A stretch of DNA of 64,000 nt, from the NCBI GenBank assembly GCA_030537695.1, contig JAUNVJ010000005.1, positions 1,650-65,649 on the forward strand, written 5' to 3'. This DNA is from Tissierellia bacterium (GTDB lineage: Bacteria > Bacillota_A > Clostridia > Tissierellales > Peptoniphilaceae). The translations under genes and the position numbers were made by a program. The notes below the pieces were generated by a model. That model was not told the origin of the DNA and did not search any database. It worked only from the letters and a program-made list of their open reading frames with translations. Positions 1 to 64,000 of this stretch are shown piece by piece; the stretch's first letter is position 1, and every line of letters starts with the position of its first letter.

Positions 1-125
1 GAACTGATTCCTTTTTCATATAGAAAATTAGGCACAAATCCATGATCTGTGCCTACATCTACTACTTTTTTATTAGAAGGGACAAAGTTTGCAATGGTCT
101 GTAACCGTTTTGACAATTTTATCAT
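1..125 (-). CDS. trmK: tRNA (adenine-22-N1)-methyltransferase TrmK, N-terminal part only
   Basis: The first 41 codons of a class I SAM-dependent methyltransferase run off the left edge of the window. The visible part has a short helix beginning [15 protein letters not shown] and then the SAM-binding glycine-rich motif VVDVGTDHG, as in the TrmK/YqfN family, which methylates N1 of A22 in bacterial tRNAs. Its ATG overlaps the rpoD stop (ATGA), so it is probably translationally coupled to rpoD. trmK follows the sigma factor gene in the same way in Bacillus subtilis. Identity rests on the motif plus position, because the rest of the protein is outside the window. Confidence 0.8.
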
Positions 126-1240
126 TCTAAAAAATCCTTTAATTTTTTGCTCCGACTGGGATGACGGAGTTTGCGAAGAGCTTTCGCTTCAATTTGACGT
201 ATTCGTTCTCTGGTGACGTCAAATTCTTTTCCGACTTCTTCCAAAGTTCTGGCTCTTCCGTCTATAAGACCGAAGCGAAGTTCCAATACCTTTTTTTCTC
301 GTTCTGTCAAAGTTTCCAATACATCGGAAAGCTGTTCTCGTAACAAGATAAATGTAGCTGCGTCAGAGGGGGATAGGATTTCATCATCCGGTATAAAATC
401 TCCCAAATGGGAATCTTCTTCCTCTCCAATAGGCGTTTCTAAAGATACCGGCTCTTGAGCGATCTTTTGAATTTCTCGAACTTTCGTCACATCCAGATTC
501 ATTTCCTTGGCGATTTCTTCCGGGAAGGGATCTCGCCCCAATTCCTGTACCAATTGGCGTTGGACTCGAACCAATTTATTGATCGTCTCCACCATATGCA
601 CGGGAATTCGAATGGTTCTGGCTTGATCGGCAATGGCTCTTGTTATGGCTTGTCGAATCCACCAGGTGGCATATGTGGAAAATTTAAATCCTTTGGTATA
701 ATCAAATTTTTCCACAGCCTTCATCAAACCTAAATTCCCCTCTTGAATCAAGTCCAAAAAGCTCATACCTCGGCCTACGTATCGCTTCGCGATGGATACG
801 ACCAGTCGTAAATTGGCTTCTGCCAATTCTTTTTTTGCAAAGTCATCTCCGACTTCCATACGCTTTGCTATTTCCACTTCTTCTTCTGCCGTCAACAGTG
901 GAATTTTACCGATTTCTTTTAAATACATGCGAACGGGATCGTCTACGCTGACTCCTTTGGGTACTGACAGATCTTCTTTACTGGCATCAGCCGACTCATC
1001 TTTCGAAGTCTTCAATATTTCTTCATCAATCTTATCATCATCTAGTAATTCAATCCCCTGCTTTTCAAAGCTTTCGTAGATAGAATCCACCTCATCGGAT
1101 TCCAAGGGAATTTCTTCCAATGCATCTACAATTTCATCATAAGTGAGATTTCCTTTTGTCCTTCCTATTTTAGATAATCTATTGATGATTTTTTGTTTCG
1201 ATTTTTCATTTAATTGTGATTTTGTAAGCTTCTCACTCAT
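122..1240 (-). CDS. rpoD: Primary RNA polymerase sigma factor (sigma-70/SigA)
   Basis: This is the housekeeping sigma factor, 372 aa, close to Bacillus SigA in length. A short acidic region 1.1-like N-terminus (about 1-95) precedes region 1.2 ([11 protein letters not shown]). Region 2 carries the core-binding and -10 recognition segment ([25 protein letters not shown]). Region 3 follows, then region 4 with the -35 helix-turn-helix ([19 protein letters not shown]). The ATG overlaps the dnaG stop by 4 bases, giving the classic dnaG-rpoD macromolecular-synthesis pair. Several promoters in this window match the TTGACA/TATAAT consensus expected for this factor. Confidence 0.97.
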
Positions 1241-3027
1241 TCCAAAACCCCCTCATTTAATTTATTCATCTTATAATTAATCTCATTGAGTAAAGCCAAT
1301 ACTTGTCGTAAAGCTTCCCGATCAAGGGGTTCTTTTGACTGTAATGTTGTAATTTTTGCCAAACAATCTTCCTTTTCCTTTTCTAATCTGGATTTTTTCA
1401 ATCGAGTGATTAATTCGGGAATAATCGTTGTTGCTTTATAAAAATTCACTTCCGTATTGATCACTTTTTGTAAAAAATTTTTATCTACAATGCTTGATTG
1501 AAGAAGTTGCTCAATGATGTCATCAGCTACTATATCCAATTTGTAAAGCTCTTGCAATTCCTCAAATAATATGCGACTTTGTGCTTTGGGAAAATCAATA
1601 ATCTCAATCCGACTATAGATGAGATCAAAATTTTCTTTACTTTCCAAAGCGTAGCGTAACAGCTCCAATTGGGCTTTAAAGGTACCGTCTTTTACAACAC
1701 GATCCGAAGTTTTCGATTTGGGTTTTCGTTGAGCCTTTTTCCGATTCGTCCTACCTAAATAATTTATATAATTTTTAATGGCGGATATCGAAACATTGTA
1801 TTTTCTTGAAAATCGATCAATATAAATATCCTGTTCTATGGGATTTTTAATACGAGCAAAAATTTTTGCCGCTTCCATGGTAAAATTCCCCAGGCCTTGA
1901 GGCGATTGCAGATCAAAGTTTTTCTTAACTTGATCTATTTTAAAATCCAAGTAAAAAATAGCTTCGTTACACTTAATTTCAAAATTCATAATTCCGTATT
2001 TTTCAATATAGTCGTCAGGATCCAAATTTTCATCTAATTGAACAATCCCAGGACTGATACCGACAGAAAGTAGGATATCAATGGCCCGATCCGTCGCACG
2101 AATTCCGGCGCTGTCCCCATCATAACAAATGAGAACTTCTTTTCCATATCTCTTGATCAGCTTCGCCTGTTCCAGCGTCAGGGAAGTTCCCAAAGAGGCT
2201 ACACTGTAATTGATACCACTTTTATAAAGAGATATAACATCCATATAACCTTCAACTAAAATGATTTTTTTTCGATCTTGCTCCTTGGAGACAATATTCA
2301 AATTATAGAGATTGGAGCCTTTATGAAATACTAAAGTATCCGTTGAATTTAAATATTTCGGCAAAGACTGATCCAATACTCGTCCGCCAAAGCCTAATAC
2401 TTTTCCTTGAGGATTGATGATGGGAAAGATGATTCGATTTCGAAATCGATCATAGGTCCGATTGTTTTTTCCCTTCGACAGCAAATTCAACTCCACCATT
2501 TCCTCTTCTGAGTATCCTAATGTCAACATGTGATTTTTCAAAGAGTCCCAATCATTTTTAGCATATCCGATGGCAAATTTCGTAATGGTCTTAGGATCTA
2601 TTTTTCGATTTTTTAAGTAGGATTGCGCCAATTGGGATCTTCTCATATTTTCAAAAAAGAATTTGGCGGCTTCTCGATTCATTTCATAGAATCGCTCTTT
2701 TTTTTCACGCAATTTTTTATTTTCATCATGGTATTCTTGAACTTGTATATTGTATCGATCCGCTAAAAATTTTACCGCATCCCGAAAACCTAAATTTTCA
2801 CGCTTCATAATAAAACTGATGACGTCTCCGCCTTCCCCACAGCCGAAGCATTTAAAGATACGTTTACTGGGAGATACGGAAAAGGAAGGAGTCTTTTCCC
2901 CATGAAAGGGACAAAGACCCATATAATTCGAGCCGGATCGCTTAAGATTTACATATTCTCCTATGAGATCTACGATATCCGCCCGCTCTCTAATTTCATC
3001 TAATAATGCATCGTCAATTATAAACAT
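1237..3027 (-). CDS. dnaG: DNA primase
   Basis: DnaG synthesises RNA primers at the replication fork. The 596-aa protein has an N-terminal CHC2 zinc finger (C39, H42, C60, C63), the RNA polymerase core, a Toprim domain with VEGYMD and the acidic CYDGDSAG motif (about 240-330), and a helicase-binding C-terminal region. I chose the ATG of [19 protein letters not shown] because it has a GGAAGG ribosome-binding site and matches the family start; a longer reading to 3075 adds unrelated residues. The start overlaps the end of dgt by 10 bases and the stop overlaps rpoD. Confidence 0.96.
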
Positions 3028-4052
3028 AATTGTCCTTCCACACTCCATCCCTTCGGTACAAAGATGCTTTTCCATTGACTTATGGCATAAGTGTCTGTCA
3101 TGCCAGCAATATAATCACATATAATATCTTCTTTTGAATGGTGACCACTTTCATAAATTTTTAAATAATCCGCCGAAATTAGATCGAAACGGTCTTTATA
3201 ATAATGAAAAAGTTCCGTCAACAGTCGATGGATTTTTTCATCCTGGGATTTGACGACAGGATCCAAATAAACTCGTTGAAACATAAATTGACGTAGCGCC
3301 ATAGTCGCCTCATAGATTTCAGATTCCATCTCCACGACACCTTTTCCATAAGAAGCTGTGACGATGGAATGAATCATCCTGTCAATTCGCTTCGAACCGG
3401 TAGTGCCTAAAATCTTTATTAAATCCTTGGGAAGATCTTCTTCCCGAATGATTCCTGCCCGAATGGCATCGTCAATATCATGGTTGATATAGGCAATTCG
3501 ATCGGCAAATTTTATAATTTGACCTTCCAAAGTTTCTGCCTGGTCACCCCCTGTATGATTGACGATTCCATCTCGTACTTCCCATGTTAAATTCAAACCT
3601 TGACGATTTTTACTCTGTTCCAAAAGATCCACTACTCGCAAGCTTTGATCTGCATGTTTAAATCCTCGTGGATTTAATTGGTTAAGAACGGCTTCTCCAC
3701 TATGTCCAAAAGGAGTATGACCCAAATCATGTCCCAGGGCAATGGCTTCCACCAGGTCTTCATTCAATCGAAGAGATCGGGCTATCGTTCGAGCAATTTG
3801 AGCAACTTCTAAGGTATGAGTCAAACGAGTTCTAAAATGGTCCCCCTCCGGCGCTATAAATACTTGGGTCTTATGCTTTAGTCGACGAAAGCTTTTTGAA
3901 TGTATAATTCGATCCCGATCCCTTTGAAAATCCGTTCGTAAATCACAAGGAACTTCCCGATACTTTCTCCCCTTGGAGGCAGAGACTAAGACTCCATAAT
4001 CAAAGAGCATGATTTCTTCCAGTTTTTCCCGCTCCATCCTGTGATTGACCAT
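3018..4052 (-). CDS. dgt: dGTPase-like HD-domain deoxynucleotide triphosphohydrolase
   Basis: This HD-superfamily metal-dependent enzyme of the dGTP triphosphohydrolase family (dNTP to deoxynucleoside plus triphosphate) is 344 aa. It has the expected ligands H79 (RLTHTLEVAQ), the H108-D109 pair with H112 (ALGHDLGHTPFGHSGE), and a further Asp-containing helix (ADRIAYINHDIDDAI). It lies between ppsR and dnaG and overlaps dnaG, so it may help balance dNTP pools for replication. That role is inferred from position. Dgt-like proteins differ in nucleotide preference, so the substrate is not settled here. Confidence 0.88.
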   Translation of the reverse strand: MVNHRMEREKLEEIMLFDYGVLVSASKGRKYREVPCDLRTDFQRDRDRIIHSKSFRRLKHKTQVFIAPEGDHFRTRLTHTLEVAQIARTIARSLRLNEDLVEAIALGHDLGHTPFGHSGEAVLNQLNPRGFKHADQSLRVVDLLEQSKNRQGLNLTWEVRDGIVNHTGGDQAETLEGQIIKFADRIAYINHDIDDAIRAGIIREEDLPKDLIKILGTTGSKRIDRMIHSIVTASYGKGVVEMESEIYEATMALRQFMFQRVYLDPVVKSQDEKIHRLLTELFHYYKDRFDLISADYLKIYESGHHSKEDIICDYIAGMTDTYAISQWKSIFVPKGWSVEGQLCL

Positions 4053-4053
4053 T

Positions 4054-4890
4054 TTATATTCTCACATTCTTTTCATCCAGCCGATTGATAATAATTTCCG
4101 CCGTTTCTTCAATGGCTTTATTGCTAACGTCTATCACAAAGCATCCCAACTCTTCCATGACCTGTTTGGAATAATTCAATTCTTCTTTGATTCGATCATA
4201 ATTGGCATATCGGGCACCTCCGGCAAGCCCAAGGGATTTCAATCGTTCTTCTCGAATGGTGATTAATTTTTCCGGATTACAAGTTAAACCAATCACCCGA
4301 TCCGGATCTTTTTCGTAAACTTCACGTGGCACCGGTACTTCAGGAACCAAGGGTATATTGGCAACTTTATAATGTTTATGTGCCAAATACATAGACAGCG
4401 GAGTCTTGGAGGTTCTGGATATTCCTACAAGACAAATATCCGCCTTTCTGGCACCTCTGGGGTCCTTGCCGTCATCATATTTTACAGCAAATTCAATGGC
4501 CTCCACTTTCTTAAAGTAATTTTCATCCAGTCGACGAATCAAACCCGGTTCCCGTAAGGGTTCATATCCCAAGATCGATTCAATTTGAGCCATTGGCTCT
4601 CCCATGACGTCAACGGTGTGAAGCTTTAACTCTATGGCCTTTTCTTCGATATATTTTCGCGTTTCTTCCACCACATTGGTGTAGACGATCAGAGATTGTT
4701 CATAGGTGGAAGCTTCTTCCAGGACAGGTTTAATCTGTTCCACCGTATTGTGGTAGGGGTAGCGTTTGATTTCAAAGTTTTCAGATTCAAATTGTCGAAC
4801 GGAAGATTTAGCTATTATTTCTCCCGTTTCTCCAATGGAATCGGATATGACATAGATCATAATCCCATGATCTTGATCAAATTCTCTCAT
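4054..4890 (-). CDS. ppsR: PEP synthetase / pyruvate phosphate dikinase regulatory protein (PpsR/PDRP family)
   Basis: This is a DUF299 family protein, a bifunctional serine/threonine kinase and pyrophosphorylase that switches pyruvate phosphate dikinase or PEP synthase off and on. It is 278 aa with the N-terminal VISDSIGETGE motif and a P-loop-like GISRTSKT (about 156-163) that binds ADP or Pi. It lies just downstream of a CcpN-like regulator, the same pairing as ccpN-yqfL in Bacillus. The target dikinase is not in this window, but pyruvate:ferredoxin oxidoreductase is 12 kb away, so pyruvate/PEP control is a local theme. Confidence 0.9.
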   Translation of the reverse strand: MREFDQDHGIMIYVISDSIGETGEIIAKSSVRQFESENFEIKRYPYHNTVEQIKPVLEEASTYEQSLIVYTNVVEETRKYIEEKAIELKLHTVDVMGEPMAQIESILGYEPLREPGLIRRLDENYFKKVEAIEFAVKYDDGKDPRGARKADICLVGISRTSKTPLSMYLAHKHYKVANIPLVPEVPVPREVYEKDPDRVIGLTCNPEKLITIREERLKSLGLAGGARYANYDRIKEELNYSKQVMEELGCFVIDVSNKAIEETAEIIINRLDEKNVRI

Positions 4891-4898
4891 AGTTCCTC

Positions 4899-5525
4899 CT
4901 AAACAATCTCGCCATTACAAAGATCGACAAAAAGGCGGCTAATATTGGTCTTCGTAAAACGACCGATCACTTCAAATTCACCTTTTTCTTCTTCTACGAC
5001 GGGGATTGCATCCACCCCACGATCTTCGATCATACAAGCTGCTTCAAATACTGTAGCCTCTTTTCCAATATAACTCATATTTGGCATTCGTGTCATAACA
5101 AGTCCCACCGGAGTATTTTGTAAATCCATATTGCCCATGGTGGAACGCAATAGATCCTTTCTCGAAACGACTCCTGCCAATTTCCCTTGATTGGTAATAA
5201 AAACTGAAGAAGTATCTTGTAAAAATAAACCGACGATTACATCATAGACTGAGTCCTTTTCATCCATGACAAAGGGCAGACTCATAAAATCCTTTACTTT
5301 TAAATTTTTTAATTTATTGACAACAAGAGATAATTCAGATTTTCCTGTATAGAAATATCCTACCTTTGGACGGGCACCTAAAATATTAACCATCGTTAAA
5401 ATGGTCAAATCCGGTCGAATAGTTGCACGGGAAAGACCCAGTTCACTGGCAATTTCATCACCGGTAATCGGTGCATTTTTCTTCACAATTTTTATAATTT
5501 GTTTTTGGCGATCATTTAAATCCAA
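4899..5525 (-). CDS. ccpN: CcpN-like transcriptional repressor (HTH plus CBS pair)
   Basis: This 208-aa regulator has an N-terminal winged helix (GDEIASELGLSRATIRPDL) and a CBS-domain pair (about 70-200, including VKDFMSLPFVM and MTRMPNMSYIG). CcpN represses gluconeogenic genes in Bacillus by sensing nucleotides through its CBS module. The position next to ppsR is conserved. Translation starts at TTG, eight bases after a near-perfect AGGAGGTGA site; no ATG alternative fits. The gene's targets here are unknown. Confidence 0.85.
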   Translation of the reverse strand: MDLNDRQKQIIKIVKKNAPITGDEIASELGLSRATIRPDLTILTMVNILGARPKVGYFYTGKSELSLVVNKLKNLKVKDFMSLPFVMDEKDSVYDVIVGLFLQDTSSVFITNQGKLAGVVSRKDLLRSTMGNMDLQNTPVGLVMTRMPNMSYIGKEATVFEAACMIEDRGVDAIPVVEEEKGEFEVIGRFTKTNISRLFVDLCNGEIV

Positions 5526-5540
5526 ATTATCACCTCCTTA

Positions 5541-7619
5541 TCATTCCGTTACAATCTTTTCAATGTTTAAAATTTGTTCCATCATTTGATCAATTTCAAA
5601 AATCATAGCAAGACGATTTCTCCTGATCTCTTCCTGATCCGTCATTACCATTACATGATCGAAGTATTTATGGATGGCAGGTATTAATTCTTCCAACCGT
5701 TCCATCGCCGGGATAAATTCGTTTGCGTCAATATGGTCTTGAATCTCTTCTTTTCGTTGGATCAAAGCATCATATAGTTGACGCTCCTCTTCTTCTTGGA
5801 AAAGTTCTGGATCTACGACATCTTCTTCCGAGGCCTTTAAGGATAGATTGTGAAGTCGTACAAAGGCATCGACAAAATGATGATCCTTTTGTTCTCTAAA
5901 CCAAGGATCCAATTCCTCCGCCTTTTTAAAGATCATGTCAATCTTATTTCCTTCCTGAAGGATGGCTTCGATAATGTCGTAGCGAACTCCCTCTTCTTGA
6001 AGCATATTTCTAATACGTCCTTCGAAAAATTCCAGGATGTTTTTCTTTACTTTTTCATAGTCGAAAGCCAAGTTCATCTCATTGACATATTCATAGAGGG
6101 CTTGATCGATTAATTCCTTAAGGGAAATTTTCCAGTTGTTTTCTCGAATAATCCTTATCAAACCGATGGCATAACGACGTAATCCGAAGGGATCCGTGGA
6201 GCCGGTGGGAATTACATCGATGGCAAATAATCCGGTAATGGTATCCAACTTATCGGCAATGGAGAATATGCTTCCCACAGTGGAACCGGGTAATGCATCT
6301 TCTGCGTGACGGGGAAGATACTGTTCCCGTATCGTCGTTGCCACAATATCCGGTTCATGGGAATTTTTCGCATAGATGGAACCCATAATTCCCTGAAGTT
6401 CTGTAAATTCCACAACCATCTTGGTGGTTAAATCCGCTTTGGATAAAAAGGCTGCCCGTTTTAAACTTTCTTGCGTTTCACATGCCACTTCCAGCATTTC
6501 CCCTATCTTTAACGCCAGTTTCCCATCTCGAAGGGATTTTTGTTTCATATTGCCCAATTTGTCATGGAAGGTCACACCTTCCAAAGCGTCAACATATTCT
6601 TCCAGGGGTTTGGAAATATCATCTTCATAAAAGAATTTTGCATCTTCCAAACGAGCACCTAAAACTTTTTCATTTCCTTCAATAACAATATCTTTATAAT
6701 CTTCCGTACCGTTTCGAATCGTTATAAAATAGGGCAATAGATTGCCATTGGCATTGTAGACGGGGATATATCTTAAATGGTCAATCATTGTGGTGGTAAT
6801 GACTTCTTTGGGTAAAATTAAATATTCTTCTTTGATACGGCCTCGAAGGGGCGTTGGATACTCTACAATATAAGTCAGTTCTTCCAATAACTCCGGATTG
6901 TCTTTAATTTCTCCGCCTAAAGTCTTTGCCATCTTTTTGGCACCGTATTTAATTTCTTCCCTACGCTTTTGCTGATCTAAGATTACATAATTTTCTTCCA
7001 GTAATTTTTCATAATTTGTCACATCGTCAATTTCAATATGATTGCTTCCTAAAAAACGATGACCTCTGGTAATATTGGATACCGGTATCCCTTCTAATTC
7101 AAAGTCAATGACATCATGATCCAGCATGGAAACGATCCATCGAATTGGTCGAGCAAATTTAATATTCTTGCCTCCCCATTTCATGGTTCTCGGAAAATTA
7201 ATATTGTGAATCAGTTCCGGAATGCTTTTTTGTAATAAATTCTTTGAATCTTCTCCTTTTTTATGAATATGGGCATAGACATATTCCTCACCCTTAAATT
7301 CTTTTTTTACAATATCTTCCAAATCGATATTTTGGGATCTCATAAATCCATCCAATGGCTTTGTGGGATTTCCATCTTCATCAAAGGAAATTTTAACTGC
7401 AGGACCTTTGATCTCTTTTTCAATATCCTTTTGAGATTTTCCGATTCCCCAAACCATCAGGCTAAGACGACGAGGGGTTGCATAGACTTTTATCCGATCA
7501 TAATCTATATTGAGCTCCTCTAGCATTTTTGTCCCTTTGTCTTTTAATTGTTCTATGGCCATTTCTACAAAACGGGAGGGTAGTTCTTCCACTCCAATTT
7601 CCAATAGGTAATTATTCAT
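5541..7619 (-). CDS. glyS: Glycyl-tRNA synthetase beta subunit
   Basis: This is the beta chain of the alpha2beta2 class II glycyl-tRNA synthetase; it binds the tRNA acceptor and anticodon. At 692 aa it is the usual length. It opens with [16 protein letters not shown], contains conserved segments such as GPAVKISFD and [12 protein letters not shown], and ends with an anticodon-binding-like helical region (about 590-690). I prefer the ATG at 7619, which has a GGTGG site 5 bases upstream, over the GTG at 7628. The start overlaps glyQ by 8 bases. I see no T-box leader for this pair. Confidence 0.96.
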
Positions 7620-8499
7620 CTTTTCCACCTTTTCTTTCTAAAAGAGGATATCCCATCTCTTCCCTCTCATGGATATATTGTAATGCCACAATACGAGCCA
7701 AAGCTCGAACTCGTCCTATATAAGTGGTCCGTTCCGATACGGACAATGCACCTCGTGCATCCAATACATTAAAGATATGGGAACATTTCAATACATAATC
7801 ATAGGCCGGCAAAACCAGTTCTTTTTCACTGATTCTTTGGGCTTCTTTTTCAAACATATCAAATAGATTTCGCAACATCGTCACATCGGCAAGTTCAAAG
7901 GAGTACTTGGAATGCTCGTATTCCGCCATTTTAAAAATATCTCCGTATTTTAATTTTTCATTCCATTGAATTTCATATACAGAGTCCACATTTTGTAAAT
8001 ACATGGCAATACGTTCCAGCCCATAGGTCAATTCAGCAGATTCCAATTCGCAGTTGATGCCACCTACCTGTTGAAAATAAGTAAATTGTGTAACTTCCAT
8101 ACCGTCAAGCCACACTTCCCATCCAAGACCCCAAGCTCCTAAAGTTGGAGACTCCCAATTGTCTTCTACAAAACGTATATCGTGTTTTTCCGGCTCAATT
8201 CCCACAGCTTTTAAGGAGTTGAGATAGAGTTCTTGAATATTTTCCGGTGACGGTTTGATAATGACTTGAAGCTGATGATGTTGGTATAGTCGGTTTGGAT
8301 TTTCACCATAACGTCCGTCTGCAGGACGTCTTGACGGTTCCACATAGACTACTCTCCACGGCTCCGGACCCAAGGATCGCAAAAAGGTTTGCGGATTCAT
8401 GGTGCCGGCTCCTTTTTCCACATCATAGGGTTCCAGTACAACGGCACCCTCTTCTTTCCAATATTTTTCTAAATTAAAAATTAAATCTTGGAAATACAT
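7612..8499 (-). CDS. glyQ: Glycyl-tRNA synthetase alpha subunit
   Basis: This is the catalytic alpha chain of tetrameric glycyl-tRNA synthetase, which activates glycine with ATP. The 295-aa protein has the diagnostic start [16 protein letters not shown], the motif-2-like [15 protein letters not shown], and the family signature [12 protein letters not shown]. It lies between recO and glyS in one minus-strand operon. The alpha/beta form of GlyRS is one of two types found in Firmicutes. Confidence 0.97.
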
Positions 8500-8510
8500 A
8501 ATTTCCCCCT

Positions 8511-9203
8511 TTAAATTAACTTTAACGAATGAAATTCGTTAATCTCTAAATTATATTTGATATATTGTAAGAATAATTCATGCAAATAAGACTTTCTCTT
8601 TTCATCAAAAGAAAGTTTTTCATCTAATGAAGTATATAATAAAGATTGCAAATAGTAAACATCTTCAGAGGTCAAAGGCCTTCCCTGACCCTGTTCGTCA
8701 TGAAGGACCCCTTCCTGAAAAGAAAAATAATTTTGTTGGCCTACCGTCAATCGGGGACGATATCCTAAAAAAGTCAAATACTTTAATTCAAAAGCCAAGA
8801 TCAAACCTAAGGGATCTTTTTCTTCATTTAATAATGTCATCGTCTTATTAAAAAGTTCAAAGATCTTCTCGTTTTTCATCTCTTCTAAAGAAGATTTTTC
8901 AACCAGTTCCGATAAAAAAGAAGCATAAATTAAAGATTGATAATTTTTTCGAATATTAAAATTGGATGAAATAAGCTCCCCGCTTAAAATATAGTAAAAA
9001 CTTTGTCCCTTTCGCAACCAATAATTTGAAAGAGCAAAACTTTGCGTGACAGATAATAGAGCCGATTTTGCTCGAAAGGCTCCTTTCGCCATAATTGAAA
9101 TTTTTCCTTTTTCTTTCGTGAAAAGCCGTATGATTTTCGAAGAATCTCCATATTTCATTTCACTTAAGACAATACCTTCAGTATAAAATTTATTGGTAGC
9201 CAA
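8511..9203 (-). CDS. recO: DNA repair protein RecO
   Basis: This is a recombination mediator that works with RecR to load RecA on gaps. The 230-aa protein has an N-terminal OB fold ([34 protein letters not shown]) and a helical C-terminal domain. The four-cysteine zinc finger of many RecO proteins is absent: around residues 145-165 the sequence runs [14 protein letters not shown] with no CxxC pairs. The start is TTG and overlaps the end of era by 14 bases. Identification is firm from the OB fold and from the era-recO-glyQ order. Confidence 0.92.
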
Positions 9204-10146
9204 AATGTTTTACCTTGTTTTCCTTCTCTCTCCAGTTTTTTTCCACCTTTACCCACAATTTTAAATTGACCTTAGTCTCCATCATATTTTCAATATCTTT
9301 TCGAGCGGCAATTCCGATTTTCTTCAACATATCTCCATGTTTTCCGATAATAATCCCCTTGTGAGATTCTTTTTCCACATAGATATTTGCCTCAATATCG
9401 AAAAGTTTTTTATTGGAACGTTCCTTAAAATTCTCAATGGAAACGGCTATTCCATGGGGTACTTCTTCCTGTAAATAATGCAGGGCTTTTTCCCGAATAA
9501 TTTCTTCTGCAATAAACCTTTCGCTTTTATCGGTGACCATATCGTCAGGATAATACATCGGGCCTTGAGGTAGGTATTTGCGAAGGACGGATAAATAGGT
9601 ATTGACCCCATCTTGATCTTTTGCAGAAATGGGAATGATATCGGAAAAAAGTCGTTCTTTTGCATACATTTCAATAATTTCGAAGAGTTCTAATTTATTG
9701 ATCATGTCGATTTTATTGATTAAGAGAACAATTTTTTGATCCATCTTTAATTCCTTTAACCCATCTAGGATATACCGATCCATCTTACCGATTGTTTTAG
9801 ACGTATCCACCATATAAGTAATTATATCCACTTCACGCAAGGTGGATTCTGATTCTTGAAGCATAAATTTCCCCAATTTATTTTTGGGGTTTTGAATTCC
9901 CGGCGTATCTATAAATACGATTTGGCAAGCATCATCCGTATAGATGAAGGTGATATTTTGCCTGGTAGTTTGAGGTTTGTTGGAAATAGCGGAAATCTTT
10001 TGACCGATCATTCCATTTAATAATGTGCTCTTTCCCACATTGGGGCGACCGATAATCGTCACATAACCGGATTTGAACTGGTGGGCTAAAAATTCTTTCT
10101 TTTCTTCGTCACTCATATGGTTAAACTGATCTAAATCAAATTCCAT
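9190..10146 (-). CDS. era: GTPase Era
   Basis: Era is a GTPase that binds the 3' end of 16S rRNA during small-subunit maturation. The 318-aa protein has the Walker A motif GRPNVGKST (33-41), effector-region threonines in KPQTTRQN, DTPG (about 80), NKID, SAK, and a C-terminal KH domain (IIIGKHGDMLKKIG). The N-terminus is about 20 residues longer than many Era proteins; a second in-frame ATG at residue 11 (MSDEEKKEF) is possible. The start overlaps the cdd stop by one base (TAATG). Confidence 0.96.
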   Translation of the reverse strand: MEFDLDQFNHMSDEEKKEFLAHQFKSGYVTIIGRPNVGKSTLLNGMIGQKISAISNKPQTTRQNITFIYTDDACQIVFIDTPGIQNPKNKLGKFMLQESESTLREVDIITYMVDTSKTIGKMDRYILDGLKELKMDQKIVLLINKIDMINKLELFEIIEMYAKERLFSDIIPISAKDQDGVNTYLSVLRKYLPQGPMYYPDDMVTDKSERFIAEEIIREKALHYLQEEVPHGIAVSIENFKERSNKKLFDIEANIYVEKESHKGIIIGKHGDMLKKIGIAARKDIENMMETKVNLKLWVKVEKNWREKENKVKHFGYQ

Positions 10147-10547
10147 TATTTTATATCCTCCAAATTTTTTGGTCCAAACGAATGGGGAAGCAGTTCTTCC
10201 AATGTCAATATTTTATAATCATCTATGGAATTGGCGACAATGATTTGAGGATTGTCCCCAAACTCTCGAATGACTTGCCGACATACTCCACAAGGGTAGG
10301 TATCTTTCCCATCTGCTATCACGGCAATTCTTCGAATTTTTCGCTTTCCTTCTGAAACTCCTTTGAAGATGGCTGTTCGCTCAGCACAATTGGTGGGAGT
10401 AAATGCAGCATTTTCGATATTTCCTCCCGTATATATCGAACCGTCTTCCATCTCTACAGCTGCTCCCACTTTAAAATGGGAATAGGGTGTATAGCTGGAT
10501 TCATCTCTGGCTTGAATCGCCAATTCTATTAATTGTCTTATGTCCAT
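10146..10547 (-). CDS. cdd: Cytidine deaminase
   Basis: This is a homotetrameric-type zinc enzyme that deaminates cytidine and deoxycytidine in pyrimidine salvage. At 133 aa it is the standard short form. It has the substrate loop FKVGAA, the zinc/catalytic motif NCAERTA, and the second zinc pair PCGVCRQ. It lies between the dgkA fusion gene and era, the conserved Firmicute position. Confidence 0.96.
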   Translation of the reverse strand: MDIRQLIELAIQARDESSYTPYSHFKVGAAVEMEDGSIYTGGNIENAAFTPTNCAERTAIFKGVSEGKRKIRRIAVIADGKDTYPCGVCRQVIREFGDNPQIIVANSIDDYKILTLEELLPHSFGPKNLEDIK

Positions 10548-10554
10548 AGTACTC

Positions 10555-11262
10555 CTATCCTATAATCTTAAATACGAATATTGCAACGCAAATGCCCATA
10601 ATGGCACCTGTAACGACTTCCGATATTTTGTGGATTTCACCTTCCACCCGTGATTCTCCAACCAAAAAGGCCATTACAAAAGCACAGGTCGTCACCAGTG
10701 AATTGGCTGCCACCAATGAAATGATCGTAGCGGCACAAAAGGCAATGGCGGAATGACCACTTACCGCACCTCCTTGAAAATAGGTGCCTCCACTTTTTTT
10801 TGCCATTAGGAGTTTACCCCCCACTGTCAATATCAACACAATAATAACGGCAACAAAAGCCAAATGTTGATCGGAATTTTTTATTTTAAAAAGGACCAAA
10901 TCTCCTACGGAAGTCAAACGATCGTAAAAGATCAAATAAGCTGTTACAATGGCATTGATAGCCGTCACTAAAACGGCTCCGGCGGATACATCTTTTACAT
11001 ATTTTGCAATGGGATTATATTCTTGTACGACTAGATCAATGGTTCTTTCTATGGCGGTGTTTATCATTTCCGCAAATACTACCAATATGATGGCAAAGAG
11101 CATCAACATGAATTCTACTCGTGACAACTTAAAAAATAAAGATGCCAAAATTACCCCTAAGGCAGCCAAATAGTGAAATTTCATATTTCTCTCGGTTTTC
11201 ATTGCCGAGATAATTCCTTGAACTGCATAGTTAAAGGAGGAGATAAATTTACCGTGTTTCAT
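10555..11262 (-). CDS. dgkA: Fused undecaprenol/diacylglycerol kinase (DgkA) and PAP2-type lipid phosphatase
   Basis: This is a two-domain membrane protein of 235 aa. Residues about 1-115 are a DgkA-type kinase with the conserved EMINTAIERTIDLV and KDVSAGAVL helices; in Gram-positives this family phosphorylates undecaprenol. Residues about 125-235 are a PAP2 phosphatase with SGHSA and the SR-x5-H motif (SRVEGEIH). The usual aspartate after that His is Glu, and the motif-1 Arg appears to be Gln. The fusion therefore joins opposing activities on a lipid carrier. It sits between ybeY and cdd, as single-domain dgkA does in Bacillus. Whether the phosphatase half is active cannot be told from sequence. 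Confidence 0.88.
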   Translation of the reverse strand: MKHGKFISSFNYAVQGIISAMKTERNMKFHYLAALGVILASLFFKLSRVEFMLMLFAIILVVFAEMINTAIERTIDLVVQEYNPIAKYVKDVSAGAVLVTAINAIVTAYLIFYDRLTSVGDLVLFKIKNSDQHLAFVAVIIVLILTVGGKLLMAKKSGGTYFQGGAVSGHSAIAFCAATIISLVAANSLVTTCAFVMAFLVGESRVEGEIHKISEVVTGAIMGICVAIFVFKIIG

Positions 11263-11716
11263 CGGACCCCTCCCTATCCAATTGTAATTCTTTCATAATT
11301 TCCTTTTCTTTGGCCCTCATTACAACTCGATCTTCATCTTTAATATGGTCATATCCCAAGAGGTGTAAAGTTGAGTGAACCGTTAGATAGGACAGTTCCC
11401 GATCCTTAGAATGACCAAATTCTGTCGCTTGCTCCATAACTTTTCTCGTATTGATGACGATATCTCCCAGTATTCTATTGGCAAGGCAAAACTCATCTTC
11501 CAGAGGAAAGGAGAGCACATCTGTAGTTCGATCCACTCCTCGATAAGAATAATTTAATTCTTTCATTTCCAGATCGTTGACAAAGGAGAGAGAGACTTCT
11601 ACATCATCATTTAGGTTTTCATGACGGAGAACGGCTCCAATGGATTTCTCAATTAATTGAAGTTGTTCTTCTCCAATGGAAATCTCATCTTGTCGATTGT
11701 CATATTCTATATTCAT
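11249..11716 (-). CDS. ybeY: Endoribonuclease YbeY (16S rRNA maturation)
   Basis: YbeY is a metal-dependent RNase needed for 16S rRNA 3' processing and ribosome quality control. The 155-aa protein carries the zinc triad HSTLHLLGYDH (H-x3-H-x5-H) and the upstream RTTDVLSFPL motif typical of the family. The stop overlaps the dgkA fusion start, and phoH lies 30 bases upstream. In Bacillus a pgpH gene separates phoH from ybeY; here there is none. Confidence 0.95.
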   Translation of the reverse strand: MNIEYDNRQDEISIGEEQLQLIEKSIGAVLRHENLNDDVEVSLSFVNDLEMKELNYSYRGVDRTTDVLSFPLEDEFCLANRILGDIVINTRKVMEQATEFGHSKDRELSYLTVHSTLHLLGYDHIKDEDRVVMRAKEKEIMKELQLDREGSDETR

Positions 11717-11746
11717 AATACCCTCTCTTTTTTCATCTCTGTCTTC

Positions 11747-12715
11747 TTATTTTTCTTTCTTATTTTCATAACGATCGTAAGCTGAAATAATTCGCTGTAC
11801 CAAGGGATGGCGAACTATATCATTTTTTCCAAGATAGACGATACTGATTCCTTTTACATTTTCCAAAATCTTTAAGACAATTTTTAAGCCGGATTGTTTT
11901 CCCTTCGGTAAATCGATCTGGGTAATATCTCCGGTAATAATCGCCTTGGAACCGTAACCTAGCCTGGTTAAAAACATCTTCATCTGTTCATTGGTAGTGT
12001 TTTGTGCTTCATCCAAAATAACAAAGGCCGAGTCCAAAGTTCGTCCTCTCATGTAGGCCAAAGGTGCTACTTCAATCAATCCTTTTTCCAAATAGGAATG
12101 ATAAGTATCATGTCCTAAAATCTCAAATAAAGCATCATAAAGAGGTCTCAAATAAGGATCTACTTTATTTTGTAAATCGCCGGGTAAAAAGCCTAAGCTC
12201 TCTCCCGCTTCTACCGCAGGTCGAGTCAAGATAATTCGATTGACTTCTTTTGCTTTAAAAGCTCGTACAGCTGCTGCCATGGCAAGATAAGTCTTACCGG
12301 TTCCGGCAGGACCGATTCCAAAAACCACATCATTGTCCACAATGGCTTCCATATACCTCTTTTGTCCCAAGGTCTTTGCACGAATGGGTTTCCCCATGGA
12401 AGTATAGACCAGGGTTTCATTTAAAAGTTCCGACATGGAACGAGATTCTTGTCGTTTTATTAATTCAATGGAATATCTCACATCGGCTAAACTGATGATC
12501 TTTTGTCTTTTTCCAATGTCGAATAGATTGTAAAGCAATTGCTCTACAGCTTCCACATCTTTTCGATCCCCCAAGATGACAATTCGTCCTTCTTGCGTCT
12601 TCACTTTTACTTGAAAAGATTTTTCGATCAATTTTATATTTTCATCAAGCTTTCCAAAAACTTGTGCTTGTAAATTTGCATCATATACTTCAATGGAACG
12701 TACTGTTTTTTCCAA
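11747..12715 (-). CDS. phoH: PhoH-like ATPase
   Basis: This 322-aa cytosolic P-loop ATPase belongs to the PhoH family. A KH-like N-terminal part (about 1-110) precedes the ATPase core with Walker A GPAGTGKTYLA and Walker B VILDEAQN. The family is linked to RNA metabolism together with YbeY, which is encoded next downstream. The start is TTG, seven bases after AGGAGG, with no better ATG. A candidate promoter overlaps the upstream terminator. Confidence 0.93.
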   Translation of the reverse strand: MEKTVRSIEVYDANLQAQVFGKLDENIKLIEKSFQVKVKTQEGRIVILGDRKDVEAVEQLLYNLFDIGKRQKIISLADVRYSIELIKRQESRSMSELLNETLVYTSMGKPIRAKTLGQKRYMEAIVDNDVVFGIGPAGTGKTYLAMAAAVRAFKAKEVNRIILTRPAVEAGESLGFLPGDLQNKVDPYLRPLYDALFEILGHDTYHSYLEKGLIEVAPLAYMRGRTLDSAFVILDEAQNTTNEQMKMFLTRLGYGSKAIITGDITQIDLPKGKQSGLKIVLKILENVKGISIVYLGKNDIVRHPLVQRIISAYDRYENKKEK

Positions 12716-12737
12716 ATTATGCCTCCTAAATGTGAAA

Positions 12738-12769
12738 ATAATAATACCACAAAAAGGCCTACTTTTCCA
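12738..12769 (-). promoter_or_regulatory. Candidate phoH promoter
   Basis: On the minus strand TGGAAA (12764-12769) is followed after 17 bases by TATTAT (12741-12746). The -35 lies inside the hairpin that ends the upstream unit. The -35 matches four of six consensus bases, so this is only a candidate. Confidence 0.4.
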
Positions 12770-12791
12770 TAATTTCAGAAAAGTAAGCCTT
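12751..12791 (-). terminator. Rho-independent terminator after the floA-linked gene
   Basis: On the minus strand an imperfect stem of about 13 bp (AGGCTTACTTTTC paired with GAAAAGTAGGCCT) is followed by TTTTT. It separates the rpsU-to-12795 unit from phoH. Confidence 0.8.
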
Positions 12792-12794
12792 CCT

Positions 12795-13319
12795 TTAGCG
12801 TAAGCTTAAGGGTTTGTCCAGTATCTCAGAATAGATGAATCCTTGGATCAAATGGTCTGTGTCAAAAGAAAGTTCTCCATTATCCAGATCATAGTCTTCA
12901 TCTTTTAAAACTTTCGATGTAAAATCTTCTTCTTGAAAAATCGAATCCAAGGGAGTTGACCAGGCCTGTTTATGAATTCGATCTTTTATCTTTTGATCCT
13001 CTTTCCCATCAGTCTCATAGGTGAAAGTATCGGCTCTTTTTTCTCTCTCAACTTTACTTCTATCATGAATGTCTTTAGTGTTTTCTTTACTCTTTCGAAA
13101 AAACTGCTCCATGAGTTCATCTTGTTTTTGTCTTCTCTGATCCTTACGCTTATGGTACTGCTTGATATTCTCTCTAAAAAAATCGTCTAAGCTTTCCTTC
13201 GTATGATCTTTTTTTTGACTGTTCATCAGCTTTTGTAAGATTCGGCCAACTCCTATAAAAATTAGATTAAAGAGAAGGATCGGCAGTATCATCATGATAA
13301 GTCCAAAAATCACATTCAT
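12795..13319 (-). CDS. Unknown membrane-anchored protein linked to floA
   Basis: I do not recognise this 174-aa protein. One N-terminal transmembrane helix (about 3-27) is followed by a highly charged Lys/Glu/Arg-rich cytoplasmic region (about 30-125) that may be partly disordered or coiled. It ends in a hydrophobic motif, LIQGFIYSEILDKPLSLR. Its ATG overlaps the floA stop (TAATG), so the two are co-translated. In spore-formers the genes between floA and phoH are yqfB, yqfC and yqfD; this protein resembles none of them. A partner role for flotillin microdomains is inferred from linkage only. Confidence 0.75.
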   Translation of the reverse strand: MNVIFGLIMMILPILLFNLIFIGVGRILQKLMNSQKKDHTKESLDDFFRENIKQYHKRKDQRRQKQDELMEQFFRKSKENTKDIHDRSKVEREKRADTFTYETDGKEDQKIKDRIHKQAWSTPLDSIFQEEDFTSKVLKDEDYDLDNGELSFDTDHLIQGFIYSEILDKPLSLR

Positions 13320-14311
13320 TATTCATTCTCTTTTCTTGGTTTTTTCGTTCCCTTTGAAATGGAGTTTCTCATCTCCGTATCGGAATTGATGTTTTTAATC
13401 TTATAATAATCCAATGCACCAATATTTCCTTTTTTCAAAGCTTCCGCCATAGCAAGGGGAACTTGAGATTCCGCTTCCACTACTTTTGCTCTCATCTGTT
13501 CTACTTCGGCCTTCATTTCTTGCTCTTTTGCCAAGGCCATTGCACGGCGTTCCGCCGCTTTAGCTTCGGCAATTCTCTTATCCGCTTCCGCTTGATCTGT
13601 TTGAAGACGAGCACCGATATTTCGGGCCACATCCACATCGGCAATATCGATCGATAAAATTTCAAATGCCGTTCCGGAATCCAATCCCTTAGCCAATACC
13701 ACCGTCGATATTGAATCCGGGTTTTCCAAAACTTTTTTATAGCTTTCTGAAGATCCTACAGTGGTGACAATTCCCTCTCCCACTCGGGCTATGATAGTTT
13801 CTTCGCCGGCTCCTCCCACAAGACGATCAATATTGGCTCGTACCGTTACTTTCGCTTTGACAATCACTTCAATTCCATCTTGTGCAACTGCGGAAATATT
13901 CGGCGTTTCGATTACCTTTGGATTGACAGAAACTTGAACAGCTTCCAAGACATTTCGACCGGCCAAATCAATGGCTGCCGCACGTTCAAACAGCAAAGGA
14001 ATATTTGCCCTTTGAGCAGCTATTAAAGCGTCAACCAAGGTATTGACATTACCACCTGCTAAATAGTGAGCTTCCAAATTTTCAATTTCCAATTCTAAGC
14101 CCGCCTTGGTTGCCTTAATCATCGGCTGTACAATTCGAGACGGGCGAACGCGTCTTAATCGCATACCGATTAGATTAGTGATCCTAATATGAACGCCTGA
14201 GAAAAATGCCGTGATCCAAAGACCTACCGGTACAAAGGAAAAAAATAGTATCAACAGGATAATAATAACTGCAATAACGAATATCGGTAATATACTATTG
14301 ATCAAAAACAC
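13319..14311 (-). CDS. floA: Flotillin-like protein FloA (YqfA family)
   Basis: FloA is a scaffold protein of bacterial membrane microdomains. The 330-aa protein has an N-terminal membrane hairpin (about 1-45), a PHB/SPFH-type domain, and a long Ala/Glu coiled coil (about 235-290, rich in [22 protein letters not shown] repeats). Length and sequence match the FloA family rather than FloT. The start is GTG after AGAGGTG. nfeD lies just upstream, the usual NfeD-flotillin pairing. Confidence 0.94.
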
Positions 14312-14314
14312 AAT

Positions 14315-15595
14315 TTACACCTCTTTTTCTTCTTTTTGATGGACAAATACTTTTGATCCTTCAATTCTTACGACGACAATCTTTTGATTTTTTAACACAT
14401 AACCACGATCCGATAGGACTTCAAACCGCTTATCACGAAAGATTCCATATCCCGAAGGTCGCAAGGGTGTTGCTGTAATTCCTTCATCTCCCGGTAATAG
14501 ATCCGGCTCGTCACTGGATATATACCCTCGATCCTTCGTCGAACTTACTTGTAGTTGAACTTTTTGGAATAATTTTAATCGCATCCCTCGTTTAAACAGA
14601 AAATATCCCACAATTAGAGACAGGATCAATGCCGTGGAAAAAGAAATTAAGGCCAATGAAAGATCTCCTATGGCCAAAACAATTCCCACCACTAAAAAAA
14701 TAATACCTCCAATCCCCGGTAGACCGAAACCGGGAACGATCAGTTCAATTCCCACTAGGAGAAGTCCCAGTAAAAATAGGATGACAGAATACCATACGGA
14801 ATTTCCTGCCATAATATTGCCCATAAAAAAAAGTCCAAAGGAAATGATGGATAATGTACCGCCTACCCCAAAACCGGGTGTCATGATTTCTACAACCATT
14901 CCCACCATTGCGATTGCCAATAAAATACTTGTGGCCATGGATGTACTGATCAAACTTAAAAATTGCACACTGGCATTGGGTTTGTAATAATCCAAATTGA
15001 AATTCTTATCTTTAGCTAAATGTTCAAGGGAAGAATAGGTCCCGTCACTGATTTTTAGTTCTTCCGCCTGCTGATTATTTAAGTTGATCAATTTTCCTTT
15101 TTCCGTAATTCCTTCAATGACAATGTCCTTATCCGCCATACCCATTACAACCTTCGAGTTTCGATGCCGATAATTTGCTGTAGACTGTAATAGGGATCGC
15201 CAAAAAGACAAGTTTTTTTCGTTATTGGGAATGGGTTCAGCCGATCCAATGGTGGACATATCATCCATGTAGACTTCTTCCGATGCAATGGTCAATAAGA
15301 CGCCTGCCGATTCCGCTTTATTGTTCACAAAGGAAATGGTCGGTATGGGAGAGGCAATCATGGCATTTTTCATTCGTTCTGCACTGACAATTCGCCCCCC
15401 GTAAGTATCAATTTTAAATATAATTCGGTCAAAATTCTTTTCCTTTGCATAGTCGATTCCGTCATTGACTAAAGTGGATGTGGCGTTGTTGATTTCTCCT
15501 TCAATTGGGATGACAAGGGCATTTTCTTTTTCCTTTCCATAGACTGTTTGAATCAGTACAAGAAATAGAACTAGAAAAAATCTTGTTTTTTTCAT
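14315..15595 (-). CDS. nfeD: Long-form NfeD membrane protein with ClpP/SppA-like protease domain
   Basis: This 426-aa protein has a signal peptide (MKKTRFFLVLFLVLIQTVYG), a ClpP-class serine protease domain (about 25-205, with NKAESAGVLLTIASE around the predicted nucleophile), four to five transmembrane helices (about 215-335), and a C-terminal NfeD OB-fold domain. Long NfeD proteins pair with flotillins, here floA 3 bases downstream. I start at the ATG of the signal peptide; an upstream reading to 15640 runs into the yqeY terminator. Confidence 0.9.
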   Translation of the reverse strand: MKKTRFFLVLFLVLIQTVYGKEKENALVIPIEGEINNATSTLVNDGIDYAKEKNFDRIIFKIDTYGGRIVSAERMKNAMIASPIPTISFVNNKAESAGVLLTIASEEVYMDDMSTIGSAEPIPNNEKNLSFWRSLLQSTANYRHRNSKVVMGMADKDIVIEGITEKGKLINLNNQQAEELKISDGTYSSLEHLAKDKNFNLDYYKPNASVQFLSLISTSMATSILLAIAMVGMVVEIMTPGFGVGGTLSIISFGLFFMGNIMAGNSVWYSVILFLLGLLLVGIELIVPGFGLPGIGGIIFLVVGIVLAIGDLSLALISFSTALILSLIVGYFLFKRGMRLKLFQKVQLQVSSTKDRGYISSDEPDLLPGDEGITATPLRPSGYGIFRDKRFEVLSDRGYVLKNQKIVVVRIEGSKVFVHQKEEKEV

Positions 15596-15610
15596 AGAAT
15601 CCCTCCTAGT

Positions 15611-15637
15611 AAAAAAACCTAGGTCAGTCCCTAGGTT
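15611..15637 (-). terminator. Terminator overlapping the end of yqeY
   Basis: A perfect 8-bp stem (AACCTAGG / CCTAGGTT) with a 6-base loop is followed on the minus strand by seven Ts. The yqeY stop codon TGA lies in the loop, so ribosomes finishing yqeY could disrupt the hairpin. It may reduce transcription into nfeD-floA. Confidence 0.75.
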
Positions 15638-16079
15638 CATTTAACAATTCAATGGCAATTTTATTGACAGTTTTACCATCCGCTTTGCCCTTTACCTTAG
15701 GCATGACGGATTTCATCAATTGCCCAATGTCTTTATTTGAAGTAATATTATGTTCTTCCATCGTTTCTTTTACAATATTGCGCAATTCATCTTCGGTTAA
15801 TTGTTTTGGTAAATAATCCAGCAAAATATTGATTTCAGCTTTTGTTTGATCAATTAAATCCTGTCGATTTCCCTTTTCAAATTCATCGATGGAGTTTTTC
15901 TTTTCTTTTAATTGTTTTGATATAATTCCAAGAATATCTTCGTCAGTCAGCTCAATACGTTCATCGACTTCTCGTTGTTTAATCGAAGCACGAATCATTG
16001 TAATGACATCTTTACGTAGTTTATTATGTGACTTCATCGCCTCTTTTAAGTCACTCATCAGCTGTTTTTTTAGAGACAT
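15624..16079 (-). CDS. yqeY: GatB/YqeY domain protein
   Basis: This 151-aa helical protein belongs to the YqeY family, related to the C-terminal tRNA-binding domain of GatB, the amidotransferase subunit. Its precise role is unproven. Conserved features include the N-terminal RKDVITMIRASIKQREVD segment and the C-terminal MPKVKGKADGKTVNKIA segment. It lies 13 bases downstream of rpsU, the standard rpsU-yqeY pair. Confidence 0.93.
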   Translation of the reverse strand: MSLKKQLMSDLKEAMKSHNKLRKDVITMIRASIKQREVDERIELTDEDILGIISKQLKEKKNSIDEFEKGNRQDLIDQTKAEINILLDYLPKQLTEDELRNIVKETMEEHNITSNKDIGQLMKSVMPKVKGKADGKTVNKIAIELLNEPRD

Positions 16080-16092
16080 ATTTCACACCTCT

Positions 16093-16272
16093 TTAATATC
16101 TGTGTTTTTTACGACGTGCCTCTTCAGATTTCTTTTTTCTTCTGACACTTGGTTTTTCGTAATGTTCTCTTTTTCTGACTTCTTTTAAAACTCCACTAGT
16201 AGCACATTGTCTCTTAAATCTTTTAAGAGCATTATCTAAAGATTCATTTTCTCCAACTTTAATTTCTGACAA
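16093..16272 (-). CDS. rpsU: 30S ribosomal protein S21
   Basis: S21 is a 59-aa basic protein at the mRNA-binding platform of the small subunit. The sequence ([19 protein letters not shown], then a Lys/Arg-rich tail ending KKHRY) is unmistakable. The start is TTG after AGAGGAGGG; an upstream in-frame ATG at 16314 would place the ribosome-binding site inside the protein. It has its own strong promoter. Confidence 0.97.
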
Positions 16273-16323
16273 AGTAATCCCTCCTCTCGTAGAAAAGAGT
16301 AGCCCTTGGGCCAATTCTTGTTT

Positions 16324-16352
16324 ATTATATATGAAATTTCTTTAAATTTCAA
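16324..16352 (-). promoter_or_regulatory. rpsU promoter (sigma-A type)
   Basis: On the minus strand TTGAAA (16347-16352), a 17-base spacer and a perfect TATAAT (16324-16329) lie about 50 bases before the rpsU start. It drives rpsU-yqeY and possibly nfeD-floA. Confidence 0.8.
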
Positions 16353-16400
16353 TATTTTTTTCAGATAAACTCGGCAGTTTACCATTTTATTAGAATAGAA

Positions 16401-16431
16401 AGGAGCTCCCTCAAGGGGAACTCCTCACTCT
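16401..16431 (-). terminator. Terminator after pyruvate:ferredoxin oxidoreductase
   Basis: The minus-strand stem AGGAGTTCCC / GGGAGCTCCT (10 bp with one G-U) lies just after the stop codon. The following T-tract is interrupted (TTCTATTCT), so it may be leaky. Confidence 0.6.
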
Positions 16432-19400
16432 TTAAAAAATATCCATTTCCGCCATTTTTTTATATTCTTCATACTTTTGTCTAGCTTGTTCCGTAGCTTC
16501 TGCAATCAACTGTTCGCCAATTTCCGGGAAGGTGCGTAACAAGGAGGAGTATCTCACTTCTCCCATTAAAAATTCTTCAAAACTTTCCGTCGGTTCCTTC
16601 GAATCTAAAACAAATGGATTTTTGCCTTCCATACGACGTCGGGGATCATAACGATATAAGAACCAGTATCCTGATTCTACTGCTTTCTTTTGCTCCATTT
16701 GGCTCCAACCCATACCGGATTTAATGCCATGATTGATACATGGTGCATAGGCAATAATCAAAGACGGACCAGGATAGCTTTCTGCTTCTTTAATCGCTTT
16801 TAGAAGTTGATTTTGATTGGCTCCCTGAGCAACTTGAGCCACATAGATATGGCCATAGGTCATCATCAATTTTCCCAGATCTTTTTTTGCCGTCCTCTTA
16901 CCGGCGGAAGCAAAGGCTGCCACTGCCCCTAAAGGAGTAGCTTTTGACGATTGTCCTCCTGTGTTGGAGTACACTTCTGTATCCACCAACATAATATTGA
17001 CATCGGCTCCTGTAGACAATACATGGTCTAGACCGCCATATCCGATATCATAGGCCCAACCGTCTCCTCCATACATCCAAATGGATTTCTTGGTTAAATG
17101 TTCTCCATTGAACTTGACATCATTCAATAATTCTTTTGTCTCTTCAGATTCTTTCGTTTGGTAGATGGCTTGTTTCAAAGCACGGCTGGTTTCTATGGTG
17201 TCTTCCGAAGAATGATAGCCTTCCAACCAATGGGCAATGGCTTCTTTTAAATTTTTATCCCCTGTCTTGTCGGACAATTCCATCAATTTTTCCTTTAGTC
17301 TTTCCCTTTGCTGCACCACGCCCAATTCCATTCCCAAAGCGTATTCTGCATTGTTTTCAAATAGGGAATTGGACCATGCCGGACCGTTTCCGTGACAGTT
17401 GGTCGTATAAGGTACGGAAGGTGAACAACCGCCCCAAGCTTGGGTACAACCTGTGGCATTGGCTACAATCATTCGATCGCCAAAAATTTGAGTCAGTATT
17501 TTCATATAAGGCGTCTCACCACAACCGGCACAAGCTCCTGAAAATTCAAGAAGAGGTTCATTAAACTGAGACCCTTTCACGGTAAAGGGATTTAATGGCG
17601 TTTCTTTGTGCTCCGTCCCAATGGCAAAATCCCATTTTTTAATTTCATCCAGTTCCTCTTCCAAGCTTTTCATAACCAGGGCTTTATTTTTGGCCGGACA
17701 GACATTGGCACAGGAGCCACAGCCCAAACAGTCCATCACGGAAACTTGAATCTTGAATTTATACTGATCAATGCCCCTTCCTCTGGCATCTAAAAATTCC
17801 ATATCTTCCGGGGCCTGTGCCGTTTCCTCTTCCGTAAATAGGAAGGGACGGATGACAGCATGGGGACAGACATAGGAACATTGATTACATTGGATACAAT
17901 TTTCTGCAATCCAGTGAGGCACTTGGGTTGCCACTCCTCGTTTCTCATATTTCGTCGTTCCGAAAGGTACACTGCCGTCTTCTTGTCCAATAAAAGCGGA
18001 TACCGGCAATTGGTCCCCCTTTAATTGATTGGCGGGAATTTGAATATTTCGTACATAATCGGGAATATTGTCGGGAATTTCCACAATTTCATCTTCCAGG
18101 TTTTTCCATTCTTCCTTTACTTTTTCACGTACTAATTTTTCAACACCGATATCTACGGCCTTATAATTCATTTCAAGAATATCGTCACCTTTAGCACCAT
18201 AGGTTTTCGTAATGGCATCTTTCATATATTGAACAGCTTCCTCAATGGGCAAAATTTCAATCAGCTTAAAAAATGCCGCTTGTAAGATGGTATTGGTACG
18301 ATTGCCCATTCCTATATCTGCAGCCAAACGAGTGGCATTGATTGTATAAAACTCAATTTCTTTTTCTGCCATAATTCTCTTGGTTCGATTTGGTAGCTTT
18401 TCTTCCAATTCTTCTCCTGTCCAAATCGTATTTAAGAGAAAAGTACCTCCCTGTTTTAACTCGTCCACCATATCGTATTTAAAGATATAGGATTGATTGT
18501 GACAAGCTACAAAATCACCATGATTTACCAAGTACGATCCGATAATCGGATCACTTCCGAAGCGAAGATGAGAACGGGTCAGACCTCCTGATTTTTTAGT
18601 ATCGTATTCAAAATATGCTTGTACATATTGGTCGGTGTGATTCCCGATAATCTTAATGGAGTTTTTATTCGCTCCTACGGTACCGTCAGAGCCTAATCCC
18701 CAAAATTTACAGGATTTAGTACTGTCTTTTGTTAAATCGATATTTTCTCCCAAAGGCAAGGATAGATGTGTTACATCGTCGTGAATACCGATGGTAAATC
18801 GTTTTTTAGGGTTTTGAATTTTCATATTTTCAAATACGGCAATGATCTGATTGGGAAGCACGTCTTTGGATGATAAACCATAGCGACCGCCGTAAATTTC
18901 CACTTTCCGATCTTCATTGGCAAAAGCTGCACATACGTCTAAGTATAAAGGTTCCCCATGTGATCCCGGTTCTTTTGTTCGATCCATAACGGAAATTTTC
19001 TTCACCGTTTCCGGAATCGCTTTGAGAAAATGTTCTACACTGAAAGGACGGTATAGATGGACTTTTAAATATCCCACCTTTTCTCCTTGACTGTTTAAGT
19101 GATCCACCACTTCTTCCACGACACCGGAAGCAGAACCCATCAAGATCACAATTCGATCGGCATCTTCCGCTCCATAATAGTTAAAGAGTTGATAATTTCT
19201 TCCTGTCAATCGGTTAATTTTACCCATGTATTTTTCTACGATTTCCGGCAAGCGATCATAATAGGGATTGGATACTTCCTTTGCTTGAAAATGTATGTCA
19301 GGATTTTGTACCGTAGATCTTTGAACCGGACGTTCTGGATTTAGAGAATTTTTTCGAAATTTTTCTAATTCTTCTTCATTGAGCATAGGTCGCAAATCTT

Positions 19401-19965
19401 CATAGTCAATCACATCGATTTTTTGAATTTCATGGGATGTTCGAAATCCGTCAAAAAAATTCATAAAAGGTACATGACCCTCAATGGCGGCTAAGTGAGC
19501 CACTGCCGATAGATCCATCACCTCTTGAACAGAAGATTCACTGAGCATGGCAAGACCGGTTTGACGACAGGCCATGACATCGGAATGGTCTCCAAAAATA
19601 CTCATGGCATGGGTTCCAATCGTTCTGGAGCTGACATGGACAACTCCTGGCTTTAATTGCCCACTCAATCGATAGAGTACCGGATGCATCAACATCAAAC
19701 CTTGTGATGCGGTATAAGTAGTTGTCAAAGCACCGGTTTCCAAAGAGCCGTGCATGGCTCCTGCAGCACCGGCTTCCGACTGCATTTCCACCAATTTTAC
19801 TCGTTGATTAAATAAATTCTTTTTCCCTTTGGCTGACCATTGATCCACCAGTTCTGCCATCGGAGAAGAAGGGGTAATGGGATAAATTGTTGCGACTTCC
19901 GTAAAAGCATAGGATATGTATGCTGCCGCTTCGTTCCCATCCATTGTTTTTTTTGTTAAACTCAT
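16432..19965 (-). CDS. nifJ: Pyruvate:ferredoxin (flavodoxin) oxidoreductase
   Basis: This large cytosolic enzyme oxidises pyruvate and CoA to acetyl-CoA and CO2 with reduction of ferredoxin. At 1177 aa it is the single-chain homodimer form. In order it has the pyrimidine-binding domain (YPITPSSPMAEL), the gamma domain, two [4Fe-4S] ferredoxin motifs (CIQCNQCSYVCPHA and CLGCGSCANVCPA), a further cluster-binding Cys near CAGCGETPY, and the thiamine diphosphate site (GDGWAYDIGYGG...DVNIMLVDTEVYSNTGG). It is transcribed alone, bounded by terminators, and interrupts the otherwise conserved HIT-rpsU order. It supplies reduced ferredoxin for Nfn-type enzymes such as the one at 42.8 kb. Confidence 0.97.
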   Translation of the reverse strand: MSLTKKTMDGNEAAAYISYAFTEVATIYPITPSSPMAELVDQWSAKGKKNLFNQRVKLVEMQSEAGAAGAMHGSLETGALTTTYTASQGLMLMHPVLYRLSGQLKPGVVHVSSRTIGTHAMSIFGDHSDVMACRQTGLAMLSESSVQEVMDLSAVAHLAAIEGHVPFMNFFDGFRTSHEIQKIDVIDYEDLRPMLNEEELEKFRKNSLNPERPVQRSTVQNPDIHFQAKEVSNPYYDRLPEIVEKYMGKINRLTGRNYQLFNYYGAEDADRIVILMGSASGVVEEVVDHLNSQGEKVGYLKVHLYRPFSVEHFLKAIPETVKKISVMDRTKEPGSHGEPLYLDVCAAFANEDRKVEIYGGRYGLSSKDVLPNQIIAVFENMKIQNPKKRFTIGIHDDVTHLSLPLGENIDLTKDSTKSCKFWGLGSDGTVGANKNSIKIIGNHTDQYVQAYFEYDTKKSGGLTRSHLRFGSDPIIGSYLVNHGDFVACHNQSYIFKYDMVDELKQGGTFLLNTIWTGEELEEKLPNRTKRIMAEKEIEFYTINATRLAADIGMGNRTNTILQAAFFKLIEILPIEEAVQYMKDAITKTYGAKGDDILEMNYKAVDIGVEKLVREKVKEEWKNLEDEIVEIPDNIPDYVRNIQIPANQLKGDQLPVSAFIGQEDGSVPFGTTKYEKRGVATQVPHWIAENCIQCNQCSYVCPHAVIRPFLFTEEETAQAPEDMEFLDARGRGIDQYKFKIQVSVMDCLGCGSCANVCPAKNKALVMKSLEEELDEIKKWDFAIGTEHKETPLNPFTVKGSQFNEPLLEFSGACAGCGETPYMKILTQIFGDRMIVANATGCTQAWGGCSPSVPYTTNCHGNGPAWSNSLFENNAEYALGMELGVVQQRERLKEKLMELSDKTGDKNLKEAIAHWLEGYHSSEDTIETSRALKQAIYQTKESEETKELLNDVKFNGEHLTKKSIWMYGGDGWAYDIGYGGLDHVLSTGADVNIMLVDTEVYSNTGGQSSKATPLGAVAAFASAGKRTAKKDLGKLMMTYGHIYVAQVAQGANQNQLLKAIKEAESYPGPSLIIAYAPCINHGIKSGMGWSQMEQKKAVESGYWFLYRYDPRRRMEGKNPFVLDSKEPTESFEEFLMGEVRYSSLLRTFPEIGEQLIAEATEQARQKYEEYKKMAEMDIF

Positions 19966-20010
19966 ATTTTGCTCCCATCTACATTATTAAATAGTGTACG
20001 TCTTTATAAA

Positions 20011-20067
20011 ATTGTAACATATTTTTAGTTTATACACATAATTTTTAGAAAAATAGACATTATTGTC
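20011..20067 (-). promoter_or_regulatory. Leader of pyruvate:ferredoxin oxidoreductase: possible -10 and inverted repeat
   Basis: The 249-base gap holds a minus-strand TACAAT (20011-20016) as possible -10, but the -35 is weak. Upstream is a perfect inverted repeat, GACA-N4-TGTC (20056-20067), which could be an operator. I cannot assign a regulator. Confidence 0.3.
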
Positions 20068-20145
20068 ATTCTTAAATCAACTTTATATTCTTTTTTAACC
20101 CAAAATTTTCTTTCAGCAAGTCTTATATTCGTCTTTTAGACAAAG

Positions 20146-20178
20146 AAAAAAGACTGTTTTGATAAAACAGTCTTTTTA
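20146..20178 (-). terminator. Terminator after the heat-shock/prmA/HIT unit
   Basis: The minus-strand stem AAAGACTGTTTT / AAAACAGTCTTT with a 3-base loop is followed by a run of Ts. It ends transcription from the mtaB-HIT side before the pyruvate:ferredoxin oxidoreductase gene. Confidence 0.85.
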
Positions 20179-20214
20179 TCTTTTTACTTTTTCACTTTTC
20201 AATTGATCTTCAAA

Positions 20215-20553
20215 TCAACCTGGTGGCCATTGCAAAGACCGTCCTCCCAAGACATGAAAATGGAGATGATCCACAGTCTGTCCACCATCGGCCTTACAAT
20301 TATTTACGATTCGATAGCCTTTATCCAATCCCTTTTCTGCGGCAATTTTCTTTGCCACAAGAAAAATATGACCGATTAACTCCTTGTGATTTTCCGATAT
20401 ATCATCTATCGAGGAAATATGTTCCTTCGGGACAATCAGAAAATGTACGGGAGCTTGTGGACTGACATCTTCAAAGGCATAGACCAAATCGTCTTCATAG
20501 ATTTTAGTCGACGGGATTTCTTTCTGTATAATCTTGCAAAACAAACAGTCCAT
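20215..20553 (-). CDS. hinT: HIT family purine nucleoside phosphoramidase (HinT-like)
   Basis: This 112-aa nucleotide-binding hydrolase of the histidine-triad family typically cleaves AMP-lysine or AMP-NH2 adducts. It has the N-terminal CLFCKIIQKEIPS motif and the triad HLHFHVLGG (H96, H98, H100), ending in the HinT-type QWPPG tail. It lies 9 bases after mtaB and is the last gene before a terminator. Clostridial genomes commonly place HIT here. Confidence 0.94.
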   Translation of the reverse strand: MDCLFCKIIQKEIPSTKIYEDDLVYAFEDVSPQAPVHFLIVPKEHISSIDDISENHKELIGHIFLVAKKIAAEKGLDKGYRIVNNCKADGGQTVDHLHFHVLGGRSLQWPPG

Positions 20554-20562
20554 ATTCCCTCC

Positions 20563-21858
20563 TTACACTAATACACATGGGGCAATTTCTTCTTCATCTA
20601 TTATTTTAACATTACGAATTTTATTTTGTAAGTTTTCTGAAGATTTCGTCTTTACACGAATATAATTTGTCGTATATCCTTCATAAAAATCGTCGACATA
20701 TTCTTCAAAAAGTACTTTTAGTATCCGATTTTGATTCCCTTGGATAAACTTCTTCATCAACCGTTGATTGGTTTGCATCAAAATTTCCGACCGCTCTTTT
20801 TTGATATTTCCATGAATTTGATCCGGATATTCCGCAGCAGGAGTATCTTTTCGCTTGGAATATTTAAAGACATGAATTCTTGAAAAGCCCACCTGTTCTA
20901 CAAGATCCAAAGTTTCTTTAAAATCGTCATCTCTTTCACCGGGAAAGCCAACGATAATGTCAGTGGTCAATCCTGCATAGGGCATATATTTTTTTATAAT
21001 CTCCGCCTTTTCCAAATATTCTTCCCGTGTATATTTTCGATTCATCTTTTTTAATATATGATTGGATCCACTTTGCAAGGAAAGATGAAAATGATCACAA
21101 AGTTTACCTGTGGCCAGTCCTCGCTTCATGAATTCTTCCGTCATTATATTCGGTTCTACGGAAGAAAGCCGTATTCGATCGATTCCTTCTACTTTTGAAA
21201 TGGCTTCAATTAAATCAATCAGTCTTTTCTTTCCCAAATCATAACCATAGGAACCGATGTGGATTCCTGTTAAAATAATCTCTCGGTAACCGGCCTGTGC
21301 CAATCGTTTAGCTTCTCGAACAGAATCTTCTATACTTCTGGAGCGAATATTTCCTCTGGCATAGGGGATGATACAATAGGTACAGTATCGATTGCAACCG
21401 TCTTGCACCTTCATATAAGATCTCGTCTTTTCGTGATTTTGATCGACTTCAATATGTTGAAATTCTCGATCGGTTTTTATATTGCGAACGATATTGATCA
21501 AATCATTCTTTTCATGGGCCTCTTCCACCAGTTGTACAATCTGATCCCTTTCCGTGGTTCCAATTACCACATCGACACCTTCAATACTGGCCACTTCCTC
21601 CGGTGCTACTTGAGAGTAACAGCCCACAACTGCCACGGTGGAATCGGGATTTTCCCGCTTGGCCCGACGAATAAATTGGCGACTCTTACGGTCGGATAGA
21701 TTCGTTACGGTACAAGTGTTTACGATATAGACATCTGCCACATCCGTTTGATTGTCCACCTTTAAATATCCTTGTTTTTCAAAGAGTTCCGCCATGGATT
21801 CTGATTCATATTGATTGACTTTACAGCCCAAGGTAAGGATTGTAAAAGTTTTTTGCAT
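20563..21858 (-). CDS. mtaB: tRNA (N6-threonylcarbamoyladenosine-37-C2) methylthiotransferase MtaB
   Basis: This radical SAM methylthiotransferase adds a methylthio group to t6A37 of ANN-decoding tRNAs. The 431-aa protein has an N-terminal UPF0004 cluster domain (LGCKVNQYESE, NTCTVTN, VGCYSQ cysteines), a radical SAM core with CNRYCTYC, and a C-terminal TRAM domain (about 370-430). The LGCKVNQ signature separates MtaB from MiaB. It follows rsmE with a 2-base gap. Confidence 0.95.
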   Translation of the reverse strand: MQKTFTILTLGCKVNQYESESMAELFEKQGYLKVDNQTDVADVYIVNTCTVTNLSDRKSRQFIRRAKRENPDSTVAVVGCYSQVAPEEVASIEGVDVVIGTTERDQIVQLVEEAHEKNDLINIVRNIKTDREFQHIEVDQNHEKTRSYMKVQDGCNRYCTYCIIPYARGNIRSRSIEDSVREAKRLAQAGYREIILTGIHIGSYGYDLGKKRLIDLIEAISKVEGIDRIRLSSVEPNIMTEEFMKRGLATGKLCDHFHLSLQSGSNHILKKMNRKYTREEYLEKAEIIKKYMPYAGLTTDIIVGFPGERDDDFKETLDLVEQVGFSRIHVFKYSKRKDTPAAEYPDQIHGNIKKERSEILMQTNQRLMKKFIQGNQNRILKVLFEEYVDDFYEGYTTNYIRVKTKSSENLQNKIRNVKIIDEEEIAPCVLV

Positions 21859-21860
21859 AA

Positions 21861-22550
21861 TTACCTCTTTTCCAGTGAATGTATAATATGAAAGGAAGAG
21901 ACGAAAGCTGCCGTTTCAGCTCGTAAAATCCTCTTTCCCAGTGAAATTACATAGTCGTTTTTTAACAATTCCATTTCTTGCGATGAAAAACCTCCTTCCG
22001 GTCCAATGACCAGATAGAGTTTTTCCGGAAGCTGCTCTTTAATATCTTCAAAAAAACATTGATTTTCATCTTCAAAACTGACGATATAAGTTCCCTTTTC
22101 TCTCTGTTTTAATTCAGCTAAAGTCATGGGATCATGAAGAATCGGTATTCGATCCCGTTTTGACTGTTTGGCAGCAGATTCAATGATCTTATTCCATCGG
22201 GCTTTTTTCTTCTCTACTTTTTTTGAAATATCTGCAACACTTCGGTCCATTTCCAAGGGAAAAAAATCCGTAACTCCGATTTCGGTACAATGCTCCAAAA
22301 TTTCCTCATTCTTACTTCCCTTTAAAATTCCAAAACAAAGATTTAAGGTTATGGAGGACTCCCGATTTTCCAATACGGTTCCCAGGACCATAAATTCATC
22401 TTCCCATTTTGCAAAAAAGATCCCATCTTGATAGACGATTTGAAAGATTTCATTTCCTTTAATTCGCAACACATTTTTTAAATGATGCCGGTTTTCTTTT
22501 GATAAAAAACCCTCTTCCCTCTTTCTGTTTTCTTCAAAGACACGAATCAT
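21861..22550 (-). CDS. rsmE: 16S rRNA (uracil-1498-N3)-methyltransferase RsmE
   Basis: This 229-aa SPOUT-class methyltransferase has an N-terminal PUA-like domain (HHLKNVLRIKGNEI) and the C-terminal trefoil-knot SAM site (LVIGPEGGFSSQEMELL, SLGKRILRAETA). RsmE methylates U1498 in the decoding centre. Its start overlaps the prmA stop by 4 bases, preserving the dnaJ-prmA-rsmE order. Confidence 0.95.
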   Translation of the reverse strand: MIRVFEENRKREEGFLSKENRHHLKNVLRIKGNEIFQIVYQDGIFFAKWEDEFMVLGTVLENRESSITLNLCFGILKGSKNEEILEHCTEIGVTDFFPLEMDRSVADISKKVEKKKARWNKIIESAAKQSKRDRIPILHDPMTLAELKQREKGTYIVSFEDENQCFFEDIKEQLPEKLYLVIGPEGGFSSQEMELLKNDYVISLGKRILRAETAAFVSSFHIIHSLEKR

Positions 22551-23452
22551 AGATTTTTTGCCACAATGACATTCCAGCCATTCTTTTCTCTTTCTTCCAC
22601 AATGGTAAACCCATTTTTTGCTAAGGCATCTTCTACCAACTTCACTTTTTCAGTGATTATTCCCGAAGTAATAAAAATACCTTTGGGGACCAGAACATGT
22701 TTTAACTCTTTAATTTCATCGACGATGATTTCAGCAATAATATTGGAGACAATAAGATCGGCTTGTCCTTCGACTACATCCAACAAATTTCCCTTTCGTA
22801 GAGAGATCTGCTCCATCACTTGATTTCTCTTGGCATTTTCCAGAGAAGCTTCCATAGATTTTTGATCAATATCTACTAAAATAGCTTCTTTTGCCCCTAG
22901 TAAACAAGCGGCAATTCCCAAAATACCACTGCCACAACCGATATCAAAGATGCGATCGTCTTTTGACAGATACTTTTCCAATGCCTCCAGGCAAAGTTCT
23001 GTAGTTTCATGGGTGCCGGTGCCAAAGGCCATGCCGGGATCCATGGAGATAATTTTTCGATTCTCCAAATTTTCATATTTTTCCCAAGTGGGTACGATGG
23101 CCAATTTTTCTCCAATTTCCAATGGTTTATAATAGGCCTTCCAATTATTGGCCCAATCCTGGTCATCTTTTTCCAAAATGGTACAATGTCCCAATTTTTC
23201 CGTTTCCACTGCTTTTTTAATCTCTTTCGCCCGTATAAGATTTTCAGGATAGGCCTTTATTCTTAACTCCTCATCTTTTATGATTAAAAGTTCTTCATCG
23301 ACAAAATCCCAATTGTCACGATCTTGATCCAATTCATCAATCACATCTTGAGACCATTCTTCAATAGTAAATTGTCCATAGTCGTATAATAGACCCAATA
23401 GTAAATCTCTCTTATCTCGAGAGCTTACAATATCCAATTCTATATATTTCAT
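22547..23452 (-). CDS. prmA: Ribosomal protein L11 methyltransferase
   Basis: PrmA trimethylates ribosomal protein L11. The 301-aa protein has an N-terminal L11-recognition domain and a class I SAM domain with FDIGCGSGILGIAA (about 167-180), an acidic loop VDIDQ, and VSNIIAEI in the catalytic loop. Start ATG follows GAGGGG. It has its own candidate promoter after the dnaJ terminator. Confidence 0.95.
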   Translation of the reverse strand: MKYIELDIVSSRDKRDLLLGLLYDYGQFTIEEWSQDVIDELDQDRDNWDFVDEELLIIKDEELRIKAYPENLIRAKEIKKAVETEKLGHCTILEKDDQDWANNWKAYYKPLEIGEKLAIVPTWEKYENLENRKIISMDPGMAFGTGTHETTELCLEALEKYLSKDDRIFDIGCGSGILGIAACLLGAKEAILVDIDQKSMEASLENAKRNQVMEQISLRKGNLLDVVEGQADLIVSNIIAEIIVDEIKELKHVLVPKGIFITSGIITEKVKLVEDALAKNGFTIVEEREKNGWNVIVAKNL

Positions 23453-23476
23453 TTAAATCCCCTCTTTATTACAGAG

Positions 23477-23506
23477 ATCATACTATATTTTCCTAAATTT
23501 TGACAA
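23477..23506 (-). promoter_or_regulatory. Candidate prmA promoter
   Basis: On the minus strand TTGTCA (23501-23506), an 18-base spacer and TATGAT (23477-23482) lie between the dnaJ terminator and prmA. Confidence 0.45.
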
Positions 23507-23527
23507 TAGTTTTTCTTTTGCATATTG

Positions 23528-23550
23528 AAAAAAGGCATCTCCGATGCCTT
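23528..23550 (-). terminator. Terminator after dnaJ
   Basis: The perfect 6-bp GC-rich stem GGCATC / GATGCC with a 3-base loop, flanked by AA/TT, is followed by six Ts on the minus strand. Confidence 0.8.
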
Positions 23551-24667
23551 AATCAAATAAATTTTTCACTTTCTCAAAAAAACCCTTTTGTGTTTGATGT
23601 GCTTCCGGCTGTTGGTCTCGAAGTTGTTCCAATAGATCTCTTTGTTTTTCATCTACTTTTCTGGGAATAATAATATTTACCGTAAAGTACAGATCCCCTT
23701 TTCCTTCTTTTCGAAGATAAGAAATACCTTCTCCCTTTAATCGGAATGTTGTTCCCCCTTGAGTGCCTTTCGGTATTTCATAGTCCGTCAGCTTTTCCAA
23801 AGTAGGTACTTTTATGGTTCCCCCTAAAACTGCATCCGGATATGTGATGGGGATATCCAAGTATAGGTCATAGCCGTTTCTCTTAAAGACGGAATCGGGA
23901 CGAACTTTAATGTAGACATATAGATCCCCTTTTCCACCTCCATTGACACCGGCATGGCCTTCGTTTTTTAAAGAAATTACCGTCCCATTGTCTACTCCTG
24001 CCGGGAATTTTACATGGATTTTTTTATTTTGTAATAGACGGCCCCGTCCTCGACATTTTTTGCAAGGCTCTTCGATGATCTCTCCCGACCCTTGACATTG
24101 ATCGCAAGTTGATGTTCGAACAAAACGACCGAATGGAGAATTTTGCTCAACATGGATTTGTCCCGAGCCGTGACATTTTCCACAAGTGTGTTTACCCGTT
24201 CCAGGCTCTGCTCCCTTGCCATGACAATGTTCACATTCTTCTTCTACTCGTATATTAATATCTTTTTCTACTCCGAAAACGGCTTCAAAGAAATCCAAAG
24301 TGATATCATATCGAATACTTTCTCCTTTTTGAGGCATATCTTTGCGATTTTGTTGAGAAGTTCGAAATCCTCCTCCTCCGAAAATATCAAAGATATCATC
24401 GAAAATATCGGAAAATCCACCGAAGCCCCCTCCACCGGAAAAATTTCCATTGAGACCTTCTTCTCCGAAGGTATCATATTTTCTTCGTTTTTCTTCATCA
24501 GACAGAACTTCATAAGCATAGTTGATTTCTTTAAATTTGGCCTCTGCTTCTTCATCTCCAGGACGAAGGTCCGGATGGTATTTTTTTGCCAATCGTTTAT
24601 AGGATTTTTTTAATTCAGCAGTAGTACAGTCTCTTTCTACTTCTAATATTTCATAAAAATCTCTCAT
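23549..24667 (-). CDS. dnaJ: Chaperone protein DnaJ
   Basis: DnaJ is the Hsp40 co-chaperone that stimulates DnaK ATPase activity and delivers substrates. The 372-aa protein has a J domain with the HPD motif (KKYHPDL, about 28-34), a Gly/Phe-rich linker (about 70-105), four zinc-binding CxxCxGxG repeats (about 140-210), and the C-terminal substrate domains. It is a class I DnaJ. A terminator separates it from dnaK, so it is probably expressed at a lower level by readthrough. Confidence 0.97.
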   Translation of the reverse strand: MRDFYEILEVERDCTTAELKKSYKRLAKKYHPDLRPGDEEAEAKFKEINYAYEVLSDEEKRRKYDTFGEEGLNGNFSGGGGFGGFSDIFDDIFDIFGGGGFRTSQQNRKDMPQKGESIRYDITLDFFEAVFGVEKDINIRVEEECEHCHGKGAEPGTGKHTCGKCHGSGQIHVEQNSPFGRFVRTSTCDQCQGSGEIIEEPCKKCRGRGRLLQNKKIHVKFPAGVDNGTVISLKNEGHAGVNGGGKGDLYVYIKVRPDSVFKRNGYDLYLDIPITYPDAVLGGTIKVPTLEKLTDYEIPKGTQGGTTFRLKGEGISYLRKEGKGDLYFTVNIIIPRKVDEKQRDLLEQLRDQQPEAHQTQKGFFEKVKNLFD

Positions 24668-24727
24668 TGTTCACCTCAGCTGATTATTCATTCTAATACA
24701 AATTCAAAGAAAAGGAAAGAAGAAAAT

Positions 24728-24752
24728 AAAAAAGGGCTCACAAGAGCCCCTT
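24728..24752 (-). terminator. Intercistronic terminator between dnaK and dnaJ
   Basis: The perfect stem GGGCTC / GAGCCC with a 4-base loop, flanked by AAA/TTT, is followed by six Ts on the minus strand. dnaJ has no clear promoter of its own, so this hairpin probably attenuates rather than stops transcription. Confidence 0.8.
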
Positions 24753-24757
24753 TGTAA

Positions 24758-26587
24758 TTATTCTTCGTCTTCATCTACTACTTCATAATCAGCATCTACA
24801 ACATCATCTTCCGGATTGGCACCTTGTTGTGCTCCTTCTGCTCCGGCTTCTTGATTTTGTTTGTAAAGTTGTTCTGAAATGGCATAGAATGCTTGTGTCA
24901 ACTCTTCGGTTTTTGCTTTGATCGCATCTAAATCATCGGAATCTTTTACAGCTTTTAGATTTTCAATCCCTTCTTCCACTTTCTTTTTATCATCGTCGGA
25001 AATCTTTCCTTCCACATCTTTTAAAGTGTTTTCCGATTGATAAATCATGGAATCGGCATTGTTTCTAGCTTCAATAAGCTCTTTTTTCTTGGAGTCCTCT
25101 TGTGCATGCATTTCCGCTTCTTTAACCTTTTGTTCGATTTCTTCATCAGTTAAGTTGGAAGAAGAGGTAATGGTGATCTTTTGTTCTTTACCAGTGCCTA
25201 AATCTTTCGCACTGACATTGACAATTCCGTTGGCATCAATATCAAAGGTTACTTCAATTTGAGGAACACCTCTTCGTGCCGGTGCGATACCGTCTAGTTG
25301 GAAACGACCTAGAGTGACATTGTCTTCCGCCATTTGGCGTTCTCCCTGGAGGACATGAATGTCTACAGACGTTTGATTGTCAGATGCTGTAGTAAAAATT
25401 TGTGATTTCTTTGTGGGGATGGTTGTATTTCTTTCAATTAATCTTGTGGTGACACCACCCATGGTTTCAATACCTAAGGATAGAGGTGTTACGTCAAGAA
25501 GTAATAAGTCTTTAACATCTCCTGATAGTACACCGCCTTGAATCGCAGCACCTAATGCCACACATTCATCAGGATTGATATCCTTTTGGGGATTTTTACC
25601 GGTTAGTTTTTTAATACATTCTTGAACGGAAGGAATTCTTGTAGAACCACCTACCAATAGGACTTTGTCAATTTCATTGGCGGAAAGTCCAGCGTCTTTC
25701 ATGGCATCTTTAACCGGTTGTTCTGTCATTTTTACCAAATCTTCTGTCAATTCATCAAATTTAGCACGGGTAATATCCATATTTAAATGGAGAGGGCCAG
25801 ATGCTGTTGCAGTGATAAAGGGAAGGTTGATATTTGTACTCATAGTAGAAGACAATTCTTTTTTCGCCTTTTCTGCAGCTTCTTTTAACCGTTGAAGACT
25901 CATTTTGTCCGCTTTCAAGTCCACGCCATTTTCTTTTTTAAATTCTTCGGCAATATAGTCCATCAAGCGTTCATCAAAGTCATCTCCACCTAATTTATTA
26001 TTACCTCTAGTGGCATGAACTTCAAAAACACCGTCGGAAAGTTCAAGGATGGACACATCAAAGGTACCTCCACCTAAGTCATAGACCATTACTGTTGTGG
26101 ACTCATCATCTTTGTCCTCACCATATGCAAGGGCAGCAGCTGTCGGTTCGTTGACAATTCTTTTAACTTCCAGTCCTGCAATACGTCCTGCATCTTTTGT
26201 AGCCTGTCTTTGAGCATCGGTAAAATATGCCGGTACCGTAATTACGACATCGGTAATTTTTTCTCCCAAATAAGATTCTGCATCGGATTTTAATTTTTGT
26301 AAAATCATCGCAGAAATGTCTTGAGGAGTATAATCTTTGCCGTCTATCGTAATTTTATGGTCGCTACCCATATGTCTTTTAATGGACTGAATGGTACGCT
26401 CCGGATTCGTAATGGCTTGTCTTTTTGCCGTCTCTCCTACTAATCTCTCACCGTCTTTGGTAAATGCCACAACGGAAGGTGTGGTTCGATTCCCTTCAAT
26501 ATTTGGGATAATAATGGAGTCTCCACCTTCCATTACTGCTACAGCAGAGTTTGTAGTACCTAAGTCAATTCCTATAATTTTACTCAT
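24758..26587 (-). CDS. dnaK: Chaperone protein DnaK (Hsp70)
   Basis: DnaK is an ATP-dependent Hsp70 chaperone of 609 aa. The nucleotide-binding domain starts [15 protein letters not shown] and has the phosphate motif [12 protein letters not shown]. The EEVD-less C-terminus ends in an acidic tail ([13 protein letters not shown]). It lies 17 bases after grpE in the CIRCE-controlled unit. Confidence 0.98.
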
Positions 26588-26604
26588 TTTCTTTTTCCTC
26601 CTAT

Positions 26605-27180
26605 TTATTCAGAAACTTTAACCATTGCAGGTCGTAGTGTTTTTTCATTTAGTAGATAACCTTTTTGTAAAACTTCAATCACATGACCAGAATCATATTC
26701 TTCAGACGGTTCTACCAATACGGCATGATGAAAGTTCGGATCGAATTCCTCTCCCAAAGCTTCCATTGCCACTATATTATTTTTCTTCAACACGTCGATT
26801 AATTGATCCATAATCATCTTTACACCGTCATAAAATGAATCCTTTTCAGGAGCATTTTCAAGGGCTCGCTCGAAGTTGTCCAATACCGGCAGTAAATCCA
26901 TACCGATCTTTTTGACCCCCAACTCGATATATTCTGTCTTTTCATTGGCTGTCCGCCGTTTGAAATTCATAAAATCTGCTTGGAGTCGTATAAATTTATC
27001 TTCCAAAATCTGATATTTTTCATCTTGTGCCCTATTGGGCTCTTCATCTATATCATCTTTATTGGAACTTTCTTCCTCTAAAGTTGTTTTCGTCATTTCT
27101 TCTCGCTCATCCAAATCATCTTCGTCATGTTCTTCGACGTCGATATTAATTTTTTTTGGATCCATATTTTCATTACTCAT
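26605..27180 (-). CDS. grpE: Nucleotide exchange factor GrpE
   Basis: GrpE releases ADP from DnaK. The 191-aa protein has a long acidic N-terminal segment (about 1-60, rich in Glu/Asp), a coiled coil (about 60-105, including [17 protein letters not shown]), and the C-terminal beta domain ([22 protein letters not shown]). The start ATG at 27180 follows GGGGTGATG; a longer frame to 27225 would overlap hrcA and lacks a site. Confidence 0.96.
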
Positions 27181-27193
27181 ACCATCACCCCAA

Positions 27194-28219
27194 CTACAAT
27201 TCTTCCATAATTTGTGCCATCGCATTACTATAGAGATGTACCGTTCGAATCAAATTTCTGTAATCCATTCGTACAGGACCGATAATACCAAGGCTGCCTA
27301 CCAGATTGTTTTTGGAGCGATAAGTGGAGCGTATAATGGAATTTCCCTTCATAAGGTCATAGTCATTTTCATCTCCAATAATAACTTCCAAATCTTTTGT
27401 CGGTTGCTTTTGCCTTAAAATATCCAAGAGTAAATCCTTGTCTTCGATAAAAGTCATAAATTCACGAGCTTTTTCCAAATCCTTGTACTCTTCAAAATTT
27501 AAAATATTTGTAAGACCATCATAATAGACTTCAATGGCACTTACTTTGTTGTTAAATTTACTTGCCTTTTTTATAATCGAAGAAATAAAATTGCCAAATT
27601 CCACCATTCTTCCGGTTAAGGTAATTTTCAACTCCTCAATTTTTCCAAAGTCCATTCCTGAAATTTCGTCATTGAGACGTTTCTCAATCACTGCTAAATC
27701 CGGTTCTGAAATATGGGTGCGAATATTTAAAATATGCTTTTCCACAATTCCCTTATTGCCGATAATTAAAAGTAGTATACTGGAATCATCCAGGGCAATT
27801 AATTTTAACAATTTAATCGTCGTATCAGGCTTTTTAGGTGCTATCAAATAGGAAGTGCAATTTGTCTGTTCTGCCAATCTGTGAACGACCCGTTGAAAGA
27901 GATCGGTGTAATTTCCAATATCTTCACTGATGGTTTCTTTCAAATTGGAGACTTTTTCTCCATTGTCTTCCCCTTCATACTTCGAATATAATTCATCTAC
28001 ATAAAATCGATAAGCCTTATCCGATGGAATGCGACCGGCCGATTGATGGGGTTTGTTTAAATACCCTAAATCTTCCAAGTCCGCCATTTCATTACGTATG
28101 GTCGCCGAGCTGACACCGAAGTCAAATTCTTTAGACAGTGTTCGGGATCCTACGGGAATGGGTAAATCAATATAGGAGTTGATAATCGCATTTAATATTT
28201 GAATTTTTCTCGTATCCAT
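27194..28219 (-). CDS. hrcA: Heat-inducible transcription repressor HrcA
   Basis: HrcA represses class I heat-shock genes by binding CIRCE, with GroEL as its activity sensor in known systems. The 341-aa protein has an N-terminal winged helix (VGSRTLSKEFDFGVSSATIRNEMADLEDLGYL) and a GAF-like core. The start is the ATG at 28219 after AGAGGGGTGA; a GTG at 28243 would lie inside the operator. It is first in the hrcA-grpE-dnaK-dnaJ order and so is autoregulated. Confidence 0.97.
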   Translation of the reverse strand: MDTRKIQILNAIINSYIDLPIPVGSRTLSKEFDFGVSSATIRNEMADLEDLGYLNKPHQSAGRIPSDKAYRFYVDELYSKYEGEDNGEKVSNLKETISEDIGNYTDLFQRVVHRLAEQTNCTSYLIAPKKPDTTIKLLKLIALDDSSILLLIIGNKGIVEKHILNIRTHISEPDLAVIEKRLNDEISGMDFGKIEELKITLTGRMVEFGNFISSIIKKASKFNNKVSAIEVYYDGLTNILNFEEYKDLEKAREFMTFIEDKDLLLDILRQKQPTKDLEVIIGDENDYDLMKGNSIIRSTYRSKNNLVGSLGIIGPVRMDYRNLIRTVHLYSNAMAQIMEEL

Positions 28220-28236
28220 ATTGTCACCCCTCTTTA

Positions 28237-28263
28237 TTAGCACTCACTTTTAACGAGTGCTAA
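28237..28263. promoter_or_regulatory. CIRCE operator (HrcA binding site)
   Basis: A perfect 9-bp inverted repeat, TTAGCACTC-N9-GAGTGCTAA, lies between the promoter and the hrcA start. It matches the CIRCE consensus exactly. Confidence 0.98.
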
Positions 28264-28277
28264 AAGCTTATGGTTTT

Positions 28278-28306
28278 ATAATACGCTTCTTTTCAATAAA
28301 TGTCAA
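28278..28306 (-). promoter_or_regulatory. hrcA-grpE-dnaK promoter
   Basis: On the minus strand a perfect TTGACA (28301-28306), 17-base spacer and TATTAT (28278-28283) place the predicted transcription start just before CIRCE, so HrcA would block initiation or early elongation. Confidence 0.92.
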
Positions 28307-28333
28307 GTCCTTTCATAAAGTTTTTTCTTTCCT

Positions 28334-28362
28334 TTGAACTTGTCATCTTTTTTATTTATAAT
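28334..28362 (+). promoter_or_regulatory. Promoter of the signal peptidase-lepA-hemW operon
   Basis: TTGAAC (28334-28339), 17-base spacer and a perfect TATAAT (28357-28362) lie 49 bases before the first signal peptidase gene and diverge from the hrcA promoter. Confidence 0.8.
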
Positions 28363-28410
28363 TATTTTTATATATGTTAGAATTATAGTGGTTGAAAGGA
28401 AGATGATCAC

Positions 28411-28923
28411 TTGAAGGAGAATAAAATCATATCATTTTTAAAAGAATTACTCATTGTACTATTAATTGCACTTTTCATTCGCAATTTTATTTTTAATATT
28501 GCCCAAGTTAAAGGGATTTCCATGGAACCGACACTACACGAAAACGACAAGTTAATATGTCTTGCCTATCAACGATTCTTCCCCATCTCTTCGGGAAAGA
28601 TTGTCGTGATTAAAGCACCGGGAGAAAAAAAGAAATTTGTAAAAAGAGTCGTTGCCACTCCGGGAGACATATTTGAAATACAGGAGGGAAAAGTTTATAT
28701 CAACGGAAAAGAACAGGATGAATCCTATACCTCCACTGATACTACCCTACCCTTATATCTCTCTCCGATCCAATTAAAAGACAACGAATATTTTGTGTTG
28801 GGGGACAATCGTCTGCCAGGAGCGTCGGAAGATTCCAGATACTTCGGCCCTTTGGAGAAAAGTGATATTAAAGCTGTGGTCTATTGTCGCTTTCTTCCCT
28901 TTCAAAATTTTAGGAGATTTTAA
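28411..28923 (+). CDS. lepB: Type I signal peptidase, first paralogue
   Basis: This membrane serine protease removes signal peptides from exported proteins. The 170-aa protein has one N-terminal transmembrane helix (about 8-30), catalytic Ser37 in GISMEPTL, general base Lys78 in KFVKRVVATPGD, and the box [18 protein letters not shown]. It is the short Gram-positive form. The start is TTG after AAAGGAAG; the nearby ATG at 28402 is followed within two codons by a stop. A second paralogue follows 2 bases downstream. Confidence 0.94.
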   Translation: MKENKIISFLKELLIVLLIALFIRNFIFNIAQVKGISMEPTLHENDKLICLAYQRFFPISSGKIVVIKAPGEKKKFVKRVVATPGDIFEIQEGKVYINGKEQDESYTSTDTTLPLYLSPIQLKDNEYFVLGDNRLPGASEDSRYFGPLEKSDIKAVVYCRFLPFQNFRRF

Positions 28924-28925
28924 TC

Positions 28926-29462
28926 ATGAAGAATAAAAAACAAAAAGATTCCATCCTTTCATGGATGGGAGTTTTACTGGCTGCAATTATCATTGCCGCT
29001 TTAATTCGAACTTTTGTATTTTCCGCTACGATTGTATTAGGTGAATCCATGAATCCTACATTATTGGAAAATGATCGATTGATCGCCTTAAAAGTTCCAC
29101 TTTACTATCGAGGGCCTCATCGGGGAGACATTGTCATTCTTCAAGCTCCTGATGAAGAAAAAACCGAATACGTCAAACGAGTCGTAGGATTGCCAGGAGA
29201 AACCGTCTCAATTTCCAACGGAACTCTTTACATTGACGGAAAAAAATTTGAAGAAGACTATATTAGTACGGAATATACGGAAATTTATGTAGAAGATACC
29301 TGGGTATTGGAAGAAGATGAATACTTTGTCCTGGGAGACAATCGGCTCCCGGGAAAATCTTTAGATTCCAGATTTTTTGGCCCCATCAAAAAAAATACGA
29401 TTGATGGAATTATCACTTTGCGATATTGGCCTGTCAGCCGATTAAATGGAGGTAAACTTTGA
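28926..29462 (+). CDS. lepB: Type I signal peptidase, second paralogue
   Basis: This is a second signal peptidase of 178 aa with one transmembrane helix (about 11-34), catalytic Ser41 (GESMNPTL), Lys84 ([12 protein letters not shown]) and [18 protein letters not shown]. It is clearly similar to the preceding gene, so a tandem duplication is likely. Its stop overlaps the lepA start (TTGA). The two may differ in substrate preference; sequence does not say. Confidence 0.94.
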
Positions 29463-31267
29463 ATCGACAAAAATTTATACGAAACTTTTGCATCATAGCT
29501 CATATCGACCATGGAAAATCCACTTTAGCCGATCGTTTAATTGAATCCACCGGTATGTTGACTGAAAGAGAGATGGATGAACAAGTCCTGGACTCCATGG
29601 ATTTGGAACGGGAACGAGGAATTACTATAAAGCTCAAAGCCATCCGATTGATCTATAAAGACGATCGAGACGGGCAAGAATATATTTTTAATTTAATTGA
29701 TACTCCCGGTCATGTAGACTTTAATTACGAAGTGTCTCGATCTCTTGCCGCTTGTGAAGGAGCTATCGTGGTAGTAGATGCTTCCCAGGGCGTGGAAGCG
29801 CAAACCTTGGCCAATGTCTACTTGGCTTCGGATCAAGACTTGGAGTTGGTACCGGTCATCAACAAAATTGATCTGCCTTCCGCTCGTCCGGAAGAAATTA
29901 AACAGGAAATTGAAGATATTATCGGAATTGAATGTGAAGGAGCTCCTTTAATTTCGGCTAAAAATGGGATCGGTATTGATAAGGTACTCCATCGGATAGT
30001 CGATATGGTACCCCCACCAAAGGGAGATGGAAAAGCTCCTTTAAAAGCATTGATTTTTGACTCCTTCTATGATTCCTATCGAGGCGTCATTTGTTATATT
30101 CGAGTAGTTGACGGAAAGATAAAGCCTGGAGATCGAATTAAAATGATGGCTACCGGCAAAGAATTTGAAGTGGTGGAAGTGGGCATGTCTGCCAACGGAA
30201 TGATCTCCTTGGACAATCTTTCCGCGGGAGACGTAGGCTTTATCACTGCCAGCATTAAAAATGTCAAAGATGCCAGGGTGGGAGATACGATTACTTCCGT
30301 AGAAAAACCTACGAAAGAAGCATTGCCCGGTTACAAAAAAGTCGTTCCTATGGTCTATTGTGGAATTTATCCCGGAGAAGGAGAAGAATACAATGGCGTT
30401 CGGGAAGCTTTGGAAAAACTTCAAGTCAATGACGCCGCTTTGGTTTTTGAGGCGGAAACTTCCGTTGCTCTAGGTTTCGGTTTTCGATGCGGCTTTTTAG
30501 GACTGCTCCATATGGAAATTATACAAGAGCGTCTTGAGCGAGAATTTGATTTAAATATTGTCACCACTTCTCCATCAGTTATCTACAAAATTGAAAAAAA
30601 TGACGGAGAGATATTGGAAATACAAAACCCTACCAATATGCCTGAACCCAATGAGATTTCTCGTATGGAAGAACCCATTGTACAAGCTGAAATTATGACG
30701 CCAACCGACTATGTAGGTGCTGTTATGGAACTGTGTCAAAATCGTCGGGGAGAATTTTTGGATATGAATTATATCGAGGAAACTCGAGCCTTAATCAAAT
30801 ACCATCTCCCTTTAAACGAAGTCATTTATGATTTTTTTGACGCTTTAAAATCCAAAACCAGAGGTTATGCTTCTTATGACTATGAATTAATCGGCTATCA
30901 AGAATCGGAATTGGTAAAATTGGATATTTTGATCAATGGAGAATTGGTCGATGCCTTTTCAATTATTGTCCATGAATCCACCGCCTATCAACGGGCTCGA
31001 AAAACCTGTGAAAAATTAAAAGATGTAATTCCCAGACAGCAATTTGCCATTCCCATACAAGCGGCTATCGGCAACAAAATTATTGCCAGAGAAACGATTC
31101 GAGCATTGCGAAAAGACGTCTTAGCCAAATGTTATGGAGGAGATATTTCCAGAAAGAGAAAATTATTGGAAAAACAAAAGGAAGGAAAGAAGAGAATGCG
31201 TACTGTGGGCTCTGTGGAGATCCCACAAGATGCCTTCCTCGCGGTGTTGAAATATGATGAAGAATAA
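29459..31267 (+). CDS. lepA: Elongation factor 4 (LepA)
   Basis: LepA is a ribosome-associated GTPase related to EF-G, implicated in back-translocation and 30S maturation. The 602-aa protein has G1 AHIDHGKST (about 13-21), G3 DTPGHVDF, G4 NKID, EF-G-like domains II, III and V, and the LepA-specific C-terminal domain ([22 protein letters not shown]). The start is TTG after GGAGGTAAAC and overlaps the second signal peptidase stop. LepA-signal peptidase linkage recalls the lepA-lepB operon of Escherichia coli, though in reversed order. Confidence 0.97.
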
Positions 31268-32393
31268 ATTATCTGTTTACCTTCATATCCCTTTTTGCGA
31301 GAGCAGATGTTACTATTGTGACTTCTGCTCTTCCATTATTCAAAAAGAGACTGTTTCAAAATATTTTGCAGGATTATCTCGAGAAATTGAACTGTATCGT
31401 GATTTTTTCAAACAACGGGAAATAGAAACCATTTTTATCGGAGGAGGGACTCCTTCCGCCGTAGACAGTAAATATATCGGCAAGATTTTAGATCAGCTTT
31501 TACAAGATAACTCCTCCTTACCAAAAGAAATTTCTCTAGAGGCCAATCCCAATTCATTAACAAAGGCTAAATTAAAGGATTATCGTCAATGCAACATCAA
31601 TCGTCTTTCCCTAGGTGTGCAATCTTTTAATGATCGTCTTTTGGAAATAATCGGTCGTGTCCATAGGAAAGAAGATATCTACCGAAGTATCGATCTCATT
31701 CACGCTGCAGATTTTTCCAATTTTAATATCGATCTTATGTCTGGCCTACCCACTCAAAGCATCGAAGATATTGAAGAGTCTTTACAAGAAGCAAAAAGAT
31801 TGGAGCCCACTCATCTTTCCTATTACTCTTTGATTTTAGAAGATCATACTCCAATGAAAAAAATATATGAAAATAAGAAGATAAATTTTCCCTCAGAAGA
31901 ATTGGATCGGGAGATGGTCCATCGATTGACGGAAGGTCTAAGACAATTAGGCTATGAGCAATACGAAATTTCAAATTATGCTCGTCCTGGATACCACTGT
32001 CGCCACAATTTAGCCTATTGGAAATTGAAAGACTATATCGGTTTAGGGCTCAGTGCCCACAGCAATGTAGGTAATCTTCGATTTGCCAACAGCTCCCAAA
32101 TGGATCACTACCTTCTATCCCTGTCAAAAGAACAGTTTCCCATTGCCTTTCAAGAAGAGTTGTCTCCAATGGATCGAATGAATGAATTTAATATGATGGG
32201 ACTTCGATTAAATGAAGGAATTTCTATGGTAGAGTTTCAAACTCGATTTTCAAAGAATTTTAGGGAAATTTATCAGCAGGCCATTGTAAAAAATTTAAAC
32301 TTAAAGCGAATTGCAATAAAAAAAGACCGACTCTCTTTGACAGATCACGGTCGTGATTTTTGCAATCAAGTAGAGTTGGACTTCTTTTTTTAA
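31254..32393 (+). CDS. hemW: Radical SAM heme chaperone HemW
   Basis: This 379-aa protein is in the HemN-like radical SAM family. The cluster motif is C15-x3-C19-x2-C22 followed by DF ([14 protein letters not shown]), the HemW form, rather than the HemN form with an immediately following cysteine. Conserved GGGTPS and [12 protein letters not shown] segments support this. HemW is a heme-binding chaperone, not a coproporphyrinogen dehydrogenase. The gene overlaps lepA by 14 bases; lepA-hemW is a conserved pair. Confidence 0.93.
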
Positions 32394-32447
32394 AAAAGGT
32401 TAATAAAAACTCCCCCGGGGAAGCTTTTATTAACCTGAAATTTTTTT
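32392..32447. terminator. Bidirectional terminator between hemW and rpsT
   Basis: A long stem (AGGTTAATAAAA paired with TTTTATTAACCT around a GC-rich CCCCGGGG apex) is flanked by A-runs on the left and T-runs on the right, so it can stop both converging transcripts. Confidence 0.9.
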
Positions 32448-32699
32448 ATTAAGCTCTCTAGTCAGTCGACTTATTCTTCTAGAAGCTTCTTTTTTATGAA
32501 TTACATTTTTATGAGCAGCTTTTTTAAGCTTTTTATCAACTTCTTTTAGTAATTCTTTTGCCGTATCAATTTCTCCAGCTTGTAAGGCTTCTTCAAACTT
32601 TCGAATGGCATTTTTAACTTGAGTTCTACGAACTTTATTCGTTGCCGTATTACGTTTTGCTATATCAATTCTTTTAATTGCTGATTTAATATTTGCCAT
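32430..32699 (-). CDS. rpsT: 30S ribosomal protein S20
   Basis: S20 is an 89-aa, highly basic, helical 16S rRNA-binding protein. It begins MANIKSAIKRIDIAKRNTATN and contains the family pattern HKNVIHKKEASRRISRL. The start ATG follows GGGAGGTGA; an 11-residue longer reading is not supported. It lies next to holA, as in Bacillus. Confidence 0.97.
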   Translation of the reverse strand: MANIKSAIKRIDIAKRNTATNKVRRTQVKNAIRKFEEALQAGEIDTAKELLKEVDKKLKKAAHKNVIHKKEASRRISRLTRELNKKISG

Positions 32700-32782
32700 A
32701 AATTTCACCTCCCGATTCTGAGACAGTCTCATTTATAATCGCTCTTAAGATTTTAACACTATTATCGGCGGTTTGCAAGAAA

Positions 32783-33814
32783 TTATTTCGATCTTGTGTT
32801 ATTTTCTCGTCGACAGTATATGAGGATCAGCTTTTCCATTTCATACAATGGATTACTATTGGAGCTTTTAAAGCTTTTGTCTGCTTCCAATAATCGATCA
32901 TAAAATTGAATTAAAAAGTCCTTATCGAATTGGGGAGCGTATTTTTGAATTTTACTAAATTCAAATTTTTTTATTTTTAATCGCTCCATCATTTCATAAC
33001 TTTGATAATTGGCTTCCTCTAACACCTTATAGCCCAAGAGGAGTCGCACTTGACGGTGAATCATCACAAAAATTTTAGGAATCGGCTCATTGAGCTTATA
33101 TAAATTGTGAAATTCCCGTAAAGCCAAGTCGGGATTTCCCTCAAAGAGAGCGTCTAAAAACTGAAAGATATTCGTATCGATATTTTCTGATAAGGATCCA
33201 ATAATATCTTTTCTATTGATCCATTCTTCAGTCGTTACGGAAGAAATTTTGTCGATTTCATTTTTAATATCATAAAGCGTCACTTCCGAATTTCGAGACA
33301 GATAGTTGCTTTGAGAAATAAAATAACTCATATCCACCGGCTTGATCTTCTTATTCTTTCGAGCAAAAGAACTTTGCACAAATTTTTGAAGTTCCCGATG
33401 GGTCAATGGAGCAAATTCCATATTGATTTTATTTTTTGAAAAGTAACGATAGAATTTCGTGTTTTTGTTTAAATTTTCCGTCTCTTCAAAAATCAACAGA
33501 ATAAACTCCGGTAAGTGGTCTAAAAAATCAAAAAAATTGGAATTTAAATTTTGCTGATCGACAAAAGCAGCCACATTTTTTAACCAGACTATTTTTTTAT
33601 CCCCCATAATCGGTACCGTTTCACAAGCTGACATAAGATCTGCTACACTTGCTTCTTTCCCTTGAAGTATGTTTACATTAAAACTTTCCGTTCCCTTATT
33701 GATTAAGAGATGAATCAAATAATCCAAGGTGTTTTCAATCAAAAGTTTTTCCGCTCCATAAAATAGATAGGTTTTTTTAAAATTTTTTGTTTTATAAATC
33801 TCCCGATAATTCAT
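32783..33814 (-). CDS. holA: DNA polymerase III delta subunit
   Basis: HolA is the clamp-loader delta subunit that opens the sliding clamp. The 343-aa protein begins with the characteristic TYLFYGAEKLLIENTLDYLI and has an AAA+-like fold without a functional Walker A motif. The C-terminal collar includes KIFVMIHRQVRLLLGYKVL. Its start overlaps comEC by 23 bases, giving the conserved comEC-holA-rpsT run. Confidence 0.93.
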   Translation of the reverse strand: MNYREIYKTKNFKKTYLFYGAEKLLIENTLDYLIHLLINKGTESFNVNILQGKEASVADLMSACETVPIMGDKKIVWLKNVAAFVDQQNLNSNFFDFLDHLPEFILLIFEETENLNKNTKFYRYFSKNKINMEFAPLTHRELQKFVQSSFARKNKKIKPVDMSYFISQSNYLSRNSEVTLYDIKNEIDKISSVTTEEWINRKDIIGSLSENIDTNIFQFLDALFEGNPDLALREFHNLYKLNEPIPKIFVMIHRQVRLLLGYKVLEEANYQSYEMMERLKIKKFEFSKIQKYAPQFDKDFLIQFYDRLLEADKSFKSSNSNPLYEMEKLILIYCRRENNTRSK

Positions 33815-36074
33815 AATGCTTCCTTATATACAATAGACATAGACAGATCATTCCCCCTTCCCATAGGAAGAATAGTATTTTCGTCTTTCGTTTTCCCTTT
33901 ATGGTATTTATCTTAAGCTGATTTTTATCAATTGTCAATTGGATCTGACCGTCTCGGGAAGTAATAAAAGTGGGAATTTTCTGATGGGCCAGATGGTCCA
34001 ATACCTCTTGATGAGGATGGCCGTATTGGTTGTTGACGCCGGCAGAAATCAAGGCAACTTCAGGATGTATCTTCACCAAAAAAGCTTCTTCCGTAGACGT
34101 CTTCGATCCGTGATGGGCCACTTTTAACACATCATAATGCCCGGTAATTTTTTCTTCTATTTTCGTCGTAGCATCTCCGGTGCAAAGGATATTTTTTTCT
34201 CCATGGTAAATTTCTAAGATCATGGATTTATCATTGTCTTCCTCATAGTCATCTACGTCTAATAAAACACGAATGCCGGTTTTTTCTCCCAGTTTCCAAT
34301 GGTCGTGTTGCTTAACTTGAAATACCTTGGAATGTTCTATCATTTCTGCCAATAATTTCTGATCCTCGGGGATATAGGAAATATATACGATGGGGATGTC
34401 TATTTCTTGATACAATTCCCTAATATTTCCGATATGGTCCATATCAAAATGAGAAACAAATAGACCGTCAAGCCGTCGAATGCCTCGATGATGTAGATAG
34501 GGTAATAAATAGTTCTTCGCCAAATTATTATTCGTAAAAGCGGATCCACCAGTATCCACCATATAGTATTGTCCTCGGTAAGAGATCAGTCCACAGTCTC
34601 CTTGACCGATGTAGAGTTGCGTGTATTGAAAGCTATGGTATTGACGATAGGTGAGTATCCCCATAAATAAAAAGAGATACAGACTATAGCCATAGATCCA
34701 TCGACGAATGGGATAGATCCAACTGCTCCATCGATCTCCATAAAGGAAGAGAATCAGTAGTGTATAATAGGCTACTACCGTCCATAGGGTAAAGGATCTT
34801 CCGTAGATTTTAAGGGGAATCATCATTTGGAGAAGAGATTGAACTTTGAGCAAATGATTCATGAAAAAGTTTATGGTGGTACCGATAATCTGTGGAAAGA
34901 TTCCAAAAAACACGAGTAATCCCCCATGTAATAAAATCGTATAGAAGGGAACAATCAATAGATTCGTCAAAAAAGTCACCGGATATACTTCATGGAAAAA
35001 ATACAAAGTGATTGGGGCAATTCCCAGTTGAATAGAAAAGGTCAAAGAAATCATTGAGGATATGGATCCTTCTCCAGGTATGATATGGGATATTTTAGGA
35101 TAAATCCACAAAATACTCCATACGCCGCCAAAGGACAATAAAAAGGATGGAGAAAATAAACGATGGGGAGATACCAGTAAAATCCCTGTTGCCACTAAAG
35201 CAATTTTTTCTTCCAAAGTCCATAAATTATTCCCATAAAATTGAGTCAGTGAAAGGATAAATAAAGCTGTTCCTCGAATTCCCCCTATGGGAAAGCCGAT
35301 CATCCACAGATAGAGTAAAAGAAAAGAAAGACAGACAATATCTGAAACCTTCCGTCGACCTGTCCAATGGATCAAAAGTTTTCGAAAAGAATAGGCAATG
35401 ATGGTTATATGTAGGCCAGATACTGCCAAAAGATGAGCCATACCTAAATGTCTGAACTGATCATAGTACTTCCCCTCCATATAGGAGGTGTCCGACAAAA
35501 TCATTCCCTTTAGTATTTGATTAGCCGGCGATTGAATCTTTTGGTCCAGCATAGCTTCTCCACGTTTCTTCCAATATCTCTGCCATCGATATCCTCTGGC
35601 CGGTTCTTTTAGAATTTGATAGGATTTGACGGTTCCGATTCCATAGATTCCTCGAGAGTACAATCGGTTTTTTTCACTGATATTGCCTTCATTCATTTGA
35701 GGAAGTGGCGAGCGAACGGGGCCTTCAATAAATACTTGACTGCCTAAAGGCAATGGTCTTTCATCATAATAGATAAAATAACTGGGGAATTTTTGACCAT
35801 TGACTTGATCCGTCTTGAGGACAAAATAATTATTTTTTTCTCGAATGATCTTCCCCTGACAATCCACAATGTCTTTCGGTATATCGTGATGCTGCAATTG
35901 AATGGATAGACAAGCAAGAGCCAATACCCATACCAATCGTGAATACTTATGATATTGGGAATGTTGGGATCCCAATAGGAATAAAGATCCCACTATAAAC
36001 AAGCCATATCCTACGAAGATCGATGTCTCATATCCCACCAAAACTCCAATTATCGTGAATAAAAGATAGACCAT
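33792..36074 (-). CDS. comEC: ComEC/Rec2 DNA uptake channel protein
   Basis: This is a polytopic membrane protein for single-stranded DNA import during transformation. The 760-aa protein has N-terminal hydrophobic helices and an OB-like DUF4131 domain (about 50-140), the competence domain of about eight transmembrane helices (about 185-465), and a C-terminal metallo-beta-lactamase domain (about 480-740) with SHFDMDHIG and VAHHGSKTS. The nuclease-like motif is intact. ComEA and ComEB are not in the window. The start ATG follows GAGGGGGG. Confidence 0.95.
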   Translation of the reverse strand: MVYLLFTIIGVLVGYETSIFVGYGLFIVGSLFLLGSQHSQYHKYSRLVWVLALACLSIQLQHHDIPKDIVDCQGKIIREKNNYFVLKTDQVNGQKFPSYFIYYDERPLPLGSQVFIEGPVRSPLPQMNEGNISEKNRLYSRGIYGIGTVKSYQILKEPARGYRWQRYWKKRGEAMLDQKIQSPANQILKGMILSDTSYMEGKYYDQFRHLGMAHLLAVSGLHITIIAYSFRKLLIHWTGRRKVSDIVCLSFLLLYLWMIGFPIGGIRGTALFILSLTQFYGNNLWTLEEKIALVATGILLVSPHRLFSPSFLLSFGGVWSILWIYPKISHIIPGEGSISSMISLTFSIQLGIAPITLYFFHEVYPVTFLTNLLIVPFYTILLHGGLLVFFGIFPQIIGTTINFFMNHLLKVQSLLQMMIPLKIYGRSFTLWTVVAYYTLLILFLYGDRWSSWIYPIRRWIYGYSLYLFLFMGILTYRQYHSFQYTQLYIGQGDCGLISYRGQYYMVDTGGSAFTNNNLAKNYLLPYLHHRGIRRLDGLFVSHFDMDHIGNIRELYQEIDIPIVYISYIPEDQKLLAEMIEHSKVFQVKQHDHWKLGEKTGIRVLLDVDDYEEDNDKSMILEIYHGEKNILCTGDATTKIEEKITGHYDVLKVAHHGSKTSTEEAFLVKIHPEVALISAGVNNQYGHPHQEVLDHLAHQKIPTFITSRDGQIQLTIDKNQLKINTIKGKRKTKILFFLWEGGMICLCLLYIRKHYELSGDL

Positions 36075-36157
36075 TTCATCCCCCCTCTTTATGATAACCT
36101 TTATTTCCCTTTAAAGCTATAAATATGGTAAAATATCACTAAAGCGAGGGATCAATA

Positions 36158-37291
36158 ATGAATAAATATATAAATTCGCCATACGAAAAAAAATATTCCA
36201 TTGAAGTAAAAGATCACAGGAATGAAGACGGAGACCGATGGATTTCACTACAGGAAGCTCCGGCTTATTTAGGTGATGATCAAGTGACGGGAGATACATT
36301 TACCATCGATGGTCAATTACCTACCACTAAAACCTTTGGAGACGAAATTTATTACTCGGTACCCAAATCCAGCTCTTCCCATGTGGAAGTGAAAATCCAT
36401 TGGGAGCATCGCCTAGATATAATGCAACAAAACCTCGGACTGGCTCTTTTTCGATACTATCTGATTACCAATACGGATCTTACCGTCACAGACTATCGGA
36501 TTGAAGAGGAGGCTTCCTATGTGGATATCGAAGCTCATGATATTGCTTTTCGAACGGTGGAAGATTTAGAAAATTTAGTAAATTATGCTATTACCGCCAA
36601 TTTATCCATAGACCATAAAAAAGATCAAATTCAAATCGAAGGACTGTCCTCTATCGATTATAAGGGCCCTTGCTTAGCTCGCACAGGGGAGGTTGGGCTT
36701 TTTGTCATTGCATCTATTCAGCGAATCGATGGAAAGATCCGCCTCTATACCCTATCCGGCGGAAGAGCCTTTTTAGATTATCGGGAAAAAACCAATATAT
36801 TAAATCATATGATGAGTTATTTAAACTCCAAAGATCCGGAACAATTGTTTAAGGATTTAAAACAGTTAAAAAGTCGACAGGAAAGTTTGCAAAAAGAAAA
36901 TAAAAAAATGGAAAAGGACTTAGGATTGGAAGAAGTTCGCGAATATAAAAAATTAGCTACTTCCGTAGACGGCGTCCACTATATCTTTAAGGTCTTGCGA
37001 AATGTGAATTTTAAAGATTTAAAATTTATTTCTTCTCATATCATGGAAGACTATAATTATGTACAGATCTATGGAATCCCCAATGGTTCCCGATCCCAAG
37101 TTTTAGTGGTTCGTTCCAAAAATTTGAGTTTTAATCTTAAGGATATCTATGATGAAATCGCCAAGGTCTTTTCTCTGGAAGGATCGGGAAATATCTATAT
37201 TATTCAAGGCAATTGTAATACTTCAGATCTTTCCGGTATTATGGAGCGTTTCCTTTTAGAAATTAAAAAGAAAATCGGTGAAAAAAAATAG
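36158..37291 (+). CDS. AlaX/AlaRS-editing-domain-like protein with C-terminal DHHA1 domain, zinc site lost
   Basis: This 377-aa protein has the layout of long AlaX proteins: a degenerate beta-barrel (about 1-75), an editing-like domain (about 78-215), a coiled coil (about 230-262, LKSRQESLQKENKKMEKDL) and a DHHA1-type tail (about 265-377, GNIYIIQGNCNTSDLSGI). Active AlaX enzymes hydrolyse Ser- or Gly-tRNA(Ala) with zinc bound by HxxxH and a Cys/His pair. Here the first pair is replaced by N92 and A96 (MQQNLGLAL), the second motif reads GPCLARTGEVG without the His, and the PEGGGQ motif is YLGDDQ. It is probably not a zinc-dependent deacylase. The function is unknown. Confidence 0.75.
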   Translation: MNKYINSPYEKKYSIEVKDHRNEDGDRWISLQEAPAYLGDDQVTGDTFTIDGQLPTTKTFGDEIYYSVPKSSSSHVEVKIHWEHRLDIMQQNLGLALFRYYLITNTDLTVTDYRIEEEASYVDIEAHDIAFRTVEDLENLVNYAITANLSIDHKKDQIQIEGLSSIDYKGPCLARTGEVGLFVIASIQRIDGKIRLYTLSGGRAFLDYREKTNILNHMMSYLNSKDPEQLFKDLKQLKSRQESLQKENKKMEKDLGLEEVREYKKLATSVDGVHYIFKVLRNVNFKDLKFISSHIMEDYNYVQIYGIPNGSRSQVLVVRSKNLSFNLKDIYDEIAKVFSLEGSGNIYIIQGNCNTSDLSGIMERFLLEIKKKIGEKK

Positions 37292-37325
37292 GACTTCTCA
37301 TTATAATGAGGAGTCCTCTCTTTTT
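37290..37325. terminator. Bidirectional terminator between converging genes
   Basis: The long stem GGACT-x-CTCATTATAATGAG-x-AGTCC, with one internal mismatch on each side, is followed by CTCTTTTTT on the plus strand. It overlaps the last codons of the minus-strand transporter gene. Confidence 0.75.
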
Positions 37326-38242
37326 TCCATAAGATTAGAATTTAAAAATAAAGTGGCAAAACTGGTTAAGAGTAAAGCAATAAAAAGGGTCATGTTATAG
37401 CTTTCTCCCAGAAATAAAATCGAAAGGATGGAACCGAAGATGGGAATGAAAAGTTTAAAAATCCCAATATTTCCCGCCTTTTGGTACTTTAAGAGCAAAT
37501 ACCACAGCAAAAAGGCGGTAGACGATATAAAGGATCCATACAGTAAAAGCAATATCCCTTTCCAATGGAAGACCAATTCTGTTTGAGAAGTGAATTTTCC
37601 AATAATAATTAATATTGAAGACCCAAAGATAAATTGGAAGATGGATACGATGTAGGAATTTTGATCCTGTCCATATTTTCGCATCATAATCGTTCCCAGT
37701 GCATTAAAAAAGGTGGAACATAATATAAAGCCTTCTCCCGAGAATGTAAATTGAAAACCGGTGAGCCCCGATAAATTGGAAATATTGGAAATTAAAACTC
37801 CAATTAAACCGATACAAAGGGCGATGGCCTTTTTTAATGTGATTCGATCATCCACAAATACAAAATGTGCTAGTACCACAATTATCAATGGATTTAGACC
37901 TTGCACAATGGCGGCTTTTACACCGTCTGTATTGGATAGGCCAATATAGTAAAAACCATATTGTAAAGATATTTGAACCAAAGAAATCGCAAAGAGCAAT
38001 TTTATATTTATTTTTCGATAATCTATTTTTTCTCGATCGAAAAGCCATTTATATACCAATACAATAAGACCAGCCCCGAAAAAACGATAGCCCGCCAATA
38101 AAATTTTAGCACCAATATCGTCTCCGGGAATATGAAAAATCTGATAAGATGTCTTTATTAAAGGAATAGCAGATCCCCATAAAAACATGGCAAATAAAGC
38201 AATGAAAGCTGACGTTATTTTGTTTTCAAAGTATTTTTTCAA
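37301..38242 (-). CDS. EamA/DMT-family membrane transporter
   Basis: This is a drug/metabolite superfamily protein of 313 aa with about ten transmembrane helices forming two EamA repeats (about 15-150 and 165-305; the first starts AMFLWGSAIPLIK). Family members export amino acids and metabolites. It overlaps the end of thrB (TTG start inside CTTTGA), so export of threonine, homoserine or proline is a reasonable guess from context only. The start codon is TTG. Confidence 0.85.
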   Translation of the reverse strand: MKKYFENKITSAFIALFAMFLWGSAIPLIKTSYQIFHIPGDDIGAKILLAGYRFFGAGLIVLVYKWLFDREKIDYRKINIKLLFAISLVQISLQYGFYYIGLSNTDGVKAAIVQGLNPLIIVVLAHFVFVDDRITLKKAIALCIGLIGVLISNISNLSGLTGFQFTFSGEGFILCSTFFNALGTIMMRKYGQDQNSYIVSIFQFIFGSSILIIIGKFTSQTELVFHWKGILLLLYGSFISSTAFLLWYLLLKYQKAGNIGIFKLFIPIFGSILSILFLGESYNMTLFIALLLTSFATLFLNSNLMEKREDSSL

Positions 38243-39087
38243 AGATAGAATGCTCCTTTACCTGGTAGAACTGTTAAAATATCGTATTGGTGCCGGGTAA
38301 TTTTGTGATTTTGCAATGCTTCATAGAGGCTTTGATTATGTTGTTCGCCAATAATTAAGATTGTAGGACCTGCACCACTGATAAAACAAACACCTCGATG
38401 TTTAGAAGCAATGTTTTCAAAAATTTCAAACCCGGAAATTAAGGGTTTTCGATAGGGCTCATGGAGCCGATCCGACGCAACTCCTCGCAAAAGGTCCATA
38501 TCTCCTCGTTCCAAAGCTCTAGAAACTAAATTAGAACGGCTGATATTGTAGACGGCATCGGCAAGAGGAATTTCTTTTGGAACGACGGAACGAGCCAGTG
38601 ATGTCTTTAATTCAAAATCCGGAACGATCACATAATAGGACAATTGAGAAGAAACCTCTGTTTGATAATAATAAATTCTTTGTTCTTCTTCCGCAGAAAT
38701 TACTAGTCCACCTAATAGGGCTGGAGCTACATTGTCAGGATGACCTTCCAGTTCACTGGCCCATGCCAATAGTTGATCTTTAGAATATCTTTTATCTAAG
38801 AAATAATTAGCCCCCATTAAACCACCGATAATACAGCTTGCAGAAGAACCCAATCCTCGAGCGATGGGAATTTCTCCCTCCACATGGATGTCAATCTCAG
38901 GTACCGGTGTACGATCTTCTTCAAAGACTTTCGAAAAAGCTTGATAGATCATATTATTTTGATAATTATTTTTACTTTTTCTTTTGGAAAAAGTAAAGTC
39001 ATTATATAAATTAAAACTAAGACCCATGGCATCATAGCCCGGGCCTAAATTTGCCGTCGTGGCAGGTACTCTAACAGAAATTTCCAT
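38239..39087 (-). CDS. thrB: Homoserine kinase
   Basis: This GHMP-family kinase phosphorylates homoserine in threonine synthesis. The 282-aa protein begins ISVRVPATTANLGPGYDAMG and has the ATP-binding loop IPIARGLGSSASCIIGG (about 72-88) and motif 3 in CFISGAGPTILI. It follows thrC by one base. The aspartokinase and homoserine dehydrogenase needed for the full pathway are not in the window. Confidence 0.95.
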   Translation of the reverse strand: MEISVRVPATTANLGPGYDAMGLSFNLYNDFTFSKRKSKNNYQNNMIYQAFSKVFEEDRTPVPEIDIHVEGEIPIARGLGSSASCIIGGLMGANYFLDKRYSKDQLLAWASELEGHPDNVAPALLGGLVISAEEEQRIYYYQTEVSSQLSYYVIVPDFELKTSLARSVVPKEIPLADAVYNISRSNLVSRALERGDMDLLRGVASDRLHEPYRKPLISGFEIFENIASKHRGVCFISGAGPTILIIGEQHNQSLYEALQNHKITRHQYDILTVLPGKGAFYL

Positions 39088-39088
39088 T

Positions 39089-40540
39089 TTAAACTCCTAA
39101 TATTTTATTAATACATTTTTTTATTTCCGTTTTTTCTATTCTTAAATTTTGAGTGATTGTTTTGTCTTGAAGCCCCTGAAGAGGTGTTGGTATCGGTACT
39201 TTTGTCTTACGATATATTTGATCTAGTAATTGGAAATCGTCTCCTGTAAGGTCTAAAGCAGAACCGACGGCTTTGGGAAATTTATAAGGAGATGCAGTAG
39301 AGGCTATGATGGTCGGCCATTTACCTTCGTCTTTTTCATATTTTTCAACGGCACCCAGACAAACGGCTGTGTGGGTATCACATAAATAACCTCTTTCATC
39401 ATAGTATTTTTGAATGATTTCAATCGTTTCTTCGTCATTGAGAGTATACCCTTTGAAATCCTTCATATTCTCCCGAGTCCTATTGTCAATTTGATAATGA
39501 CCTTTTTCCTGTAATTCTTCCATCCACTGCTTCACCAAATTTCCATTATTATTCGTTTTTATATAGAGAAACCGTTCCAAATTGGAAGAGATTAAAATAT
39601 CCATGGAGGGGGAATTGGTCTTATAAAAATCCCGTCTACGATCATAAATTCCTGTTTTAAAAAAATCCGTTAATACATTATTACGATTGGAAACACAAAT
39701 GAAATCCTTTACTGGAAGACCCATTAATTTGGCAAGAAAAGCTGCCAAAATATTGCCAAAATTTCCTGTGGGAACCGCAATATTTACCCGATCTCCCAAT
39801 TGAATAATCCCTTGTTTTACCATTTCCGAATAGCCGTAGTAATAATATATCATTTGAGGAATCAAACGACCGATATTGATGGAATTGGCGGAAGAAAGAC
39901 CTATATTTTTCTGTTGTAAAGACTGTAGTAATTCTTTATCATTAAAGACCTGTTTTAAAGCGGATTGAGCTTCATCAAAATTTCCATGGATGCCAATTGC
40001 ATAGGTGTTACTACCCTCTTGAGTCATCATTTGATACTTTTGAATTTCTGAAACTCCTTCTGTAGGATAAAAGACGATAATTTTCGTTTGATCGATATCT
40101 TTAAATCCTTCCAGTGCTGCTTTACCCGTATCTCCGGAAGTGGCGGTTAAAATAGCAATTTCTTCTTTTTTATCTTGTGTCGCCAATTCCATAAAATAAG
40201 GAAGAATCGAAAGAGCAAAATCTTTAAAAGCCGACGTCTTTCCATGGAATAGTTCTAAGATCAAGTTCTGATCCATCGGTATTCCTTGGACGATATCTTT
40301 TACACTAAATTTGTCATCATAGGCATTGTCAATGCAATATTGCAATTCTTCCCGGGAAAAATCGTCAAAAATTTTTTCTAAAATCTCAATAGCAAGCTCC
40401 CGATAATTTTTAAAAATTCTAGGGGAAAGAGATGGAATTTCAATTGGCAGATACAGACCTCCATCCCTTGCAATCCCTTGTAAGATGGCCTCTTTTGAAG
40501 AGAAGGCTTCATCTCCTCCTCTGGTACTAATATATTTCAT
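39089..40540 (-). CDS. thrC: Threonine synthase
   Basis: This PLP enzyme converts O-phosphohomoserine to threonine. The 483-aa length and the N-terminal YISTRGGDEAFSSKEAILQG place it in the longer ThrC class. The PLP lysine lies in HGKTSAFKDFAL (about 117) and the phosphate loop in TATSGDTGKAALEG. It starts immediately after the proA stop. Confidence 0.96.
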   Translation of the reverse strand: MKYISTRGGDEAFSSKEAILQGIARDGGLYLPIEIPSLSPRIFKNYRELAIEILEKIFDDFSREELQYCIDNAYDDKFSVKDIVQGIPMDQNLILELFHGKTSAFKDFALSILPYFMELATQDKKEEIAILTATSGDTGKAALEGFKDIDQTKIIVFYPTEGVSEIQKYQMMTQEGSNTYAIGIHGNFDEAQSALKQVFNDKELLQSLQQKNIGLSSANSINIGRLIPQMIYYYYGYSEMVKQGIIQLGDRVNIAVPTGNFGNILAAFLAKLMGLPVKDFICVSNRNNVLTDFFKTGIYDRRRDFYKTNSPSMDILISSNLERFLYIKTNNNGNLVKQWMEELQEKGHYQIDNRTRENMKDFKGYTLNDEETIEIIQKYYDERGYLCDTHTAVCLGAVEKYEKDEGKWPTIIASTASPYKFPKAVGSALDLTGDDFQLLDQIYRKTKVPIPTPLQGLQDKTITQNLRIEKTEIKKCINKILGV

Positions 40541-41803
40541 TTACTTCCTCACTTGTCCATGTCCCAGGATAATATACTTTGTACTAACCAATTCACTAAG
40601 TCCCACCGGTCCCCTTGCGTGAAGTTTTTGAGTGGAGATCCCAAGTTCCGCACCAAATCCAAAGACAAAACCGTCGGTAAATCGACTGGAGGCATTGACA
40701 TAAACACAGGCAGAGTCCACTTCATCTAAAAAACGCATGGCATTTTCATAATTTTCCGTAACAATAACTTCCGAATGTGCAGAAGAATAGCGATAGATAT
40801 GATCTATGGCCTCATCAAAATCTTCGACAATTTTCATAGCAAAGGCATAGTCCAAAAATTCTTTTTCATATTCTTCTTTTCCTGCAGCTTGGATACCGGG
40901 AAGTTTTTCTTTGGTTTTTTCGCAACCATAAACTCTGATATCATAATAGTCAATTATTGCATTTAATTTCTTGTAAAATTCATCCCCTACATTTTTATGG
41001 ACCAATAATGTCTCCATGGCATTGCAAACGCCTACTCTTTGAGTTTTGGCATTTTCAATAATCGGTAAAGCCATCTCTATTTTAGCCGATTCATCAATAT
41101 AGATATGACAGTTCCCAACACCGGTTTCCAAGACCGGAACTTTGGCTTGATCTACCACAGTTTGAATTAGACTTGCCGACCCTCGCGGTACCAATAGATC
41201 CACATAGCCTTTTAATTGCATCAACTCTTTGGCAGATTCTCGACTGGTATCTTCAATAATTTGGATCGTATCCGGATCCTGATTACATTGGACCAGAGCT
41301 TCTCTCATGGCTTTTGTAATAGCGATATTGGAGTGAATAGCTTCTTTTCCTCCTCGAAGGATAATAGCGGAAGAAGCTTTTAAGGAAAGGATTGCTGCAT
41401 CCAAGGTGACATTGGGTCTAGCTTCATAGATAATGGCGATAACCCCAATGGGAACGGTCTTTTTACCAATTTGCAATCCGTCGTCGTTAATGTTCATCTC
41501 CGTGATCTTTCCCACAGGATCTTTTAAATGAATCACCTCATCGATGGAATGAGCCATGGCCTCTACTCGTTTATCGTCTAACATCAATCGATCCATCAAT
41601 CCTTCGGAAAGACCAATTTCTCGACCATGGGCCAAATCCTTTTCATTGGCTTTTATAATTTCTTCTCGATGTTTTAATAGAGAAGCCTTAATTTCTTTTA
41701 ATATTTCATTTTTTTCATGGGAGGTAAGGCGAGCCAATGATCTGGCACTGCTTTTTGCTCTCTTTCCCATTTCACTTAGTTTTATTCTTAAAGATTGTTC
41801 CAA
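40541..41803 (-). CDS. proA: Glutamate-5-semialdehyde dehydrogenase (gamma-glutamyl phosphate reductase)
   Basis: ProA is the second step of proline synthesis, the NADPH-dependent reduction of gamma-glutamyl phosphate. The 420-aa protein has aldehyde-dehydrogenase folds, VIYEARPNVTLDAA, PRGSASLIQ, and the catalytic cysteine in RVGVCNAMETLLVHK. I keep the TTG start at 41803 because a GGGGGAAG site precedes it; it overlaps proB by 32 bases. The first ATG, at residue 12, is the alternative. Confidence 0.95.
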   Translation of the reverse strand: MEQSLRIKLSEMGKRAKSSARSLARLTSHEKNEILKEIKASLLKHREEIIKANEKDLAHGREIGLSEGLMDRLMLDDKRVEAMAHSIDEVIHLKDPVGKITEMNINDDGLQIGKKTVPIGVIAIIYEARPNVTLDAAILSLKASSAIILRGGKEAIHSNIAITKAMREALVQCNQDPDTIQIIEDTSRESAKELMQLKGYVDLLVPRGSASLIQTVVDQAKVPVLETGVGNCHIYIDESAKIEMALPIIENAKTQRVGVCNAMETLLVHKNVGDEFYKKLNAIIDYYDIRVYGCEKTKEKLPGIQAAGKEEYEKEFLDYAFAMKIVEDFDEAIDHIYRYSSAHSEVIVTENYENAMRFLDEVDSACVYVNASSRFTDGFVFGFGAELGISTQKLHARGPVGLSELVSTKYIILGHGQVRK

Positions 41804-42563
41804 TGTCTTCCCCCTTTATAATATTTCGCAAAATTTTCATCTCTTCTCCATTGGCAATAATCACATCAATGTTTTTTTCCATGCAAAGGCGTGCTGCACG
41901 AATTTTTGTAATCATTCCACCGACTCCCACATTGGAATCCGTCTCTTTGGCCATATGTTCCACTTTCGATAGATCATTGACTTCGCTGAGAAGTTCCGCA
42001 TTGGGATTATTTCTTGGATCGTCGGTATAAAGACCATCGATATCGGAGAGCAAAATTAAAAGATCTGCTTCCACCAGACGGGAAACCACTGCAGAAAGAG
42101 TATCATTGTCTCCGTATTTTATCTCATATGTGGAAATGGTGTCATTTTCATTGACAATGGGAATTACATTGAACAGTCCTAATTTTTTAAATGTGTTTTT
42201 AGCATTTCCTCGCATTGCTTCATCGCGTTCAATTTGTTTTGTCAATAAAATTTGCGCTGCATTGTACCCATATTGATTTAATGTTCTATTATAAGTGTTC
42301 ATTAAAGCCACCTGACCTACGGAAGAAGCTGCCTGTTTTGAAGCTGTATCTCGAGGCCTTTCTTTTAAGTCCAATCTCTTGGCTCCGGCTGCAATGGAGC
42401 CGGAAGAAACCAAAATTACATCATAGCCATGATTTTTTAAATTGGCCAATTCATAACATAAATCATCAATTTTTTGTAAATTGATAATTCCATTTTTGTG
42501 AGTAATGGACGATGATCCCACTTTTATAACAATTGTTTTTAAGTCTTTACTGAATTTTCGCAT
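41772..42563 (-). CDS. proB: Glutamate 5-kinase
   Basis: ProB is the first step of proline synthesis. This 263-aa amino-acid kinase domain protein has the opening TIVIKVGSSSIT and the motifs VSSGSIAAGA and PIVNENDTIS. It lacks the C-terminal PUA domain of longer ProB proteins, as many clostridial forms do. The start ATG at 42563 follows AGGTGG. Confidence 0.95.
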   Translation of the reverse strand: MRKFSKDLKTIVIKVGSSSITHKNGIINLQKIDDLCYELANLKNHGYDVILVSSGSIAAGAKRLDLKERPRDTASKQAASSVGQVALMNTYNRTLNQYGYNAAQILLTKQIERDEAMRGNAKNTFKKLGLFNVIPIVNENDTISTYEIKYGDNDTLSAVVSRLVEADLLILLSDIDGLYTDDPRNNPNAELLSEVNDLSKVEHMAKETDSNVGVGGMITKIRAARLCMEKNIDVIIANGEEMKILRNIIKGEDIGTIFKNKTK

Positions 42564-42585
42564 AGTATCCCACCTTTTGTTTTTC

Positions 42586-42615
42586 ATTATCCTACAAAAA
42601 GAAGACTTTGGTCAA
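42586..42615 (-). promoter_or_regulatory. Promoter of the proB-proA-thrC-thrB run
   Basis: On the minus strand TTGACC (42610-42615), 18-base spacer and GATAAT (42586-42591) lie about 22 bases before the proB start. No T-box or riboswitch is visible. Confidence 0.6.
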
Positions 42616-42778
42616 GTTATTTAGTGAAATAAAGAAAGAAGCTTTTAAAAATTTTTATTTTTTTCTTTGACAATGGATATTTCGGTTTTCAATCAAAAGG
42701 AAGACTGTATCTATTGATCACAAGTTCCCCATTATGAAATATTGAAACTTTCAAAGTAGAATATGGAGGTGGAAAATT

Positions 42779-42799
42779 ATGAATCGAAGAAATTTATAA
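42779..42799 (+). other. Possible mini-ORF with strong ribosome-binding site
   Basis: A GGAGGTGG site is followed 7 bases later by ATG and five further codons (MNRRNL) to TAA. It lies just upstream of the -10 of the Nfn fusion gene. It could be a leader peptide if transcription starts further upstream, or chance. Confidence 0.2.
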
Positions 42800-42801
42800 T
42801 A

Positions 42802-42810
42802 TGCTATAAT
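42802..42810 (+). promoter_or_regulatory. Extended -10 promoter of the Nfn fusion
   Basis: TGC-TATAAT, an extended -10 with perfect hexamer (42805-42810), lies 24 bases before the start codon; the -35 is weak. The start ATG follows GGGAGGAG. Confidence 0.5.
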
Positions 42811-42833
42811 AATATTATTATGGGAGGAGAACA

Positions 42834-45173
42834 ATGTATAAAATTATTAAAAAAGTGGAGTTAGCTCCAAATATCTTTCAATTTCATGTCTATGCACCAA
42901 GAGTGGCTGCATCGGCTCTTCCGGGTCAATTTATCATTGTCATTGGAGATCAGTATTCTGAGCGGATTCCATTGACTATTTCAGATTATGATGTGGATGA
43001 AGGTACCGTTCAAATTGTATTGCAAGCAGCCGGTTCCTCAACTCAAAAACTGGCCTCTTTTGAAGAAGGAGATTCCTTTAAAGATTTTGTCGGACCTTTG
43101 GGAAGACCTTCCGATTTTGTTGAAAAAGATCTTGAGCAATTAAAAGATAAAAAGTACTTATTTGTGGCAGGCGGTGTGGGAACAGCTCCTGTCTATCCTC
43201 AAGCAAAATGGTTTTCTGACCATGGTATTGGTGTCGATATCATCGTCGGTGCAAAATCCAAGGATTTTGTCATTTTAGAAGAAGAATTAGCTTCCGTATC
43301 AGACAATCTCTATATCGCTACAGACGATGGATCATACGGCTTCCATGGTTTGGTCACGGATAAAATTGTGGACCTATATGAAAATGAAAAGAAAGAATAC
43401 GACCACTGTATCAGCATTGGTCCTATGATTATGATGAAATTCGTCAGTCAGACGACCAAAAAATACCAGTTGCCCACTACGGTTTCACTAAATCCAATTA
43501 TGGTAGACGGTACAGGAATGTGCGGAGCATGTCGCGTCAAAGTGGGAAATGAAACAAAATTTGCCTGTGTGGACGGTCCGGAATTTGACGGCCATCTAGT
43601 GGATTTCGATTCCGCCATGAAACGACAAAAACAATATATCAATGTGGAACGAGAGAAAAAAACGGCAGCTCATCACTGCACTTTTGATTTGGCCATAGAG
43701 GAAAACCGCATCGGAAATCAAAAAGCCCAAGACCAAAACTTGGAAGGAGATAAAATCGGTAATATTGAAATCTTAAAATTTAAAGATCGCTTTACGGTAA
43801 CTCCTATTTCAGAACAGGATCCTCAAGTGAGAAACCAAAACTTTGATGAAGTTTGCCTCGGTTATACTCCCCAGGAAGCCGTTATTGAAGCCAGCCGTTG
43901 TCTTAATTGTAAAGTCCCCCACTGTCGAGAAGGTTGTCCCGTTTCCATCGATATTCCCGGTTTTATCAAAGAAATCGCCAATGGAAATTTTGATCAAGCT
44001 TCCAGAGTTTTAGCTCTGTATACGGCCTTACCTGCCGTTTGCGGACGAGTTTGTCCTCAGGAAAGTCAATGTGAAGCTCGATGTGTCCTTACCAATCGAG
44101 GGGATTCTGTAGCCATCGGTAAATTGGAACGTTTTGCCGCCGACTATTCCAGGCGTCACCATACGAAACTTTTCGATTTGCCCAAGAGTAACGGTAAAAA
44201 AGTAGCCATTGTCGGTGCCGGGCCTGCTGGTCTTACTTGTGCCGGTGAATTGGCAAAAATGGGTTACCAAGTGACTATTTTTGAAGCCCTTCAACAAGCC
44301 GGTGGTGTTCTGGTATATGGAATTCCTGAATTCCGTCTGCCTGACGAAATAGTGGAATATGAAGTGGAAAATATTAAAAAACTGGGCGTCCAAATTGAAA
44401 ACAATGTAATCATCGGCCGAACTCTGACCGTGGATCAACTGTTGGACCAGGGATTTCAAGCGGTGTTTATCGGTTCCGGTGCCGGACTTCCCACCTTCAT
44501 GGGAATCCCCGGAGAAAATTTAAACGGAGTTTATTCCGCCAATGAGTTTTTAACCCGTAATAATCTAATGCATTCCTTCGATGACCAATATGATACTCCT
44601 GTCAATGTAGGTCACAAAGTTGCCGTTATTGGAGGAGGAAATGTGGCCATGGATGCCGCTCGAGTTGCAAAACGACTTGGAGCCGATGTCTCCATTCTCT
44701 ATCGCCGGACGGAAAAAGAACTTCCTGCTCGAGTGGAAGAAGTCCATCATGCCAAAGAAGAAGGCATTACTTTTGAAATGCTTACCGCACCGATCGAAAT
44801 CAAGGGTACAAAAGACGGTTGGGTACAGTCTCTGACCTGTGTTCGGAATGAGTTAGGAGAGCCGGATGAAAGTGGCCGTCGCCGACCCATTCCAATCGAA
44901 GGATCGGAGTTTGAAGAAGAATTTGAAACGGTTATTATGGCTCTGGGAACGACACCCAATCCCTTGATTTCTCAAACGACGAAAAATTTACAAACCAATC
45001 GTCGTGGTGGGATTGTCATTACCGAAGACGGTATTACTTCACGGGAAAATATCTTTGCCGGTGGAGATGCCGTTACCGGTTCCGCCACAGTAATCTTAGC
45101 CATGGGTGCAGGAAAAATTGCCGCCAATTCCATTGATAAATATTTAAGAAAAGAACAAAGATCCCAAGATTAA
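42834..45173 (+). CDS. nfnAB: Fused NADH-dependent reduced ferredoxin:NADP+ oxidoreductase (NfnA-NfnB type)
   Basis: This single chain of 779 aa joins both Nfn subunits. Residues about 1-280 are NfnA/PyrK-like: a flavin domain (ERIPLTISDYD), a nucleotide site (VAGGVGTAPVYP) and a [2Fe-2S] motif with C230, C233, C245 and nearby D225. Residues about 335-775 are NfnB/GltD-like: cluster cysteines (CLNCKVPHCREGCP, CGRVCPQESQCEARC), an FAD motif (VAIVGAGPAGLTCAGELA) and an NADP motif (VAVIGGGNVAMDAARVA). Separate NfnAB complexes bifurcate electrons between NADPH, NAD+ and ferredoxin. The intact cofactor motifs suggest the same role; glutamate synthase activity is less likely because no large subunit is nearby. 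Confidence 0.85.
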   Translation: MYKIIKKVELAPNIFQFHVYAPRVAASALPGQFIIVIGDQYSERIPLTISDYDVDEGTVQIVLQAAGSSTQKLASFEEGDSFKDFVGPLGRPSDFVEKDLEQLKDKKYLFVAGGVGTAPVYPQAKWFSDHGIGVDIIVGAKSKDFVILEEELASVSDNLYIATDDGSYGFHGLVTDKIVDLYENEKKEYDHCISIGPMIMMKFVSQTTKKYQLPTTVSLNPIMVDGTGMCGACRVKVGNETKFACVDGPEFDGHLVDFDSAMKRQKQYINVEREKKTAAHHCTFDLAIEENRIGNQKAQDQNLEGDKIGNIEILKFKDRFTVTPISEQDPQVRNQNFDEVCLGYTPQEAVIEASRCLNCKVPHCREGCPVSIDIPGFIKEIANGNFDQASRVLALYTALPAVCGRVCPQESQCEARCVLTNRGDSVAIGKLERFAADYSRRHHTKLFDLPKSNGKKVAIVGAGPAGLTCAGELAKMGYQVTIFEALQQAGGVLVYGIPEFRLPDEIVEYEVENIKKLGVQIENNVIIGRTLTVDQLLDQGFQAVFIGSGAGLPTFMGIPGENLNGVYSANEFLTRNNLMHSFDDQYDTPVNVGHKVAVIGGGNVAMDAARVAKRLGADVSILYRRTEKELPARVEEVHHAKEEGITFEMLTAPIEIKGTKDGWVQSLTCVRNELGEPDESGRRRPIPIEGSEFEEEFETVIMALGTTPNPLISQTTKNLQTNRRGGIVITEDGITSRENIFAGGDAVTGSATVILAMGAGKIAANSIDKYLRKEQRSQD

Positions 45174-45228
45174 AAGGGATTTTACATCTCTTCTCATTGT
45201 CAAGTAAATAGTGGATTCCAAATAAAAG

Positions 45229-45272
45229 AAAACAAGACAAATGTTTCAATCCCAACATTTGTCTTGTTTTTA
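45229..45272. terminator. Bidirectional terminator
   Basis: A long stem (ACAAGACAAATGTT paired with AACATTTGTCTTGT, 8-base loop) is followed by TTTTATTT on the plus strand and by an interrupted T-run on the minus strand. It lies between the Nfn fusion and the converging DsbA-like gene. Confidence 0.85.
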
Positions 45273-45273
45273 T

Positions 45274-46107
45274 TTACTTAATTTCAGTCGATGAAAAATT
45301 TTTTAATCGAAAGATTCTACCTCCGGTTACCTCCTCCATCGTCAAGACATCTTTTTTCTTCAACTCTTCCAAAGCTGTCAGATCTGGAAAGAGGATTCGT
45401 AATTCTTCTTCCAAAACCCCATCGAAACGACTAATAAAATCCAGAATCGTTTCTTCCCTTGCTTCCACCTTCCGTCTTTTCAGTTTTAAATCATCTTCCA
45501 CGAAATGACTTAAGGTTTTCAAATCCTGATATCCTTTTAGAATTTTTCGTCCCCTATTGGAATCCACCAAAAATGCAGGGAATTTTTTAATCCGATCATC
45601 AAAACATTTCATCCGATCCTGTAAAAAATCTTCATTGGCAAATTCCAATTCTATTCGATACTCATCTTCATCGATGCCTATTTTTTCCAATAGTAATGAT
45701 TGAACTTTCTCATCATATAAATTCAAATCTCTATAGATCATAGCTTCCCGCATCAAACGCAAATAGGTATTTGCCTTTTTTTCATCAATATTTCTAACGG
45801 CAATAAACGAGATGTTTAAAGGAAAGGATGATTTATGATCCTGTGAAAACAAATGTGGAATGTCAGAAAAATAGGGAAATCGGGTAATGGTTGCAGCCGC
45901 CCGGTACATATCGTAGAGAATTTTATTTCCCAGTTCCACCGAGTTTAATTTGGCAAAATTTTTGGGAAGAAAATTTTCGTAATTATCCACTAGATCTCCC
46001 ATTATATATTCTATTTTTAAATCCGGATAGAGATATTTTAAAACACGTAGGATTCCTTCCTCACCCCATGACCAGGGACATAAAATATCTGTATACACTC
46101 GTAACAT
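45274..46107 (-). CDS. DsbA-family thioredoxin-fold protein with single active-site cysteine
   Basis: This 277-aa protein has a thioredoxin-like fold with helical insertion. The N-terminus VYTDILCPWSWGEEG places C10-P-W-S13 where DsbA/FrnE/SpxH proteins carry CPWC or a similar motif, and KKFPAFLVD resembles the cis-proline loop. With one active-site cysteine it cannot form the usual disulfide; an SpxH/YjbH-like adaptor or a glutathione-transferase-like role is possible. I start at the ATG after GGTGA rather than the TTG four codons earlier. It has no signal peptide, so it should be cytosolic. The function is unproven. Confidence 0.75.
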   Translation of the reverse strand: MLRVYTDILCPWSWGEEGILRVLKYLYPDLKIEYIMGDLVDNYENFLPKNFAKLNSVELGNKILYDMYRAAATITRFPYFSDIPHLFSQDHKSSFPLNISFIAVRNIDEKKANTYLRLMREAMIYRDLNLYDEKVQSLLLEKIGIDEDEYRIELEFANEDFLQDRMKCFDDRIKKFPAFLVDSNRGRKILKGYQDLKTLSHFVEDDLKLKRRKVEAREETILDFISRFDGVLEEELRILFPDLTALEELKKKDVLTMEEVTGGRIFRLKNFSSTEIK

Positions 46108-46272
46108 AATCTTCACCAATTCCCTTTCACTTAAAATTTCTGTCTATGCATTTATTGTACCGTAAAAGAAGAAAAGAAGCACATCTTTTCAAAAAAATAT
46201 ATTATAAGAACAATTTTTATTTTGTATTATGGAAAGCTTTCGATTCTCCTTCTGTTTCGAAAAGTCAATATT

Positions 46273-46288
46273 CCACTATATATAGAAT
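46273..46288. promoter_or_regulatory. NrdR box 1
   Basis: CCACTATATATAGAAT resembles the NrdR consensus ACACWATATATWGTGT. It lies 31 bp (about three helical turns) from box 2, the spacing normal for tandem NrdR boxes. Confidence 0.85.
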
Positions 46289-46303
46289 TATCCTTTCATT
46301 AAA

Positions 46304-46319
46304 ACACTATATATAGTAT
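46304..46319. promoter_or_regulatory. NrdR box 2 overlapping the nrdD -10
   Basis: ACACTATATATAGTAT is a near-perfect NrdR box. Its right end overlaps a TATAAT -10 (46317-46322), so NrdR bound here would block RNA polymerase. Confidence 0.9.
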
Positions 46320-46352
46320 AATCTTATTAAATAAAAAGCAAAGGAGCCTCAT

Positions 46353-48476
46353 ATGTTACAAGTTATAAAAAGGAATGGAGATAAAGTCTCCTTCGATAAA
46401 AACAAAATTATTGTAGCCATCGAAAAGGCGATGAATTCATCCAGTGGTGTCTACATAGAAGACCAGGCAAAGAAAATTGCAACGGAAATTGAAAACCTGG
46501 CGCATGAGGCGGATCACGCCTTAACCATTTATGAAATTGAAGAACAGGTCTATTATAAATTAATAGACTCTCAAAATCCGGCTACTGCAAGAGCCTATGA
46601 AAGCTATAAGTCGGTTCAACAATTTAAGCGAGAGCAAAATACGACAGATGAAGAAATTTTAGGCTTATTAAATCAAACCAATATAGATGTCATGGACGAA
46701 AACTCCAATAAAAACCCTATTATTGCCTCGACACAGCGAGATCTGATTGCAGGCGAAGTATCCAAGGATATTGCTAAACGAAAAATGATTCCTGCCGATC
46801 TTGTAGAAGCCCATGACTCAGGAGCGATTCATATTCATGATATGGACTACATTATTCAACCGATCTTCAATTGTTGCTTGGTCAATATGAAAGATATGTT
46901 GGACAATGGAACCGTCGTCAATGGAAAGATGATTGAAACTCCTAAATCTTTCCAAGTAGCCTGTAATGTTATGACTCAAATTATCGCTCAAATTGCCTCC
47001 AACCAATATGGGGGCCAAAGTATCAATATTTCCTGTTTAGGTAAATATTTAAGACGTTCCTATGAGAAAAATCTAAATTTAGCCATTGAAACATTAGGTG
47101 ACATTACCATGGCGGAGAAAATGGCTAAAAAAATGACCCAGAAGGATTTGGAATCGGGGATTCAAACGATTCAGTACCAGATCAACACCCTTATGACATC
47201 TAACGGACAAGCTCCCTTCGTCACATTATTTATGTATTTGGAAGATCATGATCCCTATTTAGACGAAGTGGCACAAATCACTGAAGAAATTTTAAAACAG
47301 AGAATTCAAGGTATCAAAAATGACGCCGGTGTCTATGTGACTCCCGCCTTTCCAAAATTGATCTATGTTCTGGATGAAAATAATATTCATAAAGATTCCA
47401 AATTTTACTATCTGACATCTCTGGCAATTCGATGTACGGCAAAGAGAATGTATCCCGATTATATTTCAGCAAAGAAGATGGGAAAAAACTATGAAGGAAA
47501 TATTTTTAGTCCCATGGGTTGTCGTGCCTTCCTGCCTCCGTGGAAAGATGAAAATGGAGAGTATAAATTTGAAGGTCGCTTTAATATGGGAGCTTGTACC
47601 ATTAATTTACCTCAGATTGCCATCCTTTCTGCCGGTGATGAGGCGAAATTTTTTGATCTTTTAGAAAAGAGATTGGATTTGGTAAAACGTGTCGGTCTAT
47701 TACGCTATGACCATTTGAAAAAAGTAACTTCCGACTCCTCTCCTATTCACTGGCAACATGGAGCCATTGCAAGATTGGGAAAACATGAAAATATAGCTCC
47801 CTTACTCAAATCCGGATATTCCACGGTATCCTTAGGTTATATCGGAATCTATGAGGCCACTCAATTGATTAAAGGAGTTCCCCATACTGATTCCAAGGGA
47901 TATCCTTTTGCCATGAGAATCATGGATGTTTTAAATGAGACGGTAAAAAAATGGACGGATGAATACGGTATTAAATTTACCCTCTATGCAACTCCTGCAG
48001 AATCATTGACTCACCGTTTCAACTCCATTGACAGAGAACGCTTCGGCGTCATCGAAAATGTGACGGACAAAGGTTATTATACCAATTCCTTCCATGTAGA
48101 TGTACGCGAGGATATTTCCGCTTTCGAAAAATTCGCCTTTGAATCTAAATTTCAGGATAAATCCACCGGTGGTTGCATTTCCTATGTGGAAATTCCCAAT
48201 ATGGCACATAATCTGGAAGCCTTGGAAACGATCGTTCGTTATATCTACGATAATATCCAATATGCCGAATTTAATACGAAAAGTGATTATTGCTCTCAAT
48301 GTGGTTTTGATGGAGAAATTATATTAAATGACGAAGATGAATGGGAATGTCCTCAATGTCACAATCGGGACCGTTCCACACTTACGGTAGTAAGACGTAC
48401 CTGTGGTTATTTAGGAGAAAACTTTTGGAACGAAGGACGAACCAAAGAAATTCACAATCGAGTGCTCCATATTTAA
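46353..48476 (+). CDS. nrdD: Anaerobic (class III) ribonucleoside-triphosphate reductase
   Basis: This glycyl-radical enzyme reduces ribonucleotides to deoxyribonucleotides without oxygen. The 707-aa protein has an N-terminal ATP-cone allosteric domain (about 1-95, VIKRNGDKVSFDKNKI), the catalytic barrel, a C-terminal zinc site (C647, C650, C666, C669) and the radical motif RRTCGYLGENFW with the probable radical on G685. Expression should follow NrdR through the two boxes upstream. It overlaps nrdG by one base. Confidence 0.97.
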   Translation: MLQVIKRNGDKVSFDKNKIIVAIEKAMNSSSGVYIEDQAKKIATEIENLAHEADHALTIYEIEEQVYYKLIDSQNPATARAYESYKSVQQFKREQNTTDEEILGLLNQTNIDVMDENSNKNPIIASTQRDLIAGEVSKDIAKRKMIPADLVEAHDSGAIHIHDMDYIIQPIFNCCLVNMKDMLDNGTVVNGKMIETPKSFQVACNVMTQIIAQIASNQYGGQSINISCLGKYLRRSYEKNLNLAIETLGDITMAEKMAKKMTQKDLESGIQTIQYQINTLMTSNGQAPFVTLFMYLEDHDPYLDEVAQITEEILKQRIQGIKNDAGVYVTPAFPKLIYVLDENNIHKDSKFYYLTSLAIRCTAKRMYPDYISAKKMGKNYEGNIFSPMGCRAFLPPWKDENGEYKFEGRFNMGACTINLPQIAILSAGDEAKFFDLLEKRLDLVKRVGLLRYDHLKKVTSDSSPIHWQHGAIARLGKHENIAPLLKSGYSTVSLGYIGIYEATQLIKGVPHTDSKGYPFAMRIMDVLNETVKKWTDEYGIKFTLYATPAESLTHRFNSIDRERFGVIENVTDKGYYTNSFHVDVREDISAFEKFAFESKFQDKSTGGCISYVEIPNMAHNLEALETIVRYIYDNIQYAEFNTKSDYCSQCGFDGEIILNDEDEWECPQCHNRDRSTLTVVRRTCGYLGENFWNEGRTKEIHNRVLHI

Positions 48477-48994
48477 TGCGTTACGGTCAAATACGAAAAT
48501 ATGATGTAGCCAATGGCCCGGGAATTCGGACTTCCATCTTTGTCACCGGATGCACCCACCATTGTCCCCAATGCTTTAATCAAGAGTATCAGGATTTTCA
48601 AGCAGGAAGTCCATGGACCGAGTCGGAGACAAAAAGAGTAATAGAATATCTTAGTCATCCCGAGATTGAAGGTCTAACCCTCCTAGGTGGAGAGCCCTTT
48701 CAAAATACTGAGGATTTGATCGAGTTGCTCCACCGAATTAAAAAAAATACGGATAAGAGCATATGGATTTACTCCGGTTATACTTTCGATCAGTTGATCC
48801 AAGAGGAGAAAAAACATGAACTTCTCTCTCTTTGCGATATTCTTGTTGACGGATTGTTTGTCGAAGAGTTGAAAAATTTGAAGTTGAAATTTCGAGGATC
48901 TTCCAATCAACGGATCATCGACATACAAAAATCCTTTCAAGCAAAACATGTGGTATTAGCAAAACAATATTATGAAGAAAAGGCTCATCAATGA
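48476..48994 (+). CDS. nrdG: Anaerobic ribonucleotide reductase activating protein
   Basis: This radical SAM activase generates the glycyl radical on NrdD. The 172-aa protein has the cluster motif C26-x3-C30-x2-C33 (GCTHHCPQC) and LLGGEPFQN. The ATG at 48476 overlaps the nrdD stop (TAATG) and begins the family pattern MRYGQIRKYDVANGPGIR; the longer frame from 48341 lies inside nrdD. Confidence 0.96.
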   Translation: MRYGQIRKYDVANGPGIRTSIFVTGCTHHCPQCFNQEYQDFQAGSPWTESETKRVIEYLSHPEIEGLTLLGGEPFQNTEDLIELLHRIKKNTDKSIWIYSGYTFDQLIQEEKKHELLSLCDILVDGLFVEELKNLKLKFRGSSNQRIIDIQKSFQAKHVVLAKQYYEEKAHQ

Positions 48995-49013
48995 AGATTC
49001 GATGAGCCTTTTC
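48978..49013 (+). terminator. Terminator after nrdG
   Basis: The stem GAAAAGGCTCATC / GATGAGCCTTTTC, with the nrdG stop codon in the loop, is followed by TTTGTTT. Confidence 0.8.
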
Positions 49014-49016
49014 TTT

Positions 49017-49041
49017 GTTTAAAGCCGATTTTGAAGGGTAT
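49017..49041 (+). promoter_or_regulatory. Sigma-B-type promoter of csbD
   Basis: GTTTAA (49017-49022), 13-base spacer and GGGTAT (49036-49041) match the Bacillus sigma-B consensus at all twelve positions. It lies 45 bases before a csbD gene, which is a sigma-B target in Bacillus. Confidence 0.7.
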
Positions 49042-49085
49042 TTATCTAAATAAGAAATAATTAGGTATATCCAAGGAGGATTTCT

Positions 49086-49283
49086 ATGAATAAAGATATC
49101 TTAGAAGGCAAATGGGAGCAATTAAAAGGAAAAGTTCAAAGTAAATGGGGTAAATTGACCAATGATGATCTTGATCAGATCAAGGGAGACAGCAAAGTTC
49201 TCATTGGCAAACTTCAAGAGCGTTATGGAATGACGAAAGACGAAGCGGAAAAAGAAGCAAAAGATATTTTTAAAATATTTTAA
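49086..49283 (+). CDS. csbD: CsbD family stress protein
   Basis: This 65-aa small hydrophilic protein belongs to the CsbD/YjbJ family (MNKDILEGKWEQLKGKVQSKWGKLTNDDL). In other bacteria these proteins are abundant under general stress, but their molecular role is unknown. It follows a strong AAGGAGGA site and is monocistronic between terminators. The sigma-B-like promoter suggests general stress induction. Confidence 0.94.
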   Translation: MNKDILEGKWEQLKGKVQSKWGKLTNDDLDQIKGDSKVLIGKLQERYGMTKDEAEKEAKDIFKIF

Positions 49284-49287
49284 TAAA

Positions 49288-49322
49288 ATAAAAACAGAGA
49301 GGATATCCTCTCTGTTTTTTTA
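49288..49322. terminator. Bidirectional terminator between csbD and the converging unit
   Basis: The near-perfect palindrome AAAACAGAGAGGATATCCTCTCTGTTTT is followed by further Ts on the plus strand. Confidence 0.9.
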
Positions 49323-49333
49323 TTGAATGAATT

Positions 49334-49897
49334 TTAGTGCAGATCATTGGGATCCACTAAGCCCTCCAGGTTGTGAATCAGCTCTTCCATCTCCCCTTCT
49401 TCCAGGGAATGAAAATGATATTCTTCCGATTGGACATCTTCTTTTGTTAAATCTTCGTCGGTATAAATGGCAATATCTTTAATGCCGTAACGACTTTCCA
49501 ATTCGTCACAAGCTAAAACTACCGATTCCCGATCAAAGTCGAAAAGATAGCATTCCAAACCATAATGTTCACTGGAAAGGATCAGTTTTTCGTCTTTGTA
49601 GATCATTGCTGTAAAATATATGGGATAGCCCTCCTCGTCAAGACAATTTTCTAAAAAGTCCCGACGAAAATCCGAATCAATCATTCCGGTGTGAACGGCC
49701 TCCATATGCTCTTCTTCATAATAGATCCCATAGCGATCCATTAACTCCTTTACTTGTTGATTGGAATCATCTTTCCAATACCGTATTTCAAAATAATTTC
49801 CTTTTTCTAAATATCGCTTCAACAAATCTTTCCACCAGAAAAAATCCACTTTTTTCTTCTCACGATCAATATTTGTGTTAAATCCTAAATAATACAT
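49334..49897 (-). CDS. Unknown acidic protein co-encoded with DUF4153 protein
   Basis: I do not recognise this 187-aa protein. It is strongly acidic, has no signal peptide or transmembrane segment, and shows a pattern of alternating beta and helical stretches (IYFTAMIYKDEKLILSS, ESVVLACDELESRYGI). It directly follows the membrane protein gene at 49898 with no gap and shares its promoter, so it may be a cytosolic partner. The start ATG follows GGGAGGAT. Confidence 0.7.
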   Translation of the reverse strand: MYYLGFNTNIDREKKKVDFFWWKDLLKRYLEKGNYFEIRYWKDDSNQQVKELMDRYGIYYEEEHMEAVHTGMIDSDFRRDFLENCLDEEGYPIYFTAMIYKDEKLILSSEHYGLECYLFDFDRESVVLACDELESRYGIKDIAIYTDEDLTKEDVQSEEYHFHSLEEGEMEELIHNLEGLVDPNDLH

Positions 49898-51673
49898 CTA
49901 ATCCTCCCGATCCGTCAATAAATAAAAGGCCGCATAAAAGGTATTGTCATTTTTCTGCGTTTCGCTATAGATATTGATCTCTGTGAAAATAATTTTATAG
50001 TTAATTCCACCACTCTCCCCTTTTATGGCCAAATCTTCCGGATTAATAATAGATACGGTGTTTTTTAAGGTTCTTAATTTATCTTCTACTTCTTTTATAT
50101 TTATATCCGCCAATTGTATTTCTTGATCTTCTAAAACATAGTCAATTATAATATGACTGCCCTCTTGATATACCTGATAAGCGCCAAATTCAGTTTTTCC
50201 ATCATGGCGACTCATCGAATCCACACGAATCATTTTTTTATATCCGGAAATGTCAATGGAAAAATTTTGATCCGTATAGTAGATCAAGTGGTTATCATCC
50301 CTTCCGTAATAGGGATCAAAGCCAAAGACTTCTCTCATATTTTCATCGGACATTTCAAAATCTTTCGGTAAATAACTCAGCTCATGTTTTCGATGGTGTC
50401 GATTCATATATTCTATAATTCCTGTCAAATTTTTCTTATCCTCTTTTGAAATTTCCGATTTTGGAATGATTTGATTTCCATTGATCATGGAATTTTGCTG
50501 TAAAATTTTTATAAATTTCCGATTTTGGGACCGTGCGGACAGATGGTACGCAGATAGCGGTCCGGTACTACTGACCAAAATCAACAGACTCAATACAATG
50601 GGAATGACGATATTGGAATTTTTCCGATAAAAAATATAATAAAGACAAGATAATAGGATCCAACAACCACCGATAATGACAAAATAACGATTTTCCGTCA
50701 GCCCGTATTCCTTTACTCGAAGGAAAATGGCAAAAAACATCATGGCCAAAATCGGTAACATGACGATGGAAAAAATCCTTCGAAAGAGATCAATCATTTT
50801 ATGTCCCTTGATATGAGACAAGAAAAAATTAAAGAAAGTGGCTACAAGACCGTACCACAATATTAAATTGACAATAATGCCTTCCGGTAACTCCTGCATA
50901 ATAATTATTTTGGCAAAATATAAAAATAAAATTACCAGATACACCAAATGAATGGGAAGCATTAAATAGACCAATAATACAGATACAGGTTTCCCATATC
51001 GATAATCCATCAAAGATTCATTTACTTTGGGAAAAGAAGATAAAAAGATCCCTACAAAAAAAGGAATGAAAGTAAATAATGCCATTTTACTATAAATCGT
51101 TATCGATAGATCCAGTCCGAATAGATGAACCAAAGCGAATATAATTCCCGATATTCCGGCATATAAAATCAAAGAATACACCATGGCAGTAAGAAAAGAT
51201 TGTATAATCTTCACCACAAAGGGTACGAAATCCTTGTGATAAAAAATCTTTGAAATGTAGGTACAGCCAATTGCCAAGGAAAATAAAATACCAAAGAAGA
51301 TATATTTATTCTGATAAGGGAGATACCCTCCTGTCTCTTCGTAGATCAAATCATAGAGAATGTATACTAGAGGAATACTTAAAAGATATGCCAGGATGAT
51401 AAACATTCGATAGTGTTTTACGTCTTCCCGATCTTTGGCATTGTGTATCAAACCTTCCGACAATAGGGCGACAAAACTGTAAATAAAGATGCCACTCAAA
51501 AAGACATAACCTAAAATAGCATTGAGATCTCTATCATTGCCCATACCGTCATTATCTATAGCAAGGCTAAAGAAAAATGCGGATAATAGGGCTGATACCA
51601 TCACAATCGGAAATCGATGAAAGGAAAATTTAGCATTGGTTAAAGTGCTCGTTATTTTTTTTAAAAATTTCAT
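49898..51673 (-). CDS. DUF4153 polytopic membrane protein
   Basis: This 591-aa protein has about eleven or twelve predicted transmembrane helices in residues 20-385, then a C-terminal soluble region (about 390-591) after a helix ending in the SSTGPLSAYHLSARSQNRK stretch. The hydrophobic part matches the DUF4153 family pattern, which has no established function. The soluble tail probably lies outside the membrane. The start ATG follows AGGAGG. It forms a two-gene unit with the acidic protein downstream. Confidence 0.78.
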   Translation of the reverse strand: MKFLKKITSTLTNAKFSFHRFPIVMVSALLSAFFFSLAIDNDGMGNDRDLNAILGYVFLSGIFIYSFVALLSEGLIHNAKDREDVKHYRMFIILAYLLSIPLVYILYDLIYEETGGYLPYQNKYIFFGILFSLAIGCTYISKIFYHKDFVPFVVKIIQSFLTAMVYSLILYAGISGIIFALVHLFGLDLSITIYSKMALFTFIPFFVGIFLSSFPKVNESLMDYRYGKPVSVLLVYLMLPIHLVYLVILFLYFAKIIIMQELPEGIIVNLILWYGLVATFFNFFLSHIKGHKMIDLFRRIFSIVMLPILAMMFFAIFLRVKEYGLTENRYFVIIGGCWILLSCLYYIFYRKNSNIVIPIVLSLLILVSSTGPLSAYHLSARSQNRKFIKILQQNSMINGNQIIPKSEISKEDKKNLTGIIEYMNRHHRKHELSYLPKDFEMSDENMREVFGFDPYYGRDDNHLIYYTDQNFSIDISGYKKMIRVDSMSRHDGKTEFGAYQVYQEGSHIIIDYVLEDQEIQLADINIKEVEDKLRTLKNTVSIINPEDLAIKGESGGINYKIIFTEINIYSETQKNDNTFYAAFYLLTDRED

Positions 51674-51702
51674 AATTTCCTCCTAAATTTCTTCTATGAG
51701 AT

Positions 51703-51731
51703 ATCATAGAACACTTTCCATTCTAAAACAA
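51703..51731 (-). promoter_or_regulatory. Promoter of the DUF4153 unit
   Basis: On the minus strand TTGTTT (51726-51731), 17-base spacer and TATGAT (51703-51708). The -35 lies on the descending arm of a weak hairpin (51728-51758) that may end pyrC transcription. Confidence 0.55.
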
Positions 51732-51775
51732 TCGATCCGTTCTAATTTTAGCGATTGTAACCAAATTGAAATGTC

Positions 51776-53038
51776 TTATCTCATAGAATGGACAATTTTG
51801 CCGGCGACAATCGTATATAATACCTGTCCTTGAAGTTCTTCATCCTTAAAGGGAGAATTGGAAGATTTTGATTGAAAAGTCTTTAAACGATATTTTTTCT
51901 CCGGATCAAAAATTGTAATGTCCGCCACTTCCCCTTCCGCCAGGACTCCTGCCGGCAGTCGATATAAGGTAGCCGGATTTAATGTCATCATTTGAATCAA
52001 ATGGGATAGTGATATTCTTCCCGTAGCCACCAATTCCCGATAACAAATTCCCAGAGCCGTCTCCAAACCGATAATTCCCGAAGGAGCTTTCGTCAACGGT
52101 CGATCCTTTTCTTCCTTGCTATGAGGTGCATGGTCCGTTGCAATAATTTCAATGCTACCTTCTTCAATTCCTCGAAGAATCCGTTGACGGTCTTCTTCTC
52201 GCCGTAAAGGAGGATTCATTTTTGCAAGACTCCCATGTTTTAATAGTGCTTTATCTGTAAGGGCAATATGGTGAGGGGTCACCTCTGCATAGACGGAAAC
52301 TCCTTGTTCCTTTCCGTATTTCACCAAGTCCACTCCTTCTTTTGTGGAGATGTGTTGAATATCAATCGTGGCTCCTGTCCATCGGGCAAATTCAATGTCT
52401 CGAGCTATAAAGGAGGATTCCGCCAGTGAAGGGGATCCGTAGAGGCCAAAATATTGCGACACTTCACCATGATTAATCCCATTTTGTGCGATTAAAGAAG
52501 GATCTTCTTCATGAAAAGATATGGGAAGATTCAAAGCTTTTGCCCGTTCCATCCCCTCTAAAATCAATGGGGGATTTCGATTGGGAATTCCATCGTCAGA
52601 AAATCCGACGACCCCTAATGAAGCCATCTTTTCCATATCCACCAACTCACGGTCTCCAAAATTTTTAGTTAAAGCCGATACAGTATAGAGATGGAGGGGC
52701 ATTTCTTTTCCTCGACGCATAAAGTCACGGATCGTCTCTTCATTGTCCATTTTGGGACTGGTATTCCCCATACAGACAACGGAGGTAAATCCACCGGCAA
52801 TTGCCGCTTGAGATCCGGTTGTTAAATCTTCTTTGTGGGTAAACCCGGGATCTCTGAAATGGACATGGACATCGACAAATCCCGGGGCAACCACCAATCC
52901 CTTGGCATCGATTACTTTTTCTTTTCCCAAGGGAATCTCTTTCCCGATTTTTTCAATCTTTCCCTTTGAAATTTTAATATCAAATATACCGTCTCGTTTC
53001 GATTTAGGATCGATAACTCGACCATTTTTTATAATCAT
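51776..53038 (-). CDS. pyrC: Dihydroorotase
   Basis: This zinc amidohydrolase cyclises carbamoyl aspartate in pyrimidine synthesis. The 420-aa class I form has metal ligands in DVHVHFRDPGFTHKEDL (about 55-71) and the later DHAPHSKEEKD motif. It is encoded alone, away from pyrE-pyrF, behind an extended -10 (TGG-TATAAT, 53067-53072 on the minus strand). No PyrR attenuator is visible in the short leader. Confidence 0.95.
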   Translation of the reverse strand: MIIKNGRVIDPKSKRDGIFDIKISKGKIEKIGKEIPLGKEKVIDAKGLVVAPGFVDVHVHFRDPGFTHKEDLTTGSQAAIAGGFTSVVCMGNTSPKMDNEETIRDFMRRGKEMPLHLYTVSALTKNFGDRELVDMEKMASLGVVGFSDDGIPNRNPPLILEGMERAKALNLPISFHEEDPSLIAQNGINHGEVSQYFGLYGSPSLAESSFIARDIEFARWTGATIDIQHISTKEGVDLVKYGKEQGVSVYAEVTPHHIALTDKALLKHGSLAKMNPPLRREEDRQRILRGIEEGSIEIIATDHAPHSKEEKDRPLTKAPSGIIGLETALGICYRELVATGRISLSHLIQMMTLNPATLYRLPAGVLAEGEVADITIFDPEKKYRLKTFQSKSSNSPFKDEELQGQVLYTIVAGKIVHSMR

Positions 53039-53066
53039 AATTTCCTCCCGGCTTGGATTTTTATTT

Positions 53067-53075
53067 ATTATACCA
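53067..53075 (-). promoter_or_regulatory. Extended -10 promoter of pyrC
   Basis: Minus-strand TGG-TATAAT with weak -35, 29 bases before the start codon. Confidence 0.5.
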
Positions 53076-53178
53076 CTTTCTTTTCCTGGAATATGAAGTT
53101 TCTAATTATTTACCCTACTTTTCTCTATCATCCCATCTAGAATTGTCCAAAAATTATAAAATTTCTCAGTTTTTCTAT

Positions 53179-53206
53179 AAAAAAAGAGAAAGAATATTCT
53201 TTCTCT
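53179..53206 (-). terminator. Terminator at the end of truA
   Basis: The palindrome AGAGAAAGAATATTCTTTCTCT (53185-53206) is followed by seven Ts on the minus strand; it includes the first bases of the truA stop codon. Confidence 0.85.
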
Positions 53207-53936
53207 AATAATGGATCTTCATCAAATATAAACCAGATGCTGGGGCTGTCGGGCCCACATATTTTCGATGCCTTCCCTCCAATCCCTCTTTCATATGAGA
53301 TATCTCCCAATGACCTCTTCCAATTTCTACGGCAGTCCCTACCATAATTCGAATCATATTTTTTAAAAAACTCCGTCCATTGAAATCAAAAATAATAAAG
53401 GAGCCTTGACGATAGACTTCAATGGAATAAATTCGTCGTATCGTATCCTTGACGATGGCATGGCGTCCCATAAAACTTTTAAAATCATGTTCCCCAATGA
53501 GTAGATTCAACGCTTTCTCCATCGCTTTTACATCCAAAGGATGGGGAAAGTGATAAGCCCTGTGACGGTACAGAGCATTGGGATATTTTTCATTATAAAT
53601 ATAGTAACGATAATCCTTGGATTGGGCTGAAAACCGTGCATGGAAATCCTTCGCGACATATTTTGCACCTGTCACGGAAATATCTTCCGGTAAATGGTAA
53701 TTGATCACCTTGGGTAAATTACCGATATCGATGGAATTTTTCGTCTGAAAATTGACTACTTGTCCTTCGGCATGAACTCCTCGATCTGTTCGACCGGCGG
53801 AATACAATTTAATATCCTGTAAAAAAGTCCGATCCACCGCTTCTTTCAATTCGCCTTCCACGGTACGAAGCCCCGGTTGAATTTGGTATCCGTGAAAATT
53901 CGTACCTTGATAGGACAGTCGAAGAGCGATATTCAT
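53205..53936 (-). CDS. truA: tRNA pseudouridine(38-40) synthase
   Basis: TruA isomerises uridines 38-40 in the anticodon stem. The 243-aa protein has the catalytic aspartate in YSAGRTDRGVHA (about 52) and opens IALRLSYQGTNFHGYQIQPG. The start ATG at 53936 overlaps the ecfT stop (ATGA); a reading extended to 54056 lies inside ecfT. The ecfA1-ecfA2-ecfT-truA order is canonical in Firmicutes. Confidence 0.95.
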   Translation of the reverse strand: MNIALRLSYQGTNFHGYQIQPGLRTVEGELKEAVDRTFLQDIKLYSAGRTDRGVHAEGQVVNFQTKNSIDIGNLPKVINYHLPEDISVTGAKYVAKDFHARFSAQSKDYRYYIYNEKYPNALYRHRAYHFPHPLDVKAMEKALNLLIGEHDFKSFMGRHAIVKDTIRRIYSIEVYRQGSFIIFDFNGRSFLKNMIRIMVGTAVEIGRGHWEISHMKEGLEGRHRKYVGPTAPASGLYLMKIHY

Positions 53937-54730
53937 AATCTGCTCCACAAGATGATCCCACCGAAAAATATAAGATGTCCTACCAAGATGATGTAGTCCA
54001 TATGTGTCAGGGTTAATATTTTCATTTTGGTCCTTCCTTCTCCTCCACGGTAACAACGGGCTTCCATTGCTGTGGCCAATTCATCGGCACGACGGAAGGA
54101 ATTAATAAATAAGGGAACGAGAAGGGGAACTAAATTTTTGGCTCGATTTAAAATATTTCCCGATTCAAAATCTGCTCCTCTGGCCATTTGCGCTTTCATA
54201 ATCTTATCCGTTTCCTCAATTAAAGTGGGAATAAAACGAAGTGCAATGGTCATCATCATTGCAATTTCATGAGCTGGAACCCCCACCCGTCGCAAAGGGG
54301 ACAATAGCTCTTCAATGCCGTCCGTCAACTCAATGGGAGAAGTTGTATAGGTGAGTAAACTGGTTCCCAATACTAAAAAGATCAAACGTATGGCCATCAT
54401 GCCGGCCATATTCAAACCTTCTTTCGTCACAGTAATAAATTTCCACTGAAAGAGAGTATCTCCGGGAATAAACAACAAGTTAATGACAAAAGTGATAAGG
54501 ATGATCCAGCGCAAAGGTCGCAAACCTTTCAATACCATTTTTAACGGTAATTTTGCCGTATAGACGACGGTTAGAATATAAAGGGCGACAAAGAGGTATG
54601 GAGGATACGTTCGTATAAAAAAAAGTGAAACAATAAATATCACCATGGTCAAAATCTTCAAACGAGGATCAAACCGATGGGCCGGGGATTCTCCCGGAAA
54701 ATACTGTCCTAATGTAATATCTTTAAGCAT
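53933..54730 (-). CDS. ecfT: ECF transporter transmembrane component EcfT
   Basis: EcfT is the scaffold subunit of group II energy-coupling factor vitamin transporters; it couples the two ATPases to exchangeable S components. The 265-aa protein has several transmembrane helices (about 25-145 and at the C-terminus) and the two coupling motifs, MARGAD and EARCYRGG, in the long cytoplasmic helices. No S component is encoded in the window. Confidence 0.93.
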   Translation of the reverse strand: MLKDITLGQYFPGESPAHRFDPRLKILTMVIFIVSLFFIRTYPPYLFVALYILTVVYTAKLPLKMVLKGLRPLRWIILITFVINLLFIPGDTLFQWKFITVTKEGLNMAGMMAIRLIFLVLGTSLLTYTTSPIELTDGIEELLSPLRRVGVPAHEIAMMMTIALRFIPTLIEETDKIMKAQMARGADFESGNILNRAKNLVPLLVPLFINSFRRADELATAMEARCYRGGEGRTKMKILTLTHMDYIILVGHLIFFGGIILWSRL

Positions 54731-55589
54731 TCCTCTGTCTCCTTAAATACTCTTCTAGGGATGTTTTAGCTTCTTCTACGGTGATGCAATCTGTTTCAAC
54801 GGGAATCCCCGAACGTTGCAAAGATCGCATAAAAGAAGTAATTTGAGGAATACCCAAACCCACCTGTTTCAGTTGATCTTCCCGTTTGAAAATTTCTCGA
54901 GGGGTATCGTCCATAATAATTTTCCCCTTGTCCATAACGATCAGACGATTGGCAATTTTTGCCACATCCTCCATACTGTGAGATACTAAAATAATAGATA
55001 TCTTCCATCGATCATAGATGGCTTTAATCTCATCTAAAATTTCATCTCTACCTTGGGGATCTAAGCCTGCCGTCGGTTCATCCAAAATTAAAACTTGAGG
55101 TTCCATCGCCAAAACACCGGCAATCGCCACCCGTCTTTTTTGTCCACCGGACAATTCAAAAGGTGATTGATGTCGGTAGGTCTCAAAGTCCAGCCCCACT
55201 GATTCCATGGCATCTTTAACTCGCCTTTGTACTTCTTCTTCCGAAAGATTTAAATTTTGCGGTCCAAAGGCAATATCTTTTTCAATCGTTTCTTCAAACA
55301 ATTGGTACTCCGGATATTGAAAAACCAATCCCACATTTCTTCGTACATCTGTTAAATTTTGTCCTTTTTCCGAAATATTGATTCCATTGACGATAACTCG
55401 GCCTTCTGTCGGTTTCATCAAACCGTTTAAATGTTGCACCAAAGTAGATTTACCGGAGCCAGTATGACCGATTAAACCGATAAATTCTCCCTGATCAATG
55501 GAAAAGTTAATCTCTTGAAGAGCCACTTTTTCAAAGGGAGTATTGGGGGAATAGACATATTTTACCTCTTCCATTTTTAAAATTGACAT
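54723..55589 (-). CDS. ecfA2: ECF transporter ATPase EcfA2
   Basis: This 288-aa ABC ATPase has Walker [10 protein letters not shown] (about 41-49), Q-loop [13 protein letters not shown], signature [13 protein letters not shown], and Walker [14 protein letters not shown]. The [16 protein letters not shown] stretch and second-ATPase position fit EcfA2. It overlaps both ecfA1 and ecfT. Confidence 0.94.
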
Positions 55590-56404
55590 ATTTCTTCCAC
55601 CAATTCCTCAATCGTCAACACTTCCGAAGAAATGTCATAACCGTCTTTATTCAGCGAATAGGCAAGTTCCGTCACCTGTGGAACATCAAGGCCGATCTCT
55701 TTAATCTTTTCCACCTGGGAAAACACTTCCCGAGGACTCCCTTCCAATACCGTTTTACCATCTTCCATGACGATGATGCGATCCGATAAAGCTGCCTCAT
55801 CCATATAATGGGTGATTAAAATAATGGTCTTTCCCTCTTCTTGATTGAGTCGAAGAATCGTATCCATCACTTCCTTTCTCCCACTGGGATCCAACATGGC
55901 AGTCGGTTCATCCAAGATAATGTAGGAAGGGCTCATGGCCAAGATGCCGGCAATGGCAACTCGTTGTTTTTGTCCTCCACTTAAAAGATGAGGTGCATTA
56001 TTCTTGTAATCCAACATCTGAACCGATTTCAATGCCTCCTCCACCCTTTTTCGTATTTCCATAGGCTCTATGCCTAAATTTTCCGGACCGAAGGCCACAT
56101 CATCTTCTACAATAGTGGCCACCAACTGGTTATCCGGATTTTGGAAAACCATGCCTGCCCGAGAACGAATCGTCCAAATATTTTCTTCATCTTTGGTATT
56201 CATTCCATCTACTAGAACTTCTCCTTCCACGGGATGAATCAATCCGTTGATTAATTTTGCCATAGTGGACTTTCCGGATCCATTATGTCCCAGTAAAGCG
56301 ACAAATTCTCCTTCTTCTATATTTAAATTGACCTGATCAATGACATTTTGAACCGAATCACTGCCATTTTCATAGTGAAAAGTCACATTTTTAATTTCTA
56401 TCAT
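55577..56404 (-). CDS. ecfA1: ECF transporter ATPase EcfA1
   Basis: This 275-aa ABC ATPase has Walker [11 protein letters not shown]-loop [21 protein letters not shown], signature [14 protein letters not shown] and Walker [14 protein letters not shown]. The [14 protein letters not shown] motif is typical of EcfA1. It is first in the four-gene operon; a minus-strand TATAAT lies about 40 bases upstream but its -35 is poor. Confidence 0.94.
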
Positions 56405-56528
56405 AATTGCTCCTTTATCGGGAAATATTCTCGTTCAACTTAAGATTATAAAACAAATAAATGAAATATTCTATAGCTTTTTCCACAATCTCTTTGTACT
56501 AAATCCTCAATCCTTCATTTGGAATAAA

Positions 56529-56560
56529 GAAAAAAACTGCAATTGAATTACAGTTTTTTT
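56529..56560 (-). terminator. Terminator after mpg
   Basis: The stem ACTGTAATT / AATTGCAGT with one G-U pair, extended by A/T pairs, is followed by seven Ts on the minus strand; it includes the mpg stop codon. Confidence 0.7.
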
Positions 56561-57165
56561 AAAATCCCCTTAGAGACATAGGGATTATCTTTTATGAAAA
56601 ACCGGTAGGGATAGGTAATCGCCTCTTGAGCATAGTCTATGCCCACTCTTCGATCGGTTACAATATGAAAATCCTTCTCTCCTTTTTCCAGATAAAAGTC
56701 TTCTCGAAAAAGATTCGATCCATTATCATTTAAATCAATTCCCAAGGCTTGCGTCAACTTTGCCGGCCCATTGGTAAGATTTTTTCGTTGATAGGTATTC
56801 AGATGAACGAAGTCTTTTCCAAATCGTCGCTGACTGATAAAATCCCATTCATTGAGAGGTTGCACTCCTCGAATTAAAACTCCCCGAGGATTATCCTCTT
56901 CTTCCGTTACAAAATTCATCAAATAATGCATCCCGTAGGTAAAATAGACATACATGGTTCCACCTTGAGAATACATTACTTCATTTCGTGGTGTTCGCAC
57001 CCCTTCAAAGGTATGGGCTGCTCGATCCTCTACTCCTAGATATCCTTCCGTCTCTACGATACGGACACGAAGAGTTTTTGAGTCGATTCGCCGATGAATC
57101 ACAGTGCCTAAAAGATCTTTTGCCACTTCCAATGTATTCCTTAAAAAGAACTCTCTTTTAATCAA
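56548..57165 (-). CDS. mpg: DNA-3-methyladenine glycosylase (AAG/MPG family)
   Basis: This base-excision repair enzyme removes alkylated purines. The 205-aa protein has the conserved ETEGYLGVEDRAAHTFEGVRTPRNEVMY with the probable catalytic Glu, and YVYFTYGMHYLMNFV. I choose a TTG start at 57165, nine bases after GGAGAG; ATG codons at 57174 and 57189 are possible but sit on or before that site. The gene overlaps ykvA by 8 bases. Confidence 0.93.
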   Translation of the reverse strand: MIKREFFLRNTLEVAKDLLGTVIHRRIDSKTLRVRIVETEGYLGVEDRAAHTFEGVRTPRNEVMYSQGGTMYVYFTYGMHYLMNFVTEEEDNPRGVLIRGVQPLNEWDFISQRRFGKDFVHLNTYQRKNLTNGPAKLTQALGIDLNDNGSNLFREDFYLEKGEKDFHIVTDRRVGIDYAQEAITYPYRFFIKDNPYVSKGILKKL

Positions 57166-57547
57166 TAAAATCATCTCTCCAAGATTCATAATTGTCTAAT
57201 TCTGTCTTCAATTGAGTCAAAATATAGGAGAAAACAGCCAAATCATCCATTAATCCGATTCCAAAAATAAAGTCGGGTATTAAATCCATCGGGTTTAAAA
57301 GATAGAGTAAACCTACGATAATCATTAAGATATGTTTTTTACTGATTTGGCGATATCGTCCTCTGATAAAATCCAGACAGAGAAAAAAAGCTAAGGTCAA
57401 TTCTCGGTGGATCGATGAAAAAATCTCATGTCGATTGGTTTTTTTCATGGACTGTCGTATGACATATTCAAACCGTTCTCGATCGACATAGATTTTTTTT
57501 GCCTCCGGCCAAAATCTTTTAAAAATTTTTAAATAATTCAGTCTCAT
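57158..57547 (-). CDS. YkvA family (DUF1232) protein
   Basis: This 129-aa protein has a central hydrophobic DUF1232 core (LMIIVGLLYLLNPMDLIPDFIFGIGLMDDLAV, about 70-102) that probably lies in the membrane. The function of the family is unknown. It follows pyrE in the same direction with a 58-base gap and overlaps mpg. Confidence 0.85.
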   Translation of the reverse strand: MRLNYLKIFKRFWPEAKKIYVDRERFEYVIRQSMKKTNRHEIFSSIHRELTLAFFLCLDFIRGRYRQISKKHILMIIVGLLYLLNPMDLIPDFIFGIGLMDDLAVFSYILTQLKTELDNYESWRDDFID

Positions 57548-57605
57548 AACTCACCTCGGTGAAAGGATACCCTTTTTCCACAAGTTATATATGATCTTCG
57601 TTCTT

Positions 57606-58244
57606 TTATTGCTCAATATCTACCATCCAATTTTCATCTTGGGGATTTCTTTTCCATTTTGAAAGTTTTTTCATTTGATTCTCATTGATATAATTACAAT
57701 TGAGAGCTAATTCCGTCAATTCATCATAATTGGAAAGAGAAACATATCGCAAATCAGCCTTTTTAAAATTCTCTTTGGCCTGCGGCAACTGATAGGTAAA
57801 GATGGAAGCAATCCCCAACACTTGAAAACCCGCTTTTCGAAGTGCTAGAGCGGAATCAATAGCAGAGCCTCCCGTAGAGATTAAATCTTCTAAAACTACT
57901 ACTTTAGCGTCTTTTATAATCTTTCCTTCAATTTGATTTTGTTTGCCATGATCTTTACTGGAAGAACGGACAAATCCCATGGGCAGGTTCATCTTATGAG
58001 CTACGATGGCACCATGGGGAATTCCCGCCGTCGCCGTTCCCATAATATACTCCACTTCTTCAAATTCATTTTTTATTAATTGAACCAGAGAATTTTCTAC
58101 TTCTTCTCGTTGTTTTGGATGGGATAGGATGAGGCGATTGTCGCAATAAATTGGTGATTTAATCCCCGAAGCCCATATAAAAGGCTCATCAGGCGACAGA
58201 GATACGGCTTCAATATCCAAGAGTATCTTTGCTATATTTTTCAT
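57606..58244 (-). CDS. pyrE: Orotate phosphoribosyltransferase
   Basis: PyrE makes OMP from orotate and PRPP. The 212-aa protein has the PRPP motif VVVLEDLISTGGSA (about 116-129) and the GTATAGIPHGA loop. I start at the ATG at 58244 after GGGGG, 2 bases beyond the pyrF stop. Together with pyrF it covers the last two steps to UMP. Confidence 0.95.
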   Translation of the reverse strand: MKNIAKILLDIEAVSLSPDEPFIWASGIKSPIYCDNRLILSHPKQREEVENSLVQLIKNEFEEVEYIMGTATAGIPHGAIVAHKMNLPMGFVRSSSKDHGKQNQIEGKIIKDAKVVVLEDLISTGGSAIDSALALRKAGFQVLGIASIFTYQLPQAKENFKKADLRYVSLSNYDELTELALNCNYINENQMKKLSKWKRNPQDENWMVDIEQ

Positions 58245-58246
58245 AA

Positions 58247-58945
58247 TCAAACCCCCAAAAATTCATTTTTTATGTCATGATACGAACCATAGGGATTTTC
58301 CGATTGAGTGATGGGACGTCCTACCACAATATAATCAGATCCAAGTTCTCCAGCTTGTCTCGGTGTCACCACGCGTTTTTGATCATCATGACTCGTAATT
58401 TCCCTTCGTATCCCGGGAGTGACTGTGAGGAAATTTTCTCCCAATTCTTTTTTGATTCGAGGCACTTCTAAAGCGGAGCATACCACACCAGAAAGACCTG
58501 CTTTTTGTCCCAATTTTGCATAGGACAATACTGCATCTTCCACCGTTTGGCATCGAAGAAGAATCTCATTTTTCATCATTTCTTCATCTGTAGAAGTCAG
58601 CATCGTAATCCCTAAAGTGATCATCTTTGGATTTCTCTTTTTCACCACTTGTGTCGCTTCTTCCAGCATTTTTCTTCCTCCAGGAATATGGTAATTAATC
58701 ATATCCACTTTTAAATCCAACATGGAAATAGTGGCTTTTTTTACGGTATTGGGAATATCGTGAAGTTTTAAATCCAAAAAAATCTTATGTCCTCTTTTTT
58801 TCAGTTGACGGACAATTTCTGGTCCTTCTTTATAATACAGCTCCATACCCACTTTTAAAAAGAGAGCTTCTTCAAATGGAGATAAAAAATCTAATGCTTC
58901 TGTCATGCTATTAAAATCCAAAGCGATAATTACATCCTTGCCCAT
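58247..58945 (-). CDS. pyrF: Orotidine 5'-phosphate decarboxylase
   Basis: PyrF decarboxylates OMP to UMP. The 232-aa TIM-barrel protein has the catalytic DLKLHDIPNTV motif (about 58-68), VVCSALEVPRIK, TPGIR and the phosphate loop VVGRPIT. It is the shorter type I form and is followed directly by pyrE. Confidence 0.96.
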   Translation of the reverse strand: MGKDVIIALDFNSMTEALDFLSPFEEALFLKVGMELYYKEGPEIVRQLKKRGHKIFLDLKLHDIPNTVKKATISMLDLKVDMINYHIPGGRKMLEEATQVVKKRNPKMITLGITMLTSTDEEMMKNEILLRCQTVEDAVLSYAKLGQKAGLSGVVCSALEVPRIKKELGENFLTVTPGIRREITSHDDQKRVVTPRQAGELGSDYIVVGRPITQSENPYGSYHDIKNEFLGV

Positions 58946-58956
58946 AGCTCCTCCTC

Positions 58957-59274
58957 TTAATCCAATTTGACGGCAGTGCCGGATATGTTTAGGAAAATCA
59001 TATTTCCCGCTCCTAACGCTTCAAATTCCACTTTAATTCCCACGATGGCATCAGCGCCTAATTTACTGGCCCTTTCTTCCATTTCTCGAAGGCATTCCTG
59101 TCTTGTGAGGATCACCTCATCCTCATAGCCTTTGCTCCGTCCGCCGACAAAGTTTCGAAAACCGGCACCGATATCCTTGACAAAGTCAATTCCATTGACC
59201 TGTTCGCCAAACACAAGACCGATATATTCTTTAATTTTTCGTCCTTCAATATGATCGGTGGTAGTAAGTATCAA
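58957..59274 (-). CDS. YbjQ/DUF74 family protein
   Basis: This 105-aa protein belongs to the YbjQ (UPF0145) family of small oligomeric domains, formerly annotated as heavy-metal binding; its function is not established. It has TTTDHIEGRKIKEYIGLVFGE and GADAIVGIKVEFEALG. The start is a TTG at 59274, eight bases after GGAG; the GTG at 59283 lies within the ribosome-binding site. It leads the pyrF-pyrE unit. Confidence 0.88.
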   Translation of the reverse strand: MILTTTDHIEGRKIKEYIGLVFGEQVNGIDFVKDIGAGFRNFVGGRSKGYEDEVILTRQECLREMEERASKLGADAIVGIKVEFEALGAGNMIFLNISGTAVKLD

Positions 59275-59294
59275 TATAATCACTCCTTTTGATA

Positions 59295-59303
59295 ATTATA
59301 ACA
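59295..59303 (-). promoter_or_regulatory. Extended -10 promoter of ybjQ-pyrF-pyrE
   Basis: Minus-strand TGT-TATAAT (hexamer 59295-59300) lies about 20 bases before the TTG start. I see nothing else in the gap to 59390. Confidence 0.45.
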
Positions 59304-59390
59304 TATATCAAGATGGAGATAGGATCTTTTTCCATGGGATGATCAAAGTGTATTGGTACTTTCTTTTATTCTCTCCCTTAATCAAGTTCT

Positions 59391-59427
59391 TAAAAAAAGA
59401 AAAGGTAAGGATCTACTTACCTTTTCT
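59391..59427 (-). terminator. Terminator after prfB
   Basis: The stem AGAAAAGGTAAG / CTTACCTTTTCT (12 bp, 6-base loop) is followed by six or more Ts on the minus strand. Confidence 0.9.
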
Positions 59428-59437
59428 CTTCTATTCT

Positions 59438-60545
59438 TTAACCGGCATTATCTTGTAAAAATGCATTGATAAAAGGATCTAAATCTCCATCCATCACCCG
59501 ATTGACATCTCCCACTTCTTCATTGGTTCGATGGTCCTTAACCATTGTGTAAGGTTGAAAGACATAGGATCGAATTTGTGATCCCCAGGCAATTTGTGAA
59601 TAATTCCCTTGAAGATCCTCAATTTTTTCTTTTTTTTCTTCTTCTGCCAAGGCAATTAATTTTGCCTTTAACATCTTCATGGCCTGTTCTCTGTTTTTTA
59701 TTTGAGACCGTTCATTTTGACACTGTACCACAATTCCCGTAGGAATATGGGTAATACGGACTGCAGAGTCAGTGGTGTTAACATGTTGTCCTCCGGCACC
59801 GGAAGAACGATAGGTATCGATTTTTAAATCTTCATCTAAAATTTCAACATCGGTATCTTCATCCAATTCCGGAAACACATCCACGGAAGAAAAAGAAGTA
59901 TGACGTCTTTTATTGGAATCAAAAGGAGAAATTCGAACCAGTCGATGGACTCCTTTTTCACCTTTTAAATAACCGTAGGCATTTTCACCGACGATTCGAA
60001 GGGTGGCGGATTTGATCCCTGCCTCATCTTCTTTTTGAAAATCCATCATCTCCACTTTAAATCCTCTTTGCTCTGCATACCGGGTATACATGCGCATTAA
60101 CATTCCCGCCCAATCCTGAGCTTCCGTACCGCCGGCTCCTGCATGAATGGCCAATATGGCATTGTGAGAATCATATTCTCCATTTAAGAGGGTTTCCAAT
60201 TTAAAGGCATTGGCTTTTTTCTCGATTTCATTGACCAATGATTTAAACTCATCATAAGAGGAATAATCTTCTTCCAATTCCATCAGTTCTAAAAAGTCCG
60301 AAGCGTCGGTACTTAATTCCTGCAATTCTTCATATTGATCTACCTTAGTTTGATAGGAGTTTTGCTCTCGAATTACTTTTTGAGCTTTCTCATTATCATC
60401 CCAAAAGTCCGGTTCCATTTGAACCTGATTTAATTCTTTGATCTTACTACGCATGGTAGTGAGGTCAAAGTGATTCACCGAGACTTTCCACTAAGGATTT
60501 GGCTTCGTCTAAGCGTTCTTTATCTAAATAAATATTTTGCTCCAT
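59438..60545 (-). CDS. prfB: Peptide chain release factor 2, with programmed +1 frameshift
   Basis: RF2 releases peptides at UGA and UAA. The gene starts at the ATG at 60545 after AAGGAGGG, reads 26 codons ending GESL, and meets an in-frame TGA (60465-60467). After a +1 slip on CTT the frame continues DLTTMRSKI to the end, giving 368 aa. The slip site CTT TGA C is canonical, and a GGTGA internal Shine-Dalgarno-like site (60475-60479) lies 4 bases before CTT. The RF2 motif SPF and the catalytic GGQ ([15 protein letters not shown]) are both present. Low RF2 favours the shift, so the gene autoregulates. Confidence 0.96.
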
Positions 60546-60574
60546 GACTGCCCTCCTTGTCTATTAGTAATATT

Positions 60575-60603
60575 AGTATATAGAAAAAGAGCGTCTTTGA
60601 CAA
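60575..60603 (-). promoter_or_regulatory. prfB promoter inside the fprA terminator
   Basis: On the minus strand TTGTCA (60598-60603), 17-base spacer and TATACT (60575-60580). The -35 lies in the descending arm of the upstream terminator hairpin. Confidence 0.6.
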
Positions 60604-60625
60604 GATTTTTCAAAGACGCTCTTTT
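60584..60625 (-). terminator. Terminator after fprA
   Basis: A strong stem, AAAAGAGCGTCTTTGA paired with TCAAAGACGCTCTTTT, with a 9-base loop, ends in a T-run on the minus strand. Confidence 0.92.
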
Positions 60626-60641
60626 ATAATTTGAATTAAAA

Positions 60642-61883
60642 TCAGCTATTTGCCTTTTCTTTTATTTCTCGATTCTTTTCCATGGATTCAATAATAGCAT
60701 CTGCCATAGAATTCATGTCATTTTTGTTTGCTACGTTTAGAGAAGTGTTGATGGTAACTCTTTCATTGAGAACGTCCATAAGTTTTAGATGTTCATCTAA
60801 GAAATCCTCCATCTTATCTCCAACGGTACAAGCCCAAGTTCCATTTTCGATAATTCCTACTGTTCTATTTTGTACATTGAGAGCTTCCATATCCATTATA
60901 AAGTTTTTCATAATCGGATAGATTCCCAGGTTATAGGTCACGGAAGCCAGAACAATATGAGAATATCTAAAGGTGTCGGAAATCAATTGGGAGAAATGTG
61001 TATTGGATACATCATGGACCACTACATTGGTCATGCCGCGATCACAAAGGGCAGCAGCTAGAGTTTGGGCTGCAAACTCCGTGTTTCCATACATGGAAGC
61101 ATAGGCAATCATAACCCCTTCTTCTTCCGGTTCATAGCTGGACCATTTGTCGTATTTGTCAATAAACCATCCTAGATCGCTTCTCCAAACCGGTCCGTGT
61201 AGGGGACAGATCATTTTAATATCAATAGTTCCCGCTTTTTTCAATACGTCTTGAACGAAGGGTCCGTACTTGCCAACGATATTGGTATAATATCTTCTGG
61301 CAGAATCCAACCAATCTCTTTCAAAGTTCACTTCATCATTAAATAGTTTTCCGTCTAGAGCACCAAAGCTTCCAAAAGCATCTGCTGAGAATAAAACACC
61401 ATTGGTCGTGTCAAAACTCATAATAACTTCCGGCCAGTGTACCATCGGTGCTTCTATAAACATAATCTCGTGTTTTCCAAAGGAAATCGTATCTCCTTCT
61501 TCTACGATAATACAATTTTCATCTTTGATATGGTAGTATCCAATTTGACGCATGATTTCAAAACCTTGCTCGGAACTGATGATTTTAAGATCCGGATAGC
61601 GGATTACCATTTCATCAATAGCTCCGCAGTGATCAGGTTCCATATGGTGTACAACGAGATAGTCAAGATCTCTTCCGTCCAATACGCCTTCTACTTTTCG
61701 AATATAGTCTCTGGCAATGGACCAGTCCACTGAATCAAATAATACCGTCTTCTCATCTAGTAATAAATAAGAGTTATAAGATACTCCTTCCGGAATCGGA
61801 AAGATGTTTTCAAATAGTTCTAAGCGATGATCGTTTCCTCCAACCCAATAGAGGTCCTCCGTAACTTTTCTTACACCGTACAT
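60642..61883 (-). CDS. fprA: Flavodiiron protein (A-type, FprA)
   Basis: This cytosolic enzyme reduces O2 to water or NO to N2O with electrons from rubredoxin. The 413-aa protein has an N-terminal metallo-beta-lactamase domain with the diiron ligands H80, E82, D84, H85 (HMEPDH), H149, D168 and H229, then a flavodoxin domain (about 256-400, FMN loop YASMYGNTE). No rubredoxin or flavin reductase domain is fused to it. The gene lies 16 bases after an acyl-CoA dehydrogenase that ends in a rubredoxin, which could be its electron donor. Confidence 0.95.
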   Translation of the reverse strand: MYGVRKVTEDLYWVGGNDHRLELFENIFPIPEGVSYNSYLLLDEKTVLFDSVDWSIARDYIRKVEGVLDGRDLDYLVVHHMEPDHCGAIDEMVIRYPDLKIISSEQGFEIMRQIGYYHIKDENCIIVEEGDTISFGKHEIMFIEAPMVHWPEVIMSFDTTNGVLFSADAFGSFGALDGKLFNDEVNFERDWLDSARRYYTNIVGKYGPFVQDVLKKAGTIDIKMICPLHGPVWRSDLGWFIDKYDKWSSYEPEEEGVMIAYASMYGNTEFAAQTLAAALCDRGMTNVVVHDVSNTHFSQLISDTFRYSHIVLASVTYNLGIYPIMKNFIMDMEALNVQNRTVGIIENGTWACTVGDKMEDFLDEHLKLMDVLNERVTINTSLNVANKNDMNSMADAIIESMEKNREIKEKANS

Positions 61884-61899
61884 ACTAATCCTCCTTTAA

Positions 61900-63828
61900 T
61901 TATTGTCTGTCAGCTGGAAATTCTTCTTCAATGAAGTTTTGCTTTTCTTCTTGACATTCGGGGCATACCCAATCTTCCGGTAAGTTTTCAAATGTTGTAC
62001 CAGGATCGATTTCCCCTTCCGAATCTCCAACATTTGGATCGTATTCATAACCGCAACCGGGACATACCATAACATCATAGGTTGGAGCTAATTTACGAGG
62101 TTTGGATCTTCTTACCTTTTTCATTGGTGGCGCTGGATCTTTTTCGCCGGTTCCTAATTTTTCAGCAAGAACAGGCATAATCTCCATCATATCTCCGACG
62201 ATTCCATAATCACAGTTTTTAAAGATTGCTGCACCAGGATTTTTATTGATTGCAACGATGGTCGCTGCATTTTTGATACCTTTTAAGTGTTGAGAAGCAC
62301 CTGAAATTCCACAGGCAATATATAAGTTTCCATTAAATTTCTGTCCGGACATACCTACATATCTCTCAAGGGGTACCAATTTCATAGTTTCTGCAACAGG
62401 TCTGGATCCACCAAGAGCTGCACCGGCAGCATGGGCAAGTTCTTTTGCTATGTCCATATTTTCTTCTCCGCCGATTCCTTTACCAACGGAAACGACTCTT
62501 TCTGCTTCGTAAACCGGTGTATCAATATCAATTCCTACTGAAAAGTCATATCCATCTTTTTCCAAGTTTTTAACCAGGATATCTACCGCTTCTTCTACTG
62601 TATCTGCATCTATAATTTCTCTTTTTCTATTGCCAGTAATAGGACCTTCTTTTTTTGCCCCTACTCCTGCACCTTTTTTTCTTTTTGGTAATTTACCAAT
62701 AATACTGGATGCAATAACGACTCTTTGAATTTCGTTAGTACCTTCGTAAATGGTAGTAATCTTAGCATCACGATAGAATCTCTCAACGTCCATACCTTTT
62801 AGGTATCCATTACCTCCGTGAATTTGAAGTGCATCATTGACTACTTCCAAACAAATATCCGAAGCAAAGTTTTTAGACATGGCAGCTTCCATGGAATATC
62901 TTTCGTGACGATCTTTCATTGCCGCTGTTGAATAAATCATCAATCTAGCTGCATGGAGTTTTGTTGCCATATCGGCAATTTTAAAAGATACAGCTTGTTG
63001 TTGAGCAATGGGGCGTCCAAATTGTACCCTTTCTTTCGCATACTTAACAGCCGCCTCATAAGCACCTTGCGCAATTCCTAAAGCTTGAGCTGCAATACCG
63101 ATTCGTCCACCGTCCAAGGTCTGCATAGCAATTCTAAAACCTTGTCCCTCTTGACCCAGTAGATTTTCCTTTGGTACTTTAACATTGTTAAAGATTAATT
63201 CTGCTGTTGAAGAAGAACGAATACCTAATTTGTCATAATGGTCTCCAAAGGTAAAGCCTTCCCAACCTTTTTCCACGATAAATGCAGAAATTCCATGGGT
63301 TCCGATTCCCGGAGTAGTTACTGCAAAAATAATATAAATATCAGCTTTTGGAGCATTTGTAATAAAGATTTTTCCACCGTTTAAGATGTAATGATCTCCA
63401 TCCAGTTCCGCTGTGGTTTCCGTACCACCGGCATCAGATCCTGCCTCTGGTTCCGTCAAACCGAAGGCTCCGATTTTTTCACCCTTACAAAGGGGAACCA
63501 AGTATTTTTGTTTTTGCTCTTCTGTACCAAAAGCTTCAATCGGATATGCGCCAAGGGAAGTATGTGCCGATAGGATAACTCCGGTACCTCCATCTACTCT
63601 GGACAATTCCTCAACAGCAATGGCATAAGAAATTACGTCCAATCCTGCTCCACCATACTCTTTAGGTGTCGGAATCCCCATCCAACCGTTTTCACCCATT
63701 TTCGCTACTGCTTCATCGGGAAATTCATTTTCTTGGTCAAGTCCAAAAGCGATAGGCTTTACTTCAGCTTCCGCAAATTCTCTAATAGCTTTACGAAGAG
63801 CTTCATGCTGTTCAGTAGTCTTATACAT
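61900..63828 (-). CDS. Acyl-CoA dehydrogenase fused to EtfA-type FAD domain and rubredoxin
   Basis: This 642-aa protein has three modules. Residues about 1-380 are a butyryl-CoA-type acyl-CoA dehydrogenase with FAD loop [14 protein letters not shown] and catalytic base E362 (YEGTNEIQR). Residues about 403-560 match the FAD-binding domain II of electron transfer flavoprotein alpha ([45 protein letters not shown] as a split signature, DYGIVGD); EtfA domain I is almost absent. Residues about 583-632 are a rubredoxin with C589, C592, C622, C625. The start ATG at 63828 follows AAGGAGG. Neither EtfB nor thiolase genes are visible before the window ends. The acyl-CoA substrate is not known. Confidence 0.9.
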
Positions 63829-63867
63829 ATTTGCCTCCTTAAATAAATTAAAAATAACAAGAAAAGT

Positions 63868-64000
63868 TTGACAATGTTTTCCATCCTCTAAAAAATAAAA
63901 AGCAAAACAAAAGTCAAATACTTTCAATCTGTACTAATAAAGTATAATATGAATATAGTTTAGCACATAGATATGATCAAGTCAAAATTGACAATGTTTT
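63868..64000. repeat. 13-bp direct repeat in the leader of the fusion gene
   Basis: TTGACAATGTTTT occurs exactly at 63868-63880 and 63988-64000, 120 bp apart. One copy lies just upstream of the -35 and the other in the 5' leader, a layout that would suit an operator pair with looping. No regulator is identified. Confidence 0.5.
63957..63985 (-). promoter_or_regulatory. Candidate promoter of the acyl-CoA dehydrogenase fusion-fprA operon
   Basis: On the minus strand TTGACT (63980-63985), 17-base spacer and TAAACT (63957-63962) would give a leader of about 120 bases. Confidence 0.55.

Follow-up and report, generated by a model that had tools for sequence, protein, structure and literature searches.

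The window analysed here, a stretch of 64,000 nucleotides from a Tissierellia bacterium, carries two genes on its reverse strand, one for a fusion protein of the butyryl-CoA reductase (BCR) type and one for a flavodiiron protein (FDP), together with the following features:

61900..63828, reverse strand: BCR-type fusion of 642 aa, acyl-CoA dehydrogenase + EtfA domain II + rubredoxin (open reading frame, Pfam, alignment)
62701..63816, reverse strand: acyl-CoA dehydrogenase part of the fusion, residues 5-376 (Pfam; best solved relative C. difficile Bcd, 5ol2_C)
62149..62631, reverse strand: EtfA FAD-binding domain II, residues 400-560, without domain I (Pfam ETF_alpha)
61933..62070, reverse strand: rubredoxin domain, residues 587-632, with Cys 589, 592, 622 and 625 (Pfam, alignment)
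61884..61899, reverse strand: 16-base gap with a ribosome-binding site, AAAGGAGGA (sequence)
60642..61883, reverse strand: class A flavodiiron protein of 413 aa (Pfam, alignment)
63930..63946, reverse strand: candidate operator-like dyad TATACT-N5-AGTACA (weak), near the likely promoter (motif scan)

The fusion is read from the ATG at 63828, which has AAGGAGG on its 5' side, and a TTG start at 63927 was rejected as a mechanical extension of the reading frame. Pfam recognises Acyl-CoA_dh_N (residues 5-117), Acyl-CoA_dh_M (121-216) and Acyl-CoA_dh_1 (228-376), followed by ETF_alpha (440-519, E 5.7e-26) and Rubredoxin (587-632, E 1.2e-18). PF01012, the family of EtfA domain I and EtfB, is not among the Pfam families found in the fusion, and domain I is therefore taken to be missing. 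The initial annotation had proposed exactly these parts, namely a dehydrogenase with its catalytic Glu intact, an EtfA domain II lacking domain I and a four-cysteine rubredoxin on the same polypeptide, and all of them are borne out. The Glu of the YEGT motif, which we take from family knowledge to be the catalytic base, is E362 (codon 62743-62745, reverse strand); it aligns with the same motif in 5ol2_C and is identical in 60/60 aligned BCRs, the window's counted. The rubredoxin cysteines C589, C592, C622 and C625 occur in 59 of these 60 rows, the exception being one Anaerococcus sequence. In the EtfA site, R476, S494, S509, Q513, H514, N528 and D540, presumably flavin contacts as judged from ETF structures, are identical in every row (60/60, again with the window's), which speaks against a loss of FAD at this domain. 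The rows also share the signature GMSGQ[KT]F (60/60; G-M-S-G-Q being residues 492-496 of the window fusion), and the motifs GQTGKTV and GVTGKRI are found, respectively, in ten EtfA proteins from genomes of BCR relatives and Brachyspira and in one fused EtfA.

In the predicted model of the window fusion, the EtfA part reaches a pLDDT of 78-96 per ten residues (401-560) and the linker at 383-393 stays below 50. No solved structure of the whole fusion is among the structural matches listed (best 60 of 206; best 50 of 881); those listed are dehydrogenases, the best of them spanning about 380 residues. The dehydrogenase part closely resembles C. difficile Bcd (5ol2), with an E value of 8.1e-144 by phmmer and an identity of 60% in the structural match, but the matched chain of 5ol2 is a dehydrogenase alone, 378 residues long and without rubredoxin; in that butyryl-CoA dehydrogenase/EtfAB complex, EtfA and EtfB are separate subunits.

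The FDP gene follows 16 bases after the fusion gene, as initially noted; the two share one strand and each is preceded by a ribosome-binding site. According to Pfam, the protein consists of an ODP beta-lactamase domain and a flavodoxin, with no extra domain and no rubredoxin of its own. All seven diiron-ligand positions, assumed by us from knowledge of the FDP family and placed by alignment to 6etb, are kept (H80, E82, D84, H85, H149, D168 and H229), and the combination of a beta-lactamase-like diiron domain with its ligands, a flavodoxin and nothing further is that of a class A flavodiiron protein. Further downstream, the order prfB-pyrF-pyrE (gene names by sequence reading) recurs at two related loci (L012 and L016). 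On the other side, the window stops 172 bases 5' of the fusion ATG and the gene upstream lies outside it. The dyad in this interval resembles dyads that lie 5' of BCR in a number of Peptoniphilus and at a few further loci, and it is retained as a lead only: of 81 upstream regions scanned, 15 (the window, nine Peptoniphilus and five others) contain TATACY-N5-RGTATA, a motif partly drawn from the scored sequences, with at most one mismatch, and the other 66 show two or more mismatches. A 13-base sequence, TTGACAATGTTTT, is also seen twice 5' of the fusion (63868-63880 and 63988-64000, 120 bases apart), and these are its only two copies on the forward strand of the window.

The pairing of the two genes is widely conserved. 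At least 571 relatives were found, and the best 80 loci were kept; these are 71-84% identical to the window BCR, and the closest named ones are Peptoniphilus and Urinicoccus species, most at 80-84%. An FDP frame lies downstream on the same strand in 79 of these 80, the remaining locus (L061) ending 81 bases past the BCR frame. Two of these 79 FDP frames are short, that of L056 because a contig end cuts it and that of L079 with 259 aa. The same domain set is possessed by all of the best 120 matches listed (the window's own counted), and together with the gene order in 79/80 this indicates that the fusion architecture is not a product of chance. Moreover, a sample of 245 genomes from the class of Eubacterium callanderi, which partly overlaps the best 80 relatives (at least one genome is in both), gave 74 genomes with a match. 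Fifty-nine of them lack a full-length match and were left out of the adjacency count; their matches are confined to the dehydrogenase part, with some alignments reaching residue 449 through stops. An FDP adjoins the BCR in all 15 genomes with a full-length BCR, a number that is a lower bound because at most five candidates were scored per genome. Hence the three-domain order next to an FDP gene, for which the initial annotation had suggested a survey, proved conserved in other genomes (79/80 and 15/15). In Brachyspira the FDP adjoins the BCR at 20 of 21 loci, the exception (L111) ending 214 bases past the BCR. A fusion in the reverse order is seen at a locus of Eubacterium callanderi (L090), where EtfA domains I and II precede an acyl-CoA dehydrogenase in a protein of 779 residues and an EtfB-like gene lies upstream.

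A pair of this kind has already been described. As outlined in a 2025 review (PMC12288474), a multidomain protein of Fusobacterium nucleatum joins a butyryl-CoA dehydrogenase to the EtfA C-terminus and a rubredoxin, and is bicistronic with the FDP FN1423. The pair, FN1424/FN1423, is the butyryl-CoA oxygen oxidoreductase (BOOR, consisting of BCR and FDP; primary report Bystrom and Wolthers 2024, doi 10.1021/acs.biochem.4c00279, via PMC12288474 and PMC12630350). In the review's account, the complex couples butyryl-CoA oxidation to the reduction of O2 to water and has no NO reductase activity (PMC12288474), and the relevant passage of PMC12630350 gives the same description. By description, the window pair agrees with it in the three domains of the fusion, EtfA being represented by its C-terminal part alone, and in the two-gene arrangement with an FDP. 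The organism differs, and no Fusobacterium is among the organism names shown for the matches listed. A 2026 preprint (PMC13404960) finds this domain structure in Roseburia inulinivorans as well, shows the pair in gene neighbourhoods of Eisenbergiella tayi and Faecalibacterium prausnitzii, and places the pair of gut Clostridia beside an Rrf2 regulator gene. These homologues share the architecture of the window pair as the preprint presents it (PMC13404960), but the corresponding upstream side of the window pair lies outside the window. In our own survey, an Rrf2 gene stands just upstream of the pair in Eubacterium callanderi (L029) and Eisenbergiella tayi (L036), the BCR of the latter being 73% identical to the window's.

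The features of BOOR recur in the window pair, i.e. a dehydrogenase with its Glu, EtfA domain II only, a four-cysteine rubredoxin and an adjacent FDP gene, and the 16-base gap, the common strand and the conserved adjacency suggest a single operon as in BOOR. By analogy with the F. nucleatum complex, we consider it very probable that the window pair is a BOOR, which would couple the oxidation of butyryl-CoA, or a similar short-chain acyl-CoA, to the reduction of O2 to water; that the window protein has the same substrate and activity as this homologue, and the order of its inner electron steps, are likewise inferred. In the proposed mechanism, the dehydrogenase part would oxidise butyryl-CoA (or the similar short-chain acyl-CoA) to crotonyl-CoA, and the electrons would then move to the FAD of the EtfA domain, from this FAD to the rubredoxin iron, and from the iron to the FMN and the diiron site of the neighbouring FDP, where O2 would be reduced to water. 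The EtfA domain would be tethered in cis, so that no EtfB would be needed. A wire from acyl-CoA to O2 through these same carriers was the core of the initial annotation; it fits the F. nucleatum homologue as the review describes it (PMC12288474), and it is right but already known rather than new. The annotation had left the final acceptor as O2 or NO, and only the first of these holds up. Taken as a group, flavodiiron proteins are reductases of O2, of NO or of both, but NO as the physiological substrate of the window pair seems extremely improbable given that the homologous complex is described as having no NO reductase activity (both PMC12288474).

Two sets of genomes bear on the idea that the fusion may work without a normal EtfB partner. 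In three Peptoniphilus and one Urinicoccus genome (G001-G004), no separate EtfAB pair was found immediately upstream of the BCR; the PF01012 matches are either on a different contig or at least about 90 kb from it. Among 26 Brachyspira genomes, the ETF_alpha domain is present in 25 and PF01012 in 15. Of the 11 genomes without PF01012, ten possess a BCR, which supports independence from EtfB; in G028 and G029 a contig end truncates the BCR frame, and G027 (2.0 Mb) lacks BCR and PF01012 alike. These absences are provisional, because the completeness of the assemblies is not given. One could still regard the window protein as an ordinary dehydrogenase that is served by a separate EtfAB, with the EtfA piece and the rubredoxin as remnants and the FDP fed by another donor. 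Separate EtfAB are indeed encoded elsewhere in close relatives, and one genus, Anaerococcus, has lost the rubredoxin iron ligands (see below). However, remnants would hardly be expected to keep identical flavin-site residues in 60/60 rows, a BCR in 10/11 Brachyspira genomes that lack PF01012 and a nearly constant FDP neighbour (79/80, best 80 of at least 571 relatives), and we give this explanation almost no credence.

The Brachyspira genomes also bear on the direction of the reaction. The fusion is published under the name butyryl-CoA reductase (PMC12288474), which would agree with a reverse mode in which crotonyl-CoA is reduced to butyryl-CoA with electrons supplied through rubredoxin or the FDP, and in four of the 11 EtfAB-less Brachyspira (G010, G022, G024 and G025) the BCR is the only PF00441 match. 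Against this, the constant neighbour of BCR is a flavodiiron protein, EtfA-I/EtfB domains are found in 15/15 BCR-bearing genomes of the class sample, and eight of the 11 EtfAB-less Brachyspira encode at least two reductases of the FabV/Ter family, whose use of CoA esters is undecided. The 15 EtfAB-bearing Brachyspira each have exactly one such reductase; among the other EtfAB-less genomes, G011 and G027 have one each and G029 none, so that at least one is present in 10/11. All six copies scanned match NCBIfam FabV models, and for two copies the nearest solved structures are a trans-2-enoyl-CoA reductase and TDE_0597; because models and solved relatives point differently, these enzymes are best called FabV-or-Ter. 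The reverse feed of low-potential electrons to enoyl-CoA reduction, which the initial annotation had offered as the other option, is hence not favoured, and we rate the reverse mode as very unlikely.

For the preferred reading as an oxygen-reducing BOOR, the neighbourhood in Brachyspira provides a hint at the substrate. A gene of the butyryl-CoA:acetate CoA-transferase type lies 7-65 bases upstream of the BCR in 17 of 21 loci; two of the other four are cut by contig ends, and two belong to genomes without a match for the transferase gene (G009 and G011). The three copies scanned all exceed the curated cut-off, the others being assigned by similarity (the loci are L075, L110, L112-L115 and L118-L128). 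A similar CoA-transferase gene appears, in the stretch examined, in only one of 79 other loci (best 80 of at least 571 relatives), and for the window enzyme the sequence data do not fix the acyl chain length within the range of short-chain acyl-CoA. In the EtfAB-less Brachyspira, an NADH-dependent reductase may make butyryl-CoA that the BCR-FDP pair reoxidises with O2, which would amount to an NADH oxidase without bifurcation. A literature search (best 15 of 67) gave nothing on point for Brachyspira butyrate enzymes, which does not show that they are unpublished.

A new finding outside the window concerns Anaerococcus, where a full-length BCR is present in 29 of 31 genomes. In all 29 the four rubredoxin cysteines are replaced by Asp-Ser-Ser-Ser (L169-L188 and L207-L215), and in all 29 an FDP still adjoins the BCR directly downstream, with the seven ligand positions kept in 20/20 of the adjacent FDPs checked. 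Among 314 collected proteins, D-S-S-S occurs in 67 (P0226-P0292). Of the other 247, four cysteines are present in 236 and three in one, and the remaining ten were missed by the cysteine pattern; eight of these ten show CxxC...CxxC by eye and two are short frames without a rubredoxin domain. The simplest reading is a single origin of this loss, because the proteins nearest to the D-S-S-S type (P0293, P0294 and P0296; 77-80% identity) retain the four cysteines, and the tree groups its seven Anaerococcus sequences in a single clade (FastTree support 1.0). No description of the ligand-less variant was found among the papers listed in a literature search, which does not show that it is unpublished.

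The domain itself seems to be maintained. By the Nei-Gojobori method, the median dN/dS of the rubredoxin segment is 0.126 in Anaerococcus (20 sequences), close to the value of 0.103 in Peptoniphilus with iron ligands (13 sequences); these ratios are rough because silent sites have diverged strongly (pS about 0.5). On the other hand, within Anaerococcus the rubredoxin is the least constrained part (dehydrogenase 0.060, EtfA 0.088), while the parts are alike in Peptoniphilus (0.102, 0.116 and 0.103 for dehydrogenase, EtfA and rubredoxin, respectively). The models give the rubredoxin fold about the same confidence whether or not the cysteines are present, as pLDDT per ten residues is 70-80 in A. 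hydrogenalis P0226 (581-640) versus 67-82 in the window fusion; the linker of the former (385-394) also falls below 50. A separate small rubredoxin is matched in 31/31 Anaerococcus genomes, and the seven of these proteins that were read, from six genomes, have four cysteines each.

Some Anaerococcus also have a variant in which the domain is lacking altogether. Fourteen genomes (L189-L202) encode a rubredoxin-free paralogue of about 560 aa, composed of dehydrogenase and EtfA-II, and in 13 of them a second FDP gene adjoins it in divergent orientation, once with a transposase-like gene between; this second FDP is 40-43% identical to the window's and keeps the diiron ligands in 13/13. In the remaining genome (L197) the paralogue lies beside CoA-transferase-like and thiolase-like genes instead (names by sequence reading). 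Four genomes (L203-L206) have a third form of dehydrogenase-EtfA-II fusion, with 51-52% identity to that of the window; it lies between 3-hydroxybutyryl-CoA dehydrogenase-like and CoA-transferase-like genes (names by reading), with no FDP near.

Since the Anaerococcus BCRs have lost all four ligands and the FDP is still adjacent, the rubredoxin iron may be dispensable in the BCR family. Going further, we see an even chance that the iron is no obligatory relay, and that the Anaerococcus domain is a metal-free docking or spacer element under purifying selection, with which the paralogue has dispensed; the FDP flavin would then receive its electrons from the EtfA FAD either directly or via the small rubredoxin.

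The window pair alone changes little, because it adds a further copy of an oxygen-reducing enzyme already known from butyrate-forming anaerobes. The energy benefit of BOOR has been tied to the bifurcating dehydrogenase in the account of PMC12288474, and the Brachyspira gene content suggests that the pair survives where EtfAB, and hence this dehydrogenase, is missing. The natural Anaerococcus variants without iron ligands, in turn, allow a direct test of the path that electrons take inside BOOR.
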